Positions 1 through 64,000 of a stretch of DNA of 64,000 nt are shown one piece after another. Positions within the stretch are counted from its first letter, which is position 1. Every line of letters starts with the position of its first letter. Source of the stretch: Glaciecola amylolytica. Its GTDB lineage: Bacteria; Bacteroidota; Bacteroidia; Flavobacteriales_D; Crocinitomicaceae. Both the position numbers and the translations under genes were made by a program. The stretch covers positions 4,397,501 to 4,461,500 of the forward strand of contig CP034120.1 in assembly GCA_003856375.1 (NCBI GenBank), in the 5' to 3' direction. A model generated the notes under the pieces. That model worked only from the letters and a program-made list of their open reading frames with translations, searched no databases and had not been told where the DNA came from.

Positions 1-96
1 AACCTTCAGGATTGAAGGGTCCTTTTTACAGGAGCTCAATACCAAAAGCACTGAAAGCAAGGAGAAATATCCAATTTTACGTACCATTTTGTTCAT
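1..96 (-). CDS. N-terminal part of a lipoprotein running off the left edge
   Basis: Reading leftward from an ATG at 96 there is an open frame of 32 codons to the window edge. It begins with a short basic stretch (MNKMVRKIG), then a hydrophobic core (FSLLSVLLVL), then a lipobox ending SSC followed by KKD. This is a typical type II signal peptide, so the product should be an outer- or inner-membrane lipoprotein. The mature part lies outside the window, so its function cannot be named. It is divergent from pheS, with 183 bases between the two starts. Confidence 0.6.
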   Translation of the reverse strand, partial: MNKMVRKIGYFSLLSVLLVLSSCKKDPSILKV

Positions 97-162
97 AGTG
101 TTATTTTTTTTCGTTGTAAATATAATCTTTTTGCGATTATAATCTGATTCTCCACAATTTCG

Positions 163-170
163 TAACTTCG
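163..170 (+). promoter_or_regulatory. Possible -7 box (TAACTTCG) upstream of pheS
   Basis: TAACTTCG resembles the Bacteroidota -7 element TAnnTTTG with one mismatch. It would give a 5' leader of about 100 bases before pheS. Very similar TAnnTTCG octamers precede three other genes here (9805-9812, 52819-52826, and 25255-25262 on the minus strand), which makes it a little more credible than a lone match. No clear -33 element was found. Confidence 0.3.
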
Positions 171-279
171 TTGCTCGAAAAAGTATGTTTTTAAACATCA
201 AATTAAAAGAAAAAGTTACATTTTCGGTAATATTTTTTTAGATAGACGTTTAGAAACCCCAAAAGGTTGTTACAAAATA

Positions 280-1305
280 ATGAAAGAGCAAATCGCTGCA
301 GCTAAGGAAGCTATTGAAAATTATGCATTAACGGATTTAAATGCTGTTGAGGCATTCCGTATTCATTTTTTAGGGTCAAAAGGAGAATTGAAGAATCTTT
401 TCGGAGAGTTGAAAAGCGTTCCGAATGAGGAAAAAAAGGAAGTTGGGCAGCTTTTGAACGGCTTGCGTTTGCTGGCAGAAGAAAAGTGGCAGATCTCCAA
501 AGAAAGTTTTGAAAATACACAAAGCTCCGACTCTGATGTAGATGTTACAAGACCGGCAGAACCGATTCCGCTTGGTGCAAGACATCCGCTTTCCATTGTT
601 CGCAGCGAAATCATTTCCATTTTTGAACGTATCGGTTATTCTGTTTCGGAAGGACCGGAAATCGAAGATGACTGGCACAATTTCTCTGCATTGAACTTCC
701 CGCCGGAACACCCGGCAAGAGATATGCAGGATACTTTCTTCATTGAAAAAGGAGAACGCGAAATGGCTTTGAGAACGCATACTTCTTCCGTTCAGGTGCG
801 TGTGATGGAATCTTCCACTCCGCCGATCCGGACAATTTCTCCGGGAAGGGTTTACCGGAATGAAGCGATTTCTGCTCGTGCGCATTGCTTTTTCCATCAG
901 GTAGAAGGATTGTACATCGATAAAAATGTATCCTTCGCAGATTTGAAACAAACGCTGGATTACTTTGCGAAATCCCTGTTCGGAGATAAAGCTAAAATTC
1001 GTCTTCGACCTTCATACTTCCCGTTCACGGAACCAAGTGCAGAAGTGGATGTTTCCTGTACAATTTGTAATTCGAAAGGATGCAATGTGTGTAAATACAC
1101 CGGTTGGTTGGAAATTTTAGGTTGCGGAATGGTTGACCCGAATGTGTTGGAAGCTTCCGGCATTGACTCGGAAGTATACACCGGTTTTGCATTCGGAATG
1201 GGAATCGAACGCATTGCTCAATTGAAATTCAGAGTAAACGATCTGAGATTGTATTCTGAAAATGACGTGCGTTTCCTGAAACAATTTAAAGGAGTGAATT
1301 TCTAA
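280..1305 (+). CDS. pheS: Phenylalanine--tRNA ligase alpha subunit
   Basis: This is the catalytic subunit of the heterotetrameric PheRS, which charges tRNA-Phe in the cytoplasm. The 341-residue length is normal for the family. The first ~90 residues form the helical tRNA-binding arm. The class II core follows, with the RTHTSSVQVR segment, the motif 2 region ISPGRVYRNEA, and the motif 3 region GFAFGMGIERIAQLKF near the C-terminus. A four-cysteine patch (SCTICNSKGCNVC) sits just before motif 3. The ATG at 280 fits the family N-terminus. The next gene starts two bases after its stop, so pheS heads a run of four closely packed genes (pheS, ytxJ-like, cyclase, tadA). pheT is not adjacent, which is common in Bacteroidota. 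Confidence 0.97.
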   Translation: MKEQIAAAKEAIENYALTDLNAVEAFRIHFLGSKGELKNLFGELKSVPNEEKKEVGQLLNGLRLLAEEKWQISKESFENTQSSDSDVDVTRPAEPIPLGARHPLSIVRSEIISIFERIGYSVSEGPEIEDDWHNFSALNFPPEHPARDMQDTFFIEKGEREMALRTHTSSVQVRVMESSTPPIRTISPGRVYRNEAISARAHCFFHQVEGLYIDKNVSFADLKQTLDYFAKSLFGDKAKIRLRPSYFPFTEPSAEVDVSCTICNSKGCNVCKYTGWLEILGCGMVDPNVLEASGIDSEVYTGFAFGMGIERIAQLKFRVNDLRLYSENDVRFLKQFKGVNF

Positions 1306-1306
1306 G

Positions 1307-1666
1307 ATGGGACTTTTTTCGAGTAAGCAAAAAACAGAATTTTCCTGGGTGAAACTGACCAGTTCAGAGCAATTGCGTGAATTAGTTGATTCATCTGATG
1401 AGAAACCCGTTTTGCTGTTCAAACACAGTACGCGTTGCAGTATTTCCTCCATGGCACTCAACCGATTTGAAAATAAAATGGATCCGGAAAAGGCAGTTTG
1501 CGTTTACCTGGATTTGTTAGCTTATAGACCTTTATCTGACGAGATTGCAGAAATGACAAACGTTCAGCATCAATCTCCTCAGGCAATACTGATGAATAAC
1601 GGGGAAGTTATTTATTCCGCTACACACAGTGAAATAGATGCTTCGGAAATTATGAAACTCATTTAA
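1307..1666 (+). CDS. ytxJ: YtxJ/BrxC-like monothiol bacilliredoxin
   Basis: This 119-residue protein matches the YtxJ/BrxC family, a thioredoxin-like fold that removes bacillithiol from mixed disulfides. The active-site segment is FKHSTRCSISS, with a single cysteine at position 44, as in monothiol bacilliredoxins. There is no signal peptide, so it is cytoplasmic. Bacillithiol is made by many Flavobacteriia, which fits. It begins two bases after pheS and ends three bases before the cyclase gene, so it is probably co-transcribed with them. The family assignment rests on the active-site motif, length and overall fold pattern. Activity on bacillithiolated substrates is inferred. Confidence 0.85.
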   Translation: MGLFSSKQKTEFSWVKLTSSEQLRELVDSSDEKPVLLFKHSTRCSISSMALNRFENKMDPEKAVCVYLDLLAYRPLSDEIAEMTNVQHQSPQAILMNNGEVIYSATHSEIDASEIMKLI

Positions 1667-1668
1667 CT

Positions 1669-2745
1669 ATGAAAAAATACGGAATCATTATTCTGCTTAT
1701 TTTGGTTGTTGCGGCATTCGTTATTGTTCCGCTGATCAATAATTCGAGTGAAGAACCGGAAGATACGCCAATGGCGAAGTTTGAAACTCCCGGAAACATC
1801 CAGGTGGAATACGGAACAGAAGTTCCCGTAAAATTTTCGATTCCGGAAGGAATGGTGAAAGTGGAGTTGCTTTATAACGATTCAATCTTTGAAACCTGGA
1901 ATAACCCGAAGCCTCAAATGAGAACCGTTGCCATGCAGACAAATTATTATGGGGTTGGGACGAGACCTTTGGTGCTTCGATCTACTTTTAAGGATGGAAC
2001 GTCTTTGGAGAATGGAATCAACGTTCGTGTTGTTTCAAATATCCTGCCTGAGATACGATTTGTAAAGATCGTAAAGGAATATCCGCACAATCAGGAGAAT
2101 TACACACAAGGTTTTGAATTCGACGGAAACCAGTTGTATGAAGGAACGGGTGATCCGGGGCAATTGGGGAAAACGCTGGTCGGGCCGATTTCTTTGGAAA
2201 CAGGAAAGTTTATCGAACCTAAAATAGGTCTGGACCCGACTCATTTCGGAGAAGGAATCACGATTTTGGGAGATTTGGTATATCAGGTTACCTGGCAGAA
2301 CGGCAAATGCTTTGTTTACGACAAGAAAACAATGGTTTTGAAAGATGAATTCAAGTATGTCGGGCAAGGTTGGGGATTGTGTAATGACGGAAAAGTGATT
2401 ATGATGTCGGATGGTTCTGAACGTATTACTTTCCGCGATCCGAAGTCCTTTCAGGCAATTCGCGCCATTGAAGTATACGATAAGGAAGGTCCGAGAACAA
2501 ACCTGAATGAGTTGGAATACATCGATGGAAAAATATACGCGAATGTTTATATGACCGGAACTGTTTTAGTGATCGAACCGACTACCGGTCGTGTTTTAGA
2601 AGAAATTGACGCAAATGAATTGGTTGTCCGCGGAAAGAATGGCGGAGATGTATTGAATGGAATCGCATACAACAAGCTGACAAAGAAATTGTATATGACC
2701 GGAAAATACTGGACCAAGACCTTTGAAGTTTCTATCGATAGATAA
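1669..2745 (+). CDS. Glutaminyl-peptide cyclotransferase (membrane-anchored)
   Basis: The 358-residue product resembles the plant/bacterial type of glutaminyl cyclase (five-bladed beta-propeller), which converts N-terminal glutamine of exported proteins to pyroglutamate. Residues 1-25 are a hydrophobic signal anchor (YGIIILLILVVAAFVIV). Residues ~35-120 look like an Ig-like beta domain. The propeller starts around NYTQGFEFDGNQLYEGTGD, the family's recognisable first blade, and continues through GEGITILGDLVYQVTWQ and NELEYIDGKIYANVY. There is no lipobox cysteine, so it is likely anchored in the inner membrane and faces the periplasm. N-terminal pyroglutamate is common on T9SS-exported proteins, so this enzyme plausibly serves the T9SS cargoes nearby. 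That link is an inference. Confidence 0.88.
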   Translation: MKKYGIIILLILVVAAFVIVPLINNSSEEPEDTPMAKFETPGNIQVEYGTEVPVKFSIPEGMVKVELLYNDSIFETWNNPKPQMRTVAMQTNYYGVGTRPLVLRSTFKDGTSLENGINVRVVSNILPEIRFVKIVKEYPHNQENYTQGFEFDGNQLYEGTGDPGQLGKTLVGPISLETGKFIEPKIGLDPTHFGEGITILGDLVYQVTWQNGKCFVYDKKTMVLKDEFKYVGQGWGLCNDGKVIMMSDGSERITFRDPKSFQAIRAIEVYDKEGPRTNLNELEYIDGKIYANVYMTGTVLVIEPTTGRVLEEIDANELVVRGKNGGDVLNGIAYNKLTKKLYMTGKYWTKTFEVSIDR

Positions 2746-2748
2746 GCC

Positions 2749-3195
2749 ATGATTTCTCCTTACAACGATGAATATTTCATGCGTCAGGCCTACATGGAGG
2801 CGCAAAAAGCCTTCGAATTGGGTGAGATTCCCGTGGGAGCAGTTGTCGTGGTGAATAATCAGATCATAGCGCGGGCGCACAATTTAACGGAGCGCCTTCA
2901 CGATGTAACGGCGCACGCAGAAATGCAGGCAATTACCGCAGCATCGGAATACCTTGGAGCAAAATACCTGAAGGATTGTACCTTGTATGTGACGCTTGAA
3001 CCGTGCGTGATGTGTGCAGGTGCGCTTTATTGGTCGCAGCTGGATAAAATCGTCTTTGCCAGCAGAGATGAAAAACGCGGAGCAGGTCGTTTCCAGAATG
3101 AATTGTATCATCCGAAGACCTTAGTGTCAAAAGGCCCGATGGAAAAAGAATGCGCACAACTGATGATCGATTTCTTTCAGGACAAGCGTTCTTAA
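2749..3195 (+). CDS. tadA: tRNA(adenine34) deaminase TadA
   Basis: TadA deaminates adenosine 34 to inosine in tRNA-Arg(ACG). The 148-residue protein shows the cytidine/deoxycytidylate deaminase zinc motifs: HAE at residues 56-58 (zinc ligand and proton-shuttle glutamate) and PCVMC at 85-89. The surrounding GEIPVGAVVV and ALYWSQLDKIVFAS segments are characteristic of TadA rather than of riboflavin or cytidine deaminases. The start is three bases after the cyclase stop, in the same transcription unit as pheS. Together with mnmE at 5370 it gives this end of the window two anticodon-modifying enzymes. Confidence 0.95.
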   Translation: MISPYNDEYFMRQAYMEAQKAFELGEIPVGAVVVVNNQIIARAHNLTERLHDVTAHAEMQAITAASEYLGAKYLKDCTLYVTLEPCVMCAGALYWSQLDKIVFASRDEKRGAGRFQNELYHPKTLVSKGPMEKECAQLMIDFFQDKRS

Positions 3196-3597
3196 ATAAT
3201 TACGCATTCTTTTTTAGATACTTCCCATATTTGGGAAGCGAGGTGGAGCAAGAAGAACTAGCACTAAGGCTGTAGAATCAAGATCTTGAGACGAAAACAG
3301 GGTGATTTAAGTTCAAAAATGGCTTAAAGGCGCTAAAACTAAACGTTAAATCTATAACATTTTTATACTTTATCTAAGCTTAACCTATGCTTGATCCATA
3401 CTTGAGGGATGGGAAGGTATTTTCCGTTTTTTTGTTGCTCGTTTTTTCGGATGTTGTTTTACAAGTGTGTGAAGTCATGCCGGATTAGGGATTGTTCGGC
3501 ATTGGTAATTCGACATTCATAATTCAAATTTCACCTCCTGTACTAAATTTTAATTTTCAGTTGCCGGTTTCTTTTAGTTTTGTAAAAAACAGAACTT
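3196..3597. other. Intergenic region without a gene
   Basis: About 400 bases follow tadA. A seven-base-pair hairpin (CTTCCCA/TGGGAAG, 3222-3239) lies shortly after the stop, but no T-run follows it, so it is at best a weak terminator. The rest is AT-rich with several short direct echoes (TAATTCGACATTCATAATTC near 3510). I found no ORF with coding character. The right end carries the promoter of the ABC transporter genes. Confidence 0.6.
3575..3582 (+). promoter_or_regulatory. -7 box TAGTTTTG of the ABC transporter operon
   Basis: TAGTTTTG matches the Bacteroidota -7 consensus TAnnTTTG and lies 15 bases before the ATG at 3598. The predicted leader is only about ten bases long. I see no convincing -33 TTG at the expected distance. 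Confidence 0.5.
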
Positions 3598-4497
3598 ATG
3601 TCTGACATTATTCTTGAAGTTAATAACCTATCGAAATCATACAAGCAGGTAGATGCCGTAAAAAGTGTGTCTTTTGATATCAAAAAGGGGAATGTTTACG
3701 GATTGTTGGGTCCAAACGGAAGCGGAAAAACAACCACCCTCGCCATGCTGATGGGAATTTTGCACCCCACGCAGGGATCTTTCTCCTGGTTTGGAAATGG
3801 TCAGAAAGACAGCAACAGACTCCGGATCGGATGTTTGCTTGAAACACCGAATTTTTATCCCTATTTGAATTCCTATGATAATTTAAGGGTTACGGCAACG
3901 ATCAAAGGTTTGAAGAACCCCAAAGAGCGTATCCGGGAAGTGTTGGAATATGTAGATCTGGCGGATCGCGGAAAAAGATCTTTCAGAACCTATTCTTTGG
4001 GAATGAAACAACGATTGGCAGTAGCTTCAGCTATTCTCACAGATCCGGAAGTATTGGTTCTGGATGAGCCTACCAACGGATTGGATCCTGAAGGGATTGC
4101 AGAAATGCGTGAACTGATCCTGAACATTGCCGGACAAGGAAAAACCATCATTTTGGCATCACATATTCTGGATGAAGTTCAGAAGATCTGTTCACATGTG
4201 GTGATGTTGAAACAAGGAGAAATGGTTTATAACGGAACCATGAAAGACCTGTTGATTCAGCGAAAATCCTACAAATTGATGGCGGAAAATCCGGAACAGC
4301 TGATTCAGGTGTTGAACAAAATTTCGGAAGTGAAGATTTTGGATAAAACAGATGACTCGTTGCTGGTAGAACTGGAAGAAGGAGTTTCAGGAGCGAGATT
4401 GAACCAATTAATAGTTGAACAAGGGATTTACCTTTCCGAATTACATGCTTATCAGAAAAGCCTGGAAACTATTTTCCTCGAAAGAATGAAGTTATGA
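3598..4497 (+). CDS. ABC transporter ATP-binding protein (ABC-2 type exporter)
   Basis: This is a cytoplasmic ATPase subunit of 299 residues. It has a Walker A GPNGSGKT at 38-45, a signature SLGMKQ at 133-138, a Walker B VLVLDEP at 152-158, and the D-loop GLDPEG. After the ~225-residue nucleotide-binding domain comes a ~75-residue C-terminal extension, typical of the NatA/BcrA-type exporters. The permease gene overlaps its stop by four bases (ATGA), so the two form one translationally coupled exporter. The substrate cannot be told from sequence. It resembles antibiotic or sodium efflux exporters, and also gliding GldA, but no gldF/gldG-type partner is present. Confidence 0.93.
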   Translation: MSDIILEVNNLSKSYKQVDAVKSVSFDIKKGNVYGLLGPNGSGKTTTLAMLMGILHPTQGSFSWFGNGQKDSNRLRIGCLLETPNFYPYLNSYDNLRVTATIKGLKNPKERIREVLEYVDLADRGKRSFRTYSLGMKQRLAVASAILTDPEVLVLDEPTNGLDPEGIAEMRELILNIAGQGKTIILASHILDEVQKICSHVVMLKQGEMVYNGTMKDLLIQRKSYKLMAENPEQLIQVLNKISEVKILDKTDDSLLVELEEGVSGARLNQLIVEQGIYLSELHAYQKSLETIFLERMKL

Positions 4498-5279
4498 GAA
4501 ATATTATAGCACTTGAATATGCGAAACTAAGAAAGTTTCAAACGCTGAAAATTTTGTTTGCGGTTTACATGTTGATCGTACCATCCTGGATGTATTTCAT
4601 GAACTTTTTCTTTCAGCATGAGCCGGATCTGAAAATGATTTTCACGCAGGATAATCCATTAGATTTCCCTCATATATGGAGTTTCATCACGTTTAGCGCA
4701 AGCTTTTTCAATATACTGCTGGCGGTTTTGGTGGTAATTATCACCACGAATGATATCCAATACAAAACCATGCGTCAGAATATCATTGAAGGTTCTACCA
4801 AACATCAGGTTATTCTGGGGAAATTTGTATTTGTTGTCTTCCTGAGTACCATCGCAACCCTTTATACATTTTTATGTGGTTTGGTGATTGGGTTGATCGA
4901 ATCTTCGAATACGGATATTTTTGAAAACATTCATCTCATTGCCTTGTATTTTGTGCAAACAATCGGGTATTTCAGCTTTGCTTTCCTGTTCGCCATTTTG
5001 GTTAAAAGACCGGCTATTGCGATCGTTACATTTATTCTGTATTTCCCGGTTGAATCCATTGTCGGAAACATCATTTCCAAACAAATGTATACGTTCTTCC
5101 CATTGAAAGTGTATGCCGATCTGACCCCGATCCCGTTTTTCAAAGCCATTTTGAATTCGAGCGAAAAAGGAGCAAATGCTTTCATCTTGAGTTTGAATGA
5201 ACAATTGTTGCTGGCGGGTTTTTATGTAGTACTTTGCTTTGCAATCACTTATTTCATCCTGCGCAGAAGAGATTTGTAA
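4494..5279 (+). CDS. ABC-2 type transporter permease
   Basis: The 261-residue membrane protein has about six hydrophobic segments (for example ILFAVYMLIVPSWMYF, FFNILLAVLVVIITT, VFVVFLSTIATLYTFLCGL, FSFAFLFAILV, FYVVLCFAITYFIL). The segment TTNDIQYKTMRQNIIEG after the second helix resembles the coupling region of ABC-2 permeases (NDI...T.R). The gene starts inside the stop of the ATPase gene and therefore belongs to the same exporter. A hairpin terminator follows at 5321. The substrate is unknown. Confidence 0.88.
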   Translation: MRNIIALEYAKLRKFQTLKILFAVYMLIVPSWMYFMNFFFQHEPDLKMIFTQDNPLDFPHIWSFITFSASFFNILLAVLVVIITTNDIQYKTMRQNIIEGSTKHQVILGKFVFVVFLSTIATLYTFLCGLVIGLIESSNTDIFENIHLIALYFVQTIGYFSFAFLFAILVKRPAIAIVTFILYFPVESIVGNIISKQMYTFFPLKVYADLTPIPFFKAILNSSEKGANAFILSLNEQLLLAGFYVVLCFAITYFILRRRDL

Positions 5280-5320
5280 TTGAAATACTGAAAAGAAACA
5301 AGGGTAAAACCTTCCCGAAG

Positions 5321-5352
5321 AGCCGGTCCGAACATGAAGGATCGGCTTTTTT
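5321..5352 (+). terminator. Intrinsic terminator after the ABC transporter genes
   Basis: AGCCGGTCC (5321-5329) pairs with GGATCGGCT (5339-5347), nine base pairs including one G-U, around a nine-base loop and followed directly by a run of T. It ends the ABC operon. The mnmE promoter begins only six bases later. Confidence 0.8.
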
Positions 5353-5357
5353 CTTTG

Positions 5358-5365
5358 TAACTTTG
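5358..5365 (+). promoter_or_regulatory. -7 box TAACTTTG of mnmE, leaderless configuration
   Basis: TAACTTTG is a full match to TAnnTTTG and ends four bases before the mnmE ATG at 5370. Transcription would start at or next to the start codon, giving a leaderless mRNA. The same four-base spacing is seen at 23185-23192 and 36078-36085. Confidence 0.65.
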
Positions 5366-5369
5366 CACC

Positions 5370-6776
5370 ATGAGTGTTTCTCCAAAAACCATTTGCGCTT
5401 TATCTACAGCTCCCGGAATGGGGGCAATTGCATTGATCCGTATGTCGGGCAAGGATGCAATTTCTATTCTGGATCGGATTTCCGGTAAGTCTTACGCTGA
5501 TGCGGCTTCTCACAGTGCGCATTTTGTGCGTTTGAAAAAGGCCGACGGTTCTGTTTTGGATGAGGTGGTTGCAACGATTTTCCATGAAGGACATAGTTTT
5601 ACGGGAGAAAACACGGTTGAAATTGCCTGTCATGGGTCTGTATTTATTCAGCAGGAAATTATCAACTTGCTTTTAGCAAATGGCTGTGAATTGGCGCAAC
5701 CCGGAGAATTTACGATGCGTGCTTTTCTGAACGGAAGAATGGATTTAAGTCAGGCTGAAGCGGTCGCGGATTTGATCGCTTCTGAATCTGCCCGTTCGCA
5801 TGAAGTAGCAATGAATCAGATGCGGGGTTCTTTTTCCACCGAATTGACTGACTTACGCGAAAAACTCATTCATTTTGCCTCGCTCGTTGAATTGGAACTC
5901 GATTTTGCGGAAGAGGATGTGGAATTTGCCGACAGAAGAGAGTTGCTCGCTTTGGTCACCGAAGTACTGGCTTATGTTCGCAAACTGATTCAGTCTTTTG
6001 AATTGGGAAATGTGCTGAAGAACGGAGTTCCTGTGGCGCTTGTTGGCGCACCGAATACCGGGAAAAGCACTCTTTTGAATCAGCTTTTGGGTGAAGATCG
6101 CGCCATCGTGAGCAACATTGCCGGCACAACCCGTGATGTGATTGAAGAAATTCTGAATATCGACGGGATTTTGTTTCGCTTAATTGATACAGCCGGAATC
6201 CGGGATGAAGCAGCAGAAGAAATCGAAGCGTTGGGAATTCAGCGTTCTCTGGATAAGATCAAACAGGCAAAAATTGTCTTGATGTTGAGCGACTTCAGTG
6301 CCGATCAGTCTTCCGAAGAAGGGCATTTATCCATGAATTCCGAAGAAACCGGACGTTGGGCAGATGAGCAGGCGCAAACTTATCCCGGAAAACACTTTTT
6401 GGTCTTGGGAAATAAATACGATTTGCGGCCGGATCAATTGAACAATCCGTGGACTTTTAATACGCCGTTTTTGCCAATCAGTGCTAAGAACGGAAGCGGT
6501 ATCGAAGAATTGAAAACATGGTTGTCGACTCAGATTCTGGGATCTTTCAATACACAATCCGACACAATCGTAACGAATGCGCGCCATCTGGATGCGCTGC
6601 AAAAAACCGAAGATTCGTTGGAGAAAGCGAAATGGGGCCTGGAAACCAATATTACCGGAGATTTTGTAGCGATGGATATCCGTCAGGCAATGTTCTGGCT
6701 GGGAAGCATCACCGGACAAATCTCAGAAGACGACCTGCTGGCGAATATTTTCAGCAAGTTTTGTATTGGGAAGTAG
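5370..6776 (+). CDS. mnmE: tRNA modification GTPase MnmE
   Basis: MnmE, with MnmG, places the carboxymethylaminomethyl group on U34 of tRNAs reading two-codon boxes. The 468-residue protein has the family's three parts: an N-terminal folate-binding domain (to ~120, with GEFTMRAFLNGRMDLSQAEA), a helical domain, and an inserted G domain with P-loop GAPNTGKS at 226-233, switch GTTRD at ~252, and G3 DTAG. It ends with the diagnostic CIGK, whose cysteine is needed for modification. The start codon lies immediately after a promoter -7 box, so the mRNA is probably leaderless. The stop is nine bases from the stop of the convergent T9SS gene. mnmG is not in the window. Confidence 0.97.
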   Translation: MSVSPKTICALSTAPGMGAIALIRMSGKDAISILDRISGKSYADAASHSAHFVRLKKADGSVLDEVVATIFHEGHSFTGENTVEIACHGSVFIQQEIINLLLANGCELAQPGEFTMRAFLNGRMDLSQAEAVADLIASESARSHEVAMNQMRGSFSTELTDLREKLIHFASLVELELDFAEEDVEFADRRELLALVTEVLAYVRKLIQSFELGNVLKNGVPVALVGAPNTGKSTLLNQLLGEDRAIVSNIAGTTRDVIEEILNIDGILFRLIDTAGIRDEAAEEIEALGIQRSLDKIKQAKIVLMLSDFSADQSSEEGHLSMNSEETGRWADEQAQTYPGKHFLVLGNKYDLRPDQLNNPWTFNTPFLPISAKNGSGIEELKTWLSTQILGSFNTQSDTIVTNARHLDALQKTEDSLEKAKWGLETNITGDFVAMDIRQAMFWLGSITGQISEDDLLANIFSKFCIGK

Positions 6777-6785
6777 TTTCTCAAA

Positions 6786-7928
6786 TCAATTCTTAATCAG
6801 CTTTCCGGAACTGAGAACCAAACCGGATTCATTCGTGATTTTTAAAAGGTAAATCCCGCCGGATAGCTCGTCAGATAAATCCAATCTCAGGAGATTATTT
6901 CCTTCTTCCAGCTGAAATTGTTTTTCGATGGAAACACCGAGTATGGAAATAAAAGTAGCTGCGTACAATCCCTTTTTTGAAGCGTTTATCCGGATTTCCA
7001 AAAGATCGTCCACAGGATTTGGAGAGAATGTAACGCCATTGAACGGGCTTCCCTGAATGGAGATGATATTGCTGAATGAATAATTCCCGTCAAAATCAAT
7101 TTGTCTCAGACGATAATAAGTCAGGTTTGCATCTGGTTCCCGATCCGGAAAAGAGTAGGACAGCAGGCTGGTTGAGTTGCCTGCTCCTTGTTTCGAACCT
7201 ATTTTGATCCAATGTGTTCCGTCAATGCTGCGTTCAATTTCAAAATGACTGTTGTTTCGTTCGCTGGCTGTTTGCCACCGGAGCTCATTTCCGGAAGTGC
7301 CGGATTCCCCGTAAAAGTTTAACAATTCGATTGGCAATGAAACATTCGATGTAAACTGGACTTCAAAGGGGCAGCAATCGCCTTCATAGCCGTCGATCAT
7401 GAGGTAATAGAATTTCCCGCTTGTCAATCCGGAAACGGTGGTGCTTACACATCCTTTCGGGTTTCCGCAGGAACTGCAATCCGTTCCGCTGAGTTGTTTC
7501 AGGCAGTAATATCCGTTAATCGCACCCGAACCGCAGGTTCCGATTCCGTTTGCTGTAGGAAAATTAAAGATCAGAGCCTGAATTCCTGATGCTCCTATAA
7601 TGCTTCCCTTGTTGGTGCATCCGGGCAGTGTACAAATCGTGAGACTTACGGAAGAAGCCGTTGCCTGAAATAGATAGAAACTGTTGTTTTCTACAGTTTG
7701 TTTGGCCACCGAGCTGCAGAATACATTACTGTTCTTGAACCACAAGGCGTCATTGGCGGTATAGCTGCAGGTGTTGTCACAATACACACCATTCAATGCT
7801 ATTACGGGAGCTGTTGCGCAATTATCACTTGCTGATGGCGGACCGGAAGTGCATGGAGGTTGTCCGTAGTTTGTAAAGGAAATAAGTAAACAAACAATTA
7901 CTATTCCGGAGCTAATAGTATTTCTCAT
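6786..7928 (-). CDS. Secreted protein with T9SS type A sorting domain
   Basis: I start this at the ATG at 7928, giving 380 residues and a clean signal peptide (MRNTISSGIVIVCLLISFTNYGQ). A more distal in-frame ATG at 7967 would add 13 residues ahead of the signal. The first ~200 residues are cysteine-rich (PPCTSGPPSASDNCATAP, CDNTCSYTAN, TDCSSCGNPKGC), suggesting several disulfides in an extracellular domain. Then comes a fibronectin-like stretch (ELLNFYGES..LRWQTASERNN) common in T9SS cargo. The C-terminus carries FSPNPVDDLLEI and GIYLLKITNESG, the type A sorting domain. The protein should be exported by T9SS and attached to or released from the cell surface. Its function is unknown. Confidence 0.88.
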   Translation of the reverse strand: MRNTISSGIVIVCLLISFTNYGQPPCTSGPPSASDNCATAPVIALNGVYCDNTCSYTANDALWFKNSNVFCSSVAKQTVENNSFYLFQATASSVSLTICTLPGCTNKGSIIGASGIQALIFNFPTANGIGTCGSGAINGYYCLKQLSGTDCSSCGNPKGCVSTTVSGLTSGKFYYLMIDGYEGDCCPFEVQFTSNVSLPIELLNFYGESGTSGNELRWQTASERNNSHFEIERSIDGTHWIKIGSKQGAGNSTSLLSYSFPDREPDANLTYYRLRQIDFDGNYSFSNIISIQGSPFNGVTFSPNPVDDLLEIRINASKKGLYAATFISILGVSIEKQFQLEEGNNLLRLDLSDELSGGIYLLKITNESGLVLSSGKLIKN

Positions 7929-8231
7929 AACGTTTTTTGTTTGGTCAAATTTGTAGTATGAAGGCAATCAGTTTCTTACTGAATGCTTTCAGCGAAGATT
8001 CAGAATCTTTTTGAAGTTTCTTTAAAAAAACCTGAATAGGGCGTTGAATTTGATGTAAGTCAAAAAAGAATGTCTGAAAAGAGGGAATCCGAATCTCCGA
8101 TCCTAGGCCGTTCATTTCCAGATTGTTCAAATGCTTTTTAATTTCCGGTTAAACAAAAATTGGCTGATACTTTTGACAGAAAATCGGAGTTTGGCTTAGA
8201 ATTTGATTTATCTTTCGGAAAAATATACAAG
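7929..8231. other. Divergent intergenic region with a possible promoter
   Basis: About 300 bases separate the T9SS gene from the META-domain gene. TACTTTTG at 8168-8175 matches the -7 consensus and would give the META gene a leader of about 50 bases. A 61-codon minus-strand frame here (7945-8130) lacks a signal peptide or any recognisable composition, and I do not believe it is a gene. Confidence 0.45.
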
Positions 8232-9296
8232 ATGAAAGGGTTTTTAATTGTTGCCTTGAGCATTTTCGGATTGACACCAGTTAGTTTCAGTCAGAAAAAG
8301 ATTCGTATGGTTGTGAAGGAGGAGTGTGTTCCATGTCGCCGAATGATGGCGCAAACTTGTTTTCAGGTTCAGAGAGATGGTTCTAAAACCTGGGAATTGT
8401 TTTACGAACGCATTGCCGGATTTAACTACGAACCGGGAAACAGATATGTGATTGATGTGATCGAAACACCTCGTCCGGAACCAGTTCCGCAGGATTTGTC
8501 AAAGTACATCTACAAATTGGATAAGATCATTTCAGTTACTCCGAAAATCAGTGGAGACGAAGGTTCTGTTTATCGCGTAATCCGTATGAATGGGAAAGAT
8601 CTGACCAATGCGAATGTTTCGTTGTCATTTGACAGTGTTTTTAAACGCATTTCCGGAAGAAGCGGATGTAACAGTTTTTTCAGCGCAGTGAAATTGAACA
8701 AGAAACAAAGCAAGATTTCCGTGAAGGTTGGCGGTTCAACGTTAATGGCTTGCCAAGACGCACAAATGGAAATTGAAAGAGAGTTTTTAAGCTCTATTTC
8801 TGAAAAGTCATTTAAGATTTCCCACAAGGATGGAAAAATGATCTGGACTGCAAAGAAAAAGGAAGTATTTGCTTTTGAATTGGCAATCAAACCGAATCCG
8901 GAAGATCCCGGAGCAATGTCTGGCGGAAGACCGGAAAAAACGCCCTGGAATTATTTCAATCAACAAGAGTTGAAATTGATTCAGATAGACGGTGTTTCCG
9001 TAAAGAATTCAAAAGCAGGAATTAAAATGGATATGGCTACAAACTCTTTTACCGGGAGCAATGGCTGTAACCGCATTTCAGGCGGGATGACAACAACCAG
9101 AAATACGGTTGAGTTTTCAAATGTGATGTCGACAAAAATGCTTTGTGCAGATGAGTTGGTTGCAACAACTGAAAAACGCTTTATGGAAATCCTGAACAGC
9201 AAGGGATTAACAGTCGATTTTGCAGAACAGGTACTCAATGTGTATGATTCTACAGGAAAATTGGTATTAATGTTCGCTGTAGACGCAACCAAATAA
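8232..9296 (+). CDS. Exported protein with DUF4377 and two META domains
   Basis: I start at the ATG at 8232 (354 residues) because it opens a signal peptide (MKGFLIVALSIFGLTPVSFSQ). An upstream in-frame TTG at 8160 would bury it. Residues ~25-80 look like DUF4377, with VKEECVPCRRMMAQTCFQV and YEPGNRYVIDV. Two META (HslJ-like) domains follow. Their hallmark GxxGCN motif occurs as SGRSGCNSF and again as TGSNGCNRISG, each followed by a cysteine-containing strand (TLMACQ, TKMLCAD). META domains are beta-sandwich domains of envelope proteins linked to stress or heat-shock responses in enterobacteria. The function in Bacteroidota is not established. The next gene begins 57 bases downstream. Confidence 0.85.
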   Translation: MKGFLIVALSIFGLTPVSFSQKKIRMVVKEECVPCRRMMAQTCFQVQRDGSKTWELFYERIAGFNYEPGNRYVIDVIETPRPEPVPQDLSKYIYKLDKIISVTPKISGDEGSVYRVIRMNGKDLTNANVSLSFDSVFKRISGRSGCNSFFSAVKLNKKQSKISVKVGGSTLMACQDAQMEIEREFLSSISEKSFKISHKDGKMIWTAKKKEVFAFELAIKPNPEDPGAMSGGRPEKTPWNYFNQQELKLIQIDGVSVKNSKAGIKMDMATNSFTGSNGCNRISGGMTTTRNTVEFSNVMSTKMLCADELVATTEKRFMEILNSKGLTVDFAEQVLNVYDSTGKLVLMFAVDATK

Positions 9297-9353
9297 TTTT
9301 TTTAGAGTTTTAAAGTCAGTTTTCATATATTTATACACCAAAAAATTTTTACT

Positions 9354-9680
9354 ATGAAAAAACTAATCAAAATTTCTGCGTTTGCAACATTGGCATTTGT
9401 TGGAGCGTTGGGAATTCAGTCATTTACTTCGGCGACTTCAAATTCTACGGAGAAAGTACTTGGAAATATTGAGTTTAAGGTGATTAATGATTCATCATCA
9501 GAGTACAAGTACTGTGTGAATGGTGGACATAACTATATCAGTGCAGGTGCATCAAAAGGATTCAGCTACAGTGAGGGCACGGAGATTAAGTTTTTGGATG
9601 GAAGCAACTGTGGAAAGACCTGGTTTAAAGTTACGAGTTCAATGCACGGAAAATCATTCAAACTTTCTGAATTGAAATAA
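9354..9680 (+). CDS. Small secreted protein, unknown function
   Basis: This 108-residue protein has a signal peptide (MKKLIKISAFATLAFVGALGIQ) and a short mature domain with two cysteines (YKYCVNGGHNYI, GSNCGKTW). The pattern is of a small beta-rich extracytoplasmic protein stabilised by one disulfide. I do not recognise the family. It follows the META gene in the same direction and is closed by a strong terminator, so the two may share a transcript. Confidence 0.75.
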   Translation: MKKLIKISAFATLAFVGALGIQSFTSATSNSTEKVLGNIEFKVINDSSSEYKYCVNGGHNYISAGASKGFSYSEGTEIKFLDGSNCGKTWFKVTSSMHGKSFKLSELK

Positions 9681-9702
9681 TTCATTTTTTGAAATATTGA
9701 AC

Positions 9703-9732
9703 AAAAAGCCTCTTTTTTTAAGAGGCTTTTTT
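9703..9732 (+). terminator. Strong intrinsic terminator
   Basis: AAAAAGCCTCTT (9703-9714) pairs with AAGAGGCTTTTT (9720-9731) around a five-base T loop, with the T run built into the right arm. It terminates the small secreted-protein gene. Confidence 0.9.
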
Positions 9733-9829
9733 GTTTTCCACATCTTCTTTTAGCTTTTCAATTTAAATAAGGTTAATTCGAACTATGAATTCGGTGATTT
9801 GAGTTAATTTCGTAACAGATTTAAAGGGT

Positions 9830-11167
9830 ATGAAACGAATTTTGCTTTTAGGAGCCGGTCTTTCAGCTTCAACCTTGATTAAGTACTTGCTTAATCACGC
9901 GGAGAAGAATAACTGGCAATTGCGTGTGGTGGATCAATCGTTGGATTTAGTGAAGTTTAAGCTTGCAGGACATCCTTGTGGTGTGGCTCTTTCGTTTAAT
10001 GCACTGGATCGGAATGAACGTTGGGAGGAGTTGAAAAATGCAGATTTGGTTATCTCCATGCTTCCTGCACGTTTTCATGTGGAAATTGCAAAAGATTGCC
10101 TGGAGTTAAAGAAAAACCTGATTACTCCTTCGTATGTTTCTGCTGAAATGAGAGAGCTGAATGAAGAAGTTCGGAATGCGGGACTGATTTTCATGAATGA
10201 GGTTGGGGTTGATCCCGGAATTGATCACATGAGTGCGATGAAAATCATCGATTCGATCAGAAATCAGGGAGGAGTTATCTCCGGATTCAAATCATACTGC
10301 GGAGGTTTGATGGCCCCGGAAAGCGATACCAATCCATGGAATTACAAATTTACCTGGAATCCGCGAAACGTGGTTTTGGCGGCGCAGGGCGGAACGGCTC
10401 GTTACATCGATCAGCATCAGTATAAATACATTCCGTATACACAGGTGTTCAATCGTTTGGATACCATCACGGTGGAAGGCTACGGCGAATTCGAAGGATA
10501 TGCAAACCGCGATTCTTTGTCATACAGAGCTATTTACGGAATGGAAGATATTCCGACGATTTACCGCGGTACGTTGCGTAAAAATGGTTTTTGCCAGGCT
10601 TGGAACGTCTTCGTTCAACTTGGATTGACGGATGACAGTTTTATGCTTCAGGATTCCGAGGATTTGACTCCAAGATCTTTTATCAATGCATTTTTGCCCT
10701 TTAATGAAAGTTTGAGTGTGGAAGAAAAATGGATCGGAGCCTGTGAAAAATTGGGCGTAAGCGACCTGCATAAATTTGAGTGGCTGGATCTATTCGATTC
10801 TTCTGTGAAAATTGGTTTAAAGAATGCAACACCTGCCCAGATTCTGGAAAAGATCCTGGTAAATAAATGGGTGTTGGAACCTGAAGACAAAGACATGCTG
10901 GTGATGGTGCATCAATTCACCTATTTATTGAATAACGAGCAACGTTTCATCGAATCTTCCATGGTGAATATCGGTGATGATCCGGTTCACACGGCTATGT
11001 CGAAAACGGTTGGTTATCCGGTAGGTATTTGCGCAAAACTGATTCTTCAGGATCAAATCTCAGATAGAGGCGTTTTACTTCCGACAAAACCGGAGGTTTA
11101 CACACCAATTCTCGAAGAATTGGAAAGCCTTGGAGTTGTGTTTCAGGAATTGGAAAAGGCAATTTAA
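9830..11167 (+). CDS. Saccharopine dehydrogenase family protein
   Basis: The 445-residue cytoplasmic enzyme has an N-terminal Rossmann NAD(P) domain (KRILLLGAGLSASTLIKYL) and the C-terminal saccharopine dehydrogenase domain with FMNEVGVDPGIDHMSAM and FKSYCGGLMAPESDTNPWNYKFTWNPRNVV. This layout matches the glutamate-forming saccharopine dehydrogenase that releases glutamate and aminoadipate semialdehyde from saccharopine. An ALDH7-type dehydrogenase able to oxidise that semialdehyde lies at 36355-37911, suggesting lysine catabolism by this route. No lysine-ketoglutarate reductase is in the window. A near-consensus -7 box TAATTTCG lies at 9805-9812. Its stop overlaps the stop of the convergent gene by three bases. 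Confidence 0.88.
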   Translation: MKRILLLGAGLSASTLIKYLLNHAEKNNWQLRVVDQSLDLVKFKLAGHPCGVALSFNALDRNERWEELKNADLVISMLPARFHVEIAKDCLELKKNLITPSYVSAEMRELNEEVRNAGLIFMNEVGVDPGIDHMSAMKIIDSIRNQGGVISGFKSYCGGLMAPESDTNPWNYKFTWNPRNVVLAAQGGTARYIDQHQYKYIPYTQVFNRLDTITVEGYGEFEGYANRDSLSYRAIYGMEDIPTIYRGTLRKNGFCQAWNVFVQLGLTDDSFMLQDSEDLTPRSFINAFLPFNESLSVEEKWIGACEKLGVSDLHKFEWLDLFDSSVKIGLKNATPAQILEKILVNKWVLEPEDKDMLVMVHQFTYLLNNEQRFIESSMVNIGDDPVHTAMSKTVGYPVGICAKLILQDQISDRGVLLPTKPEVYTPILEELESLGVVFQELEKAI

Positions 11168-11775
11168 CGGAAAAGCAAACTGCTTCTGGTAATCAAACGG
11201 TAAATAACAACACCGAGTACTGTTCCGAAGAGAATGACTTCGTCCGGAATCCGTATGAAATAAGATAGCGCTAAAACAATCCCGAACGCGAGTGAAAGGA
11301 TGATTCCCTGTTTCACACCTTCCCGTGTGAATTGACTTACCGGATATTTTCGAAATAACTGCGGCAGAAGGAATTGCTGCTTGTAGGTGAGGTATCCGCT
11401 CAAAACCATCAAAGGAATTAAAACAAATCCCTGCTGAATCCCCATATCACTGTAGGACAAAAAGGCCCAAATCCGTTCTGTCCAGGAGAAACCCTCATGC
11501 ATATTCGGAAGTGTGAAGAAAACGGCAAGAGAGGTGCTTAAAATGCATAAGAACGCAAGAGCAAGGTGTTTGACTGCTACTTGTTTTTCCGCCGCATTTC
11601 CACTAAAGTCAATGCGTTTTCTTGCTTTGAAAAGAGTAAGTGCCCAAAACAGCATCCAATCAATCAGATAGAACATCAAAATGAAGCTTGCATCCCAGTT
11701 CCAATAAAAATAACCCAATATCGGAAGAAGAGCTTCTATGCAAGTTTGAAAGAGGATTGCCTTTTTCGGGGTCAT
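11164..11775 (-). CDS. Multi-spanning membrane protein, unknown
   Basis: I start at the ATG at 11775, which overlaps the stop of the TPR gene by four bases (ATGA). This yields 203 residues. A longer in-frame extension to 11904 only reads through the TPR gene and looks non-coding in this frame. The protein has about five hydrophobic segments (IEALLPILGYFYWNW, LALAFLCILSTSLAVFF, GFVLIPLMVLSGYL, GIILSLAFGIVLALSYFI, VILFGTVLGVVIYRLI). I do not recognise a family. Coupling to the TPR lipoprotein suggests an envelope role. Confidence 0.75.
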   Translation of the reverse strand: MTPKKAILFQTCIEALLPILGYFYWNWDASFILMFYLIDWMLFWALTLFKARKRIDFSGNAAEKQVAVKHLALAFLCILSTSLAVFFTLPNMHEGFSWTERIWAFLSYSDMGIQQGFVLIPLMVLSGYLTYKQQFLLPQLFRKYPVSQFTREGVKQGIILSLAFGIVLALSYFIRIPDEVILFGTVLGVVIYRLITRSSLLFR

Positions 11776-12764
11776 TTCGCCAGTCGCTTGATTGCTTCTT
11801 CCGAAATTGCAAATTGAGGATTGTATTTCAAAGCCTTTCGGTAATACTGAATAGCCTGATATTTCTCTCCTTTGGTTTCGTAAGCAAGCCCTAAGTTGTG
11901 CCATGCTTCAACATAGCGCGGTTCTTTTTGCAAGGTTTCGTTATAGAAATAAATGGCGCTGTCCAGATCATTTTGTTTGAATTGCTTGATCCACCCAAGC
12001 TGGAAAAGCGGCGGAGTGAAGGTTGGATCCTTCTTAATCATTTCACGATATGTTTGCTGTGCCTCCGGAATCTTGTCAAATTGCTGATAAGCGTAAGCCA
12101 GATTGTAATATGCTTCAATATTATTCGGACGGATCTGAGTTGCTGTGATGAAATACTGAATACACAGCGGATCGCCTTCTTCCTGATAGATTAGTCCAAG
12201 CTTGATGTAAGCTGCAAAGAACTCAGGATCTTGCTCAACTGCGGTTTGATAGGACGATTTTGCCAGTTTCCGGTTATCCATACTCAGGTAAATACTTCCT
12301 TTCAGAATATAGGCATCGCGGTATTTTTTGTCGATTCGAAGCGCTTCGTTGATATAGTAAAATGCTTTTTCATTATCTCCCTGCTGCGCATAAGTCGTAG
12401 CAAGTGCAACCAATGCGGTGGTGTTTTTCGGTTGTTTTTTCACTACATACTTAAAGTGGCTTTGGGCTGCCATCACATCACTCACACTTCGGTTCGCGCG
12501 ATTGTTCAGTGCGTTTGCATACAGAAAACGTGCTTCAATATTCGATTGCTGCATCCGGTATGCCTTCGCACCATCCTGAAGTGCTTTTTCGTAGTCATAT
12601 CTTTCCAACATCAGGTTTCCATGCTTGATAAGAATCGGAACGCTGTCCGGATACTTTTTGTAAAGCTCGTCAATGGAGAGTTCTTTTTGTTTCTTTTTGG
12701 TGGAATTGCCCCCGCAAGAAGTCAGGAGAACAAGAAGAAAACCGATCGAAAATAGAATGCGCAT
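11772..12764 (-). CDS. TPR-repeat lipoprotein
   Basis: The start is set at the ATG at 12764 (330 residues), where a lipoprotein signal begins (MRILFSIGFLLVLLTSCGGN). The mature protein is a chain of about seven to eight tetratricopeptide repeats, visible as recurring ALATTYAQQGDNEKAFYYI, LGLIYQEEGDP, LAYAYQQFDKIPEAQQTY and LGLAYETKGEKYQAIQYY. These form a helical protein-binding scaffold on the periplasmic face of a membrane. The partner is unknown. A TATTTTTG box (minus strand, 12792-12785) matches the -7 consensus about 20 bases before the start. The gene is translationally coupled to the downstream membrane-protein gene. Confidence 0.88.
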   Translation of the reverse strand: MRILFSIGFLLVLLTSCGGNSTKKKQKELSIDELYKKYPDSVPILIKHGNLMLERYDYEKALQDGAKAYRMQQSNIEARFLYANALNNRANRSVSDVMAAQSHFKYVVKKQPKNTTALVALATTYAQQGDNEKAFYYINEALRIDKKYRDAYILKGSIYLSMDNRKLAKSSYQTAVEQDPEFFAAYIKLGLIYQEEGDPLCIQYFITATQIRPNNIEAYYNLAYAYQQFDKIPEAQQTYREMIKKDPTFTPPLFQLGWIKQFKQNDLDSAIYFYNETLQKEPRYVEAWHNLGLAYETKGEKYQAIQYYRKALKYNPQFAISEEAIKRLAK

Positions 12765-13054
12765 ATGAAATTGGTTCTGAATCACAAAAATAAGGAAATG
12801 TATTTAACATGAGTCCGGTGTAAGTATTCCTGTTGTTATTCTTACATCGAATTGATATTATTTAGCTGTGTTTATCTAAACGTTGATTTCTTTAAAAGCG
12901 TTGGAATTTCGATATAATTGAATAAATTGACGACGAACATATATTAATACTCGATAAAATTTACAAAACACTCATCTTTAGTTAGCATTCACACATATTA
13001 TAATGAAATTTTTAGTTGAATAGCATAATTTCATTGTTACTGAAACTTAATAAG

Positions 13055-13393
13055 ATGAACAATAAATTACTACCTATTGTTCTTCTAACTCTTGCGTCTT
13101 ACTCCTTTGGTCAAAGTAATTTTGACCAAAGGCTTCTGGCTCATTTCTCGGAAGAACAGCTTGCGCAGATGCCGCAGCAAAAACTGAAAGCAATTACAGA
13201 TTACTATTGTAATAGCTACTCTATCGATGATTCAAATGCCATTGGATTTGATATCTATTCTTTTGATGTTTCTCAGTACGAAGAATTGAGAAGGGAATCT
13301 GTGGATTTCTCCTTTGCCAACGAACAGGGAGTGATTATCACACTCTTTGCGAAAGAAAAGTATTTACAGAAAGCAACACTCAAAAAGCTATGA
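13055..13393 (+). CDS. Small secreted protein paired with a T9SS-like gene
   Basis: The ATG at 13055 opens a 112-residue protein with a signal peptide (MNNKLLPIVLLTLASYSFGQ). An upstream in-frame ATG at 13016 would only add a leader that breaks the signal. The mature part has FSEEQLAQMPQQKLKAITDY, a segment I associate with small companion proteins beside secreted proteins in Crocinitomicaceae-like genomes. The function is not known. Its stop overlaps the ATG of the next gene by four bases (ATGA), so the pair is translationally coupled. A degraded second copy lies at 14577-14926. Confidence 0.75.
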   Translation: MNNKLLPIVLLTLASYSFGQSNFDQRLLAHFSEEQLAQMPQQKLKAITDYYCNSYSIDDSNAIGFDIYSFDVSQYEELRRESVDFSFANEQGVIITLFAKEKYLQKATLKKL

Positions 13394-14328
13394 AAAGGCT
13401 GTTAACCGGTTTGATTGTAGCAACGGGTTTTGCTGCTTTCTCACAATTACCTTATACGTGGACTTCCGGAGTAAATCCCGGATGGACAAGTGATGGTAAT
13501 GGATTACAATGGAGATCCAGTTGTGGATATGTTACGACGAACTGTAATGGAAACTACAGTACGAACATGAATACAACTTACACGTCGTCTTCAATCAATG
13601 CATCTTGTGCCAATGCCACAACGATTTCCGTTACGTTTACAGCTTTTGGGAATGCGGAATATACGTATGACTTCATGTTTATTTATTACTCTTTGGATAA
13701 TGGAGCAAACTGGATTAATCCGTATGGAGCAGGAAATGGATGGACTGGGAATTTCGGTTCTTCTCCCGGGTCCACGATTCCTGCGATTGTTTTACCGACA
13801 TCTTCCAATATCCAGTTTCGCATGAATTTTCTGTCGGATAATTCATTCAACTCCAACGGATACAAATTAACCGATTTTGATGTGGTTTGCAATGTGGTTC
13901 TTCCGGTTGAAATGGTTTCATTCACAAGCAAAAGAGTAGGGAATGAGAATCATTTGAACTGGGTTACTTTATCTGAGAGAAACAACGATTATTTCGATAT
14001 TGAATGGTCGGTCAATCCGGAAGCAGAGCTCTGGACAAGCATTTCCAAGATTCCTGCCTATGGAACCGGAAATTCGGATGCACGGCAGGATTATTCAGCT
14101 GTTCATTCCAATCCCACTGTTGGGAAGAAGAATTATTACCGGATTACTCAGGTCGATAAAGACGGTACCCGAAGAGTTTTTGATGAAATGACTGTAGTAG
14201 ACAACAGTATGAAGGAAAATCCCTTGAAAGAGATCGTGAACCTGATGGGACAGAAAGTGAATGAAAATACTCCGGGCCTGGTCATTTATGTATACGAGGA
14301 CGGAACGAAAGTGAAAAAGTATCAGTAA
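13390..14328 (+). CDS. Secreted T9SS-type protein, paralog A
   Basis: This 312-residue protein has a signal peptide (MKRLLTGLIVATGFAAFSQ). Its N-terminal beta-rich domain is rich in Thr, Ser, Asn and Tyr, with WRSSCGYVTTNCNGNYSTN and a repeated cysteine pattern. A second domain has VLPVEMVSFTSKRVGNENHLNW, the strand pattern shared by many T9SS cargos. The C-terminus is short and atypical: NPLKEIVNLMGQKVNENTPG then YVYEDGTKVKKYQ, which looks like a reduced sorting domain. Surface display or secretion is inferred. Coupled to the small gene upstream. Closely related to the gene at 14923. Confidence 0.82.
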   Translation: MKRLLTGLIVATGFAAFSQLPYTWTSGVNPGWTSDGNGLQWRSSCGYVTTNCNGNYSTNMNTTYTSSSINASCANATTISVTFTAFGNAEYTYDFMFIYYSLDNGANWINPYGAGNGWTGNFGSSPGSTIPAIVLPTSSNIQFRMNFLSDNSFNSNGYKLTDFDVVCNVVLPVEMVSFTSKRVGNENHLNWVTLSERNNDYFDIEWSVNPEAELWTSISKIPAYGTGNSDARQDYSAVHSNPTVGKKNYYRITQVDKDGTRRVFDEMTVVDNSMKENPLKEIVNLMGQKVNENTPGLVIYVYEDGTKVKKYQ

Positions 14329-14576
14329 TCAACAACAGCGCTGATCTATGATCTACTGTAGTGTAGTAGTGTGGAAAGGGGAGTTCTAAAGGTGTCTCTC
14401 CTTTCTCTTACTAAATAGGACTTCTGTAAAAACCTGATTCTGAACGGTAAATAATTTAGTCGACATATTTGATACGTTCGACGAAAAAAACGATATGTTT
14501 ATCGTTAAATAGGTTTTGTTCATCTAAACAATATATTTGATTTAAATTAAACTACCTTTTACTTACTGAAACTTAA

Positions 14577-14926
14577 AGAAGTGATTATCAGATCATTTCT
14601 CTTGTTCTTCTAACTCTTGCGTTTTTTAACCCTGATCATAATCAGTTAAGTTCTGATCAGGGTTTATCAAAACATTTCCCGGAAGAACAGCTTGCGCAAA
14701 TGCCGCAGAGAAAGCTGGCAGCAATCACACGCTACAACTGTGAATGCTGCGTAATCGATGATTCGCACACCGTCGGGTTTGATTTCTATTTATTCTTTTT
14801 TTCGTTGCAACGAAAATCATAGAAAGTAAACCAATCGATTTCTCTATTTACTTCCGGACAGGCTGCTGTAATTGACCTGTTTGCTAAAGAAAATAGTCCC
14901 TTAAGTCGACCCTTCAAAAACTATGA
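14577..14926 (+). pseudogene. Degenerate copy of the small secreted-protein gene
   Basis: Reading the frame set by CTTGTTCTTCTAACTCTTGCG recovers a clear match to the gene at 13055: LVLLTLAF, then FPEEQLAQMPQRKLAAIT (compare FSEEQLAQMPQQKLKAIT), then VIDDSHTVGFDFY (compare SIDDSNAIGFDIY). There is no start codon in this frame after the upstream TAA at 14574. A TAG interrupts at 14820-14822. The C-terminal homology (VIDLFAKEN compare IITLFAKEK) continues in another frame. The final ATGA overlap with the next gene is still visible. It has lost its start, gained a stop and shifted frame, so it is a pseudogene. Confidence 0.88.
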
Positions 14927-15861
14927 AAAAGTTAGTAACCAGTATGATTGTAGCAACGGGCTTTGCTGCTTTCTCCCAATTACCTTATTCCTGGACTCCC
15001 AATGTTGATCCGGGTTGGAATACACCTAACGGTCCGTTGGTGTGGCGTCCGGGTTGTTCAGCCGTTACTACTAATTGCAGTGGAAATTACGGTAACAATC
15101 TGAATTCATCCTACATCTCTCCAGCCATTAATGCCACTTGCGGAAATGCAAGTACGATAGCCGTCACGTTTACTGCATACGGAAACACGGATTCAGGACG
15201 TGATTTCCTTTACATTGAATATTCGCTGAACGATGGTGTTACCTGGATCAATCCATACGGAGCAGGGGTGGGATTTTCCGGAAGTTTCGGATCATTTCCC
15301 GGAACTACCATTTCTCCGATCATTTTAAATGCAACAAACAACATCCGTTTTCAGTTCACTTTTCAATCTAACGGATCAATCAATTCAAGCGGGGTGAAAA
15401 TTACTGATTTCGACATTGTTTGCAATGTGGTTCTTCCCATTGAAATGGGTTCATTCACGGGTAAAAAGGTCGGAAATAAAAACCGTTTGAACTGGGTTAC
15501 CTTGTCTGAGAAAAACAACAGTTATTTCGACATTGAATGGTCAGTGAATCCGGAATTTGAACTCTGGACAAGTATCTCCCGAATCTCTGCTTACGGAACA
15601 GGAAGTTCGGATGTACAACAGCATTATTCACTGGTTCATTCCAATCCGACAGTTGGTAAGAAGAATTATTACCGGATTACGCAGGTGGATAAAGATGGCA
15701 CCCGGAAAACCTTTGATGAAATGGCAGTAGTGGACAACTGCATGGAGGCAAATCCGTTGAAAGAAATTGTAAATCTTCTGGGGCAGAAAGCAGATGAAAA
15801 TACTCCTGGCCTGGTCATTTACGTATATGAAGATGGCACGAAAGTGAAAAAATATCAGTAA
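14923..15861 (+). CDS. Secreted T9SS-type protein, paralog B
   Basis: At 312 residues this is the same length as its neighbour at 13390 and shares its architecture throughout. It has a signal peptide (MKKLVTSMIVATGFAAFSQ), a cysteine-containing beta-rich N-terminal domain (WRPGCSAVTTNCSGNYGNN), the VLPIEMGSFTGKKVGNKNRLNW segment, and the same terminal YVYEDGTKVKKYQ. The N-terminal domains have diverged more than the C-terminal halves, which suggests selection for different ligands or surfaces. Its small partner gene is dead, so this copy must work without it or use the product of the first copy. Confidence 0.82.
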   Translation: MKKLVTSMIVATGFAAFSQLPYSWTPNVDPGWNTPNGPLVWRPGCSAVTTNCSGNYGNNLNSSYISPAINATCGNASTIAVTFTAYGNTDSGRDFLYIEYSLNDGVTWINPYGAGVGFSGSFGSFPGTTISPIILNATNNIRFQFTFQSNGSINSSGVKITDFDIVCNVVLPIEMGSFTGKKVGNKNRLNWVTLSEKNNSYFDIEWSVNPEFELWTSISRISAYGTGSSDVQQHYSLVHSNPTVGKKNYYRITQVDKDGTRKTFDEMAVVDNCMEANPLKEIVNLLGQKADENTPGLVIYVYEDGTKVKKYQ

Positions 15862-15903
15862 TCAGCATACTGACCTGTTAGCTACTGTAGTGTAGTAGTG
15901 CAA

Positions 15904-15937
15904 GAAAGGCTGATGGGGATTTCCTCATCAGCCTTTC
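15904..15937. terminator. Bidirectional stem-loop between convergent genes
   Basis: GAAAGGCTGATG (15904-15915) and CATCAGCCTTTC (15926-15937) form a perfect 12-base-pair stem with a ten-base loop. A weaker equivalent with one G-U pair (14374-14405) follows the first module copy. It sits between the stop of paralog B and the stop of the convergent gene at 15961. Confidence 0.75.
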
Positions 15938-15960
15938 CGTTGATATCAGTTTTTTTGTAA

Positions 15961-18384
15961 TTATCTGATAATCGTGATGTTTCCGTAACAAACACCTTTA
16001 TACTTGTCGTCGTTGCAATCGAAATCATCTGATTCCAGGTAGTAGAAGTATACTCCTTCTGCCAATTCTGCTCCGTTTTTAGAATGACCATCAAAAAAGT
16101 CAGTCATCGTTTCCATACGGTATACCGGATTTCCCCAACGGTTAACAATCACTATCTGGTATGAAAAACACTCACTCAATTCAAGCGGCATTTCCAATCG
16201 GTCATTGATTCCGTCACCGTTTGGTGTAATGATATTCGGAAGTGAAACAGCTTCGATCTGAATTCCTTCTTCGATGACAATCACTCCGGTTGTGTCATAA
16301 GCACATCCGTAATTGTCGGTAATGGTAAATGTCAAATGGTAGATTCCCGGAGCTGGAAGAACAGTGTTGTACGACATACCGCTTCCTGTATTGGTGTTTT
16401 GAATATTCCACTGATAGGTATAATTTGAATTGTGTACCTGAGAAACCAGAGCAACTCCCTGAAAACAATCTGTTTCAGAAATGTATTTCGGTGAAACAGG
16501 ACTGGTCACATTATATGTCTGATTCGCTGTGTTTGCACATCCGAATGGATCCGTATAAGCATATGTTACATTGTACGCTCCCGGAGCAACTCCCGAAAGA
16601 TTGATTCCTGTACCGGTCACATTGTCTCCTGAAAAGACCCCTCCTGCGGGTGTTGGAGCAACATTGTGGAAACCGGATTCATAGCAGTAATGGCTATTAA
16701 GCGGAATCTGGATGTTTGGTAAAGCATGAACGGTTATCGATTCCGATGCAGTTGCAATACATCCGTCTGCATCCGTAATGGTATAAGTTACCGGATGGTT
16801 TCCGATTCCCTCATTTTGCGGAGAAAATTGGTTCGTGGAAGCCGCTCCGTCGATTTGAAAATTCCCGCCTGCCGGATTCCCGATCATCGTTATTGTACCG
16901 GCATCGATACACAGATCCGACGGAAGAGTCAAAACAGGAGGATTCGGAGCGGTGACCTGAACAGTGATTGTAGTAGAATTGGAACATCCGTTTGCATCCT
17001 GATAAGTGTAGGTGAGTGTGTATGTACCAACACCTGCCTGAGAAGGAATGAATTGATTGTTTACGACACCCGTACCCGTGAGCTGTCCTCCTGCAGGAGA
17101 AAGAACCAGAGCCGCCGGATTGTTTGAAAGACAATAAGGAGATTCGTTATTGGTAATAGAGACGATTGGAAGCGGATGAACAAGAATCACGTCATTCGCT
17201 GTGTTGCTGCATCCGAATTGATCTTCAAAGTAATAATTCACTGTTTGATTTCCGACACCTGCTGTGGTGGGATTGAAATTTCCACCGCCAACACCCGGAC
17301 CGGTCAAGGTTCCGGTTTGACCAGCTACGGCTACCGGATTTACAACAATAGCTACCGGATTGGCATTCAGACAAATTTCAGCAGGAAGATTCACGGAAAC
17401 AGTGGGCACGAAATCCTGAACTGTTACCTGAAATACTTGTGTAACTCCGCCATTATCTGTTACCGTAACATTGTAAGTTCCTGCACACAGATTGATAGCC
17501 GTTTGAGTGATCTGAGCCTGCGAATCGTCCCATGAATAAGAATAGGGAGGAGTTCCTCCGGAAACAGTAACGGTTGCTGTTCCTGTGCAGCTTGAAGAAC
17601 CTGCCTGGATACATGTTCCGTTGCATTGCGCGTAGCTTGGCGGGCCTTGCGTGTCCCAGTTGCCTCCATCCGGAATTCTTCTCACAGAACTTCCTGTCAG
17701 CAAAATTGAAGGAACATTGAGCACATTTTTCCGGTTTGCAGGAATGTCATTATAACTTGGCAAAGATGCTGCGTTATTACAGCCACCCAAAGTAGGAATA
17801 CAAGGGGAACCACTTGCTCCGGCAGCAGTTAACCAGGAAACAGCATCTTGCGGAACTCCGTTCGAATCATAAAATGCAAACCAGCCTCCGGCATTTGGAA
17901 ACCACAAACGCAATCCTCCGGCACAAACTCCGGGATCACCGATATTTGCCGGAACGACAATTTCAACCACATTTCCACCGTTTTGAACCAATAAATTGGC
18001 TGGTACGGCCGGAACATTTGCCCCGCGGATCATGCAAAAGCCTGCTGGCGGTACGATTGTTCCTGCAGGGATCACAAATCCGCCGTTTCCTTCAGCGGTG
18101 TTATTTCCCAGGTAATAACAGGAAATATCGATCGGTTCACAGATATTCGGATTGTATAATTCGATCCATTCTCCTCTTCCTGCCGATACTCCTCCGTCTC
18201 CGGAAATGGAACCATCGTTGTTCGTAGGACTGATCATCAATTCGTTGATGAGAATTGTGGGCCCTGAATAGTTACAATCAGTTCCGTTGCAATTCGTATT
18301 TAATGTTGAACCGGTTGTTCCTGTTAATTGTGACAGGCCGGTAAATCCGATTAATAAAATCGAAAGGGTAGCAGCTAACTTCAT
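15961..18384 (-). CDS. Large surface protein with lamin-tail and gliding-motility C-terminal domain
   Basis: This is an 807-residue exported protein. After a signal peptide (MKLAATLSILLIGFTGLSQ) there is a lamin-tail domain (TILINELMISPTNND ... GEWIELYNPN ... IPAGTIVPPAGFCMIRG). Next come about five Ig/PKD-like repeats of the SprB-like kind, each with a GCSN, GCIA or GCAN cysteine near the end and a PLPIVSI, LPNIQI type opening. The last ~90 residues are the gliding-motility-associated C-terminal domain (IITPNGDGINDRL, IVNRWGNPVYRM, LAEGVYFYYLE), a type B T9SS signal. It is probably cell-surface attached and adhesin-like. A terminator precedes it on the upstream side and a shared stem-loop follows its stop. 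Confidence 0.9.
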   Translation of the reverse strand: MKLAATLSILLIGFTGLSQLTGTTGSTLNTNCNGTDCNYSGPTILINELMISPTNNDGSISGDGGVSAGRGEWIELYNPNICEPIDISCYYLGNNTAEGNGGFVIPAGTIVPPAGFCMIRGANVPAVPANLLVQNGGNVVEIVVPANIGDPGVCAGGLRLWFPNAGGWFAFYDSNGVPQDAVSWLTAAGASGSPCIPTLGGCNNAASLPSYNDIPANRKNVLNVPSILLTGSSVRRIPDGGNWDTQGPPSYAQCNGTCIQAGSSSCTGTATVTVSGGTPPYSYSWDDSQAQITQTAINLCAGTYNVTVTDNGGVTQVFQVTVQDFVPTVSVNLPAEICLNANPVAIVVNPVAVAGQTGTLTGPGVGGGNFNPTTAGVGNQTVNYYFEDQFGCSNTANDVILVHPLPIVSITNNESPYCLSNNPAALVLSPAGGQLTGTGVVNNQFIPSQAGVGTYTLTYTYQDANGCSNSTTITVQVTAPNPPVLTLPSDLCIDAGTITMIGNPAGGNFQIDGAASTNQFSPQNEGIGNHPVTYTITDADGCIATASESITVHALPNIQIPLNSHYCYESGFHNVAPTPAGGVFSGDNVTGTGINLSGVAPGAYNVTYAYTDPFGCANTANQTYNVTSPVSPKYISETDCFQGVALVSQVHNSNYTYQWNIQNTNTGSGMSYNTVLPAPGIYHLTFTITDNYGCAYDTTGVIVIEEGIQIEAVSLPNIITPNGDGINDRLEMPLELSECFSYQIVIVNRWGNPVYRMETMTDFFDGHSKNGAELAEGVYFYYLESDDFDCNDDKYKGVCYGNITIIR

Positions 18385-18513
18385 TTGAAAGTTAAGGATT
18401 AGTAAATTTCAGTATCAATTTCACTAGTTAGATGTCAGAATTTCAAAATTGGTTGCATCACCAAACAGAATGAAGTCCTTGATATATCTATGATTCTACT
18501 GAAATGCAAATAA

Positions 18514-18551
18514 AAAAAGCCGGAATGAAAATTTTTCACCCCCGGCTTTTT
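18514..18551. terminator. Terminator downstream of sucB
   Basis: AAAAAGCCGG (18514-18523) pairs with CCGGCTTTTT (18542-18551) around an 18-base loop that holds a further TGAAA/TTTCA pairing. It is symmetric, so it can stop transcription in either direction. The relevant one is the leftward sucA-sucB transcript. Confidence 0.88.
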
Positions 18552-18569
18552 AGTACGATTGAGAAGTTA

Positions 18570-19841
18570 TTACAATCCTAAAAGAACTGCATAAGGATCT
18601 TTTCCTCCGAAGATGATTCTTTCCGGATTTTCGATCATTTCTTTTACTTTAACAAGGAATCCTACAGATTCTTTTCCATCAATGATTCGGTGATCGTAAG
18701 ACAATGCCAGGTACATCATCGGACGAATTTCCACTTTCCCGTCAATTGCTACCGGACGCTCAATGATGTTGTGCATTCCCAAAATAGCTGATTGAGGAGG
18801 ATTGATGATCGGAGTGGACATCATGGAACCGAACACACCACCGTTTGTGATTGTGAATGTTCCTCCTGTCATATCTTCCGGAGTGATTTTTCCATCACGA
18901 GCTTTAACAGCCAAACGCTTGATATCTCTTTCGATTTCAGCCAAGCTCATTTGCTCAGCGTTACGAACCACAGGAACCATCAATCCTTTCGGAGAAGATA
19001 CTGCAATACCGATATCTGCGTAATTGTGGAAAATCATTTCGTTTCCGTCGATCTGTGCGTTTACCGCAGGGAACAGGTTCAAGGCTTCCGTTACAGCTTT
19101 TGTAAAGAAAGACATGAATCCAAGATTCACATCGTGGAATTTCGCAAACTGATCTTTGTATTTTGCACGAAGATCCATGATTGGTTTCATGTCTACTTCG
19201 TTGAAAGTCGTCAACATCGCTGTTTCGTTTTTCACAGAAACCAAACGTTCTGCAATCTTACGGCGAAGCATCGACATTTTTTCGCGATTCTGATCACGTG
19301 TACCACCCCATCCTTGAGCAGCGTCAGCCGGAATTCCGGCAGCCATTGCCGCAACAACGTCTTGTTTTGTGATACGACCATCTTTTCCGGTACCGTTAAT
19401 TTTAGCACCTGAAACACCATTTTCAGCCATGATTTTAGCTGCTGCAGGAGATGGAGTTCCTTTTGCATAGCTGTCACTAACCGGATTCGGATTTAAAGCC
19501 GGAGCGCTTGTTTTTTCAGCAACCGGAGCCGCTTCTTTAACAGGAGTAGCTTCTACTGCTTTTGCTTCTGCAACCGGAGCTGCAGAACCAGCTGGTCTTT
19601 CAGCAGATGTATCGATCAAACAAACAACTTGTCCAACTTTTACTACATCGCCTTCAGCTGCTTTCAAAGTAATAATACCAGCCTCTTCAGCAGGCAATTC
19701 CAACGTTGCTTTGTCTGAATCTACTTCTGCGATAGCCTGATCTTTTTCTACATAGTCACCGTCCGAAACTAACCACGTTGCAATTTCCACTTCGGAAATT
19801 GACTCTCCCGGGCTAGGTACTTTCATTTCAAGGATTGACAT
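18570..19841 (-). CDS. sucB: 2-oxoglutarate dehydrogenase E2, dihydrolipoyl succinyltransferase
   Basis: This is the core acyltransferase of the oxoglutarate dehydrogenase complex, which passes the succinyl group to CoA. The 423-residue protein has one N-terminal lipoyl domain ([15 protein letters not shown], with lysine as the lipoylation site), an Ala/Pro/Glu-rich linker, a peripheral subunit-binding domain ([20 protein letters not shown]), and the catalytic domain ending with [16 protein letters not shown], which has the catalytic His and Asp. It lies 30 bases downstream of sucA in the same orientation and is followed by a strong terminator, so the pair is an operon. The E3 gene is not adjacent. 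Confidence 0.97.
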
Positions 19842-19871
19842 AATTGAATCGTATTTAGTTTTTTAATAATC

Positions 19872-22595
19872 TTATTTAGCAGTTACGGATGCATATTGAA
19901 ACACATCAGCAAATAATTGTTTTAAACGACGCTCGTGAAGCTTTTTGGAACCTTCCGCAGCTGCTGCAGATGAAGGTCTCGTAATTCCAACAAACGGAAT
20001 GTGTCTTAAGCTCATTGCGATATAAGTCCATGCACCCATGTTTGCAGGTTCTTCCTGTGCCCACAAAATATTCTTAGCGTTGTATTTTGCTACAATTGCT
20101 TCAATTTGTTTTTGCGGTAAAGGATACAATTGTTCTACACGAACGAAAGCCATGTTTTCAACACCCATTTCGGCTGCTTTCTCTTTCATTTCATAGTAGA
20201 ATTTACCTGAACAGAATACCAAAGTATCTACCTGACCTGCTTTTGCAGCTGAATCATCAATGACTTCCTGAAAAGATCCGCTTGCCATTTCTTCCAATGT
20301 GGAAGTAGCTGCAGGGTAACGAAGCAACATTTTTGGTGAAAACACAACCAATGGCTTGCGGAACGGGCGAATCAACTGTCTTCTCAACAAGTGGAAATGG
20401 TTTGCAGGAGTGGATGTGTTCACAACCTGAATATTGTCATCCGCACATTGTTGCAACCAACGCTCCATACGACCGCTTGAGTGTTCTGCACCTTGTCCTT
20501 CATATCCGTGAGGAAGAAGCATGACCAATCCGCTTTGAGTAGACCATTTGTCTTCTCCGGCAGTAATGAACTGGTCGATCATAATCTGAGCACCGTTGAA
20601 GAAATCTCCGAATTGCGCTTCCCAGATTGTCAATCCTTTCGGAGTTGCCAATGAGTAACCGTATTCGAATCCTAATACAGCGTATTCCGAAAGCAAGGAG
20701 TTGTATACTGAAAAACGTGCTTGCTTGTCAGATAACAGGTTCAAGGTTTCGATTTCTTCTTCGTTGTCTTCTGTTTTAACAACCGCATGACGGTGAGAGA
20801 AGGTTCCTCTTTCCACATCTTGTCCGGAAAGACGAACCGGAATTCCTTCTTCCAGTAATGTAGCATAAGCCAGCATTTCAGCAGTTCCCCAATCCAGATT
20901 GTTTGTTTCAATAGCCGCTAAACGATCATCGAAAATCTTTTGGATCTTACGGAAATATTTTTTTCCTTCCGGAAGAGTCGCCAGCTTTCGGCCAAGTTCA
21001 ATTAGTTTTTCCTTTTTAATTCCTGTCTCAGGACTTGAATCAAAATCTTCGGATTTACTGTGTCTGAATCCTTCCCAGGTAGAGCTTAAGAAATCCCAAA
21101 CAACCGCTTTTTCATTCTTGCGTGCTGTTTCGAATTCACTTTCCAGATAGTTGTTGTATTCGTCTTCTAATTTTTTTGCAGTATCGCTGGACAAAGCTCC
21201 TTCAGCGGTGATTTGCTTCAGATAAATGTCTTTCGGGTTTGGATGTTTTGCAATGATGTTGTATAAATTCGGCTGCGTGAATTTAGGCTCATCACCTTCG
21301 TTGTGACCATATTTACGGTAACACAACAAATCGATGAAGACATCACGACCAAATTTCTGACGGTATTCCATCGCAATTTCAATCGTTTGGATCACTGCCT
21401 CGATATCGTCTCCATTGACATGGAATACCGGAGAAAGCGTTGTTTTCGCAACATCCGTACAATAAGTAGATGAACGTGCATCGTGGAAGTTTGTCGTAAA
21501 ACCAACCTGGTTGTTCACCACAATGTGGATCGTACCACCGGCACGGTAACCGTCCAGCAATGCCATTTGGATCACTTCATAAACGATTCCCTGACCCGCA
21601 ACCGCAGCATCTCCGTGAATCATTACCGGACAAATTTTGCTTTCGTCCTTTAAGTAATGATCCAGTTTTGCGCGTGCAATTCCCTGAACTACCGGATCAA
21701 CAGCCTCTAAGTGAGAAGGGTTCGGAGCCAGCGTTAAGCCGATTTCTTTTCCTTCTTTCGATTTAATAGAACTGGTGTATCCCTGATGGTATTTTACGTC
21801 TCCGTCAAATGCGCTGTCAGCGTCAAATTCTTTTCCTTCAAATTCCGAGAAAATATCCTGAGGTCTTTTTTGGAAAATATTTGTCAATGTATTCAAGCGA
21901 CCGCGGTGAGCCATCCCCATTACGAAGTATTCTACACCTAAGTCTGCTCCTTTTTCAACCAAAGCATCCAATGCAGGAATCAAAGCTTCACCTCCTTCAA
22001 TGGAGAAACGCTTTTGACCTACGTATTTTTTACCCAAAAAGGCTTCAAAACTGGAAGCTTGAAGTAATTTCTTATAAACGTGTGTTTTTCTTTCCGCATC
22101 GAATTTCAATCTGTTTTTCAATTCGATTTTATCGCGGAACCAGTTCAATCTGTCCGGCTCACGCATAAACATGTATTCAATTCCGATGGATTGACAATAC
22201 GTTTCTTCCAAATGCTCAATAATGGCTTTCAGAGTTGCAGAACCAATCCCGATTTGATCTCCGGCCTGAAAAACAGTTTCCAGATCAGAAGTTTCCAAAC
22301 CAAAGTGTTCGATAGCTAAAGTCGGCTCGTATTTACGTCTTTCGCGAACAGGATTCGTTTTTGTGAACAAATGTCCACGCGTACGATAACCGTTGATCAG
22401 ATTAAGAACTTTAAACTCTTTTTGAAAATTTTCAGGAATTTCACCGCCATCCTCGTAATTTGTTTGGGCAAAATCAAATCCTTCAAAGAATTTTTGCCAC
22501 CCAATATCAACGCTTTCAGGGTCTTTTGAATATGATTGATACAACTGCTCTATTGCATTCACGTCTGCATTTCCGACGTACGTCACTTTATCCAT
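19872..22595 (-). CDS. sucA: 2-oxoglutarate dehydrogenase E1 component
   Basis: This thiamine-diphosphate-dependent decarboxylase of the TCA cycle is 907 residues, normal for the family. Visible landmarks are the N-terminal NADVNAIEQLYQSYSKDPES helix, the GMAHRGRLNTL segment, the ThDP/Mg region HGDAAVAGQGIVYEV and GGTIHIVVNNQVGFTT, and the active-site loop LPHGYEGQGAEHSSGRMERW with catalytic histidines. It begins the sucAB operon. The upstream 220 bases contain no gene. TAACTTTA about 40 bases before the start is a near match to the -7 box. Confidence 0.97.
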   Translation of the reverse strand: MDKVTYVGNADVNAIEQLYQSYSKDPESVDIGWQKFFEGFDFAQTNYEDGGEIPENFQKEFKVLNLINGYRTRGHLFTKTNPVRERRKYEPTLAIEHFGLETSDLETVFQAGDQIGIGSATLKAIIEHLEETYCQSIGIEYMFMREPDRLNWFRDKIELKNRLKFDAERKTHVYKKLLQASSFEAFLGKKYVGQKRFSIEGGEALIPALDALVEKGADLGVEYFVMGMAHRGRLNTLTNIFQKRPQDIFSEFEGKEFDADSAFDGDVKYHQGYTSSIKSKEGKEIGLTLAPNPSHLEAVDPVVQGIARAKLDHYLKDESKICPVMIHGDAAVAGQGIVYEVIQMALLDGYRAGGTIHIVVNNQVGFTTNFHDARSSTYCTDVAKTTLSPVFHVNGDDIEAVIQTIEIAMEYRQKFGRDVFIDLLCYRKYGHNEGDEPKFTQPNLYNIIAKHPNPKDIYLKQITAEGALSSDTAKKLEDEYNNYLESEFETARKNEKAVVWDFLSSTWEGFRHSKSEDFDSSPETGIKKEKLIELGRKLATLPEGKKYFRKIQKIFDDRLAAIETNNLDWGTAEMLAYATLLEEGIPVRLSGQDVERGTFSHRHAVVKTEDNEEEIETLNLLSDKQARFSVYNSLLSEYAVLGFEYGYSLATPKGLTIWEAQFGDFFNGAQIMIDQFITAGEDKWSTQSGLVMLLPHGYEGQGAEHSSGRMERWLQQCADDNIQVVNTSTPANHFHLLRRQLIRPFRKPLVVFSPKMLLRYPAATSTLEEMASGSFQEVIDDSAAKAGQVDTLVFCSGKFYYEMKEKAAEMGVENMAFVRVEQLYPLPQKQIEAIVAKYNAKNILWAQEEPANMGAWTYIAMSLRHIPFVGITRPSSAAAAEGSKKLHERRLKQLFADVFQYASVTAK

Positions 22596-22816
22596 GTTTG
22601 TGCACTATAATGGTGGGTAAAGTTAAAACTTTTATACCATGCGGAGGTAGGAATTTGCTATAAAAAAATGCAAAATTGCTAACTATTGTTTAAAGGCAAT
22701 CAGAATGATCGATTATGAGCAGTTGAATTATCAGAAACAGTTCTGTTTTTATTTTAACAATTCATCATTGAACCATTCATCATTCTCTTCGGGGAACCCG
22801 AAAAGCACCCTTTTTA

Positions 22817-23158
22817 TTAATACTGAATCTGGTAAAACACCTTCAGTAATTCGCGATGAAGAATGGCATCGGCAAGATAGAACAAGCGGTCTTCACTGCT
22901 GTTCGTCTGAATCAAAATGATTTCCGGAACATCGATCAGGTAAAGCAAATGGCTGAGTTCATTGGAAGAGAGTTTTTTCAGAAGGACCTGTATTTCCTCA
23001 TTCCAATGTGTCGGATTGGCGTTTTTCAGTTCGAAATCCCGAATTCCGGAGCGCTCAAAGTCTTTGTGAATCTGATTCTGAACTTTTTTGAGAAGTTCTG
23101 CGGGACTCAATTGAAGCTGCAGTTTCTGAACGAGTGTATTTAAATCTTTTTCTGCCAT
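22817..23158 (-). CDS. Conserved small cytoplasmic protein, unknown
   Basis: I take the ATG at 23158, giving 113 residues (MAEKDLNTLVQKLQLQL...). The longer reading from 23221 would overlap the divergent HAD gene and its promoter. The protein is helical with no signal peptide. Motifs visible are LSPAELLKKVQNQIHKDFERSG and NELSHLLYLIDVPE. I do not know the family. Divergent from the HAD gene with 38 bases between the starts. Confidence 0.65.
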   Translation of the reverse strand: MAEKDLNTLVQKLQLQLSPAELLKKVQNQIHKDFERSGIRDFELKNANPTHWNEEIQVLLKKLSSNELSHLLYLIDVPEIILIQTNSSEDRLFYLADAILHRELLKVFYQIQY

Positions 23159-23184
23159 AATTCCAACATTCGAAGTGAACTTCT

Positions 23185-23192
23185 TACCTTTG
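23185..23192 (+). promoter_or_regulatory. -7 box TACCTTTG, leaderless HAD gene
   Basis: A full TAnnTTTG match ends four bases before the ATG at 23197, the same geometry as at mnmE and the YwbE-like gene. The transcript should begin at or beside the start codon. Confidence 0.65.
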
Positions 23193-23196
23193 CGGC

Positions 23197-23826
23197 ATGT
23201 TCGATACGTCAAAAGAAGCAATCATTTTTGATTTGGGAGGAGTTTTGTTGAATTTGGATTACGATTTAACAGAAAAGGCATTTATTTCTCTTGGAATGGA
23301 GAATTTCCGTGAGTCCTATTCTCAATTACAGCAAACACAATTATTTGATCGTTTTGAATGCGGAGAAGTTTCTTCTTTTCATTTCATCAATCAGTTGTTG
23401 GATCGTTTGCCTGCGGGATCAACTGCAAATCAGGTGGTTCATGCCTGGGATGCCATGATTTTGGATTTTCCGGCAGAGCGGTTGAATCGTCTGGAAGAAC
23501 TTTCAAAGAACTACCGTCTTTTCTTGTTGAGCAATACGAATGATTTGCACATCGATGCGGTCAGAAGGTCTTTGGAAAAAACAGCCGGACACAGAGAGTT
23601 GGAGCGTTATTTCGAAAAAACGTATTTCTCTTCTGCTGTCGGAATGCGCAAACCTGATGAAAAGATCTTTGAATTTGTTTGTGCTGAAAACAACCTGAAT
23701 CCTTCAAGTACTTTGTTTATAGACGATAGTCCGCAACACGTGGAAGGAGCTAAAAAAGTGGGAATTGATGCTGTTTTGCTTGAAAAAAACAAAGAGGTGT
23801 TTGATTTACCCTTTTTCCTGGCATAA
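23197..23826 (+). CDS. HAD-superfamily phosphatase (YihX-like)
   Basis: The 209-residue cytoplasmic hydrolase has the four HAD motifs: nucleophile region IIFDLGGVLLNLD (Asp at residue 12), motif II LLSNTND, motif III lysine in GMRKPDEKIFEFV, and motif IV LFIDDSPQHVEGAKKVG. An alpha-helical cap lies between motifs I and II. The family dephosphorylates small sugar phosphates or nucleotides, but the substrate cannot be told here. Its 3' end overlaps the methylmalonyl-CoA epimerase gene on the other strand by 21 bases. Confidence 0.9.
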   Translation: MFDTSKEAIIFDLGGVLLNLDYDLTEKAFISLGMENFRESYSQLQQTQLFDRFECGEVSSFHFINQLLDRLPAGSTANQVVHAWDAMILDFPAERLNRLEELSKNYRLFLLSNTNDLHIDAVRRSLEKTAGHRELERYFEKTYFSSAVGMRKPDEKIFEFVCAENNLNPSSTLFIDDSPQHVEGAKKVGIDAVLLEKNKEVFDLPFFLA

Positions 23827-24207
23827 TTCCACCAAGACCCCGTTCGAAGATTTTGGATGCAGAAATGCGACCAATTTGTTGTCGGCTCCGTTTTTCGGTT
23901 GCTCGTTCAGTAACTGAAATCCTTTGGAGGCAAGATCCTTCATCGATTCTTCGATGTTTGTGACGTCAAATGCAATGTGGTGAATTCCTTCCCCTTTTTT
24001 CTCGATAAATTTGGCAATCGGACTGCTTTCGTTACTGGCTTCCAGCAATTCAATTTTTGATTCCCCGACCTGAAAGAAGGCTGTTTTTACTCCTTCGCTT
24101 TCAACGGCTTCTGTTTTATAACATTCGGTGCCAAGAAGTTCGGTGTATGTTTTAATTGCATCTTCCAGATTTTTGACTGCAATTCCAATGTGCTCAATTT
24201 TATTCAT
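23806..24207 (-). CDS. mce: Methylmalonyl-CoA epimerase
   Basis: This 133-residue vicinal-oxygen-chelate protein interconverts (R)- and (S)-methylmalonyl-CoA, linking succinyl-CoA with propionyl-CoA. Two beta-alpha-beta modules are visible, starting KIEHIGIAVKNLEDAIKTY and GIHHIAFDVTNIEESMKDL. The metal-binding His and Glu residues are in IEHIGI, KIELLEA, IHHIAF and VLVELCQ. The length and these segments fit the epimerase better than other glyoxalase-like proteins. It is convergent with the HAD gene, with a 21-base overlap of the coding ends. It lies downstream of a repeat-bearing intergenic region. Confidence 0.93.
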   Translation of the reverse strand: MNKIEHIGIAVKNLEDAIKTYTELLGTECYKTEAVESEGVKTAFFQVGESKIELLEASNESSPIAKFIEKKGEGIHHIAFDVTNIEESMKDLASKGFQLLNEQPKNGADNKLVAFLHPKSSNGVLVELCQEKG

Positions 24208-24226
24208 AGTCCGAAATTAATAAAGT

Positions 24227-24304
24227 CTTTGCGTTCTCATTGTCTTTGCGTTTCAAAAAAAGACCTTTATTTAGTTTGAATGCTAAGAAGCAAAGTGTGC
24301 AAAG
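24227..24304. repeat. CTTTGCG/GCAAAG intergenic repeat element
   Basis: CTTTGCG occurs at 24227-24233 and 24244-24250, and GCAAAG occurs in inverted orientation at 24290-24295 and 24299-24304. The element forms an imperfect palindrome in the gap between mce and the next gene. The pattern looks like a dispersed non-coding repeat rather than a gene. Confidence 0.45.
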
Positions 24305-24326
24305 TTCTTTTCTGTTTCAAAAAACA

Positions 24327-24357
24327 AAACCCCATCTGCTTGATACAAATGGGGTTT
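24327..24357 (-). terminator. Stem-loop after the gene at 24375
   Basis: AAACCCCAT (24327-24335) pairs with ATGGGGTTT (24349-24357), nine base pairs with a 13-base loop. On the minus strand, the direction of the adjacent gene, it is followed by TTTTGTTTTT. Confidence 0.75.
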
Positions 24358-24374
24358 CCAATATTTTTAAGGTT

Positions 24375-25181
24375 TTATCCTTTAAAGAACTTTTCAGTTT
24401 TGTTGTCGAAGTTAATGTAGTAAGCTCCTTTTAAGAGATTCGAACACGGAACCGAAGATCCGATTCCTTTCTTGACAATATTCCCGTACGCATCATAGAT
24501 TTCGTACTTTGTTTCGATCGGTTTTCCTGCTGCCGTGAAGTTAATCTGATCTTTGACTTTCACAGGATTCTTAGTGACAATCGGAACCGAAGAAGTGAAT
24601 TTTACGTCTTTCGAATTTCGTTTATCACCGGAGTGGTCAATCTGAACTACCCGAATCGTGTTTTCACCTGAATGCGGAGTTACCAGAAATTCATAGGAGT
24701 TTGTTCCGGAAGTTCCTTTTCCCTGAACTTCACCTACTTTCACCCATTTGTTCCAGCGGTATTGTTCGATAATGAAAGGAAGTTTACCTTGTTCGTTATT
24801 CGTTTTCCAGGTAAGCATTCCGTTGTTTTGGATCTGAATATCCAGTGTGTTGAATGTGCTTCGCGGAAGAAGTACTTCAGGGTTTAAGATTTTTGGTTTG
24901 CATCCGTCGTTATGTTCAATAACTATAAATACAGGTTCACCTATTTCGATGTTAAAAAGAGAAAAATCAATTTCGAATGCTGAGATGGCTGTTCCTCCTG
25001 GTAAGATATCACCGTTGACAGTTACTTTTGTTGCGCAAAAGCCGAAACCGTCTCCATCTTCCGGATTTTGAACGTATAAGTTTTTACCCTGATAGCTGCC
25101 TTCAATGGAAAGAACCGCTGAGCTTGAAAAGCTTAGCAGTAATGCGCAAGAGCAAAGTAGGAATAATTTCAACTGTTTCAT
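24375..25181 (-). CDS. Secreted protein with T9SS-like C-terminal domain
   Basis: This is a 268-residue exported protein with a signal peptide (MKQLKLFLLCSCALLLSFSSSA). The mature N-terminus (SIEGSYQGKNLYVQNPEDGDGFGFCATKVTVNGDILPGG) reads as a beta-sandwich found in several Bacteroidota surface proteins. Residues ~110-190 form a second beta domain (MLTWKTNNEQGKLPFIIEQY). The last ~70 residues (VTKNPVKVKDQINFT, YEIYDAYGNIVKKG, LLKGAYYINFDN) fit a T9SS type A sorting domain. Function unknown. A near-consensus -7 box TACTTTCG lies on the minus strand at 25262-25255. Confidence 0.8.
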   Translation of the reverse strand: MKQLKLFLLCSCALLLSFSSSAVLSIEGSYQGKNLYVQNPEDGDGFGFCATKVTVNGDILPGGTAISAFEIDFSLFNIEIGEPVFIVIEHNDGCKPKILNPEVLLPRSTFNTLDIQIQNNGMLTWKTNNEQGKLPFIIEQYRWNKWVKVGEVQGKGTSGTNSYEFLVTPHSGENTIRVVQIDHSGDKRNSKDVKFTSSVPIVTKNPVKVKDQINFTAAGKPIETKYEIYDAYGNIVKKGIGSSVPCSNLLKGAYYINFDNKTEKFFKG

Positions 25182-25362
25182 TTTTATTAGTAGCTACACT
25201 AAAAACTGTGGCAAGTATAATAGCTATTTTTTACATTACCAACATTTTACACAACGAAAGTACATTTTTTTTTCCATTTCAACTATCTAATGAGTTAATT
25301 TGTCATTAAATAATGTACGTTCGTCGATAACACGACTCTCTAACTTAACATTTTCAATACAT

Positions 25363-25370
25363 TAATTTTG
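25363..25370 (+). promoter_or_regulatory. -7 box TAATTTTG upstream of the peptide-binding lipoprotein
   Basis: A full TAnnTTTG match, 65 bases before the ATG at 25436. It sits in a very AT-rich divergent region, so a chance match is possible. Confidence 0.4.
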
Positions 25371-25435
25371 TTTTTTTAAGCTATTTTAGTAAAAGATTTT
25401 TTCTATTCTTGTAGTGATAAACGCATACTTCTACT

Positions 25436-27157
25436 ATGAAATTAGTTACTGTTACTTTCCTGATTCTTATTTTGACTTCTTGCGGTGGTTCCGACAAAAA
25501 ACAATTTGAACACGCCGGAGGAAGTTTTAAAATGGCATTAGATAACACTCCGACGACTTTTATTGCGAGAGAAGTCAATGATGTTTACTCCTTTGAATTG
25601 CTGTCCCAGGTTATGGAAGGGCTTGTAAGTTTTAATCCTGAAGACCTTTCTTTACAACCGCAAATTGCTGAAAAATGGAATGTTAGCGGAGACGGTACGA
25701 TTTTTACCTTCACGATCAGAGACGATATTCTCTTTCATGAAAATGCGGTTTTTAAATCTGAAAAAGAGCGAAAACTGACGGTAAAAGATGTCTTGTTTAC
25801 TTTCGAAAAAGCCTGCAAACCGAATGCTGACGGAAATCCGACAGCGGCTTATTTGTTTTTGCTTGCAAATCAGGTGAAAGGAGCGAAACAATACTATGAA
25901 GGAAAAGCAAAATCGATCAGCGGAATCAAAATCAAGAAAAATCAGATTGAAATTACTTTGCTGAATCCGGATCAGACATACATCAATAAACTGGCAAATC
26001 TAAGCGCAAGTATTGTTTCCAAAAAAGTGGTGGAATCCAATAAGGAAACTGATGTAGTGGGGACGGGGCCGTTTTGTTTTACAAAGCCGGCAACTAAAGA
26101 ATCCTATGTTTTGTTGAAGAATCAGGATTATTACATGATAGACAACAAAGGAAATGCGCTTCCTTATCTGGATTCGGTTGTGTTTTATGTTCAAACACGA
26201 AAACTGGAGCAGTTGGAAATGTTCGAACAAGGTAAAACTTCGATCATTTCAGGTTTGCCAACTTCCCGGATTACGGAAATGCTGGAAGGCCGGATTTCGG
26301 ATTTCAACGCACAGCCTCCGTTGATGTTGTTGTATAATAATCCTTTGCTGACGACACAATATTACTTTTTCAATATGACCGATCCGCGTTTTCAGGATGT
26401 TCGTGTGAGAAAAGCATTCAATTATGCGATAGACCGGAAACGCCTTGCGGATAATGTGCTCAGAAACCAGTTTTATGAATACGGGATTTATGGAATTACT
26501 CCTCCGATCAGTTCGGTTTTCAAAGGATACAATTTTTCTGAGATCAAAAAATACGGCTACGATTACAATCCTGAATTGGCAAAAGAGTTGTTGGCAGAAG
26601 CGGGTTATCCGGATGGAAAAGGTTTCGGGAATGTAGATTTGAGATTGGATATCAGTGATCTGAATACAGCCGTTGCGGAAGAATTGGCTGATCAGATTTA
26701 TCAGACTTTGAGAATAAACGTAAACATTGACGGTTCCAATTTCGAGCAGCGCAATGAAGACGGGAATATGGGAAAAGGAGATTTGTTCCGAACTGCGTGG
26801 ATAGCGGATTATTCGAGTCCTGAAACTTTTTTGGTGAATTTCTACGGAAAATTGGTTCCGAAAGACAGAAACATGGCTTCGAGCGGAAATCAGTCGAGAT
26901 ACGTCAATCCGATGTTTGACAGTTACTTTGAGCAAGCACGTGCTGCCAGCCAGAAAAGAAGATTGGAGCTGTTTTCAAGAGCAGAAATTGAGTTGTTGAA
27001 GGATCCGCCAATGATTCCGCTTTGGTATGCCAATGATTTCACGCTGAGCTATTCCCGCGTTCGAAACCTGAAGAATAATCCGATGGAGTTTTTGGATTTG
27101 CGCCGTGTCTATATTAAGGATTGGACGAAGGAGGAATATTTGAAGTCAATTCAATAA
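25436..27157 (+). CDS. Oligopeptide-type ABC transporter substrate-binding lipoprotein
   Basis: This 573-residue lipoprotein (signal MKLVTVTFLILILTSCGGS, cysteine at 16) belongs to the SBP_bac_5 (DppA/OppA) family. Typical segments are SFELLSQVMEGLVSFNPEDLSLQPQIAEKWN, TFTIRDDILFHENA, FQDVRVRKAFNYAIDRKRL and LAKELLAEAGYPDG. It would bind peptides or another extracytoplasmic ligand. No permease or ATPase gene is adjacent. A TonB-dependent receptor starts 30 bases downstream, so it may be co-expressed with an outer-membrane importer instead. That arrangement is an inference from spacing only. Confidence 0.9.
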   Translation: MKLVTVTFLILILTSCGGSDKKQFEHAGGSFKMALDNTPTTFIAREVNDVYSFELLSQVMEGLVSFNPEDLSLQPQIAEKWNVSGDGTIFTFTIRDDILFHENAVFKSEKERKLTVKDVLFTFEKACKPNADGNPTAAYLFLLANQVKGAKQYYEGKAKSISGIKIKKNQIEITLLNPDQTYINKLANLSASIVSKKVVESNKETDVVGTGPFCFTKPATKESYVLLKNQDYYMIDNKGNALPYLDSVVFYVQTRKLEQLEMFEQGKTSIISGLPTSRITEMLEGRISDFNAQPPLMLLYNNPLLTTQYYFFNMTDPRFQDVRVRKAFNYAIDRKRLADNVLRNQFYEYGIYGITPPISSVFKGYNFSEIKKYGYDYNPELAKELLAEAGYPDGKGFGNVDLRLDISDLNTAVAEELADQIYQTLRINVNIDGSNFEQRNEDGNMGKGDLFRTAWIADYSSPETFLVNFYGKLVPKDRNMASSGNQSRYVNPMFDSYFEQARAASQKRRLELFSRAEIELLKDPPMIPLWYANDFTLSYSRVRNLKNNPMEFLDLRRVYIKDWTKEEYLKSIQ

Positions 27158-27187
27158 GTGTATATTTACGCTTGATATATTCAAAGA

Positions 27188-29632
27188 ATGAAAGCTATCC
27201 TTACCGTATTGTTTTGCGCGTTTGTATCTATATTGATTGCGCAGCCTACCCAAACCGTGCGCGGTACAATCCTGGATTCTGAATCTGATTTCCCGGTTTT
27301 CGGAGCACAGGTTTTTATCACACTTTCAGACAGTTCGAAACTCAAAACCATGACAAACAATGATGGTGTTTTCGAGTTTTTGAATGTTCCGGTAGGAAAA
27401 CATCCGCTGGATGTGAAATCAACCATTTATGAAAATTATTCTTCCTCCGTTGAAGTGAATTCCGGAAGACAAACCGTTCTGGAAATCAAAATCAAGGAAC
27501 GGATCAGTGAAGTAGAAGAGGTCGTTGTACTTGCGCAGAAGCCCGGCGAAGTGAAAAACGAAATGGCGACTGTTTCGGCACAGCAATTTTCAGTAGAAGA
27601 AACAGAGCGCTACGCCGGTTCGAGAGGAGATCCTGCCCGAATGGCCAGCAATTTTGCCGGTGTTCAGGGAGCAGATGATTCCAGAAATGATATCGTTGTT
27701 CGCGGGAATTCACCACTTGGAATTGTTTACAAAGTAGAAGGAATTGATATCCCGAATCCATCGCATTTCTCCATTTCAGGAAGTTCCGGAGGCCCGGTTT
27801 CGATCATCAATAACAAGAGTTTGGCGAATTCCGATTTCTTCATGTCGGCTTTCCCGGCTGAATACGGAAACTCCATTTCGGGAATTTTCGATTTAAAATT
27901 GCGAAACGGAAACTCCAAACAGCATGAGTTTACGGGACAGTTTGGTTTCCTGGGAACAGAAGTGCTGGCAGAAGGACCTTTGAGCAAAAAATCAAATGCG
28001 AGTTACCTGATAATGGGACGTTACTCAACACTGAGTTTGTTTCAGTTTATGGGAATCCGAATCGGGACAGATGCCGTGCCGGTTTATGGAGACGGAGCAT
28101 TTAAGTTCAATTTCCCGCTCAAAAAAGGAGGTCAGTTATCTCTTTGGGGACTCGGAGGAAAAAGTGATATCAAGATTTTGATTTCGGAGCAAACGGAATA
28201 CACAACAGATTTGTACGGAGAAGGCGACCGCGATCAGTATTTCGGAACGGGAATGGCAGTTGCCGGATTGACTTACAAGAAATCACTTTCGGAAAGAACG
28301 TTTCTGACAACTACTTTCTCAGGAAGCATCGACGATCAGCATTCGAAACACAATTACCTGGTTCGATCATTAGATACAACTTACAACGGAGGTGAACCGA
28401 CAGTCAACATTCGTGTCGACAGCATCTACCAAATCATGGGTTATTCCTATAAAATTGCCCGTTATTCCGGTATGTTCAGTATCAATCATAAGATCGGAAA
28501 ACAGCACGTAATTAAAGTTGGAATGAACGCTGATTTTTTCACTTTCAATATGACGGACAGCGTTTTGAATACAGCGGGAACGGAGTTTATCAATCGCTGG
28601 GACTACAAAGGACAAGGAGGAATTTTGGTTCAGCCTTTCTTCCAATGGAAATACCGGATCAGAGAGAATATGGATTTCACCGCAGGTTTGCACGCGCAAT
28701 ACTATTCTTTCAGCAATTCCCTGAGTCCTGTTGAGCCGCGTTTGGGTTGGAAATGGTCTATGAAAGGAAATCAAAAATTATCTGCGGGAGCAGGTTTACA
28801 CAGCCAAACGCAGCCTTATTACACGTATACGTATCATCAGTTTGATGCTGCCGGAAACAAGGTGTATCAAAACAAAAACATGGGCTTCACCAAATCGCTG
28901 CATTCTGCTTTGGCTTATGAAAAGAATTTCAAAAAAGGATTCCAGTTCAAAACCGAAGTTTACTATCAATACTTGTATCAAGTTCCAGTAACGGTTCAAC
29001 CTTCGGCATTTTCAATTATCAATCAGGGAAGCGGATTTGCCCGTTTCTTCCCGGATTCTTTGGAAAATACAGGAACCGGAGTGAATTACGGTTTGGAGTT
29101 GACGCTTCAGAAATTCTTTGATAAGAGCTTTTACGTGTTGACTACCGTTTCGATTTATGACAGTAAGTACAAAGGCAGCGACGGAATCACAAGAAATACA
29201 AGCTACAATGGGTTGTATACTGCCAATGTGTTGTTCGGGAAGGAATTCAAACTGGGCAAAAAACAGGTCTTGGGACTTGGTGGAAAAGTGACTTTTGCCG
29301 GTGGAAAACGTTATGGATATATCAATCTGTCGGAGACAAACCTGCAAAAAGAACTCGTTTTCAGCGATTCATTGTTTAACGAGCGGCAATTCAAGGATTA
29401 TTTCCGTTTGGATTTAAAGATCAGCTGGAAAATGAATACACGCAAAGTAACCCATGAGATCGGTCTGGATTTGGTAAATGTGCTCAATACCAGAAACATC
29501 TTAGGTTTGGCTTATGCACCTGATTTGGGGAATCCGAACAAGGAACCTCTTGCTGAAAAAACACAATTAGGCTTTTTACCGATTTTCTATTACCGCATCA
29601 GTTTCAAATTGGCAGGTGGGAAGAAAGAGTAA
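27188..29632 (+). CDS. TonB-dependent outer-membrane receptor
   Basis: The 814-residue receptor has a signal peptide (MKAILTVLFCAFVSILIAQP), a carboxypeptidase-regulatory-like N-terminal domain (TVRGTILDSESDFPVFGAQVFI), and a plug domain (DIVVRGNSPLGIVYKVEGIDIPNPSHF, FFMSAFPAEYGNSISGIFDL). A long aromatic-rich beta-barrel continues to the C-terminus. It imports an unidentified substrate across the outer membrane with TonB energy. It lies between a peptide-binding lipoprotein and an overlapping small lipoprotein gene, and a three-gene transcript is plausible. A TATATTTA sequence at about 27163 could be its own -7 region. Confidence 0.93.
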   Translation: MKAILTVLFCAFVSILIAQPTQTVRGTILDSESDFPVFGAQVFITLSDSSKLKTMTNNDGVFEFLNVPVGKHPLDVKSTIYENYSSSVEVNSGRQTVLEIKIKERISEVEEVVVLAQKPGEVKNEMATVSAQQFSVEETERYAGSRGDPARMASNFAGVQGADDSRNDIVVRGNSPLGIVYKVEGIDIPNPSHFSISGSSGGPVSIINNKSLANSDFFMSAFPAEYGNSISGIFDLKLRNGNSKQHEFTGQFGFLGTEVLAEGPLSKKSNASYLIMGRYSTLSLFQFMGIRIGTDAVPVYGDGAFKFNFPLKKGGQLSLWGLGGKSDIKILISEQTEYTTDLYGEGDRDQYFGTGMAVAGLTYKKSLSERTFLTTTFSGSIDDQHSKHNYLVRSLDTTYNGGEPTVNIRVDSIYQIMGYSYKIARYSGMFSINHKIGKQHVIKVGMNADFFTFNMTDSVLNTAGTEFINRWDYKGQGGILVQPFFQWKYRIRENMDFTAGLHAQYYSFSNSLSPVEPRLGWKWSMKGNQKLSAGAGLHSQTQPYYTYTYHQFDAAGNKVYQNKNMGFTKSLHSALAYEKNFKKGFQFKTEVYYQYLYQVPVTVQPSAFSIINQGSGFARFFPDSLENTGTGVNYGLELTLQKFFDKSFYVLTTVSIYDSKYKGSDGITRNTSYNGLYTANVLFGKEFKLGKKQVLGLGGKVTFAGGKRYGYINLSETNLQKELVFSDSLFNERQFKDYFRLDLKISWKMNTRKVTHEIGLDLVNVLNTRNILGLAYAPDLGNPNKEPLAEKTQLGFLPIFYYRISFKLAGGKKE

Positions 29633-30341
29633 CATAGCGCTGATCTTCTTCCTGGGGTTTTTCCTGTTTTCCTGTCATTCGAACCAGAAAGGGAAGAAAA
29701 TAACCCTTTTTGAAAAACTGCAAAAAAGTAAAGGATATCTGAACAGTTCGGAGCTGAAAAAACTCGATTACGATTATTCTTTGAAGTTGCTGGATCAATA
29801 TGATTTTTCCGGCTATGATGAAGAAGATACCCTGGCGTATTTCGTGCGTTCGGGTTCTTATATTTGGGTTGCCAGCTGCTATATCGGTGATAATGACAAT
29901 CCCTTCTTTTGCCTGAAAGAAACCAAAGAAAAGCAGTTTAAAATGGTTCAGCATGGAATCATTCCGGTGGTTTTCGGAGAATGTGAATACGAACTGGACA
30001 GGCTGCTTACACTGGTTGGAAAAACGATCATCGTTTCTCAAAAATCAAGCGGTAACGGATATTGTGATGACAAACCCTTGATTTTTCATGCAGATGGAAA
30101 AATGGTTTTGTTCGAAGACCGGATACATCTGATTTCCCGGGCATGTTCAGAAGATAAAGAAATGATTTTCTGTTTCGAACGCGATTTTAAGTACTCATTG
30201 GAGAATAAGCTTTTATCCGTCCATGTGAAAGAGAAAAAGATCGATCAGGAAAGTGAGCAAGTAATCAATTATCAGGAATACGATCTGCGTTATTCATTAG
30301 CGCATAACTTCCTGAAATTCAAAGATACACTGCGGAACTGA
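29616..30341 (+). CDS. Lipoprotein of unknown function, overlapping the receptor gene
   Basis: A GTG at 29616, inside the last codons of the receptor gene, opens a 241-residue protein with a lipoprotein signal (MGRKSNIALIFFLGFFLFSC; cysteine at 20). The mature protein has aromatic- and acid-rich segments (YDYSLKLLDQYDFSGYDEEDT) and several cysteines (SCYIGDNDNPFFCLKE, CEYELDRLL). I do not recognise a domain. The 17-base overlap implies translational coupling to the receptor, so it may be an accessory lipoprotein of that importer. It ends two bases short of the convergent SpoIIE gene. Confidence 0.8.
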   Translation: MGRKSNIALIFFLGFFLFSCHSNQKGKKITLFEKLQKSKGYLNSSELKKLDYDYSLKLLDQYDFSGYDEEDTLAYFVRSGSYIWVASCYIGDNDNPFFCLKETKEKQFKMVQHGIIPVVFGECEYELDRLLTLVGKTIIVSQKSSGNGYCDDKPLIFHADGKMVLFEDRIHLISRACSEDKEMIFCFERDFKYSLENKLLSVHVKEKKIDQESEQVINYQEYDLRYSLAHNFLKFKDTLRN

Positions 30342-30343
30342 TC

Positions 30344-31693
30344 TTAAAGCCGGATTCCGAATACGCAGACATCATCCACCTGTTCCAGATCCCTTTTCCA
30401 GGAATGAAAGGTTTTGTCCAATACATTGTCCAGTTTATCATTTTGATATTCCAGTAAAAGTTCCTGAAAGGACTTATAACGGAATTTTTTGTTTTTGGGT
30501 CCGCCAAACTGATCGGCAAAACCATCTGTAAACAAAACAAGTGTATCGCCGGTTTCATAACTGAAATCCTGTTGAGTGAAAGGTTCCAGATTGTGTGAAA
30601 ATCCCACGGGCTGCCGATCGGCTTTTCGTTCCTGTAAACCATCTACTGAAAAATGATACATGGTATTGTTTGCTGCAGCGAAAGAATACGTCTTGGTTTT
30701 GCGGTTGATACGCGCAATGGCAATGTCCATTCCGTCTTTGTATTCGGTACTTTTCCCGTCTTTATCAAAAGCCAGCAGAATTCCGTTCCGAAGTTCGTTC
30801 AGAATCAGATCCGGATGAAGGATTTGCTTGTTCTCCACAATTTCGATCAGCAGATTGATTCCCAAAACACTCATCAGGGAACCCGGAACACCATGCCCGG
30901 TGCAATCGCCAACTGCAATGAATTGATAATCGTCGTTTTCAAACACCCAGTAAAAATCACCACTGACAATGTCTTTGGGTTTGAAAAACAAAAAGTGCCC
31001 CGGAAAAATGGTTTCAATACTCGATTTGCTTGGAAGCATCGCGTTTTGAATCCGCTGTGCATAACGAATGCTGTCCGTGAGGTCGCGGTTCTTTTCTTCG
31101 ATCAGGTTTTTCTGTTCCACAATGCGATTGTGAGATTTAATCATCTGCACTTTCAGGAAGAGCAGAAACAAAGAACAGATCAGAAAAAGCAGCAGCAGAT
31201 TCACATTTCCCAGCAAGATTTCAAGTGCTTTTGTCTGCTTCGGAATCTGTAGGAACGGTTCGTAAAAATGAGACCAGATTACCAGAGAAAAGAAAGAAAT
31301 GATTGCCAAAGCAAGGAAAATACGAATCACTTTCTGACTGTTGAATACCACGATGCTGATCATGCAGAGAACCAGCATGAAGAAATGAAGATTCACTTTT
31401 GTTCCGTAGACCAGTGTGGTGATGATAAAGTACAGAAAGCCGCAACAGACGTGAAACACAAATGATGTGACGTATTTTTTTTGATGGATCAGAAAGAACG
31501 TGATCAGAGCGGAAAGAAAGAAAAGGCTGTTGATGATTACTCCGACCGGTTGTTCGAAGTAAATATACATAGGTGTATAAGCAATCATTACAACGGCAAT
31601 CAGCAATGCGATCAGATTACTTACGCGTATCTTTCGATTCAGGGAATCCGTGTTGTTAACCGAAATTCCATTATCAAGTATTCGATTTATCAT
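30344..31693 (-). CDS. Membrane-anchored SpoIIE-type PP2C phosphatase
   Basis: The 449-residue protein has about six transmembrane segments in the first ~185 residues (for example LIALLIAVVMIAYTPMYIYF, PVGVIINSLFFLSALITFFL, FHVCCGFLYFIITTLVYG). A short coiled-coil follows (NRIVEQKNLIEEKNRDLTDSIR), then a PP2C/SpoIIE phosphatase domain. Motifs are DIVSGDFYWVF, VGDCTGHGVPGSLMSVLG, DGMDIAIARI and LFTDGFADQFGG. These phosphatases dephosphorylate anti-sigma-factor antagonists or other phosphoproteins. The linker HxxRIQNAMLP-type motif (YAQRIQNAMLP) is typical of Bacteroidota members. The partner is unknown. The start lies five bases after a -7 box. Confidence 0.9.
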   Translation of the reverse strand: MINRILDNGISVNNTDSLNRKIRVSNLIALLIAVVMIAYTPMYIYFEQPVGVIINSLFFLSALITFFLIHQKKYVTSFVFHVCCGFLYFIITTLVYGTKVNLHFFMLVLCMISIVVFNSQKVIRIFLALAIISFFSLVIWSHFYEPFLQIPKQTKALEILLGNVNLLLLFLICSLFLLFLKVQMIKSHNRIVEQKNLIEEKNRDLTDSIRYAQRIQNAMLPSKSSIETIFPGHFLFFKPKDIVSGDFYWVFENDDYQFIAVGDCTGHGVPGSLMSVLGINLLIEIVENKQILHPDLILNELRNGILLAFDKDGKSTEYKDGMDIAIARINRKTKTYSFAAANNTMYHFSVDGLQERKADRQPVGFSHNLEPFTQQDFSYETGDTLVLFTDGFADQFGGPKNKKFRYKSFQELLLEYQNDKLDNVLDKTFHSWKRDLEQVDDVCVFGIRL

Positions 31694-31698
31694 TAAAC

Positions 31699-31706
31699 CA
31701 AATATA
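31699..31706 (-). promoter_or_regulatory. -7 box TATATTTG of the SpoIIE-like gene
   Basis: On the minus strand TATATTTG (31706 to 31699) ends five bases before the ATG at 31693. Full consensus match, so this transcript is also probably leaderless. Confidence 0.55.
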
Positions 31707-31735
31707 CTATTCTATCGAATATCTTTAAAACAATT

Positions 31736-32299
31736 TTAAAGGAGCTTATCGGGTTCCGCTTCGAAAAGAATATTCAGTTCTTTTTTGCTTTTTCTGGCTT
31801 CGGATTTAAACGCGAAAAACATCAGGCAATAACCGAAAAGAAACATTGCAACCGGAATAAACAATGGGGCGTGGATTGCTTGAAAATTGAGCTTCGTCAA
31901 GGCTATAAATGTTGCCAGAAGAATAAGGAGGGCCGGAATTCCTGCCAATGAAAGCCAGATAATCATGAATATTCTGACGACCAAATTCATCTTCATAGAG
32001 ATGTGAATTTCCGTTTTGTTTAGAAAGGAGGAAACATCTCCTTTGATCACCGGAAGAAATGAATTGCGGTATCTGATCACGCGCGAAATCTTAAAGGTCT
32101 TGTTTGAAATCGTTCCCTCATAGTCAAAGAAAGCATTCGAATCTTTGCCAAGATTTATTCCCATCAATGAGAATTGAAATTTTCTATCCTGGTTTCCTGT
32201 GATTTTCCGGAGCCGCATCAATACTTCTTCTTCCGAAAGATTTGTTTGGACAGTGTATTTTTCGAAAGGAAGTAAATCAGAAAATTTGATTGATTTCAT
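31736..32299 (-). CDS. Membrane protein, unknown, last gene of the YARHG operon
   Basis: I start at 32299 (MKSIKFSDLLPFEKY, 187 residues), which lies two bases after the stop of the DUF1990 gene. An upstream in-frame ATG at 32362 would overlap that gene. The N-terminal ~105 residues are soluble and beta-rich. Two transmembrane helices follow (VVRIFMIIWLSLAGIPALLILLATF, LFIPVAMFLFGYCLMFFAF), and the tail is basic (KSEARKSKKE). The family is unrecognised. The spacing indicates translation from the same mRNA as DUF1990. Confidence 0.72.
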   Translation of the reverse strand: MKSIKFSDLLPFEKYTVQTNLSEEEVLMRLRKITGNQDRKFQFSLMGINLGKDSNAFFDYEGTISNKTFKISRVIRYRNSFLPVIKGDVSSFLNKTEIHISMKMNLVVRIFMIIWLSLAGIPALLILLATFIALTKLNFQAIHAPLFIPVAMFLFGYCLMFFAFKSEARKSKKELNILFEAEPDKLL

Positions 32300-32301
32300 A
32301 G

Positions 32302-32880
32302 TCAATAGCTGCTTTTTGATAATAGATTCGCTTTCACTTGCTGCAATGCTTTCCGGGTGCAATAGCTTTGATAAGGAATGGAAAAAAGCGGACCAACTAA
32401 CTTGCTCAGAAAGTTTCCGGGTTTGGAAAAAGTGCGGATTCTGAAAATGACTCCTTTGTCTGTTTCTTCCAGTAAAAAATAAGAAATCCCCTTTTCTACG
32501 TGCCCTTCCAGGGTTTCATAGCTAAACCCGATTTGCTTGCTTTCGTTGATGACTTCTTTGATACGTACACCGAAAATAGCTTTTTGCGAGAAAACCGGAA
32601 AAGGAGGGAGAAAGACTTGCTGGACAATCGTATCGCCGCTCTGCATCATTCTTTTCTCATCAGTCCATTGCGAATAAGCATTCAGAATGTTTTCCGGGAA
32701 AATCCGGTAATCAAAGAAATCTGCCGTGTTCAGCTGAGATAATTTGCTGATTCCTTCGAGCGCGATGAACCTGTTTTTTTCAACCAGAAGACCTTTGTCG
32801 TAGGGCATAATTCCCACTCTTTTCAACTTGTTCAGATGTTCAGCAAAATGGTTGGTCTGATTCAAAAAACTGATTTTCAT
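32302..32880 (-). CDS. DUF1990-family protein
   Basis: The 192-residue protein resembles the DUF1990 (UPF0548) family. The match is with QIGFSYETLEGHVEKGISYFLLEETDKGVIFRIRTFSKPG near the C-terminus, which carries the family's characteristic Y-T/E-L-x-GH-x-E-x-G pattern. It has no signal peptide or membrane segment. The role of the family is unknown. It is in a four-gene leftward operon with CHAP (12 bases upstream) and a membrane protein (two bases downstream). Confidence 0.7.
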   Translation of the reverse strand: MKISFLNQTNHFAEHLNKLKRVGIMPYDKGLLVEKNRFIALEGISKLSQLNTADFFDYRIFPENILNAYSQWTDEKRMMQSGDTIVQQVFLPPFPVFSQKAIFGVRIKEVINESKQIGFSYETLEGHVEKGISYFLLEETDKGVIFRIRTFSKPGNFLSKLVGPLFSIPYQSYCTRKALQQVKANLLSKSSY

Positions 32881-32892
32881 GATTCGGTCGTT

Positions 32893-33483
32893 TTATTCTG
32901 TTTTTCTCAGCCAGCCAAGAACCCGTGAATGATCAATCTTCCAAAATCCTTTTTCAGTTGATAAACCATATTCGATGCGGCTTGCGGCGTATTTTCCGCC
33001 GTTTTGCTGAATGATCTCTATTGAATTGACATCTACATCAGAAATGATGGCAACATGTCCGTAACCGTTCAGAGAAGTTGCATCCAGAATGATTAAATCT
33101 CCGACTTGCGGTTGTGAGATACCTGGATTGGAATATTGAACCAATCCGCGGTCTGCATTCCAATCTCCGTCTTTCAATGATTTGTTGAAGAAGTCGACCG
33201 CGTTTCCGAACGGATTCGGCATTTTGTGCTTGTAGTGTTGATAGTAATAGCGTTTGACAAATTCCACGCATTGAAATTTTAGACCGATGTTGTATCCGTC
33301 CGGAGCGGTGTTTCTTCCTGAAATGTTCCCGGTTCCGGAATTGTAGTAAACAACGACATGATTCAGACTGTCGATCGGATCTCCGATTTCATAAGAGTTG
33401 AAAAGCAAAGGATTTTTGCGGTAAACGAAAAAACCGACAATGATCAGCGCAATAAAAAGCAGCAAAAAAATCCATTTTTTCAT
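32893..33483 (-). CDS. CHAP-domain amidase/peptidase, membrane-anchored
   Basis: The 196-residue protein begins with a signal anchor (KKWIFLLLFIALIIVGFFVY). A CHAP (cysteine, histidine-dependent amidohydrolase/peptidase) domain follows. The catalytic cysteine lies in GLKFQCVEFVKRYYY and the histidine in LNGYGHVAIISDV, followed by IEIIQQNGG. These enzymes cleave peptidoglycan peptide cross-links or related amide bonds on the periplasmic side of the membrane. It is flanked by YARHG (11 bases upstream) and DUF1990 (12 bases downstream) in the same operon, which suggests joint cell-wall or surface function. Confidence 0.87.
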   Translation of the reverse strand: MKKWIFLLLFIALIIVGFFVYRKNPLLFNSYEIGDPIDSLNHVVVYYNSGTGNISGRNTAPDGYNIGLKFQCVEFVKRYYYQHYKHKMPNPFGNAVDFFNKSLKDGDWNADRGLVQYSNPGISQPQVGDLIILDATSLNGYGHVAIISDVDVNSIEIIQQNGGKYAASRIEYGLSTEKGFWKIDHSRVLGWLRKTE

Positions 33484-33494
33484 AAAACGATTTG

Positions 33495-34571
33495 CTAGAT
33501 TTTTTCCTGACGTTGAATTTCCTCTATGAAATTTTCAATTTCCGGAGTGAGTTTGATGTTCAGTTTCAGGTTCGGATTGGGAATATACCATTCGAAACTT
33601 CTGAAATAAGCATCCAGGTCTTTGTCGGAAAACACATAACCATGCTGCGCAAAAAAGGTGTTCCGGATCAATTTAAGTTCTGTTTTGGAATACGGAGTTT
33701 CTTCGATGTCAAGTCGCAGCGTGTTGACGGCTCTCATGATGCGGCTGATCGGATGAAATGCACCGTCGAAATCATAACAATTCGGATTGATGATCCCGAA
33801 TTCGAGATTTTGATCCGGATTCCAGTTTTGAACGCGAATTTGAAGAGAACCGCTCAGGATCCGGATCATTTTGCAATTCACTTCGAAATTGTTGTAAACA
33901 TAATTGGTCACTCTTCCGATTCCCTGAATGTTCCAAACGGCTTCTTTCCCGAAAATATCGCTGGCGTAGAAGTAGGTGTTTTCTCCCATGTCAATAGTGA
34001 CTGTGAGATCTTTGATTTTTCCTCCGGCCCATTTTGCTCCGGTTTTCAGAATGTAATTGTAAATCTGATCCGTCATTACGTTAGAACCTGCTTTAAACCG
34101 GTAACTGTGGTCAATTTGGGTTATTCCGGGTTTGAATTCTATTTCAAAGAGATACACGAATACATTGATTCCGGCCTGGTGGCCATCGATTGTTTGTTTA
34201 TCGGACAATTCGCAATCCTCACAAGCTGTGGTTTTCAGCTGATAAGGAAGTAAGGTCTGATTCTGACTCACCATGAAATCAAAGATCTGCGGATACTTGA
34301 TATCGTTTTCTGTTACGTCGCCAGCGGCTTGCGGAGCTTGAAATCCAACCAGTAATTTTTTACTTTCCTTTCCCGGATTCAGAAATTCAAAATGGATGGT
34401 GACATAACATTGTTCATCAATGACCTGAAACGACAGGATTTCCTTTTCCATGGAAATATTGCTTTCTTTTATCGGATAGATTACTCCACCTCCGGAAAAG
34501 TAAGCTCCATCATTTGCAGACACGCCAAGAGAAAACTGAAGGAATAAAATACAGGCAAAAAAGGATTTCAT
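33495..34571 (-). CDS. Exported YARHG-domain protein
   Basis: I start at the ATG at 34571 (358 residues) because a signal peptide begins there (MKSFFACILFLQFSLGVSA). The upstream extension to 34625 crosses the palindromic terminator. The long middle is beta-rich and contains a Cys pair (ACEDCELSD). The C-terminus has the YARHG pattern: YSKTELKLIRNTFFAQHGY then FSDKDLDAYFRSFEWYIPN. YARHG is an extracellular domain of unknown function found beside cell-wall-acting domains. It heads the operon that contains CHAP, DUF1990 and a membrane protein. Confidence 0.83.
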   Translation of the reverse strand: MKSFFACILFLQFSLGVSANDGAYFSGGGVIYPIKESNISMEKEILSFQVIDEQCYVTIHFEFLNPGKESKKLLVGFQAPQAAGDVTENDIKYPQIFDFMVSQNQTLLPYQLKTTACEDCELSDKQTIDGHQAGINVFVYLFEIEFKPGITQIDHSYRFKAGSNVMTDQIYNYILKTGAKWAGGKIKDLTVTIDMGENTYFYASDIFGKEAVWNIQGIGRVTNYVYNNFEVNCKMIRILSGSLQIRVQNWNPDQNLEFGIINPNCYDFDGAFHPISRIMRAVNTLRLDIEETPYSKTELKLIRNTFFAQHGYVFSDKDLDAYFRSFEWYIPNPNLKLNIKLTPEIENFIEEIQRQEKI

Positions 34572-34604
34572 CGACTTGTTTTTAGGTTGATGTAAATGTA
34601 TCCA

Positions 34605-34640
34605 AAAAGAGGGGACGCGATGCATCGCGTCCCCTCTTTT
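34605..34640. terminator. Perfect 36-base palindrome, terminator-like
   Basis: The stretch 34605-34640 is a perfect palindrome whose core is GACGCGATGCATCGCGTC, flanked by GGGG/CCCC and A/T runs (AAAAGA and TCTTTT). It can form an 18-bp cruciform or a bidirectional terminator between the SRPBCC gene and the YARHG gene. A decayed relative lies at 55182-55213. Confidence 0.85.
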
Positions 34641-34667
34641 CCACTTTTTTTTATTTCTTTTTCAGAT

Positions 34668-35636
34668 TTAATTCTTGGGCTGGTAATTGACCATCCAATT
34701 AATCCCGAAACGATCGGTAAAACTGCCGTAGTAAGCTCCCCAGAACATATCCTGAAGCGGCATGGTGATATTTCCACCTTCCGACAACTCCGTGAAAATG
34801 CGGGTTGCTTCATCTCTGGAATCCGGTTCAAGGCTGATGTGCATGTTGTTTCCTTGTGTCAACGTGAATCCCATTTCTTTCGGAGCATCCGTTCCCATTA
34901 AAACGTGATTTCCGATAAGGGGAAGTTCCACATGCAAAATCATTTTCTTGACGTGATCTGCAATCGGCGGAGCATCTTCGGTACTTGCCGGAATATCTCC
35001 GAAACGCTGCAATCCGTTCACGAATTCGGTTTGGAATACCTTGCGGTAAAATAAAAAGGCGTCTTCCGTATTTCCGGGAAAATTGACGTATGTTGAAACG
35101 CGGGTCTGATTGTTCGGTTTTTTGTCCAGACGCAGCTGAAATTGCGCACGGATGAATTCGTCCAGGTTTTCCATTGCAGCAAGGAATCCTTCTTTGAATC
35201 CCATTTGAATGGTTGCTTCCAGATCCTCCAGTTTCTCATAACTCAAAGTGACGTGAACCATCGTTTGTTCTTCTTTCGAATCAAATTGAACGTCCCAATC
35301 GGTTCTTGGAAACTGGTCATTGATTTTTCCTTCCGAATCGCAGAAAGCATCCAAACCGGTATATCCTTTGTATGTATCGATCGTTTTGTAATCCGCTCTG
35401 CAAAAATGTTCTTCTCCCTGCGGTCCGAGCATGGAATACAACCACGTTCCTCCCGGTACGAAATTCATCGATTTGGTTTTGGTTTTCCACGGTCTCGGTG
35501 CCCACCAAAGATCCAGGATTTCAGGCTTTGTCCATGCGTCCCACACTAAATCCACCGGAGCTGCAAATTCGCGTTCTACTAAAATTTTGTTGTTCACTTT
35601 ATCTGCAGTGAAATTCAATAACAAACTACTTTTCAT
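34668..35636 (-). CDS. AHSA1/SRPBCC - VOC fusion protein
   Basis: This is a 322-residue soluble fusion. Residues ~10-150 are an AHSA1-type SRPBCC domain ([49 protein letters not shown]). Residues ~185-320 are a PhnB-like vicinal-oxygen-chelate domain ([45 protein letters not shown]). The two domains are usually separate proteins. In this genome they are fused and located behind an ArsR regulator whose stop overlaps its ATG by 11 bases. A role in binding or sequestering a small ligand that inactivates the regulator is plausible, but is inference. Confidence 0.88.
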
Positions 35637-35952
35637 CTTTTTTCGATTTTAAATGGGTTAATACCTCGTCTAATTGATTGAAACGGTCTTCCCATAACTG
35701 CTTAAATTGTTCCAACCACTGATCAATTTCTTTCATCTTGTGTGCATCTAAACGGTAATAGATTTCTCTTCCTTGTTTGCTCGTGGTGAGCACCTGGCAT
35801 TCATTCAAAAGCTGAATATGCTTCGAGACTGCCTGGCGGCTGGTGTCGAAATGCTCGGCCAGGGCATTCGGTGTCATCGCCTGAGTTGCGAGAAGAACCA
35901 GAATAGCTCTTCTGGTCGGATCTGCAATTGCTTGAAAAATATCTCTTTTCAT
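35626..35952 (-). CDS. ArsR-family transcriptional regulator
   Basis: The ATG at 35952 gives 108 residues. A start at 35973 would place the promoter and operator inside the gene. The winged-helix domain is evident: [48 protein letters not shown] (recognition helix [13 protein letters not shown]), and YYRLDAH. No metal-binding CxC is present, so it is of the PadR-/SRPBCC-associated autorepressor type that pairs with AHSA1 proteins. It shares a transcript with the AHSA1-VOC gene. Two 16-base inverted repeats overlap the promoter at 35970-36009. Confidence 0.9.
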
Positions 35953-35969
35953 CTGTTTTTGAATTAAAT

Positions 35970-36013
35970 GCAATCAATTGGTTGCAAATATACGCAACTT
36001 TTTGGTTGCGCAA
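35970..36013 (-). promoter_or_regulatory. ArsR promoter with twin operator sites
   Basis: On the minus strand the core promoter is TTG at 36013-36011, 18 bases, then TATATTTG at 35992-35985. Two near-palindromic 16-mers with the form GCAACCAA-NNNN-TTGC lie at 35985-35970 (NNNN = TTGA) and 36009-35994 (NNNN = AAAG), 24 bases apart and both overlapping core promoter elements. This is the layout expected of an autorepressor with two operator sites. Confidence 0.7.
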
Positions 36014-36077
36014 AACTTTTTTGAAACTTTTTTTGACCGCCGGAAATGTGGATCGGGATGGAAGTCTTTGTTTTCAG

Positions 36078-36085
36078 TACTTTTG
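36078..36085 (+). promoter_or_regulatory. -7 box TACTTTTG, leaderless YwbE-like gene
   Basis: A full TAnnTTTG match ends four bases before the ATG at 36090, the same geometry as at mnmE and the HAD gene. I see no clear -33 element. Confidence 0.6.
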
Positions 36086-36089
36086 AAGC

Positions 36090-36293
36090 ATGAAACCAAC
36101 GCGAAAAGATTTAAAACCGGGAATGCTGGTATTGTTTGTTCAGAAGAAACATCAGGCAAGCGGAGAATTAACAGAGGGAATTATCAAGTCCATTCTGACA
36201 AGTGCACCGTCTCATCCGCATGGAATCAAAATCATGACGGTAGATAAATTGGTTGGAAGAGTCGTGGAAATTGTGGACGGAGAAGCAGATTAA
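36090..36293 (+). CDS. YwbE-family small protein
   Basis: This 67-residue cytoplasmic protein matches the YwbE/DUF2196 family: RKDLKPGMLVLFVQKK, then GELTEGIIKSILTSAPSHPHGIKIMTVDKLVGRVVEI. The family is a small beta-barrel of unknown function, common in Firmicutes and Bacteroidota. It stands alone between the ArsR promoter region and a terminator, and so forms a short monocistronic transcript. Confidence 0.85.
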   Translation: MKPTRKDLKPGMLVLFVQKKHQASGELTEGIIKSILTSAPSHPHGIKIMTVDKLVGRVVEIVDGEAD

Positions 36294-36304
36294 TCAGTAT
36301 AAAA

Positions 36305-36336
36305 AAGTCGGGATGAAAAATTCTTCACCCCGACTT
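36305..36336. terminator. Terminator between YwbE-like gene and ALDH
   Basis: AAGTCGGG (36305-36312) pairs with CCCGACTT (36329-36336), with an internal TGAA/TTCA extension of the stem. It lies between convergent genes and can serve both. Confidence 0.8.
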
Positions 36337-36354
36337 CTATCAAAAGATATTTTC

Positions 36355-37911
36355 TTACAAATCAAATTTGATTCCTTGTGCCAATGGCAATGAATCGGTG
36401 TAGTTGATTGTGTTTGTTTGACGACGCATGTATACTTTCCATGCATCAGATCCTGATTCACGTCCACCACCGGTTTCTTTTTCACCACCGAATGCACCGC
36501 CGATCTCAGCACCTGAAGTACCGATATTTACGTTTGCAATTCCACAGTCAGAACCAGCCTGCGACAAGAATGCTTCTGCTTCACGCAAGTTGTTTGTCAT
36601 GATTGCTGAAGACAATCCTTGAGGAACTCCGTTTTGAAGAGCAATTGCATTTTCAACTCCACCTGAATATTTCATCAGATACAATACCGGAGCAAATGTT
36701 TCATGCTGAACGATTTTAAAGCTGTTTTGTGCCTCAGCGATTGCCGGCTTCACATAACATCCTGATTCGTATCCTGCACCTGAAAGAACTCCTCCTTCAA
36801 CCAATACTTTTCCACCTTCTTCTACAACCTGAACCAATGCGTTTTTGTAAGCAGTTACCGCATCTGTATCGATCAACGGACCAACGTGATTGTTTTGATC
36901 CAATGGATTTCCGATTTTCAACTGACCGTAAGCATTCACTACAGCATCTCTTACTTTATCGTAAACAGATTCGTGAATGATCAAACGACGTGTGGAAGTA
37001 CAACGTTGTCCTGCTGTTCCTACTGCACCGAATACAGCTCCCGGAACAACAATTTTCAAATCAGCACTTTCAGTAATGATTACCGCATTGTTTCCTCCTA
37101 ATTCCAACAAATGACGACCCAAACGTTTTCCAACTGCTTCACCAACTGCTTTACCCATACGAGTAGAACCTGTTGCAGAAACCAACGGAATGCGTGTATC
37201 GTTTGACATCAATTTTCCTAGTTCAGCATCACCAATCAACAAACAGGAAACTCCTTCAGGAACTCCGTTTGCTTCGAAAACTTCTTGTGTCAGTTTTTGA
37301 CAAGCAATCGCTGTCAAAGGTGTTTTTTCGGATGGTTTCCAGATACAAACGTCTCCACAAACCCAAGCCAAAGCTGTATTCCAGTTCCAAACCGCAACCG
37401 GGAAGTTAAACGCAGAAATAATTCCTACGATTCCAAGCGGATGGTATTGCTCATACATTCTGTGTCCCGGACGCTCCGAGTGCATAGTTAAACCGTATAA
37501 TTGACGGGAAAGACCTACTGCAAAATCACAGATATCGATCATTTCCTGAACTTCTCCTAAACCTTCCTGCAGTGATTTTCCCATCTCGTAAGAAACCAAC
37601 TCGCCTAAAGCTTGTTTTTTCTCACGGATTTTCTCTGCTAATTGACGAATAACTTCACCACGCTTTGGCGCAGGAATCATTCTCCAGTGTTTGAACGCTT
37701 CCTGAGCTTTCAAAACAACTGCTTCGTATTCTGTTTCCGTTGCCGAAGAAACGGATGCAATGATTTGTCCGTCCACAGGCGATACAGAATCAATCTGAAC
37801 CCCACGTGTGTTAAACCAATATCCTCCTGTTGAAGCACCGCGATTGACCGCTTCAATCCCTAATGTTCTTAATGTTTCTTGTATTCCAAGATCTGTTGCT
37901 GTTGCTGACAT
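36355..37911 (-). CDS. ALDH7-type aldehyde dehydrogenase, probable alpha-aminoadipic semialdehyde dehydrogenase
   Basis: Starting from the ATG at 37911 (518 residues), this cytoplasmic NAD-dependent dehydrogenase has the ALDH signature HLLELGGNNAVII with its catalytic Glu, and the nucleophile in GTAGQRCTSTRRL. The nucleotide-binding region WNWNTALAWVCGDVCIWKPSEKTP is typical of antiquitin (ALDH7A1). The likely reaction is oxidation of alpha-aminoadipate semialdehyde from lysine, which fits the saccharopine dehydrogenase at 9830. A -7 box TAATTTTG lies on the minus strand at 37939-37932. A duplicate of this promoter and its first codons sits further upstream at 38657-38769. Confidence 0.9.
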   Translation of the reverse strand: MSATATDLGIQETLRTLGIEAVNRGASTGGYWFNTRGVQIDSVSPVDGQIIASVSSATETEYEAVVLKAQEAFKHWRMIPAPKRGEVIRQLAEKIREKKQALGELVSYEMGKSLQEGLGEVQEMIDICDFAVGLSRQLYGLTMHSERPGHRMYEQYHPLGIVGIISAFNFPVAVWNWNTALAWVCGDVCIWKPSEKTPLTAIACQKLTQEVFEANGVPEGVSCLLIGDAELGKLMSNDTRIPLVSATGSTRMGKAVGEAVGKRLGRHLLELGGNNAVIITESADLKIVVPGAVFGAVGTAGQRCTSTRRLIIHESVYDKVRDAVVNAYGQLKIGNPLDQNNHVGPLIDTDAVTAYKNALVQVVEEGGKVLVEGGVLSGAGYESGCYVKPAIAEAQNSFKIVQHETFAPVLYLMKYSGGVENAIALQNGVPQGLSSAIMTNNLREAEAFLSQAGSDCGIANVNIGTSGAEIGGAFGGEKETGGGRESGSDAWKVYMRRQTNTINYTDSLPLAQGIKFDL

Positions 37912-37990
37912 TCCTTTTCGATTAGTTTGTGCAAAATTACACAATTTTGGTGAGTCGGAGTGAATCTAAGGGAATTATCCAGCGAATAAA
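37872..37990 (-). repeat. ALDH promoter and 5' coding segment, duplicated at 38657-38769
   Basis: About 115 bases spanning the first codons and promoter of the ALDH gene recur at 38657-38769 in the same orientation. The copies share the exact 15-mer TGACATTCCTTTTCG and many further positions, with a six-base deletion in the second copy. Both keep a -7 box (TAATTTTG, 37939-37932; TAAGTTTG, 38718-38711). An unrelated membrane-protein gene lies between the copies. Confidence 0.85.
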
Positions 37991-38094
37991 TGTTAAGGAT
38001 TATCGAATCACCGGAATGAATGATTAAATCAGGCCTTTCGTCTTTAATTCCAGTTGATTAGCGTGAAATTGATGGCGGTAAAAAGGAGTGTTTT

Positions 38095-38637
38095 TTATTC
38101 TGTGGAGTATAAAATTCCCCAGGCACCATATTTCATTTGCTTCTCAAAGATTTCTCCGACTTCGTATTTCCGGTAAACTTCCAACTCAATTATCTTTTGC
38201 GTTTTAGGGTCTCTGAAATCAATGTAATGTTTTAATCTCCCATTGTTTGTGTCAAATGAGTAAGTCTTTACGGGTTCTTTAATTTTTACAATTTCAGATT
38301 TTCCAAAGAATTGATTCGTTGTAATGATTAAGGAGAATGCCATTCCAAATAAAACCCCTGATAAGCAAATAATCATCAGAATCATTGAAAATACATCGCG
38401 TGCCTTTTCTTTCCTTTTGTTTTTGGGGATATTTTTATCTAACGGTTTTACTTTTCGGTAATAGAATTTTGGTCCGAAGACTAACAAACAGATTATGATT
38501 GGCAATAAGAAAAATTTTGCGCTTATCATCAATGCCGTTGAAGTCTCAAAATACCTGATTGCAAAAAATGGATAGCTGATTATTACCGTATAAATCAGTA
38601 AAATCACCCATACCTTAAATTTCCAGGTTTTCACCAT
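38095..38637 (-). CDS. Membrane protein of unknown function between promoter repeats
   Basis: The 180-residue protein has three transmembrane segments (VWVILLIYTVIISYPFFAI, ALMISAKFFLLPIIICLLVFG, VFSMILMIICLSGVLFGMAFSLII) and a C-terminal soluble domain (RLKHYIDFRDPKTQKIIELEVYRKYEVGEI). I do not recognise a family. It starts six bases downstream of a 15-codon ORF left over from the duplicated ALDH 5' end, and it lies between the two copies of that promoter. Transcription from the captured ALDH promoter is therefore likely. Confidence 0.7.
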   Translation of the reverse strand: MVKTWKFKVWVILLIYTVIISYPFFAIRYFETSTALMISAKFFLLPIIICLLVFGPKFYYRKVKPLDKNIPKNKRKEKARDVFSMILMIICLSGVLFGMAFSLIITTNQFFGKSEIVKIKEPVKTYSFDTNNGRLKHYIDFRDPKTQKIIELEVYRKYEVGEIFEKQMKYGAWGILYSTE

Positions 38638-38642
38638 AATTG

Positions 38643-38690
38643 TTAGCTTGTTTTAGATGTTTCTTGCATCCCGGGATCTGTTACTGACAT
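38643..38690 (-). pseudogene. 15-codon remnant of a second ALDH gene
   Basis: An ATG at 38690 reads MSVTDPGMQETSKTS then TAA. The first eleven residues align with the authentic ALDH start (MSATATDLGIQET) after a two-codon gap. It is the truncated head of a duplicated ALDH and now acts as a short leader ORF ahead of the membrane gene. Confidence 0.75.
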
Positions 38691-38808
38691 TCCTTTTCGG
38701 TTGGCTTGTGCAAACTTATATGATTTTGCTGAGTATGCGTAAAGGAGTTTTAATTATCGGCAAATAATCATTTAAGAGAAGAAAATATGCTCCGGGAAAC
38801 AACTAGCT

Positions 38809-39501
38809 TTAGTAGGGAATTGTAATTATTTCTCCTTGCTTATCCAACAACTTTAGCTGCGGATTCGTCCCATCAGTTGTTATTTTATCCCTCGGACCGA
38901 TGTGATAAACAGCAAACATCTTACTAAGTGTATAAAGCTTCATTCCTTTTTCCTTGGCATCGATTAGAAGCCAGATCGGAACAAAAGCCCAATCAAGATC
39001 TTTTAAGGATGCAATGACTTCTGAATTTTCGGTATCTCCTGAAATAAAAAATTTCTTGTTGTGCCAGGTGATGAGATAGGAGTAATGATTAAATGAAAAA
39101 CGGTGTTTCGTTTGAAGGGTTTCTATGCTGAAGTCTTTTAATTCATGGTTGAGTTTCGTCAGGCTCTTCGCATTCCCTGGAGTGAAAATCTGGCCGCCGA
39201 GTTTTTTCGATAATCTTCGTACCAATTTTCCTGAGAAATGATCCGAGTGTTTGTGCGTATAGATAAAAACAGGATGATCCTTTACGCTGTCCAGTTCGGC
39301 CAGATTGTATTCCATATAATTATGAGCACCTGATTTATAAGGAAAATCGAGGTAGATATTGGAATTTCCATCCGTCATATAAAGCCCGCAGTTTCCGATA
39401 AACCGAACGGTTATTTCATTGGTTTGACTGTGAGCGGAATTCAAAAATAGAATCAGGGTGAAATTCAGAAGAATGAACTTGAATGGGTTGTTGTTGCACA
39501 T
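38809..39501 (-). CDS. Exported metallo-beta-lactamase-fold hydrolase
   Basis: The 230-residue protein starts with a signal peptide (FKFILLNFTLILFLNSAHSQ). The metal-binding HxHxDH motif is present as YTHKHSDHFSG, and other ligands appear in FFISGDTEN and AVYHIGPRDK. The layout is of the UlaG/RomA-like or phospholipase-D-type beta-lactamase fold, which acts on phosphodiesters or lactones. No carrier or regulator is adjacent except the LytTR gene 117 bases upstream. The substrate is unknown. Confidence 0.85.
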   Translation of the reverse strand: MCNNNPFKFILLNFTLILFLNSAHSQTNEITVRFIGNCGLYMTDGNSNIYLDFPYKSGAHNYMEYNLAELDSVKDHPVFIYTHKHSDHFSGKLVRRLSKKLGGQIFTPGNAKSLTKLNHELKDFSIETLQTKHRFSFNHYSYLITWHNKKFFISGDTENSEVIASLKDLDWAFVPIWLLIDAKEKGMKLYTLSKMFAVYHIGPRDKITTDGTNPQLKLLDKQGEIITIPY

Positions 39502-39617
39502 ACATTGATTGGTTTAAATGAGTTTTCAAAGTAAGTGCGAAATCAGTTGCTGTTCAATTAATTGTGATGAAACGCCTCGTTTTTTTGACCACTGGATAAG
39601 ATCAATACCACGCGGTT

Positions 39618-40427
39618 TTAATTGTGCTGCGATACGATGCCGTTTTTTATCTGTTTGTAGTATGTTTTGGAGAGTGGAATCGTCTTTTCACCATGAATGA
39701 AGGAAATTTTTGCGCTTTGGGAATTGCCGATTATTTCTTTCACGGCAATCATATTGACCAGGTAAGACCGATGGCATTTTTCCAAAAAAGGGATTTGTTG
39801 GCAAACGTTGGAAAGCGTTTGACGAAATGTTTTGGAGACGATGTTGTTGCTGTTATCGAGAAAGTAGATCTCGACATAGTTCTCGAAAGCTTTAATAAAC
39901 AGTAAATTCTCTTTTTCCAGATTTAGAATTTCATTCTTATTTTCTCCCGTTAGAATAATTGAATTGCTGGAAAGTGGAATGATTCGTTCGCCAAATTGCT
40001 GTCTTAAATAGATCATGAAAGGGGCAAGAACCGGGATCATGGGCAACACGATGTAACATAAGTAACGCAAATAAGATCCGAAAGAACAGTCTAGTCCATT
40101 TATAACCAATCTATTGTACAGATAAAGGATTGTTCCCGCAAATATGAAAAACAGAATGGTAGAACTGATTTCATGGGAAACTTTCCAAACTTTTTGAACC
40201 CTGAAATACCACCAGTTTTCGATGCTGCTGTGAATAATAAAAACGCCGAAAATCAGAATTCCGAAACCCAAAAGGAGTACGAGTTTATAGTCGGATTCCA
40301 TTTGATCGGTATCAAAAGGTTCAAGGAAAATAATGATAAAGGACAATAAAAGGAACAACAGAAAACCAACCAATACTTTTCTTTTTATAGATGCTATAAA
40401 ATGTATTTGCCGATTTAAAAAAGTCAC
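39618..40427 (-). CDS. Membrane-anchored LytTR transcriptional regulator
   Basis: The 269-residue protein starts at a GTG (40427) and has four transmembrane segments in its first ~150 residues (for example VLVGFLLFLLLSFIIIFLE, LVLLLGFGILIFGVFII, ISSTILFFIFAGTILYLY, LRYLCYIVLPMIPVLAPFMIY). The C-terminal ~100 residues are a LytTR DNA-binding domain: LLFIKAFENYVEIYFLD, then TLSNVCQQIPFLEKCHRSYLVNM, then IPLSKTYYKQIKNGI. It is a one-component membrane sensor that binds DNA directly. The upstream amidoligase gene ends 43 bases before its start, so co-transcription with the amidoligase and peptidase is likely. No AgrC-type kinase is in the window. Confidence 0.9.
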   Translation of the reverse strand: MTFLNRQIHFIASIKRKVLVGFLLFLLLSFIIIFLEPFDTDQMESDYKLVLLLGFGILIFGVFIIHSSIENWWYFRVQKVWKVSHEISSTILFFIFAGTILYLYNRLVINGLDCSFGSYLRYLCYIVLPMIPVLAPFMIYLRQQFGERIIPLSSNSIILTGENKNEILNLEKENLLFIKAFENYVEIYFLDNSNNIVSKTFRQTLSNVCQQIPFLEKCHRSYLVNMIAVKEIIGNSQSAKISFIHGEKTIPLSKTYYKQIKNGIVSQHN

Positions 40428-40470
40428 GTTATCGTAGTTATTTAAAAATGCCGTTGAGTGTTGTTCTTAT

Positions 40471-41946
40471 CTATTCGAAAACTTCGATCTGCTTTAGATG
40501 CTGCTCCACCTGATATTTATTGAAATTATCCCATTTAGGAGGCAAGCTGCTTTTTTCACCAAGCATCCAGTCGATGCAAGTATTTTTGTCTTTGTATGTA
40601 TCATGCAATACAGCCAGAATTTTGAAGAAGAATGTGTCGAGCATGGTAATTTCTTCAAATTCAGCTTTGAATGAATTTAGCTGCAATAAATCCAGAACTT
40701 CCTGTTTTTCGGTTTCGTTTACTTCTGTAAGATAGCCGTTTTTCAGTGCTTTGAAAACCAGATTATTCCAGACAACAGAATCATGCCCCCAGCTTACATC
40801 CGTAAGATTCAAAGAATGCTCACAAATCACAATAATTGCAAGAAGGACATCATTCAAATAAGTGGAAGGGAATTCGTCAAAGCTTCTGAATTCAAAACCG
40901 CTTTGGTACATTTTTTCCTGATTAAAATCCAAACCGATATCAGAAAGCAATTCATAATCCAGATCAGATTCAACCTGATCCCGCCACCAGATATTTTCTT
41001 CTTTGTCAAACTTTAAGAGTTTTCTGAATTCGTCTACCTGATAGGTCAGAATCTTTCCTTTTGCCATGGTTTTGTTGAAAGTACCAACTCCGGTGTAGCG
41101 CGACATGGCGTTTCTCATGGAACCTAAAGCGAATTTTTCATTTAGATGATACTTCGAACTAATGACTCCCATAATATCCGGACTTCCCAATGTTGCAATA
41201 AAAAGAGGTTCAAACCATTGCAGCAGATAGATCGCATTGGAGTGAATTTTGTCGAAACCGGGATAATCTACGATTCTGCTATTTTCTGTCAGGGTGGGTA
41301 AGGTAATATGAAAATGGTAAGTCCCATTATTAAACAAAACCAGGTTTTCCTGATTGGACATAAACATGTTCAGCCCGATGTTGTAAGAGGGAAAATTTAA
41401 GGTTCCGTTTAGAACCGATGATTCGTTTATTTTATCGATGAATAACTTTTTAGTGGCTTTCAGCTCATCACAAGAATCCGGAATGGTTCTGTTTTCAAAG
41501 TATTTTGTCACGAATTCAATCGAATCGCCATCAAAATTTACAGATCCCATGGGATTATTTTTTTGAGTCAGCATACTTTGAATATTGTACGGCTGGGTTT
41601 CAAGAAAAGCCTCCAGAATTGATTTTCCATGGTATTCCGGATTGTCGACCGGTGGTTTGGTAGTTGCTAAAGTCTTATGTTGGTAGTCTAAATCCAGTTT
41701 GTCGAGTGAATGACTATTGATCATCCGACTTACTTTATAGGTTTTGTTTTTATCAAAAGCAGTTTCCAGTACATTGGCCAAAATTCCCGATTTGTAGCAG
41801 GTTCTGTAATCGATACTATAGCGTTCGCAGCCAATTTTTTCTTGTACAAATGCCCCGGAGACGATCAGTGATTCTTCGAATTGCATGTAGGTTTCGTTTT
41901 CTAATCCAATTCCCCAGTAGTATTTGTGTTTCTGATTTGCTTTCAT
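40471..41946 (-). CDS. Amidoligase-like protein (glutamate-cysteine ligase/glutamine synthetase fold)
   Basis: This 491-residue soluble protein has the pattern of a COOH-NH2 ligase in the glutamine synthetase superfamily. An N-terminal WGIGLENETY segment (E16 and E18) matches the paired acidic metal ligands in the ERE motif of glutamate-cysteine ligase. Residues 208-217, GTYHFHITLP, resemble the HxNxSxP metal-binding strand. WFEPLFIATLGSP corresponds to the later helix of that fold. Similar proteins occur sporadically in bacteria and large DNA viruses and are predicted to ligate amino acids or peptides. It sits between a LytTR regulator and a cysteine peptidase. The assignment is by motif only and the substrate is unknown. 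Confidence 0.6.
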   Translation of the reverse strand: MKANQKHKYYWGIGLENETYMQFEESLIVSGAFVQEKIGCERYSIDYRTCYKSGILANVLETAFDKNKTYKVSRMINSHSLDKLDLDYQHKTLATTKPPVDNPEYHGKSILEAFLETQPYNIQSMLTQKNNPMGSVNFDGDSIEFVTKYFENRTIPDSCDELKATKKLFIDKINESSVLNGTLNFPSYNIGLNMFMSNQENLVLFNNGTYHFHITLPTLTENSRIVDYPGFDKIHSNAIYLLQWFEPLFIATLGSPDIMGVISSKYHLNEKFALGSMRNAMSRYTGVGTFNKTMAKGKILTYQVDEFRKLLKFDKEENIWWRDQVESDLDYELLSDIGLDFNQEKMYQSGFEFRSFDEFPSTYLNDVLLAIIVICEHSLNLTDVSWGHDSVVWNNLVFKALKNGYLTEVNETEKQEVLDLLQLNSFKAEFEEITMLDTFFFKILAVLHDTYKDKNTCIDWMLGEKSSLPPKWDNFNKYQVEQHLKQIEVFE

Positions 41947-41991
41947 TTATTTTAATTGGATTAGTAACGTATTTGGCTAAACAATGCTTTT

Positions 41992-42729
41992 TTAATCGTG
42001 GTAATAGAAAACATGAGAGGAATACCGCTCATGATTCCACCAATCTTTCCGGGCTTTCGAAAAGTAGTTGTAATTCAATTTTCCGGCTTGCGATTGCAAA
42101 GGATAGATAACTACTCCATTTTCCCGGTACGCCTTTTTTGTATTGGTTTCAGGAACAATTGGTGCGATGTGTCCGGAAAGTCCTACAATTTTTCGTTTGG
42201 CACAAATGATTCCGACTCCACCTTCGGTATTTACTTTCTGTTGAATTTCATCCAGATCCGTCATCCTTTTCCAGCCAAAACTAGCTCCCCATTTTAAAAG
42301 CCAATCGTGGATTGCGCTTGAATAGATCCGGTCAACGGTTTCGTTAAACACTGGTACAACTTCTTCTCCGGCCAATATTTTTTCGAGGGATTCAGGAGTC
42401 CACCAAACAGTAGGCAGATACACTTTGGAGAAATAGCAAAAATCATAGGTATAGACATTGCAATAAGTGTCCTCAGGAGTTCGCTGATACCTCAAACTGT
42501 GTTTCACATCTAATGTATCAATGAGTTGTTGAATGCTCTCCCGTTTGGTCTCAGCATCGGTCAAATCACGATAAGGAATCCCCGAATCACTGAGAGGATG
42601 GGCTTTCGCCTGCATGGAATCCAACCGTGATTCCGGGCTCACTGATAAATCGGCACTTTTTATTCTCCTATCCGGTGTTGGATCTTCGACGAGCGCTATT
42701 GAATGCGTTGCTGTAGTTTCTTTTTTCAT
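41992..42729 (-). CDS. CHAP/NlpC-like cysteine peptidase (predicted)
   Basis: The ATG at 42729 gives 245 residues. A GTG at 42765 would add 12. The first ~75 residues are low-complexity, then a helical linker leads to a papain-like/CHAP-like domain. The candidate catalytic cysteine is C90 in TYCNVYTYDFCYF, a motif seen in NlpC/P60 and CHAP hydrolases. The histidine is H187 in GLSGHIAPIVPE, with E194 as the probable third residue. YLPTVWWTPESL is also family-like. No signal peptide is present, so it may act in the cytoplasm. The amidoligase begins 45 bases downstream. A peptidase next to an amidoligase is a known arrangement for amidoligase systems. Confidence 0.65.
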   Translation of the reverse strand: MKKETTATHSIALVEDPTPDRRIKSADLSVSPESRLDSMQAKAHPLSDSGIPYRDLTDAETKRESIQQLIDTLDVKHSLRYQRTPEDTYCNVYTYDFCYFSKVYLPTVWWTPESLEKILAGEEVVPVFNETVDRIYSSAIHDWLLKWGASFGWKRMTDLDEIQQKVNTEGGVGIICAKRKIVGLSGHIAPIVPETNTKKAYRENGVVIYPLQSQAGKLNYNYFSKARKDWWNHERYSSHVFYYHD

Positions 42730-42862
42730 TTTGGCCGTTTTGTAATTACGCGCAATGATTGCCACAATGTGGGTAAAGTTACACTTTCAAAGCGAATTGG
42801 TGTTTAGGGTTAAGAAAGTTTGGGACGGATGATGAGTGTTTTATCTGCTACTTGAACGAAAT

Positions 42863-43384
42863 TCAATGATTCGTTTCCCAAAGCAGCTCAGCTTTTTGTT
42901 CGTCTGTCCACCAAAACGCCTTTTTGTTGTTGTCTTTTTGTGGCCCAAATATCTTTTTATAATCGTAGGTCTTAAAGTTTAGTTTTAGAAACTCGTGATA
43001 ATAGTTATCAAGATACGGGCTGAATTTTTCTTTAAACGTCATGTCGTCCCAGTCCTTTTGAGGCCCTTCAAAATGGCCAATTCTTCTAACAATTTCCATT
43101 ACTTCGTCCTTGGTAATGTCGTTGTTTTTTTGAGGATTTGGAAGTCCAATTCTAAATGCTAAAACCTCCACACTTTCTTCTTCCCAATATTCTGAAAGGT
43201 TATACTTCGAAATATCTTTACCTGTTAGTTGTTTCAGTTTGTTTTCGATGTTTTTGTATGCTGAGTTATTTTCGTCTCCATTATTGTCAACAAATGCGGT
43301 GTATTGAAGAATCTCGTCTAAAATTTCAGGATATAATTTTTCTGCAATTTCAAGCTTTGGTTCTATTTCCATTCTTAATTTCAT
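42863..43384 (-). CDS. Hypothetical protein, orphan
   Basis: This is a 173-residue soluble acidic protein, rich in Lys, Glu, Asp and Asn. It contains YWEEESVEVLAFRIGLPNPQ and GHFEGPQKDWDDMTFKEKF, with the repeated aromatic/acidic pattern YLDNYYHEF. No family is recognised. It could be an immunity- or chaperone-like protein, but nothing supports that. It ends 133 bases upstream of the peptidase start and may belong to the same transcript. Confidence 0.55.
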   Translation of the reverse strand: MKLRMEIEPKLEIAEKLYPEILDEILQYTAFVDNNGDENNSAYKNIENKLKQLTGKDISKYNLSEYWEEESVEVLAFRIGLPNPQKNNDITKDEVMEIVRRIGHFEGPQKDWDDMTFKEKFSPYLDNYYHEFLKLNFKTYDYKKIFGPQKDNNKKAFWWTDEQKAELLWETNH

Positions 43385-43702
43385 AGCTGGATTTAGTGAT
43401 TTTTAGATTTTATTTCTCCGAGATAGCGTGAGTCTTTGATCCGTGCTAAATTAACCTAAATCATGTTCCCATCAAGTATCAACCTGGGATTTAACAGTGT
43501 TTTTTAATGGCCCACTGAACACGAAGACTCACCAAAGGTGAGCGCAGATTATGACCTTATTTAATATCTGCGTAATTCGCGGAATCTGTGGGAAAAATAA
43601 TGTATCAACTAAATTCTCGGACAAGTCATAGAAATTAAAAAAAATCTAAATTTGAGGTCTTATGGAAATGGTAGCACCATCCTAAATTTAAAATCTATTA
43701 CA
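43385..43702. repeat. Intergenic region with a CGCAGAT/ATCTGCG repeat element
   Basis: The 318-base gap has no gene. Between about 43510 and 43597 it contains CGCAGAT (43543-43549) and its inverted partner ATCTGCG (43566-43572), followed by TAATTCGCGGAATCTGTGGG. The pattern resembles the short dispersed intergenic repeats of Bacteroidota genomes. A promoter for the next gene must lie in the AT-rich part near 43640. Confidence 0.45.
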
Positions 43703-44101
43703 ATGAAAAATATCATCTATTCGGCCTTGTTAAGTTTATTGACTGTGTTTTCTATTCAGGCACAAACACCTGATGAGGTTTATTCTGCTGCATCAAAGGA
43801 AGTTCAAAACAAGATGGACGAGAATAAAAAAAATGGTGAAAAACTATTGTCAGGAATCGTGGCAAAACACGTTTTTAAAATTGAAGGTCCGATAGGCTAT
43901 AATTTAAGCGATTTGGATGTTCACATAGCTGAAGCTCCTGAAATGATTGATTATGCTTTGAATTTGAATAGAGATTGGAGTAAAATTCTCTCCGTGGAAT
44001 TTACCTGCAACGCAATCCTGACTCTTGAAGAGATCAAAGCATATTTACAAAAAGTAAATGTCACGATTATTAAAGATAAAGTGAGTTATTCTCTAAAATA
44101 A
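43703..44101 (+). CDS. Small secreted protein, unknown
   Basis: I start at the ATG at 43703, giving 132 residues with a signal peptide (MKNIIYSALLSLLTVFSIQAQ). The upstream extension to 43652 lacks coding character. The mature part is short and helical, with TPDEVYSAASKEVQNKMDENKKN and a C-terminal YSLK. The family is unknown. It is convergent with the DUF58 gene, 30 bases apart. Confidence 0.7.
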   Translation: MKNIIYSALLSLLTVFSIQAQTPDEVYSAASKEVQNKMDENKKNGEKLLSGIVAKHVFKIEGPIGYNLSDLDVHIAEAPEMIDYALNLNRDWSKILSVEFTCNAILTLEEIKAYLQKVNVTIIKDKVSYSLK

Positions 44102-44131
44102 TGAACCGTTTGATCAGCGGTGTAATTTCTT

Positions 44132-45463
44132 CTAAATCACCCCCTTCGCTTTCAATTCCAAATACTTATTGATCGAATTGATCGACAAATCTTCTGGTTT
44201 GGAAAGAATGGTTTGGATTCCGTTTTGGCGCAATTCACGGGCAATGTTCCACTTCACGTTCGACATTTTGTCGGCAACGGTTGCTTCGATCAGTTCTTTG
44301 TGCGTGTGAACCGGCTGTTGGGCCAATTCCTGCAATTCGTTGTTCTGGAAGAAGATGACCACCAAAACGTGGCGTTTGTTCAAGCGCTGCAACATCGGTA
44401 AGGCCCGGCGCATGGCAAATTCACTTTCGAAATTGGTGTAAAGAAGCAACAAGGAACGTGTTTTGACCTGCTTGCGGATAGTTTGGTATAACAATTCGAA
44501 GTTCGCCTCTTTGAAGAGTGTTTTTTGATTGAACAGCGTTTCGAGAATACGTTTTAACTGACCTTGATTGCGCTCTGCGGGAACGATCGATCCCATTTTG
44601 TCTGAGAAGGTAATCAGTCCGGCGCGATCTCCTTTTCGAAGAGCAATATTGGTGAAAACCAAAGTAGAATTGATCGCATAATCCAGCATGGTCATTTTGT
44701 GAAATGCCAGCTGCATCGGTCGGCTTTTGTCAATAACACAATAAACCGGCTGCGAACGTTCTTCCTGGTATTGATTGACCATCAGTTCGTTCTTTCGGCT
44801 GGTCGCTTTCCAGTTCACTGTCCGAACGTCATCGCCTTGTACATAGTTACGGATCTGCTCAAACTCGCTGGTATTTCCGATGCGGCGCACTTTTTTGATC
44901 CCCTGAGAAACCGTTTGTTGATTGAAAACCTTCAATTCATACTGTTTCATTTGCAGCACAGAAGGATAAACCTCAATGGCTTCCACCAAAGGAATCACAA
45001 TGCGTCTTTGAGCCAGAAAGAGGGTAGAGCGCACGAAAATAACCACGTCACGGAATTCGTATTCACCGCGTTCGGTAGGAATAAACGAATAGGTAAAGTC
45101 TTTCACTTTTTTCGGAAGCAGAACCACATTCCAAACCTTGGAGCGTTTTTGCATGAAGAGCGGATAGCCTTCATAAATCCCGACCTGAAGCGGTTGAGCG
45201 GTTTGGTTCAAAACAGAAACAACCACTTTGTTTTCGTCTCCCAGATTCATGCGCTGCATGTACTTACGCTGCACACGAATCGGTTCTTTAAACAGGTTCA
45301 CAAGCAAAACATCCAGAATCAGGGCAAAAAGCAACACAAAAAGAATTGTTTTACCAATAATTCCAAGGAAGGGTGCAAAAAATGCTCCTCCGACAAGCAC
45401 AATTCCAATTCCTGCAATGAGGAAAAAGAAACGTGTGAGATGTAAACTTGCGAGTAATTTCAT
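44132..45463 (-). CDS. DUF58-domain protein
   Basis: This 443-residue membrane-anchored protein has two N-terminal hydrophobic segments (FFFLIAGIGIVLVGGAFFAPF, ILFVLLFALILDVLL). The DUF58 core follows, with RNYVQGDDVRTVNWKATSRKNELMVNQYQEERSQPVYCVIDKSRPM, a von Willebrand-A-like domain found next to MoxR ATPases. The family's usual DxSxS metal site is DKSRP here. MoxR/DUF58 pairs act in chaperone-like activation of metalloproteins or cell-envelope enzymes. Its start overlaps the MoxR stop by one base, so the genes are co-translated. Confidence 0.92.
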   Translation of the reverse strand: MKLLASLHLTRFFFLIAGIGIVLVGGAFFAPFLGIIGKTILFVLLFALILDVLLVNLFKEPIRVQRKYMQRMNLGDENKVVVSVLNQTAQPLQVGIYEGYPLFMQKRSKVWNVVLLPKKVKDFTYSFIPTERGEYEFRDVVIFVRSTLFLAQRRIVIPLVEAIEVYPSVLQMKQYELKVFNQQTVSQGIKKVRRIGNTSEFEQIRNYVQGDDVRTVNWKATSRKNELMVNQYQEERSQPVYCVIDKSRPMQLAFHKMTMLDYAINSTLVFTNIALRKGDRAGLITFSDKMGSIVPAERNQGQLKRILETLFNQKTLFKEANFELLYQTIRKQVKTRSLLLLYTNFESEFAMRRALPMLQRLNKRHVLVVIFFQNNELQELAQQPVHTHKELIEATVADKMSNVKWNIARELRQNGIQTILSKPEDLSINSINKYLELKAKGVI

Positions 45464-46584
45464 TAACGTGGAACTTCGATTGTTTGAACAATTTCGCGAA
45501 TCACTTCTTCGATACGTGTTCCTTCCATTTCGGCTTCCGGTGTCAGAATCAAACGGTGATTCAACACGTGGATCGTTACGAACTGGATATCATCCGGCGT
45601 TACGAAATCTCTTCCGCGGATAGCAGCAAAAGCCTTCGCAGCTTTCAGGATAGACAAAGAAGCACGAGGAGATCCTCCCAAATACAATTTGGAGTGATTT
45701 CTCGTTTTGTTTACGATTTGAGCAATGTATTGGATCAAACGATCTTCGATAATGATCTTTTCAACCACTGTTTGCACTTTTCGAAGCTCATCAGCCGTAA
45801 ATACCGCCTTGATATCTTCCAGATCCGGAGCTTTAATTTGCTCTTTGTATCTCGTAAGGATCAGGGTTTCTTCTTCCAAAGTCGGATAATCCAGTTTGAT
45901 CTTAAACAAGAAACGGTCTAACTGCGCTTCCGGCAAATTATAAGTTCCTTCTTGTTCAACCGGGTTTTGTGTAGCAATTACAAGGAACGGGAATGACATG
46001 TCGTAACGGATTCCGTCATACGTAATTTGTCGTTCTTCCATGACCTCAAACAAAGACGCCTGTGTTTTCGCAGGAGCACGGTTAATCTCATCGATCAAAA
46101 CGATGTTTGAGAAAACCGGACCTTTTTTGAAGTTAAAAGAGCTGTCTTTCATGCTGAAAACCGATGTTCCGATTACGTCGGAAGGCATCAGATCCGGAGT
46201 AAACTGAATCCGGGAGAAATCTACATGAAGGACTTTTGAAAGCGCTTTGGAAGACAGGGTTTTTGCAACTCCCGGAACACCTTCAAGCAAGATATGTCCG
46301 TTGGAGAAAATTCCCGCCAAAAGCAATTCAATCATTTCTGACTGCCCGATAACGTATTTGCGCATTTCTTCGCGTACGCGGTTCACTTTTTCTGCAACCC
46401 AGATCAACTCTGATTGGTCGCGCTGAACAAAAGAAGGTGTTTCTTCCTCCGTTTTCAGGGCAGATCCTTCATGAGACAAAGGGCTCTCTTGCTCTTGCGG
46501 AGCAGAATTCGTTGAAGATTCGTTTGATTGATCTTCGTTGCTTGGCATGTATGCCGCTAAATCGTCATTTCCTTCCTGGATCAT
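45463..46584 (-). CDS. MoxR-family AAA+ ATPase
   Basis: The 373-residue AAA+ protein has a Walker A GVPGVAKT at 102-109, a Walker B with LIDEINRAPAKTQ and a sensor region QNPVEQEGTYNLPEAQLDRF. It is a chaperone-like ATPase that works with DUF58 to mature or activate partner proteins. It carries a disordered, acidic N-terminal extension of about 60 residues rich in S, E and N, which the core MoxR family lacks. It is coupled by four-base and one-base overlaps to DUF4350 and DUF58. Confidence 0.95.
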   Translation of the reverse strand: MIQEGNDDLAAYMPSNEDQSNESSTNSAPQEQESPLSHEGSALKTEEETPSFVQRDQSELIWVAEKVNRVREEMRKYVIGQSEMIELLLAGIFSNGHILLEGVPGVAKTLSSKALSKVLHVDFSRIQFTPDLMPSDVIGTSVFSMKDSSFNFKKGPVFSNIVLIDEINRAPAKTQASLFEVMEERQITYDGIRYDMSFPFLVIATQNPVEQEGTYNLPEAQLDRFLFKIKLDYPTLEEETLILTRYKEQIKAPDLEDIKAVFTADELRKVQTVVEKIIIEDRLIQYIAQIVNKTRNHSKLYLGGSPRASLSILKAAKAFAAIRGRDFVTPDDIQFVTIHVLNHRLILTPEAEMEGTRIEEVIREIVQTIEVPR

Positions 46585-48263
46585 GATTTATGAAGTTTAA
46601 TGAATTCTACAAATTGATTCAAAGCAGATTTTGCTCTTCTGGAAAGCAGACTCTGACGTATAATAAACGTATTTCCGTCTTCACATTCGAAGACAACACG
46701 TGTTTTTTCAATGGTACAATGAATGGTTTGATTTAAAGAGATCACTCGTTTTCCGGCAACCAATCCATAAACCACAATTTCATTCGCTTTAATAGTCACT
46801 ACCGGAATACGAATGTATCGCGATGCGAAATAAATCAGGAAAATAGCAGGAATCACAAACAACATTCCGATTCCTCCACCTAAAGTCAGGAGATACAATC
46901 CGCGCATCAGGGCAAGCAATCCGTTTAAAAGAATAAATGCGCCTACAAACAGGGATTTGTCCAATGAAATTTCCTTGTCGGAAGCTACGAATTTTTCTGT
47001 CGGATGCATAATTCCCGTTCCGATATAAAACTCTCGGATTTTCGCGTAAACCATGCCCAGATGTCTGTTGTCGACATTGTTTTTCCGGGAATCGAAACTG
47101 TGAACAATATCCCGGATCTTATCAGAGTCGTATGGAACTTTTGCAATCAGTTTCTCTAAGTTCTGCTCCAGATTTTCCTTGCGGGAAAGATCAATGTAGA
47201 AATGCTTGTTGATGGTTGCGTAGAAATTCTTTCGCATCACCTGCAGAACACCGATCGGGGAATTTCTGGAAATGTAGATGGAACTCAATGTTTCCACAAA
47301 TGCCAGCGACATATTTCTCTTTTCGGTATAACCTGCCAAGACTTCTTCTTTTCGTTTTGCCCGGAAGAAAACATACAGTAGCAAAAGGAAAATGAGTAGT
47401 AGAAACGCCAGTCGCAGAGCCGGATTTTTGAGAATAAACTGAATGAGTGAGCTGTCTTCTTTCTCAGCACCTTCGGATTCAGAAATTTCATCGGAAATCA
47501 TTTGAATCTCATTGACGTTGATTCCGCAAGTAAGGAAAATAACCGGTTTGTCTCTCGGAATTTTATTCAAGATAATACGCGCATGGGCATATCCGTTGGG
47601 TTGAATGACCTGATAATTTTCAAACAAATTAGGAACGGAATGGAAGTGAACCTTCCCTTTGTGATGCTTTTCGTAGAATGCGATCGGGTGTTTCATCGCA
47701 AACATGTAGGAACGGTAATTCGTGTCAATTATTTCGACTTCCGAGAAGGCATACCAATCTTCGTTGATCGTGTCATTTTCATACACATGATAGAAAGGAA
47801 GTGTGGTATCTCCGACCCAGGCAAAAAGCACTTTGCTGTAATCCCAGTAAAAGGCATTCTCGTTAAAATGTCTTTGGTATAAGTTGCTCGTTAGGTGATT
47901 GAAACTGATGAAAACCGTTGCTCCGCTGTCTGCATAATGCATGATCGAATCGTAGGAATCGTCTTTCAATCCAAAATCATCACCGATAAACAAATACGTT
48001 GCTTCCTGATGATTTGGAATTTTTTCCAGATCGGACCAGTGTTTCAGATTGTAAATGGAATCTTTGACATGAACATCCAGCAAATCCATGAAAAAGGCAA
48101 TGTTTCTCGGGTTCTTGTCTTTCAGTCCATAGACCTTTTTCCAATCTGAGCTGTATTGTTTCGGCTTGTGCTTGGATCCGCCGCCGGCACCATCGAGAAA
48201 CCAAACCACCAAACCAATGAAGAGTGCGAATGCCAAAAAGGATATGATAACTTTTCTGTTCAT
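46581..48263 (-). CDS. DUF4350-domain membrane protein
   Basis: The 560-residue protein begins with one transmembrane helix (IISFLAFALFIGLVVWFL) and has a DUF4350 domain in the periplasmic part (YLFIGDDFGLKDDSYDSIMHYADSGATVFISFNHL). A second helix follows (LRLAFLLLIFLLLLYVFF) and a cytoplasmic helical part. Another hydrophobic pair lies near the C-terminus (SLFVGAFILLNGLLALMRG, GIGMLFVIPAIFLIYFA). The gene overlaps the next gene by one base and MoxR by four. The specific function is unknown, but it is a constant member of MoxR/DUF58 clusters. Confidence 0.9.
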   Translation of the reverse strand: MNRKVIISFLAFALFIGLVVWFLDGAGGGSKHKPKQYSSDWKKVYGLKDKNPRNIAFFMDLLDVHVKDSIYNLKHWSDLEKIPNHQEATYLFIGDDFGLKDDSYDSIMHYADSGATVFISFNHLTSNLYQRHFNENAFYWDYSKVLFAWVGDTTLPFYHVYENDTINEDWYAFSEVEIIDTNYRSYMFAMKHPIAFYEKHHKGKVHFHSVPNLFENYQVIQPNGYAHARIILNKIPRDKPVIFLTCGINVNEIQMISDEISESEGAEKEDSSLIQFILKNPALRLAFLLLIFLLLLYVFFRAKRKEEVLAGYTEKRNMSLAFVETLSSIYISRNSPIGVLQVMRKNFYATINKHFYIDLSRKENLEQNLEKLIAKVPYDSDKIRDIVHSFDSRKNNVDNRHLGMVYAKIREFYIGTGIMHPTEKFVASDKEISLDKSLFVGAFILLNGLLALMRGLYLLTLGGGIGMLFVIPAIFLIYFASRYIRIPVVTIKANEIVVYGLVAGKRVISLNQTIHCTIEKTRVVFECEDGNTFIIRQSLLSRRAKSALNQFVEFIKLHKS

Positions 48264-49171
48264 CAGGCGTTTTCAATTTTTTGGAAAGCAGTTTTCAGCT
48301 TTGGTTCGATTACCTGGTAGCTTTTTGCATCGATGGTATAATCACCGTACCAGACAAGGTCGTAAATGGAAACAATTTGTTCGAATTCTCTTGCTCCCGG
48401 TCTTCCCTGTACTTCAATGATGTAATGCATATTGGTTTTTTCCCGCTTCCAGAAGATCCATTTGCGATGAATCAATTCCTTCATGGCAAACAAGAAATAA
48501 ATGCGGACACATTCTTTGTAATTTCCCTGGTTCGTAGCTTCATCCAGACGTAATTCCAATTCTGTTTTGGTAATTTCTGCCGGATTCAGGTCTTCAACCA
48601 ATGCTTCGAACGGAATGGTTTTTACCCTCGGACTTCTGTTCTTGATCATGTAATAAATCAAAATAGCCAGAGCAATAATCAAAACAATGATTCCAAGCCA
48701 TCTCCAAAAATCACCGGAGATATTCGGACCATTGAGATCTGGTCCTTGCGGAGCATCGAAATCCGGTACATCAATTGGTTCGGAGGGCTCAATATTCGGA
48801 TCTTCTTCGATTGATCCTGTTCCGCCGTCGCCGTCACTTCCGCTTTTCCCTTGTTCCAGATCTTGCGGAGAATACGGACTTCCCTGATATGGTTTGGTTG
48901 TTCCGTTTGAACTTCCGTAATTGTTAGAAGAGGATTCATTGATGGAGGAAGGACTCTGATAATTATCGGATTCCGGACCTTTGTATTTTTCAGATTGTTT
49001 GTATCCGTTTTCTTCGCGGAGTTGAATCCATTTTTCACGCGTACCCGTTTCCTTCTCCTTTTTTTGAGCCGTCAGCACAAAAGGAAAAACGAAAACAGCG
49101 ATATGTAAGATCCACTTAATCAAAATCCAAAGATGTTTCCTGGTAACGCTTGCGTTTTCCGAAATTTTCAA
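48263..49171 (-). CDS. DUF4129-domain membrane protein
   Basis: This 302-residue protein has a signal-like helix (WILHIAVFVFPFVLTAQ), a Ser/Asn/Gly-rich extracytoplasmic linker (residues ~45-145), a transmembrane helix (WLGIIVLIIALAILIYYMI) and a C-terminal DUF4129 domain (FEALVEDLNPAEITKTELELRLDEA, FEQIVSIYDLVWYGDY). The ATG at 49171 overlaps the SpoIIM gene by 56 bases. A TTG at 49123 would give a start right at the SpoIIM stop and leaves a cleaner signal peptide, so the true start is uncertain. The downstream overlap with DUF4350 is one base. Confidence 0.88.
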   Translation of the reverse strand: MKISENASVTRKHLWILIKWILHIAVFVFPFVLTAQKKEKETGTREKWIQLREENGYKQSEKYKGPESDNYQSPSSINESSSNNYGSSNGTTKPYQGSPYSPQDLEQGKSGSDGDGGTGSIEEDPNIEPSEPIDVPDFDAPQGPDLNGPNISGDFWRWLGIIVLIIALAILIYYMIKNRSPRVKTIPFEALVEDLNPAEITKTELELRLDEATNQGNYKECVRIYFLFAMKELIHRKWIFWKREKTNMHYIIEVQGRPGAREFEQIVSIYDLVWYGDYTIDAKSYQVIEPKLKTAFQKIENA

Positions 49172-51038
49172 ATTGTTTTTTCAATCCTGTTGATTGTGTT
49201 TGTTCCTGCGATGTATAGAAAAGGAATCCCATCATGATCACAAAGAAAGGCAGTGAGAACAAGATGAACAGAATATATACGATCTGACGGGCAATGTTTG
49301 CCGGAACCAGAAAATCACTGGTATAATAACGGGATACATTCTTGATGAAGTTGGCTAACTTATCCAAAAAGTCTTCCATCAGCGGTTCGCGCATGAAATT
49401 CACTTCCTGATAGCTGAAAATAGCCGCGATTGGCTGTGCGAAAATGAATAAAACCAAACTCATCAGGGAAATTCCCAGTAAAACATTTCCATAATTTTTA
49501 GCACCGTATCTGAATCCGTTTCCGAAGCGTTTTCCGAACGATTCTTCTCCTAAAATAACCGATGCGGCCTGAAGCCAGAAAAATGGTGCGATAAACAAAA
49601 TCAGGAACATCCAATACCATGGAAGGTAGAATAAGATCAGTAAAAGAAAACTTAATCCCAACCAGGTTCCCGGCAGTTTTTGAAGCATGAACCGGGTAAA
49701 TGCTTTCAGATTGGCTTTTTGCTCCTGATTTTTAAAATGATACAGGATCGAAAGGGTGAAAATGCTCAGAATAATGCTCCAAAGGAAAGTAACCACTACA
49801 TCACTGATCGATTTGATATCAAATCCCATGATGATACTTAACTGAGAAGCCCAGTCGTATTCGTATTGATGTGTCAGATCTTCGTAGCGGGTTAAATCCT
49901 GAAAAATGACAATTGCCGCAATAATCGGAATAGTCCATACCAGATTGTAACGCATGATCTTTCCGATGTGGACTCTGTAGAAGGAGAATGTGTCGGAAAA
50001 CATTTGCCCGAAAGTTCTGATTTTATTCAGGTCGAAAACGTTCACGTATGTTTTGATCGGAGGATCACTTTCGTGCACTAATTCCGGATGGCGTCTTGCA
50101 ACGATCATCGGATAAATAATGTAATAGAAAATAATAATGGCAAAAGAAATGGTGATGATCGCCCATTTGGACCAATCTGCCAATTCCTGGTAATTGTGAG
50201 TGACGAAACTTTCCAGAAACCCGGCGGCAATCAAAAACGGAATCAGGGACATCATGATCTTTAAACCGCGTTTTGCCGATAGCTGCAAACTTTGCAAACG
50301 GGTATACGACCCGGGAAACAACAAACCGTTTCCGAGCGTGATTCCTGCTCCACCGGCAATTGCAATCGCACTGATCTCAAATGCTCCGTGAATCCAGATT
50401 CCTAAAAAGGAAACAACCAGCAAACCTTTCAGATGGAAGAAATATTGGAATGCTCCCAACATGATTGCGTTGTTGAAAATCAGAATATGTGTACCGATGG
50501 TGAAGAGAATTCCTGCAATGAAGGTGTAAAACGCCACCTGAATGTTGTTGAGCGTAATGTCAAAGAACATTTTGACTTGTGTGCTGCTGTGATAAACTCC
50601 GAGCGGATCTCCTTTTTCGATGTTTTTCAAAGTCATTTCAACATATCCGTCTCCCATGATCATACGCGGGAAATCGGGATTGAAATGTGTGGAAATTGCT
50701 CCCACAAGTGCCCAGAAAATGAAAACAAACAACGCAAACAAGAGATTTTTGCGGGATCTGTAAATTTCCAGAGGAATTGAAACGCGCCAAACGGAAAACA
50801 ATTTTTTCAAAGAATCTTTTCGCTGTTTGTGAACAAGATTGTGGATTCCCTGCGCAATTTGATTCAGATAAACACGAACAGTCCGTTTGTTATAGAACGT
50901 TTGAGCATAACTTAAATCGTCCGTGATGTCGGAGTATAAGTCTGCAATTTCTTCAGGATCACTGGTTTGATTTGAAGTCAAAGACTGGAATTTCTTCCAT
51001 TTTTCTTTGTTTTGTTCTATGAAGGAGGTTTCTTTCAT
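49116..51038 (-). CDS. SpoIIM-domain protein with an extra C-terminal membrane domain
   Basis: The 640-residue protein is about twice the usual length for this family. Residues ~30-330 are a SpoIIM domain (PLEIYRSRKNLLFALFVFIFWALVGA, MFFDITLNNIQVAFYTFIAGILFTIGTHI, FLGIWIHGAFEISAIAIAGGAG). The C-terminal ~300 residues are a second multi-spanning domain (VVTFLWSIILSIFTLSILYHF, WLGLSFLLLILFYLPWYWMFLILFIAPFF, VLLGISLMSLVLFIFAQPI). It is the first gene of the DUF58/MoxR transcription unit as laid out here. SpoIIM proteins associate with membrane remodelling machinery in sporulating Firmicutes, but their role in Bacteroidota is unknown. Confidence 0.88.
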   Translation of the reverse strand: MKETSFIEQNKEKWKKFQSLTSNQTSDPEEIADLYSDITDDLSYAQTFYNKRTVRVYLNQIAQGIHNLVHKQRKDSLKKLFSVWRVSIPLEIYRSRKNLLFALFVFIFWALVGAISTHFNPDFPRMIMGDGYVEMTLKNIEKGDPLGVYHSSTQVKMFFDITLNNIQVAFYTFIAGILFTIGTHILIFNNAIMLGAFQYFFHLKGLLVVSFLGIWIHGAFEISAIAIAGGAGITLGNGLLFPGSYTRLQSLQLSAKRGLKIMMSLIPFLIAAGFLESFVTHNYQELADWSKWAIITISFAIIIFYYIIYPMIVARRHPELVHESDPPIKTYVNVFDLNKIRTFGQMFSDTFSFYRVHIGKIMRYNLVWTIPIIAAIVIFQDLTRYEDLTHQYEYDWASQLSIIMGFDIKSISDVVVTFLWSIILSIFTLSILYHFKNQEQKANLKAFTRFMLQKLPGTWLGLSFLLLILFYLPWYWMFLILFIAPFFWLQAASVILGEESFGKRFGNGFRYGAKNYGNVLLGISLMSLVLFIFAQPIAAIFSYQEVNFMREPLMEDFLDKLANFIKNVSRYYTSDFLVPANIARQIVYILFILFSLPFFVIMMGFLFYTSQEQTQSTGLKKQFENFGKRKRYQETSLDFD

Positions 51039-51154
51039 CTGGAGGGATAAAAATAGTTTTTTTCTTGAATCCGTATTGCATTCCTCCTTGAAATTTATTT
51101 GTCATTCCTTCCTTCGATTCCGATGATTAGTTTCATACAACAAGATGTGCGAAG

Positions 51155-51192
51155 CAAAAAAGAAGGCTGAGTGAAGCCGAAGCCTACTTTTT
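51155..51192. terminator. Terminator after the anti-sigma gene
   Basis: AAAAAAGAAGGCT and AGCCTACTTTTTT flank a loop, giving an imperfect stem of about eight base pairs with A/T runs on both sides. The right arm extends into the last codons of the gene at 51184. On the minus strand it is followed by T's. Confidence 0.65.
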
Positions 51193-52227
51193 TCTGGAAG
51201 ATTTATGAGAGATCTCGAATTTTCCGATTTTCAGGAAAAAGCCACCCTTCTCCGTTTCGGTGGCTTTTCCTGTTTTGAAATCTACGGGGGTGTTTGTTTT
51301 TTCGGAGATTGTATTTGTAATGATCGGAATCGGATTCTTCATGTTTGAGTTTCCTGCATTGGAAGCAAGGTCTTTGCTTGGTGCTTTGTTTACATCATCG
51401 TTCAAAGTTGGGGCAACAGGTTGTTTGTTGTCTTTCACTTCCGGCAAAATGGTCGGGTGATGCGGCTGAAGTTTATTATTGTTATTATCCGCCAATTGGT
51501 TTTTCGGAGCTTCTGATTCCGGAATGAGTTGCTTTTTATCCTCTTTTGTGGATTCTTTCTGTTGCTGCTGAATTCCCGGAGTGTTCTTCTGAGCCATAGC
51601 AGGAGCTTCTTCCTCGACGATGTTGTAATTCTCTTTTACGGCTTCAGGAGTCTTTTCAGTTAAAGCTTGATTCTTCGGAGTTTTTTTGTGCTCGTTGCCA
51701 GCAATCGTGTGGGCAGCATTTTCTTTTCCGTCGTTACCACCCAACTGGAAGAACAAAATCAAAATTGCGGCAGCACTTGTTACGGCAGCCATTAATCTCC
51801 ATGAAACAAAGGCAATTTCTTTATGCTTCAATTCTTCTTTTCCGGCATAAGGAACAGCGTGTGCTTCCAAACGCGTTGCTTCGTAATCCTGAATGGTTTT
51901 TTTAGCTTCCGGATGTGCGGATAAATAAGTGTTTAATTGCGTGTTCTCATTGCCGGACAATACATTTTCAACCTTTCCGATTGCGAAATAGTCCAGTGTT
52001 TCGGCAGAAATAAAGCGGTCTTCTTCCTTTTTGAGCAATTCTTTTTCCAATGGAGAAAGCAGCTCCGGAGCATCATCCAGAATCACCAGCTCCTCGTCTT
52101 CTAAGCGCAATTCCGGATGGGCTTCTAAAAACTCTTCAAGCGCAATACGCTCGGAGTCGGAAAGATTTCCCTCCAGGTAATCCAGGTAGTAGGATTCGTA
52201 ATTGTCGATATGAATGAGTTTTTTCAT
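51184..52227 (-). CDS. Anti-sigma-factor-like membrane protein
   Basis: The 347-residue protein begins with a helical cytoplasmic domain of the Bacteroidota anti-sigma type (YESYYLDYLEGNLSDSERIALEEFLEAHPEL), followed by a second copy of this motif (GKVENVLSGNENTQLNTYLSAHPEA). A transmembrane helix (LMAAVTSAAAILILFFQ) separates it from a periplasmic region that is long, hydrophilic and rich in K, N, E and P (~200 residues). It ends with KISHKSSRKK. Its gene overlaps the ECF sigma gene by four bases, consistent with a sigma/anti-sigma pair. Confidence 0.83.
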   Translation of the reverse strand: MKKLIHIDNYESYYLDYLEGNLSDSERIALEEFLEAHPELRLEDEELVILDDAPELLSPLEKELLKKEEDRFISAETLDYFAIGKVENVLSGNENTQLNTYLSAHPEAKKTIQDYEATRLEAHAVPYAGKEELKHKEIAFVSWRLMAAVTSAAAILILFFQLGGNDGKENAAHTIAGNEHKKTPKNQALTEKTPEAVKENYNIVEEEAPAMAQKNTPGIQQQQKESTKEDKKQLIPESEAPKNQLADNNNNKLQPHHPTILPEVKDNKQPVAPTLNDDVNKAPSKDLASNAGNSNMKNPIPIITNTISEKTNTPVDFKTGKATETEKGGFFLKIGKFEISHKSSRKK

Positions 52228-52736
52228 GCTACTAATTCTGTTGATTTCAGATAGTTCTTCAAGGTTTGTCTCGCTCTGAAAATATACACTTTCACCTGCG
52301 ATTCGTTCAATGAAGTAATATCTGCTATTTCATTGTAATTGTATCCTTCATAATCTCTCAGCAAGATCACCGTTTTTTGAATTTCCGGCAACCTGTTTAC
52401 TGCTTCCTGCAGGGTTTTTTGAACATCAAACAGATGACTCAGCTGGTCATCTTGTTTTACGTCCTGTCCGTCATAACTGCTCGTTCTCTTTTCTTTTTTT
52501 AATGTATCCACCAATTGATGGTATGCAGTCGTAAACAAATAAGATTTTGCTTTCGACGCGTCAATGCTTTCATGTTTCTCCCAAACTTTTGAGAATGTGT
52601 CCTGAATAATGTCTTCGGACAGCATCCTGTTTTGGGTGTGTTTAACTACAAACCGAAATAAATTATCAGCATACAATTCAACCGCCTCGTTGTATTCTTT
52701 TCTAGTCATGTAGTCGTTTAACAGTCGTAAGACCAT
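52224..52736 (-). CDS. ECF RNA polymerase sigma factor
   Basis: This 170-residue sigma factor has sigma-70 region 2 (LYADNLFRFVVKHTQNRMLSEDIIQDTFSKVWEKH) and region 4 (LPEIQKTVILLRDYEGYNYNEIADITSLNESQVKVYIFRARQTL) joined by a short linker. An in-frame ATG at 52709 gives 161 residues; I keep the longer frame but the choice is uncertain. The four-base overlap with the anti-sigma gene supports coupled expression. The regulon is unknown. The neighbouring MoxR/DUF58 envelope cluster lies downstream on the same strand. Confidence 0.9.
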   Translation of the reverse strand: MVLRLLNDYMTRKEYNEAVELYADNLFRFVVKHTQNRMLSEDIIQDTFSKVWEKHESIDASKAKSYLFTTAYHQLVDTLKKEKRTSSYDGQDVKQDDQLSHLFDVQKTLQEAVNRLPEIQKTVILLRDYEGYNYNEIADITSLNESQVKVYIFRARQTLKNYLKSTELVA

Positions 52737-52849
52737 TTCGTCCCAATAAAGTTACAGCACTTTTGAATTTTTTTTGAAATTATTTTAAAACGCCTTGTTT
52801 TTTAATCTGTTATAACTGTAATTTCGTTTGAAATTTAATGCCAACTGAT

Positions 52850-53299
52850 ATGAAACTAATTGTTGTATTGTTCTTAACCGTGTGTAGTTTTTCGGTTTCC
52901 AGAGCTCAGTGTGATGCAGATGTGCGCGAAGCTTTCGGAGGAGTTTCGTCGATCACCGTCTACAACACCTATATCACGATCGGCGCAATTGCAGATGCTT
53001 TTGTGAATGATGTGTACAATTCCGATCGTGTAAAGGAACTGATGGGAGAACAGGTCAATATGCTCCAAACGGTTATTGATATGCTTGCTAAATGCCGCGA
53101 AGTAAAAAGTAACGGTTTGTCCGGTGATGATGTACTTTACGTGCAGGAACTGATGGATTGTATGGGAACTTTGAAAAAGGAAGCACAGGCTTTGAGTGAT
53201 TACTCTGTTGCGAAAAGTGAAGACGCTCAGAACCGATACAATGTAAATCGGGATAAGGCCTGGAATCAGATCTCGGCCTTGTTGGGACTTGAGAAGTAA
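52850..53299 (+). CDS. Secreted helical protein, unknown
   Basis: I start at 52850 (149 residues), where the signal peptide begins (MKLIVVLFLTVCSFSVSRAQ). The mature protein is all-helical with C-D-A-D-V-R-E at the start and several cysteines (LAKCREVKSNG, LMDCMGTLKKE). A near-consensus TAATTTCG at 52819-52826 could be its -7 box. The family is unknown. Its stop directly abuts the stop of the convergent T9SS gene at 53300. Confidence 0.72.
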   Translation: MKLIVVLFLTVCSFSVSRAQCDADVREAFGGVSSITVYNTYITIGAIADAFVNDVYNSDRVKELMGEQVNMLQTVIDMLAKCREVKSNGLSGDDVLYVQELMDCMGTLKKEAQALSDYSVAKSEDAQNRYNVNRDKAWNQISALLGLEK

Positions 53300-54637
53300 T
53301 TACAGTTTGATAATCCTTTTCCTGAAGGTGGAATTGATTGATTTTGCTTCAACAAGGTATGTGCCGGAAGGAAAATCCGAAAAATCCCAGATTTCTTTAA
53401 AATTTCCATTTTCGGTTGAAAGGATTTGGCCCATTGAATTCAGAATGTTAATCTGAACAATTTCCTGATCGCATGTGATTGAAACAAGTTTATTTACCGG
53501 ATTCGGATAAATGGAAAGAGTGTTTGCATTGTTTTCCGGAAGAGATAAGATCGTGCTTTTGTGGTAGGCAATCGTTCCGCCTACTGCAGACCAGATGAAT
53601 TCCGGAGCGTTGTTCAGATCCAGATTTCCAAGAGCTACTTCATTGGTCATTTGACTGCTGTTTTCATAAAGGAATTGTTCTCCACCGAAAGTTTCGTTGC
53701 CCTGATTGTAAAGCAAGCGTACTTTGTTGGAATAAGCCATGTAAAGATCCTGAAAACCGTCAGCATCTGCATCCACTGATTGCATGGACCGGATTGCTGC
53801 GGAGTTAAACAAAGTTCCTTCCAGCTGGAAAGTTTCGTCTCCGTTGTTGGTATACAATTTCACATCTCCGGTAGAATGCTGAATGACCAGATCTTTGAAT
53901 GAATCGTTGTTTATGTCGACTGCATGAACCAACGTGGAAGTAAACACTTCGGAAGTAAAAGTCTGTGGAGTGAAATGCCCGGTTCCGTCATTGTAGTAGA
54001 TTACTCCGCCAATGGTTTCTGCGGTAATCAGATCGGGATGACCATCGTTATTCATATCCGCTGTTTCGAGGTACATGCATTCCAGAATATTCGGTGAAGT
54101 CTGCGTGGTCAGTATGGCTTCTTTGGTAAAAACAGCTGCTCCGTTGTTTCGGTAAAAATCGATGGAATGCTGCCCGATTACAGCCATGTCCTGACTTCCG
54201 TTATGATCAAAGTCTTCAATTACCACAGCATGCCCGAAACCAATTCCGGAATCTGCTTCTTGTTTGATAAAACCACCGACCGCATCATTGAGGTAAATGA
54301 AAAGTTCTCCATGCGTTTGGGCAATTGTCGCTAAATCCGTATGATGATCTCCGTTAAAATCTCCAGCAGCTACAAAAACCGGATAGGAAAGAGTTGAATC
54401 AATCACGATTTTGTTTGAAAAATTGCCGTTTCCGTCGCTGGAATAGTATGCAATCTGATTCACATTGAATGCCTGAGAAATAATGACCTCGTTGATGTTG
54501 TCGTTGTTGAGATCAGCCGTGATGATTCGCTTGATTCCCAGAGAAGCCGTGGTGTTGTCGATGATATTTACCGGCCCGAATTGGGAAATTGCCACGGAGG
54601 AGATAGATAAGCAGAGTAAGAGGATCTTATTTTTCAT
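53300..54637 (-). CDS. VCBS/FG-GAP-repeat protein with T9SS type A sorting domain
   Basis: I start at the ATG at 54637 (445 residues), which begins a signal peptide (MKNKILLLCLSISSVAISQ). The rest is a chain of FG-GAP/VCBS repeats with calcium-binding loop patterns (DLNNDNINEV, GDFNGDHHTDLATI, DFDHNGSQDMAVI, DMNNDGHPDLITA, DINNDSFKDLVIQ, DADADGFQDLYMAY), about seven blades of a beta-propeller. The end shows LSIYPNPVNKLVSI and FPSGTYLVEAK, the T9SS sorting domain. It is a surface or secreted binding protein, probably integrin-alpha-like. Confidence 0.9.
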   Translation of the reverse strand: MKNKILLLCLSISSVAISQFGPVNIIDNTTASLGIKRIITADLNNDNINEVIISQAFNVNQIAYYSSDGNGNFSNKIVIDSTLSYPVFVAAGDFNGDHHTDLATIAQTHGELFIYLNDAVGGFIKQEADSGIGFGHAVVIEDFDHNGSQDMAVIGQHSIDFYRNNGAAVFTKEAILTTQTSPNILECMYLETADMNNDGHPDLITAETIGGVIYYNDGTGHFTPQTFTSEVFTSTLVHAVDINNDSFKDLVIQHSTGDVKLYTNNGDETFQLEGTLFNSAAIRSMQSVDADADGFQDLYMAYSNKVRLLYNQGNETFGGEQFLYENSSQMTNEVALGNLDLNNAPEFIWSAVGGTIAYHKSTILSLPENNANTLSIYPNPVNKLVSITCDQEIVQINILNSMGQILSTENGNFKEIWDFSDFPSGTYLVEAKSINSTFRKRIIKL

Positions 54638-54807
54638 AGTTTGAATAGCATCAAATAAACGCATTTGATGAATAGATGCGATTTGTTCAATTAGTTGGAA
54701 ATTCATTTTCTGATGAAACCTTTTTAATCAATGATTCGTGCATTTGCGGTTTTATTTGAAATGTGGTTTTATGAAAATGCTACTATTGTAATTCAGATAA
54801 GAACTTT

Positions 54808-55182
54808 ATGAAAGCACTGACGATCCTCCTAATGTTATTATACCAAATGAACGTGTTTGGGCAAGAAGTATCTGAAAATCCTGATGAATCGCCTGAATTT
54901 CCCGGAGGATCTATTGCCTTTCGAAAGTATCTTGTTGAGAACATGAAGTATCCTCAGGATGCCTTGGATAGAGGAGTTACGGGGAAGTGTTATGTTAGTT
55001 TTGTTGTAGATACAAACGGGGTTTGTACTGATTTTAAGGTAATAAAAGGTATTCCTGATTGCTCAAGCTGTGATCAGGAAGCTTTTCGCTTAGTAAAGTT
55101 AATGCCAAAATGGAAACCCGGTTTACGCAATGGCAGACCAAGCCCTATGTTATATAGAGTCCCGATTTCATTTAAATTGTAA
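54808..55182 (+). CDS. Secreted protein with a lone TonB C-terminal domain
   Basis: At 124 residues this is a signal peptide (MKALTILLMLLYQMNVFGQ) followed directly by a TonB C-terminal fold: PEFPGGSIAFRKYLVENMKYP, then GKCYVSFVVDTNGVCTDFKVIKG, then LMPKWKPGLRNGRPSPMLYRVPISFKL. It lacks the transmembrane anchor and the proline-rich linker of a true TonB, so it cannot transduce energy alone. It could bind TonB boxes or act as a periplasmic partner. A mutated palindromic terminator follows immediately. Confidence 0.83.
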   Translation: MKALTILLMLLYQMNVFGQEVSENPDESPEFPGGSIAFRKYLVENMKYPQDALDRGVTGKCYVSFVVDTNGVCTDFKVIKGIPDCSSCDQEAFRLVKLMPKWKPGLRNGRPSPMLYRVPISFKL

Positions 55183-55213
55183 AAAGGGGACACAATATAT
55201 CGCGTCCCCTTTT
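55182..55213. terminator. Imperfect palindrome related to 34605-34640
   Basis: AAAAGGGGACACAATA and TATCGCGTCCCCTTTT form a 16-bp stem with two A-C mismatches. The right half is the same TCGCGTCCCC sequence as the palindrome at 34605. G-to-A changes at two positions of the left half would produce this variant from it. It separates convergent genes. Confidence 0.75.
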
Positions 55214-55236
55214 CTTATTTTATTTCTTTCTGAATT

Positions 55237-56571
55237 TTAAAACTCAAACGTTTCCATAAACTTCGTAGTGAAATTTCCTTCGTTGAATTGAGGATCTTCC
55301 ATCAGTTTTTGGTGGAATGGAATCGTTGTTTTGATTCCTTCGATGATGTATTCGTCCAAAGCACGTTTCATTTTCAGAATCGCTTCTTCACGTGTTTGAG
55401 CAACTACAATCAATTTTCCGATCATGGAGTCATAGTTCGGCGGAATCGTGTAACCTGCGTAAGCATGCGTATCGATTCTCACACCATGTCCTCCCGGTGA
55501 ATGATAACTTGTAATTTTACCCGGAGACGGACGGAAATCAGCATACGGATCTTCTGCGTTGATACGACATTGGATCGCGTGCATTTGCGGATAGTAATTT
55601 TTACCTGAAATTTTCTCTCCGGCAGCAATTTTGATTTGCTCTTTGATCAAATCGTAATTGATTACTTCCTCCGTAATGGTATGCTCAACCTGAATACGTG
55701 TATTCATTTCCATGAAGTAGAAATCGCGGTTTTTGTCAACCAAAAATTCTACCGTTCCAACACCTTCGTAATTTACAGCCTTTGCAGCTTTGATAGCAGC
55801 CTGACCCATTCTCTCACGCAATTCGTCAGTCATGAATGGAGAAGGAGTTTCTTCAACCAATTTTTGGTGACGACGCTGAATCGAACAATCGCGTTCTGAT
55901 AAGTGACATACGTTTCCGTATTGGTCACCTGCAATCTGAATTTCGATGTGACGAGGCTCTTCAATGAATTTCTCCATGTAGATTCCGTCATTTCCGAATG
56001 CAGCAGCAGCTTCCTGACGAGCTGAATCCCAAGCGGGCTCCAATTCTTCTTCATTCCAAACGATGCGCATTCCTTTTCCACCACCACCAGCGGTAGCTTT
56101 CAGGATTACAGGATACTTGATTTCAATAGCAGTTTTATGTGCATCTTCCACATCAGCCAACAATCCTTTCGATCCCGGAATACAAGGAACACCTGCTGCA
56201 ATCATAGTTGCTTTCGCAGTTGCTTTATCTCCCATTCCTGCAATTTGCTCAGGCAAGGCTCCGATAAACTTGATTCCGTGTTCCTGACAAACACGTGAGA
56301 ATTTTTCGTTCTCAGACAAGAATCCGTAACCCGGGTGAATTGCATCGGCATTCGTAATTTCCGCTGCCGCAATGATATTTGCGATCGACAAGTAAGATTT
56401 ATTACTAGCGGGAGGTCCGATACAAACTGCTTCGTCAGCAAAACGCACCGGTAAACTTTCTTTATCCGCAGTAGAATATACCGCTACCGTTTTGATTCCC
56501 ATTTCTTTACATGTGCGGATGACACGTAAAGCAATTTCGCCACGGTTGGCAATTAGTATTTTTTTGAACAT
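55237..56571 (-). CDS. accC: Acetyl-CoA carboxylase biotin carboxylase subunit
   Basis: This ATP-grasp enzyme carboxylates biotin on AccB using bicarbonate, the first half-reaction of fatty-acid synthesis. The 444-residue protein shows the N-terminal [19 protein letters not shown], the glycine-rich ATP-binding [14 protein letters not shown], and later the catalytic-core [10 protein letters not shown] and [17 protein letters not shown]. It is the last gene of the DUF177-rpmF-plsX-fabH-accB-accC operon, 51 bases after accB. The terminator palindrome at 55182 follows. Confidence 0.97.
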
Positions 56572-56622
56572 AAAATCGTGTTTAATGAGTAACTGGTTGT
56601 TCTAACTGGAAACAACGGTCAA

Positions 56623-57111
56623 TTAAGCAGGATCTACCAGGAATAATGGTTGATCGTATTCAACTGGTGTAGCGTCGTCAACCAACACTTTCACGATTTT
56701 TCCGGAATATTCTGCTTCGATTTCATTGAACAATTTCATTGCTTCGATGATGCAAACAGTTTCTCCTTTGTTGATCGATTGACCAACGCTTACGAAAGGT
56801 TCTTTATCCGGACCAGAAGAACGGTAGAACGTACCGATCATCGGAGATTTTACAGTAATCAATTTCGAATCTTCAGTTGAAGCAGATTCAGTAGCCGGAG
56901 CTGCTGCAACTTGTGCCGGAGCCGCTGCTTGTACAGGAGCTGCTACCATTTGAGGAACAACAGGAGCTGCCGCTTGAACGATGATTGGAGAATCAGATTT
57001 TTTACTCTCGGATTTAATCGTGATTTTAAAGTCTTTTTGCTCAATTTCTACTTCCGTAACACCTGATTTTGCTACAAACTTAATTAAGTCTTGGATTTCG
57101 TTCAGATTCAT
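56623..57111 (-). CDS. accB: Acetyl-CoA carboxylase biotin carboxyl carrier protein
   Basis: AccB carries the biotin that AccC carboxylates and that the carboxyltransferase uses. The 162-residue protein has an N-terminal oligomerisation segment, an Ala/Pro-rich linker, and a C-terminal biotinyl domain with EAMKLFNEIEAE (biotinylated Lys at 126). It lies between fabH and accC in the same direction. Confidence 0.97.
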   Translation of the reverse strand: MNLNEIQDLIKFVAKSGVTEVEIEQKDFKITIKSESKKSDSPIIVQAAAPVVPQMVAAPVQAAAPAQVAAAPATESASTEDSKLITVKSPMIGTFYRSSGPDKEPFVSVGQSINKGETVCIIEAMKLFNEIEAEYSGKIVKVLVDDATPVEYDQPLFLVDPA

Positions 57112-57148
57112 ATCAGTATAATTTATAAAGTTGTTTTTTCGATTATTA

Positions 57149-58138
57149 TTAAGAGTTATAAGCCCATTTCAAATAGACAGCTCCCCATGTAAATCCACCT
57201 CCGAAGGCAGATAAAATCAGGTTGTCACCTTTTTTCAATTGTTTTTCCCAATCCCACAAACAAAGTGGCAATGTACCGGCAGTTGTGTTTCCGTAGCGCT
57301 GAATATTAATCATTACTTTTTCTTTCGGAACACCCATTCTGTCTGCAGTTGCATCAATGATTCGAAGATTTGCCTGATGAGGAACCAACCAATCGACATC
57401 GTCTGGGGTAAGATTGTTTCGTTCCATGATTTCAGCAGAAACTTCAGCCATATTGGTTACGGCAAATTTAAATACTTGCTTTCCTTCTTGTTTTACAAAG
57501 TGGAGGCGCTGATCAACCGTTTCATGAGTAGGAGGGTTTACAGAACCTCCTGCAGGTTGATACAAATATTGTCTTCCGGAACCATCAGAACGCAAAATCG
57601 CATCCTGAATTCCTAAACCTTCCGTGTTTGGCTCCAATAAAACAGCGCCACCACCGTCACCGAAAATAACGCAAGTTGTGCGATCCTCATAATCAAGGAT
57701 AGCACTCATTTTGTCAACACCGATCACGATTACTTTTTTGTGTTTTCCGGATTCGATAAATCCGGCACCTGTTTGTAATCCGTAAATGAATCCGGAACAT
57801 GCTGCGATTAAATCGTAACCCCAGGCATTTTTCATCCCCAGTTTATCGCAAACAACATTAGCTGTTGAAGGGAAAGGGTAGTCAGGAGTGACTGTAGCCA
57901 AAATAACCAACTCGATATCCATAGGATCGGTGTTGGTTTTCTCCAAAAGTCCTTTCACTGCAGCAGCAGCAATATCGGAGCAAGCGCCTTCACGAAGAAT
58001 GCGTCGCTCTTTAATTCCGGTTCTTGACGTAATCCATTCGTCGGAGGTATCAATAATTTTAGCTAAGTCGTCATTTGTTACCACTTCCTCCGGAAGATAG
58101 CCGCAAATACCCGTTATCGCTGCAGTGATTTTACTCAT
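57149..58138 (-). CDS. fabH: 3-oxoacyl-ACP synthase III
   Basis: FabH starts fatty-acid chains by condensing acetyl-CoA (or a branched starter) with malonyl-ACP. At 329 residues it carries the catalytic cysteine C114 in [12 protein letters not shown], the histidine in VPHQANLRI, and the asparagine in [11 protein letters not shown]. It is normal in length. The gene is separated from plsX by one base and followed by accB 37 bases on. Confidence 0.97.
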
Positions 58139-58139
58139 T

Positions 58140-59081
58140 TTATTGATTAAAAGCTTCGTTAATGTTTTTTGTAAGATCTGATTTTGCCACTTCGTAGGAG
58201 TGTAGCAGCATACTTTTTACGGCTTTGTCGTTAGAGATTCCATGACCGATAATCACATTACCTTTCACTCCCAAAATCGGAGTTCCACCGTAATTTTCGT
58301 AATTAAAGCGATCGAAATACTCATCACGAATACCTCTTTTACGCATCAGGGTGTAGATTCCTTCGGCTTGCTTTAAAGCAATGTTTCCTGTGAATCCGTC
58401 ACACACGATGACGTCAGCCATACCGGTAAATAAATCACGACCTTCAATGTTTCCAATGAAATTAATTTCATCCGATTCGGCCATTAATTTATGAGCGGCA
58501 ATCGTCAACAAATTTCCCTTGGTCTCTTCTTCTCCAATATTTAATAACCCGATTCTTGGTTTTTCTATACCATAAACACTTTTGGCATAGAGACTTCCAA
58601 GAACCGCAAACTGATACAAAACATCAGGTTTGCAATCAGCATTGGCACCAACGTCCAAAAGAATGGAGTTTTTGCCGTCAACTGTTGGTAATACGGAGGT
58701 AATACACGGACGAATAATTCCTGCTATGGTGTTGATCTTATAGATCGCACCAATCAGCATTGCACCAGTGTTTCCGGTACTTGCGAAAATATCGATATCC
58801 TTCTTGGCGAGTAAATCAAAACCAACCGCGATACTGCTATGCGGTTTGTTCGGAATTGCACGCGTAGGATGATCGTGCATTGTGATGACGTCCGGAGCAT
58901 GAACAATGTCATAAGCATCCGCCGTTTCATTCAACGCGTTAAGGCCACTCAAGATTTGATCTTGGTCGCCAATCAACACGAGACGCACATCCTGAGGAAG
59001 TTCTTTTCTAGCAAGTACAGCACCGGCTAAGTTAGCGTCAGGTGCAAAATCACCGCCCAAAATATCAATTCCTATCTTCAT
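58140..59081 (-). CDS. plsX: Phosphate acyltransferase PlsX
   Basis: PlsX makes acyl-phosphate from acyl-ACP for phospholipid synthesis. The 313-residue protein begins with [21 protein letters not shown] and has [50 protein letters not shown] as in the family. It lies between rpmF and fabH, as in many bacteria. Confidence 0.96.
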
Positions 59082-59107
59082 CAGGAGGAATGTTTAGTAA
59101 AAGCGAA

Positions 59108-59299
59108 TTAAATCGCTACTTCTTTCTCTGCTACTACTCTTCCTTTGTAGTACAATTTGCCTTCATGCCAGTGTGCATGGTGGAACAAATGTGGTTGCCC
59201 TGTTGTAGGACAAGTTGCAATATTCTTCGCAATTGCTTTAACGTGAGTTCTTCTCTTGTCACGTCGTGTTGTCGAGATTCTGCGCTTTGGATGTGCCAT
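59108..59299 (-). CDS. rpmF: 50S ribosomal protein L32
   Basis: L32 is 63 residues, beginning [19 protein letters not shown] and continuing [25 protein letters not shown]. It is a small basic protein of the large ribosomal subunit. The usual zinc cysteine pairs are reduced to a single cysteine. It sits between DUF177 and plsX in the classical order. Confidence 0.97.
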
Positions 59300-59320
59300 T
59301 TTACTTATTTATTTCAATCG

Positions 59321-59947
59321 TTAATTCAAATTCTTTAATACAGTCCATCTCGGATCTATCGGTTTGTCGTCGTCCGGATCTGAATCGTCATTATCATCAT
59401 CTCCTTCTTCGTCATCTTCCCAGTCCTCGTCACTGTCTTCATCATCTTCCCAATCTTCGTCGTCATCCCACTCATCGTTATCCGGTTCGTTTGCATTCAC
59501 AATATACTTGTTATACAAATCCATTACTTCCTCGTTGCATTCTCCTTCCGGATGAATTCTTCGGGCTGGTAATGAAATGACCAGTAACTCATAAATCGGT
59601 GCTGAAACATTCAGTTCAAAAGTTTCAGGATGCAGAATAATTAAATTCTCGTCTTCCGAAACTTCCGTTCCAAATTTATAAACGATGCGGTAATCGCCGT
59701 GAATCTTTACTTCCATCGAATCGTTGCAACGATCACATGGAGTGGTAACAGTTCCGGAAAGCGAAAATTCCGCAATCATCATTGTTTCCTTCTTTTCAAA
59801 TGCCAGTTCAATGTGAACATTGGCATCATCAATCAGCGTGTTTTCAACACCTTCAAAGAACGATTTGTCTATGTCAAAATCATAGCGATACGTCCCTATT
59901 TTTAACCCGATAAACTGGATTATGAACTCACTCGCAGGTTTCTTCAC
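59321..59947 (-). CDS. DUF177 (YceD-like) protein with acidic tail
   Basis: I choose the GTG at 59947 (208 residues), which fits the family N-terminus (MKKPASEFIIQFIGLKIG). The longer TTG start at 59968 lies inside the operon's -7 box. DUF177 proteins cooperate with rRNA processing/ribosome assembly and usually sit beside rpmF. The zinc-like CDRC motif (TTPCDRCNDSMEV) is present. After the core (~150 residues) there is an unusual run of about 40 almost entirely Asp, Glu and Trp residues (WDDDEDWEDDEDSDEDWEDD), before a terminal basic-aromatic tail. The function of this acidic tail is unknown. Confidence 0.9.
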   Translation of the reverse strand: MKKPASEFIIQFIGLKIGTYRYDFDIDKSFFEGVENTLIDDANVHIELAFEKKETMMIAEFSLSGTVTTPCDRCNDSMEVKIHGDYRIVYKFGTEVSEDENLIILHPETFELNVSAPIYELLVISLPARRIHPEGECNEEVMDLYNKYIVNANEPDNDEWDDDEDWEDDEDSDEDWEDDEEGDDDNDDSDPDDDKPIDPRWTVLKNLN

Positions 59948-59965
59948 TACACAAAAATTGGAGGG

Positions 59966-59973
59966 CAAAGGTA
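59966..59973 (-). promoter_or_regulatory. -7 box TACCTTTG of the fatty-acid operon
   Basis: Minus-strand TACCTTTG (59973 to 59966) fully matches TAnnTTTG and lies 18 bases before the GTG start at 59947. It drives DUF177-rpmF-plsX-fabH-accB-accC. No clear -33 TTG is seen at the expected distance. Confidence 0.6.
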
Positions 59974-60133
59974 GAAAAAATAAACGAATAGATACTTATT
60001 ATCAATTTAAATTCATCTAAATTTTATTTTCCCTGTTTTATTTTAAGCCTTTACCAGTGTCTGACTCGTCAAAAGCAATGCTTGAATTTGCCTGCACTTA
60101 TGCTTGACATTATCGAAAGCATCGCTTTCCCGT

Positions 60134-61252
60134 CTACTCAATTTCATGCTGTCTGTCACCTTTTTTGCGGTGGTGAGCAGACTCCTGAATTTGTAATGGA
60201 TTTGCACCGGCGTCTTTTAAAAACTTGCGTGTTTTGAAAATGTCCATTGCCAGATAAATGGCGCTTCTCATTGACTGAGGATTTGCTTCATTTTTTCCTG
60301 CAATGTCAAATGCCGTTCCGTGGTCGGGAGAAGTTCTGACAATCGGAAGTCCAGCCGTATAATTTACCCCGTCTTCAAATGCAAGTGCTTTAAATGCAGC
60401 CAGTCCCTGATCGTGATACATGGCTAAAACAGCATCGTATTGACCACGCATCGGGCTTCCGAAAAACCCGTCTGCAGGGAAAGGTCCGAAGGCAAGAATA
60501 TCTTCGTTTTTGGCTAAATTAATTGCCGGAGTGATGATTTCAGCTTCTTCAGTTCCCATTTTTCCGTTTTCACTTGCATGCGGATTTACACCAAAAACAG
60601 CAATTTTCGCACGCTGAATTCCGAAGTCTTTTTTCAAGCTGCTGTCCAGCTCTTTAATCTTAGCGAGAATCTTCTCACGCGTTAAGGCTCCTGAGACGTC
60701 TTTTAAAGGCAGGTGTGTTGTCACCAATGCCACGCGAAGTGATCCGCTCACCATCATCATCAAAGCTTCTTCCTTGCCCGCTAAATGAGCTAAATATTCC
60801 GTGTGTCCCGGAAATTGAAATCCAGCCTTTCCGATAGCTTCTTTTGAAATCGGCGCAGTTACCAGAATATCAATTTTTCCGGAAGCCAGATCTTCGGTTG
60901 CGCGTTCCAACGAAAGGAAAGCGTATTTCCCGCTGGTCTCTGTTCCTTTGCCTAAATCAAACTGAACTTCTTCGTTCCAGACATTGACAATATTGATCTT
61001 GCGATTAACCGCTTCGGTTGCCGTTTTACACGTTTGATAATTAAACTCCGGCTCGTTGAGTGCTTTTTTGTGAAAAGAAATCGTTTTGGATGACGCATAA
61101 ATAATCGGCGTGCAATCCAGTAACAAACGATTATCTGCTAATGATTTGATCACCACTTCCGGCCCGATTCCGTTGATATCTCCAATGGAAATTCCGACAC
61201 GAATCGGAACTGCACGACCTTCTTCTTTGATTTTTTCTTTCTCCTTTTCCAT
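60134..61252 (-). CDS. pdxA: 4-hydroxythreonine-4-phosphate dehydrogenase
   Basis: PdxA makes the precursor of pyridoxal phosphate. The 372-residue protein carries GISIGDINGIGPEVVIKSL near its N-terminus, then ITAPISKEAIGKAGFQFPGHTEYLA, then MYHDQGLAAFKAL and VNYTAGLPIVRTSPDHGTAFDIAG, which carry zinc-binding histidines. Residues 1-15 (MEKEKEKIKEEGRAV) are an unusual charged extension. The start lies one base after the aminopeptidase stop, so the two genes are coupled. Confidence 0.95.
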   Translation of the reverse strand: MEKEKEKIKEEGRAVPIRVGISIGDINGIGPEVVIKSLADNRLLLDCTPIIYASSKTISFHKKALNEPEFNYQTCKTATEAVNRKINIVNVWNEEVQFDLGKGTETSGKYAFLSLERATEDLASGKIDILVTAPISKEAIGKAGFQFPGHTEYLAHLAGKEEALMMMVSGSLRVALVTTHLPLKDVSGALTREKILAKIKELDSSLKKDFGIQRAKIAVFGVNPHASENGKMGTEEAEIITPAINLAKNEDILAFGPFPADGFFGSPMRGQYDAVLAMYHDQGLAAFKALAFEDGVNYTAGLPIVRTSPDHGTAFDIAGKNEANPQSMRSAIYLAMDIFKTRKFLKDAGANPLQIQESAHHRKKGDRQHEIE

Positions 61253-61253
61253 A

Positions 61254-62651
61254 TTATGAAAGTCGTTTTAAGAAGTTAATCAATAAGCGAATTCCTGTAC
61301 CCGTTCCTCCGAAACCTTTGTAATCCTGAGGTTTGTCTAAAAATGCAGGTCCTGCAATGTCCATATGGATGTAAGGTGCTTTCACGAAATGCTCCAGGAA
61401 TTTTCCGGCTGTAATCATTCCGGCATAACCGCTTCCGATGTTATTCAGATCTGCAATTTTGGATTTCATTTCATCGTAGTAATCGTCCCAGAACGGAAAT
61501 TCAACTACGCGTTCGTAAGTTTCCATTCCGGCTTCGTTCAAATGGTTGAAGTATTTTTTATCAGCATTTCCCATGATGATCGATGCTCTCGAACCGATTG
61601 CACGCACAGCTGCTCCTGTTAATGTTGCAGCGTCGATAACCAATTCCGGTTTGTATTTGTCGGCGTAAGCCAATGCATCAGCTAAGATCATACGTCCTTC
61701 TGCATCGGTATTCAAAACCTCTACAGTTGTTCCGTCATACATCGTGATGATGTCTCCGGGTGCGTATGCATTCAATCCCGGACGGTTGTCCGTTGCAGGA
61801 ATTAGCCCGATCAAATGAATCGGCAATTCCATCATGGCTGCTGCATAAATTGTTCCTGCCATGCAAGCCGCTCCGGCCATATCGGATTTCATGGAATCCA
61901 TGGATCCGGCTGTCGGTTTCAAACTCAAACCTCCGGTATCGTAAACAACTCCTTTTCCAACCAGAACAATTGGTTTTTTGTTGCTTGGTTTTTTGGGTTT
62001 GTATTCAATGATAGTAAAAGTGGGTGGATCGACAGATCCTTTGTTTACAGCCAATAAACCTCCCATTTTCAAGGCTTCAATCTTGGATTTTTCCAGGATT
62101 GTTACGGAGAATTTTGCTTCTTTTCCTTTTTCTTCAATGGATTCTGCCAATTGGGTAGCATTTAATCCGGAAACGGGTTCGTTTACCAGATCACGCGCCC
62201 AGAAAACAGCTTTTAACGTAGCGGAAAGCTCCGAGATGGAAGCTGCTGTGATTTTTGCCGAAAAATCGATTGTTTCCAATGCGAATTTTTCTTTGGCAGC
62301 TTCTTTTCGGTATCTCAGGTATTGGTAGCATGAAAGTGCAAAACCTTCGGCTGTCAATAAACTGTTTGATTTTCCTCCGTCAATAAAAATGCTCGTTACT
62401 TGTTTCGGCAAAACTGCGCGGAGCTTGTTTCCCATAACGCGTTGTTTCTCATCGTTTGCCTGATCCTTGATAAACACATAATGTTTTCCTTTCAGGGGCA
62501 AATGAAGAAATTGAGCGTCTTCGTTTTTGTGGAATAATTCCAGTTCTTCAGAAACTACTTTCGGAAGCTTTGTTTGTGTTTCAATCTTTTTCCCAACAAG
62601 GACAACGAGGCCTTCTTGCTGGTCGAACACAGCAGATGTATTAAAATTCAT
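61254..62651 (-). CDS. pepA: Leucyl aminopeptidase (M17 family)
   Basis: This 465-residue cytoplasmic metallopeptidase has the M17 metal-binding motif (VGKGVVYDTGGLSLKPTAGSMDSMKSDMAGA) and the signature NTDAEGRMILADALAYA. The N-terminal ~150 residues are the family's PepA-type domain. It releases N-terminal amino acids from peptides. It is in operon with pdxA (one base apart). A 61-bp tandem repeat starts 38 bases upstream of the start codon. Confidence 0.95.
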   Translation of the reverse strand: MNFNTSAVFDQQEGLVVLVGKKIETQTKLPKVVSEELELFHKNEDAQFLHLPLKGKHYVFIKDQANDEKQRVMGNKLRAVLPKQVTSIFIDGGKSNSLLTAEGFALSCYQYLRYRKEAAKEKFALETIDFSAKITAASISELSATLKAVFWARDLVNEPVSGLNATQLAESIEEKGKEAKFSVTILEKSKIEALKMGGLLAVNKGSVDPPTFTIIEYKPKKPSNKKPIVLVGKGVVYDTGGLSLKPTAGSMDSMKSDMAGAACMAGTIYAAAMMELPIHLIGLIPATDNRPGLNAYAPGDIITMYDGTTVEVLNTDAEGRMILADALAYADKYKPELVIDAATLTGAAVRAIGSRASIIMGNADKKYFNHLNEAGMETYERVVEFPFWDDYYDEMKSKIADLNNIGSGYAGMITAGKFLEHFVKAPYIHMDIAGPAFLDKPQDYKGFGGTGTGIRLLINFLKRLS

Positions 62652-62688
62652 ATTAATCGAATTGCGTGAATCGTAAAGATAAGAAAAA

Positions 62689-62922
62689 GCGTAGCTTTTG
62701 AAGACTGAATTACGACAAACGTTAGTGCGGAAGTAATTCGGGAGTATTGGCGTAGCTTTTGAAGACTGAATTACGACAAACGTTAGTGCGGAAGTAATTC
62801 GGGAGTATTGGCGTAGCTTTTGAAGACTGAATTACGACAAACGTTAGTGCGGAAGTAATTCGGGAGTATTGGCGTAGCTTTTGAAGACTGAATTAGGACA
62901 AACGTTAGTGCGGAAGTAATTC
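62689..62922. repeat. 61-bp tandem direct repeat, about 3.8 copies
   Basis: Units begin with GCGTAGCTTTTGAAGACTGA at 62689, 62750, 62811 and 62872. The first three 61-base units are identical. The fourth has one substitution and runs for 51 bases. Downstream the unit ending reappears as CGGAGTATTGG near 62942, after a 20-base interruption. Each unit contains a seven-base inverted repeat (GAATTAC/GTAATTC) spaced 19 bases apart. The unit is not a multiple of three and has no gene in any frame. It lies between pepA and the DUF4349 gene and overlaps the pepA promoter region. Confidence 0.9.
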
Positions 62923-63033
62923 AGGACATCCGGGATTAGTTCCGGAGTATTGGAAATGCAAATTTTTTTCCCACTGATGGACAGATAGATGCTGGTCTAC
63001 CGGTCTCACCAGTGGGATTGTGATAAAAACCGG

Positions 63034-63909
63034 CTAGTGAGATGGAAACTTCTTATTTGTTCTTGTTCTGAACTTTCTGTAACCGAAAATGCTTGCCGGA
63101 ATAAGAATTAAAAGCAGCGGCCAGATGGAAAGTGCCCACAACAAGAAACCGACAATTGCACTCCAGCCTTTTGAAAATGAATTTCCTGCGTCTTCCCAAA
63201 AACCGTTTTCATCCGACACAACCGGAGGATGAGCAAGTGTCTTGAATAATTCAATGTTCAAAGTGCCGTATCCGACCTGATTGTCTAAAAATCTCAAACG
63301 ACCTTCCTGACTTTCGATTTCTTCAATCAACTGTCGAATCTGGGTTTCGATTTGCAAAAGTTCGTCCACATTTTTTGCATTGCTCATGATTTCCTGATAG
63401 CGTTTCAGGTACGCTTTTTTGCTTTTCAAACGCGTTTGAATATCGTAGTATTCTTCACCGACATCTTCTGCATGAATGTTCTTTGAAAGGATTTCATCCG
63501 AACCCTTATTGATGCTTTGCAACAGCTGATCAAAGTTTGCGGTAGGAATGCGCAGTTCCAAAGAATAACGCAATTCGTAATCAGACTTGCTGAAGGATTC
63601 GTTGTCGTAATAACCGCCAACTTGTTTCAAGACTTTGTCAAGATTGGCCTTGCTTTTTTCAATGTGCCTGGACTTGAGTTCGAGGTCACCTGTTTTGATG
63701 AGTTTTTTCTGCTGAACTTCTTCTTTGGTCTTTTTGAATTCAGCCGAATAGTTTTCGTTGCTCTGAGATTCTTCATATTGAATTCCGGATTCATCGGATT
63801 CCGGATTTATCTTTTCACTGAAAGATTTTGTTTCCTCGTCTGAAGAACATGCGATCAGGAAAAACGGAAGTAAGCCTATGCTTAATGATTTAGAAATGGA
63901 ATGTGACAT
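63034..63909 (-). CDS. DUF4349-domain lipoprotein
   Basis: The 291-residue lipoprotein (signal MSHSISKSLSIGLLPFFLIACSS) has a long acidic N-terminal linker, then a DUF4349 domain (LIKTGDLELKSRHIEKSKANLDKVLKQVGGYYDN, RYSLELRIPTANFDQLLQSI). A coiled-coil stretch (NAKNVDELLQIETQIRQLIEEIESQEGRLRFLD) and a C-terminal transmembrane helix (AIVGFLLWALSIWPLLLILIPASI) follow. It is therefore tethered at both ends. DUF4349 is an envelope domain of unknown function, often near sigma-factor genes. Confidence 0.9.
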   Translation of the reverse strand: MSHSISKSLSIGLLPFFLIACSSDEETKSFSEKINPESDESGIQYEESQSNENYSAEFKKTKEEVQQKKLIKTGDLELKSRHIEKSKANLDKVLKQVGGYYDNESFSKSDYELRYSLELRIPTANFDQLLQSINKGSDEILSKNIHAEDVGEEYYDIQTRLKSKKAYLKRYQEIMSNAKNVDELLQIETQIRQLIEEIESQEGRLRFLDNQVGYGTLNIELFKTLAHPPVVSDENGFWEDAGNSFSKGWSAIVGFLLWALSIWPLLLILIPASIFGYRKFRTRTNKKFPSH

Positions 63910-63973
63910 CGTTGAATATTTAGTTCTTGATGTTACAGATCACAAGAACAAACGTTCAACTAGCTTGATTTAG

Positions 63974-63995
63974 AAACCTGTTGTCCCAGGTTTTT
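63974..63995 (+). terminator. Possible weak terminator at the right edge
   Basis: AAACCTG (63974-63980) pairs with CAGGTTT (63987-63993) around TTGTCC, and T's follow. No gene on the plus strand ends here within the window, so its role is unclear. Confidence 0.35.
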
Positions 63996-64000
63996 GAGCA

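Follow-up and report, generated by a model that had tools for sequence, protein, structure and literature searches.

The genes of a predicted cysteine amidase (PEP) and of a ligase candidate (AL), which adjoin each other in Glaciecola amylolytica, are paired and jointly inherited, and we hypothesize that their products constitute an obligate module of two enzymes with opposing actions on a single amide of gamma-glutamyl type, probably in a wall peptide, a reading to which we assign a probability of roughly 0.4. Both lie in a stretch of 64,000 nucleotides of contig CP034120.1, here called the window, within a group of three minus-strand open reading frames (ORFs), 39618-40427 (269 aa, a LytTR protein), 40471-41946 (491 aa) and 41992-42765 (257 aa), separated by spacers of 43 and 45 bases. 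An earlier note had already pointed out these ORFs, which are genuine, and every motif that it quoted from them (WGIGLENETY, GTYHFHITLP, TYCNVY and SGHIAP) is present. AL and PEP are coding genes rather than chance ORFs, because relatives of both are conserved, those of AL (80 loci) with 69-89% identity along almost their whole length and those of PEP with 62-79% identity in alignment A2. The start of PEP is most likely the Met at 42729, since this residue (M13 of the 257-aa ORF) is invariant among 20 aligned homologues; the resulting protein of 245 aa agrees with the end coordinate given previously. Positions are collected in Table 1.

Table 1. Features of the AL-PEP locus (positions in the window).
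Feature	Position	Strand	Remarks
PEP, Tae1-like cysteine amidase (predicted), 245 aa	41992..42729	-	ORF open to GTG at 42765; model pLDDT 76.5; Z 9.9 to Tse1/Tae1
Codon of putative catalytic Cys of PEP (C102, 257-aa numbering)	42460..42462	-	invariant in 19/19 rows; codon checked
Codon of putative catalytic His of PEP (H199, 257-aa numbering)	42169..42171	-	invariant in 19/19 rows; codon checked
AL, GCS-like amidoligase candidate, 491 aa	40471..41946	-	without family match; weak GCS-type fold matches; ordered motifs
AL E16-N17-E18 codons, GxExE motif	41893..41901	-	invariant in 22/22 rows of alignment A3; E16 and E18 codons checked
AL H211 codon, invariant His of HxH/HxN motif	41314..41316	-	alignment A3; codon checked
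AL E352 to D357 codons, ExRxxD motif	40876..40893	-	E352, R354 and D357 invariant in A3
Possible promoter element TAACTTTA, 5' of PEP	42774..42781	-	weak; consensus variably conserved in 10 loci of the Fluviicola clade

The association of ligase and peptidase, put forward in the earlier note, is strongly supported. PEP is located upstream of AL in 79 of the 80 related loci, the sole exception being a contig end, and among 199 Flavobacterium genomes 43 possess both genes and none possesses either alone. These 43 pairs comprise 35 in tandem, 7 convergent and one in which AL and PEP are 334 kb apart; a 44th AL match in the genus (G1164, E 2.2e-4), which covers 79 residues within a transporter-like ORF, was excluded. 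In the family to which the window belongs, PEP precedes AL in 22 of 23 AL-bearing genomes, and the pair recurs in freshwater Flavobacterium and Fluviicola relatives. Each gene is present in one copy per genome, and the two are separate and unfused both in the window and in the 79 complete pairs. Moreover, the distances of AL and PEP are correlated (r 0.86, estimated from a quick tree), and none of 1000 permutations gave an equally high value. Relatives of PEP do exist without AL: a search returned 10 matches, three of which covered an SH3b part alone and were discarded, and in two of the seven full-domain matches (G269 and G378) no AL was matched or found nearby. A PEP relative is likewise encoded, with no AL, on a 13-kb Hymenobacter plasmid.

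The predicted structure of PEP points to a papain-like fold of the Tae1 type. Its best match was Tae1/Tse1 of P. aeruginosa, with Z of 9.5-9.9 against 5.8 for the next family and an rmsd of 3.0-3.1 across 128-130 residues; the model spans most of the Tse1 domain (130 aligned residues of 158, 19% identity) and presents the same order of a conserved Cys followed by a His. The Foldseek E-value for the match to Tae1 was 2.4e-3, no Foldseek match reaching 0.001 or better. The available part of PMC9270033 gives Cys30 and His91 as the catalytic residues of Tse1, a protein that the accessible text of PMC10318531 files under DUF2272 (PF10030). PEP showed no match to this family at E<=1, and searches of Pfam, NCBIfam, PADLOC and PHROGs returned only a sub-threshold Peptidase_C39_2 match in Pfam (E 0.076). 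The previous description of the peptidase as CHAP/NlpC-like named the correct clan, Tae1/Tse1 being the best match within our comparison. Searches against solved structures yielded no match for the PEP sequence, nor for the AL or PEP profiles; the AL sequence gave a single chance match (E 0.12). In contrast to Tae1/Tse1, PEP has no Pfam match above cut-off, distant relatives carry SH3b domains, one with an additional GH19 domain, and the partner is ligase-like where that of Tse1 is a Tai1-type binding inhibitor.

AL is a candidate member of the GCS-like ligase superfamily on the basis of its ordered motifs and of its only fold matches. A profile search, proposed in the earlier note, returned no Pfam match at E<=1, GCS2 (PF04107) and Amidoligase_2 (PF12224) included, and NCBIfam, PADLOC and PHROGs were equally silent at this threshold; the genome of the window contains no match to PF12224 or PF04107. 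Profile-profile comparisons with Amidoligase_2 (eight of nine loci, the weak partial L142 being omitted) and GCS2 (13 aligned of 16 loci) gave non-significant P of 0.2 and 0.51, respectively, with an AL profile whose Neff is only 1.9. Nevertheless, the GxExE, HxH/N and ExRxxD motifs occur in this order in 79 of 80 AL and 13 of 13 GCS2 proteins, as opposed to none of 358 other proteins of at least 300 aa and none of 20000 shuffles, for a pattern composed after the sequences had been inspected. All fold matches above Z 2.0 are GCS-like, namely YbdK (7.9, within a range that the tool describes as common for models lacking a match), a YbdK-like protein (7.8), plant GCL (6.6) and GshA (6.2), and the Foldseek match had an E of 0.087. 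The model, derived from 45 close sequences to which the divergent clade does not belong, is poor (pLDDT 53.5), and a complete GS/GCS-type barrel is at most putative. As for the metal site suggested previously at E16/E18/H213, both glutamates are invariant, whereas H213 is replaced by Asn in the divergent clade and H211 is the invariant His. Compared with GCS2/YbdK-type carboxylate-amine ligases, AL is about 100 residues longer, has wider motif spacing and is strictly paired with PEP.

We infer a ligase activity, a gamma-glutamyl bond, a wall peptide as substrate and opposing directions from these features. PEP would be a Tae1-like amidase cutting a gamma-glutamyl-type amide, probably gamma-D-Glu-diaminopimelate within the cell-wall peptide or a fragment of it, and AL a soluble GCS-like ligase using ATP for amide formation at a glutamyl carboxylate of this same sort, so that in one pool the bond may be made, remade or capped by AL and removed by PEP. 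To our knowledge, there are few described cases in which a ligase and an amidase share one bond as their target; one of them is glutathionylspermidine synthetase/amidase (GspSA), the ligase of which has an ATP-grasp fold. Its two domains, described in the accessible portion of PMC6272389 as a ligase and a Cys amidase working in opposite directions on one amide, offer an analogy for the proposed opposition, although the folds differ; the GspSA amidase is a weak match of PEP (Z 5.1), and GspSA is a single fused protein with a CHAP amidase whereas AL and PEP are separate.

An unlikely alternative is that PEP attacks peptidoglycan, either that of competitors or, upon lysis, that of the cell which makes it, while AL modifies cytosolic precursors in their stem peptide and thereby renders the producer's wall resistant. 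Such a role would suit PEP, which in fold is closest to an antibacterial amidase of peptidoglycan and never occurs without AL across the 199 Flavobacterium genomes. Orphan immunity genes are usual, whereas AL was never found without PEP; in addition, the strong conservation (mean column identities of 76% and 73% in the two alignments) and single copies are unlike most arms-race pairs, and no hydrophobic export segment was detected in PEP, nor in AL, by hydropathy, which is not a signal-peptide predictor. Ligase-type immunity has precedents in lysostaphin/Lif and zoocin A/Zif, in which, according to the part of PMC8538875 at hand, a wall hydrolase is accompanied by a ligase-type immunity enzyme; the likeness to AL-PEP is by analogy only, those systems having FemABX ligases, another hydrolase type and Gram-positive hosts.

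Regarding delivery, genes of the type VI secretion system (T6SS) and of contractile sheaths do not follow the AL-PEP pair, a further difference from Tae1/Tse1 that argues against self-protection. TssC of T6SSiii (PF17541) was found in none of nine AL-bearing Fluviicola, in four of 13 AL-bearing Flavobacterium and in one of six genomes without AL, that is, in four of 22 AL-bearing genomes overall, which does not support a T6SS effector-immunity pair. PF05943, used in a first test, matched none of the 28 genomes, and as PF17541 matched five of the same 28 that result is uninformative on T6SSiii. The phage-type sheath PF04984 was above cut-off in none of nine AL-bearing genomes, three of which had weak matches below it, and in two of five without AL. 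A reading as phage or plasmid cargo was rejected: AL was unmatched in phage and plasmid collections and in viral contigs (the latter searched with short exact seed patterns only); for PEP, the plasmid and phage collections yielded two matches each and the viral contigs none. No PADLOC model for anti-phage defence matched AL, PEP or five relatives.

Separate control of AL could also be read in favour of self-protection. In Flavobacterium the PEP-AL gap measures 418-645 bases, and 56 of 62 long gaps contain a consensus promoter motif for AL itself, 48 of them in a constant position (mean 1.4 and maximum 5 in shuffles), as against 2 of 78 sites 5' of PEP. This contrast carries little weight because Flavobacterium PEP apparently has a promoter of a weaker form (TA..TTT in 56 of 62 and TA..TTTG in 2 of 62, raw counts without a shuffle comparison). 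In the window, TAACTTTA upstream of PEP may be a weak promoter element of the Bacteroidota -7 type. Six-frame reading of five Flavobacterium gaps revealed no long common frame of a hidden gene, and the sole Rfam match in the gap, in L018, had an E of 3.8; across the window Rfam gave nothing.

It is also improbable that AL makes a cytosolic gamma-glutamyl compound or short polymer (a thiol, storage material or compatible solute) which PEP degrades, with no role in the wall. GCS-like ligases normally use free amino acids, and the absence of an export segment in either protein would fit such a cycle, for which GspSA is a precedent in the portion of PMC6272389 cited above. In line with this cycle as well as with the main reading, Amidoligase_2 genes of Bacteroidota adjoin a Peptidase_C26 gene in six of eight loci examined, so that within the phylum of the window a GCS-like ligase has a hydrolase as its neighbour; AL is, however, unmatched by PF12224, and the Peptidase_C26 fold is unrelated to PEP. 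On the other hand, the nearest fold to PEP is a wall amidase, the SH3b and GH19 domains of its relatives indicate peptidoglycan, and no further biosynthesis or transport gene is kept nearby.

The proposal of the earlier note, that AL builds, PEP trims and the LytTR protein senses a peptide-like product, is very improbable in spite of the tight spacing of three genes on one strand in this genome, given that LytTR is unmatched in the related loci, that among 76 loci no more than 9 share one type of gene directly 3' of AL and that neighbour clusters at the 80 loci include no recurring precursor, transporter or other biosynthetic gene. The LytTR domain is genuine (Pfam E 3.6e-12), and hydropathy, the only criterion applied, gives five hydrophobic windows; as two overlap, they amount to about four helices, as described. 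Nevertheless, the adjoining LytTR gene is not part of the AL-PEP module: its protein was unmatched in all 80 loci (tblastn E<=1e-4), so that the three-gene system fails the co-occurrence in related genomes by which it was to be checked, and, as every other neighbour cluster reaches at most 19 of 80 loci, the sensing step is without support. The gene at 42863, the metallo-hydrolase at 38809 and the gene at 38095 were each rejected as parts of the system, having no match in any of the 80 loci. No recurrent small partner gene, a candidate for a periplasmic binding inhibitor, was noticed in the general neighbour clustering at these loci.

Taken as a module of ligase and amidase, AL and PEP tie a GCS-like family without annotation to a Tae1-like amidase without exception in 199 Flavobacterium genomes, even when the genes are unlinked, and two unnamed gene families thus become one testable pathway. 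A bolder version, which we consider unlikely, is a peptidoglycan hydrolase with an obligate partner, a gamma-glutamyl ligase of GCS fold by which the stem peptide in the producer's wall precursors is rewritten; the two would serve self-protection or wall editing and move as a pair between freshwater Bacteroidota. If the stem peptide is the substrate, AL would define a new class of ligases that edit the wall, and the pair could mean Gram-negative self-protection through wall modification.

An earlier note had joined a cysteine peptidase (PEP), a candidate amidoligase resembling glutamate-cysteine ligases (GCS), here called AL, and a predicted LytTR membrane regulator into one group that may make, trim and sense a peptide-like signal or product. 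Its observation of the genes, which lie in a 4.6-Mb single-contig genome, was confirmed; the peptidase reading frame stays open up to a GTG at 42765, but conservation places its start at the Met at 42729.

Genes of the proposed group, in window positions
Gene	Position	Strand	Order of transcription
PEP	41992-42729	-	first of three
AL	40471-41946	-	second, 45-base gap after PEP
LytTR membrane protein	39618-40427	-	third, 43-base gap after AL

The grouping itself held for two of the three genes. A genome scan with AL gave 106 matching loci, the best 80 of which (69-89% identical, mostly from Flavobacterium and Fluviicola-type bacteria) were used. Of these 80, 79 have PEP upstream of AL and on AL's strand, a count that includes L077, whose PEP is itself truncated by the contig end. 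In the sole locus where no PEP was seen (L050), AL starts 247 bases from the contig end. The LytTR protein and those of 42863, 38809 and 38095 were matched in none of these best 80 loci (tblastn, E<=1e-4), so the regulator is excluded and a pair remains. In the same set the aldehyde dehydrogenase of 36355 was nearby in five Fluviicola-type loci and had a further match of 22% identity in L017, and a single locus had the 43652 protein nearby; no neighbor gene cluster other than AL and PEP occurred in more than 19, and no kind of gene directly downstream of AL was shared by more than 9 of 76 loci. In a quick tree of these loci the nearest relatives of the window AL are those of Fluviicola-type bacteria. 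The 38809-39501 product has a metallo-beta-lactamase fold by matches that stay below family cut-offs; it begins with a hydrophobic N-terminus and has a weak PADLOC match to LmuA (E 0.0036).

The pairing also held across whole genomes. AL was found in 23 of 240 genomes of the window genome's family and is adjoined by PEP in 22; in G115 AL is itself truncated by the contig start. When 199 Flavobacterium genomes were drawn and searched with profiles of both proteins, AL matched in 44, of which 43 were counted because the match in G1164 is by chance, and PEP matched in the identical 43. In 35 of them PEP precedes AL in tandem, in 7 the two genes converge, and in one (G1051) they are separated by 334 kb, the 9 kb surrounding AL containing no PEP. 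The convergent pairs belong to a divergent clade with AL 32-36% identical to the window protein, to which two further, likewise convergent, members (G306 and G380) can be added. The PEP of this clade has an SH3b domain at its N-terminus, which Pfam showed for one member. Across 79 pairs, distances between AL proteins correlate with those between the PEP proteins (r 0.86), a value reached in none of 1000 permutations. In a quick tree the AL of F. tibetense and F. cucumis is nested within the Crocinitomicaceae-type clade, and the PEPs of these two species have one another and the window PEP as nearest relatives, as expected if the pair moved as a unit. Elsewhere AL is rare, occurring in 1 of 397 genomes across Flavobacteriaceae, namely the centre genome, and in 8 of 395 across the phylum, the window genome included.

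PEP reached the cut-off of no sequence family in Pfam, NCBIfam, PADLOC or PHROGs. Its AlphaFold2 model is fair (pLDDT 76.5, pTM 0.77) and, with 128-130 residues aligned at Z 9.5-9.9, most resembles the peptidoglycan amidase Tse1/Tae1 of type VI systems, followed by Tae3 (Z 5.8) and then CHAP, NlpC/P60 and GspSA (Z 5.5 to 5.1). Tse1/Tae1 also topped the Foldseek ranking, where the best E was 2.4e-3 and no match was at 0.001 or better. The peptidase clan proposed earlier was right, with Tae1 rather than CHAP or NlpC/P60 as best fold match. All 19 PEP proteins compared share C102 and H199, and two of them have no nearby AL. Among distant relatives, SH3b was matched above cut-off in L129, slightly below it in L130 and weakly in L113; L130 also has a GH19 domain above cut-off, and in the longer L114 protein neither a lysozyme nor an SH3 domain was matched significantly. 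One relative is in a phage (24% identity, E 1e-4), at a site with no annotated gene; a 4.8-kb gene that we take to be a tail gene lies a few genes upstream of it. Together, the Tse1/Tae1 fold, the invariant Cys and His, the SH3b/GH19 relatives and the phage relative are most simply explained if PEP descends from wall-peptide amidases, with such an activity predicted for it. The L130 gene (6653-8212), encoding GH19, SH3b and PEP domains in another Bacteroidota family, shows no export signal in its first residues and is followed by a gene for a 351-aa protein without Pfam match. The PEP-domain gene of L113 (11381-12913) resides on a 13-kb plasmid of Hymenobacter monticola; the gene just ahead of it, a possible partner, encodes a lipoprotein-like product that Pfam does not match.

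AL had no match in Pfam, NCBIfam, PADLOC or PHROGs, and its profile-profile comparison, with PF12224 and PF04107 proteins, was not significant. Its model, built from 45 sequences 71-89% identical to the window AL, is poor (pLDDT 53.5); the PDB entries above Z 2.0 were YbdK (7.9), a YbdK-like Salmonella protein (7.8), plant glutamate-cysteine ligase (6.6) and GshA (6.2), with one further entry at 2.0, and by the tool's own warning a Z of 7-8 is common for a model even without a true match. Foldseek alone was not significant (E 0.087). The motifs GxExE, HxH/N and ExRxxD occur in the same order as in GCS2 proteins, and the strict three-motif pattern is present in 79 of the best 80 (of 106) AL, in 13 of 13 GCS2 and 2 of 8 Amidoligase_2 proteins, in none of 358 other proteins of at least 300 aa from the same loci and in none of 20000 shuffles. 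The ordered motifs back a GCS-like assignment, as support and not as an independent test because the pattern was composed after sequence inspection. A metal site had been placed at E16/E18/H213; H213 is Asn in the divergent clade, and the invariant His is H211 instead.

Where PEP is complete (78 loci), 38-645 bases separate it from AL. In Flavobacterium (e.g. L018, 7562-8000) this gap is about 430 bases long and parts of it are well conserved; a promoter motif lies close to where it begins, and a leader about 330 bases long precedes AL. No fitting Rfam family was found for the L018 gap.

PEP could instead be a hydrolase that attacks cell walls and AL a ligase that protects its owner, as Lif and Zif do, ligases shielding the producers of wall hydrolases (PMC8538875). 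PEP is never without AL among the 199 Flavobacterium genomes, and 56 of 62 long gaps hold a promoter motif of AL's own (mononucleotide shuffles: mean 1.4, maximum 5), which in 48 of them has a fixed position; the same motif is upstream of PEP in 2 of 78. We nevertheless consider such a role unlikely: AL was likewise never found without PEP in those 199 genomes, both proteins are strongly conserved and present as a single copy per genome, and PEP has no hydrophobic export segment. Secretion genes speak against it too: of the genomes with AL, TssC was detected in 0 of 9 Fluviicola and 4 of 13 Flavobacterium, compared with 1 of 6 without AL, and none of 9 AL-bearing genomes had a sheath gene above cut-off. 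Relatives of PEP beyond Flavobacterium and Fluviicola-type genera exist without AL.

Characterized GCS-like ligases form glutamyl amides, and Tae1 cleaves the gamma-D-Glu-diaminopimelate bond of the cell wall. Taken with the strict pairing, this chemistry suggests that AL and PEP most likely act in opposite directions on one gamma-glutamyl-type bond, which AL would form and PEP would cleave. The bond may belong to a precursor of the wall, to a fragment being recycled or to a small molecule, and a wall peptide is favored because of the ancestry of PEP. In 6 of the 8 Bacteroidota loci examined (L134, L136-L140), a gene of Amidoligase_2, a GCS-like family different from AL, adjoins one for a gamma-glutamyl-hydrolase-like Peptidase_C26, a second ligase/hydrolase pairing; the other two have no Peptidase_C26 within the short stretch covered. 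Opposing ligase and amidase chemistry is proven for GspSA, whose amidase is of CHAP type (PMC6272389). Among the open-license papers listed, none describes the PEP/AL pair in its title or abstract opening. The earlier interpretation is partly right, and PEP and AL are a variant of a pairing of ligase and amidase that is already known.
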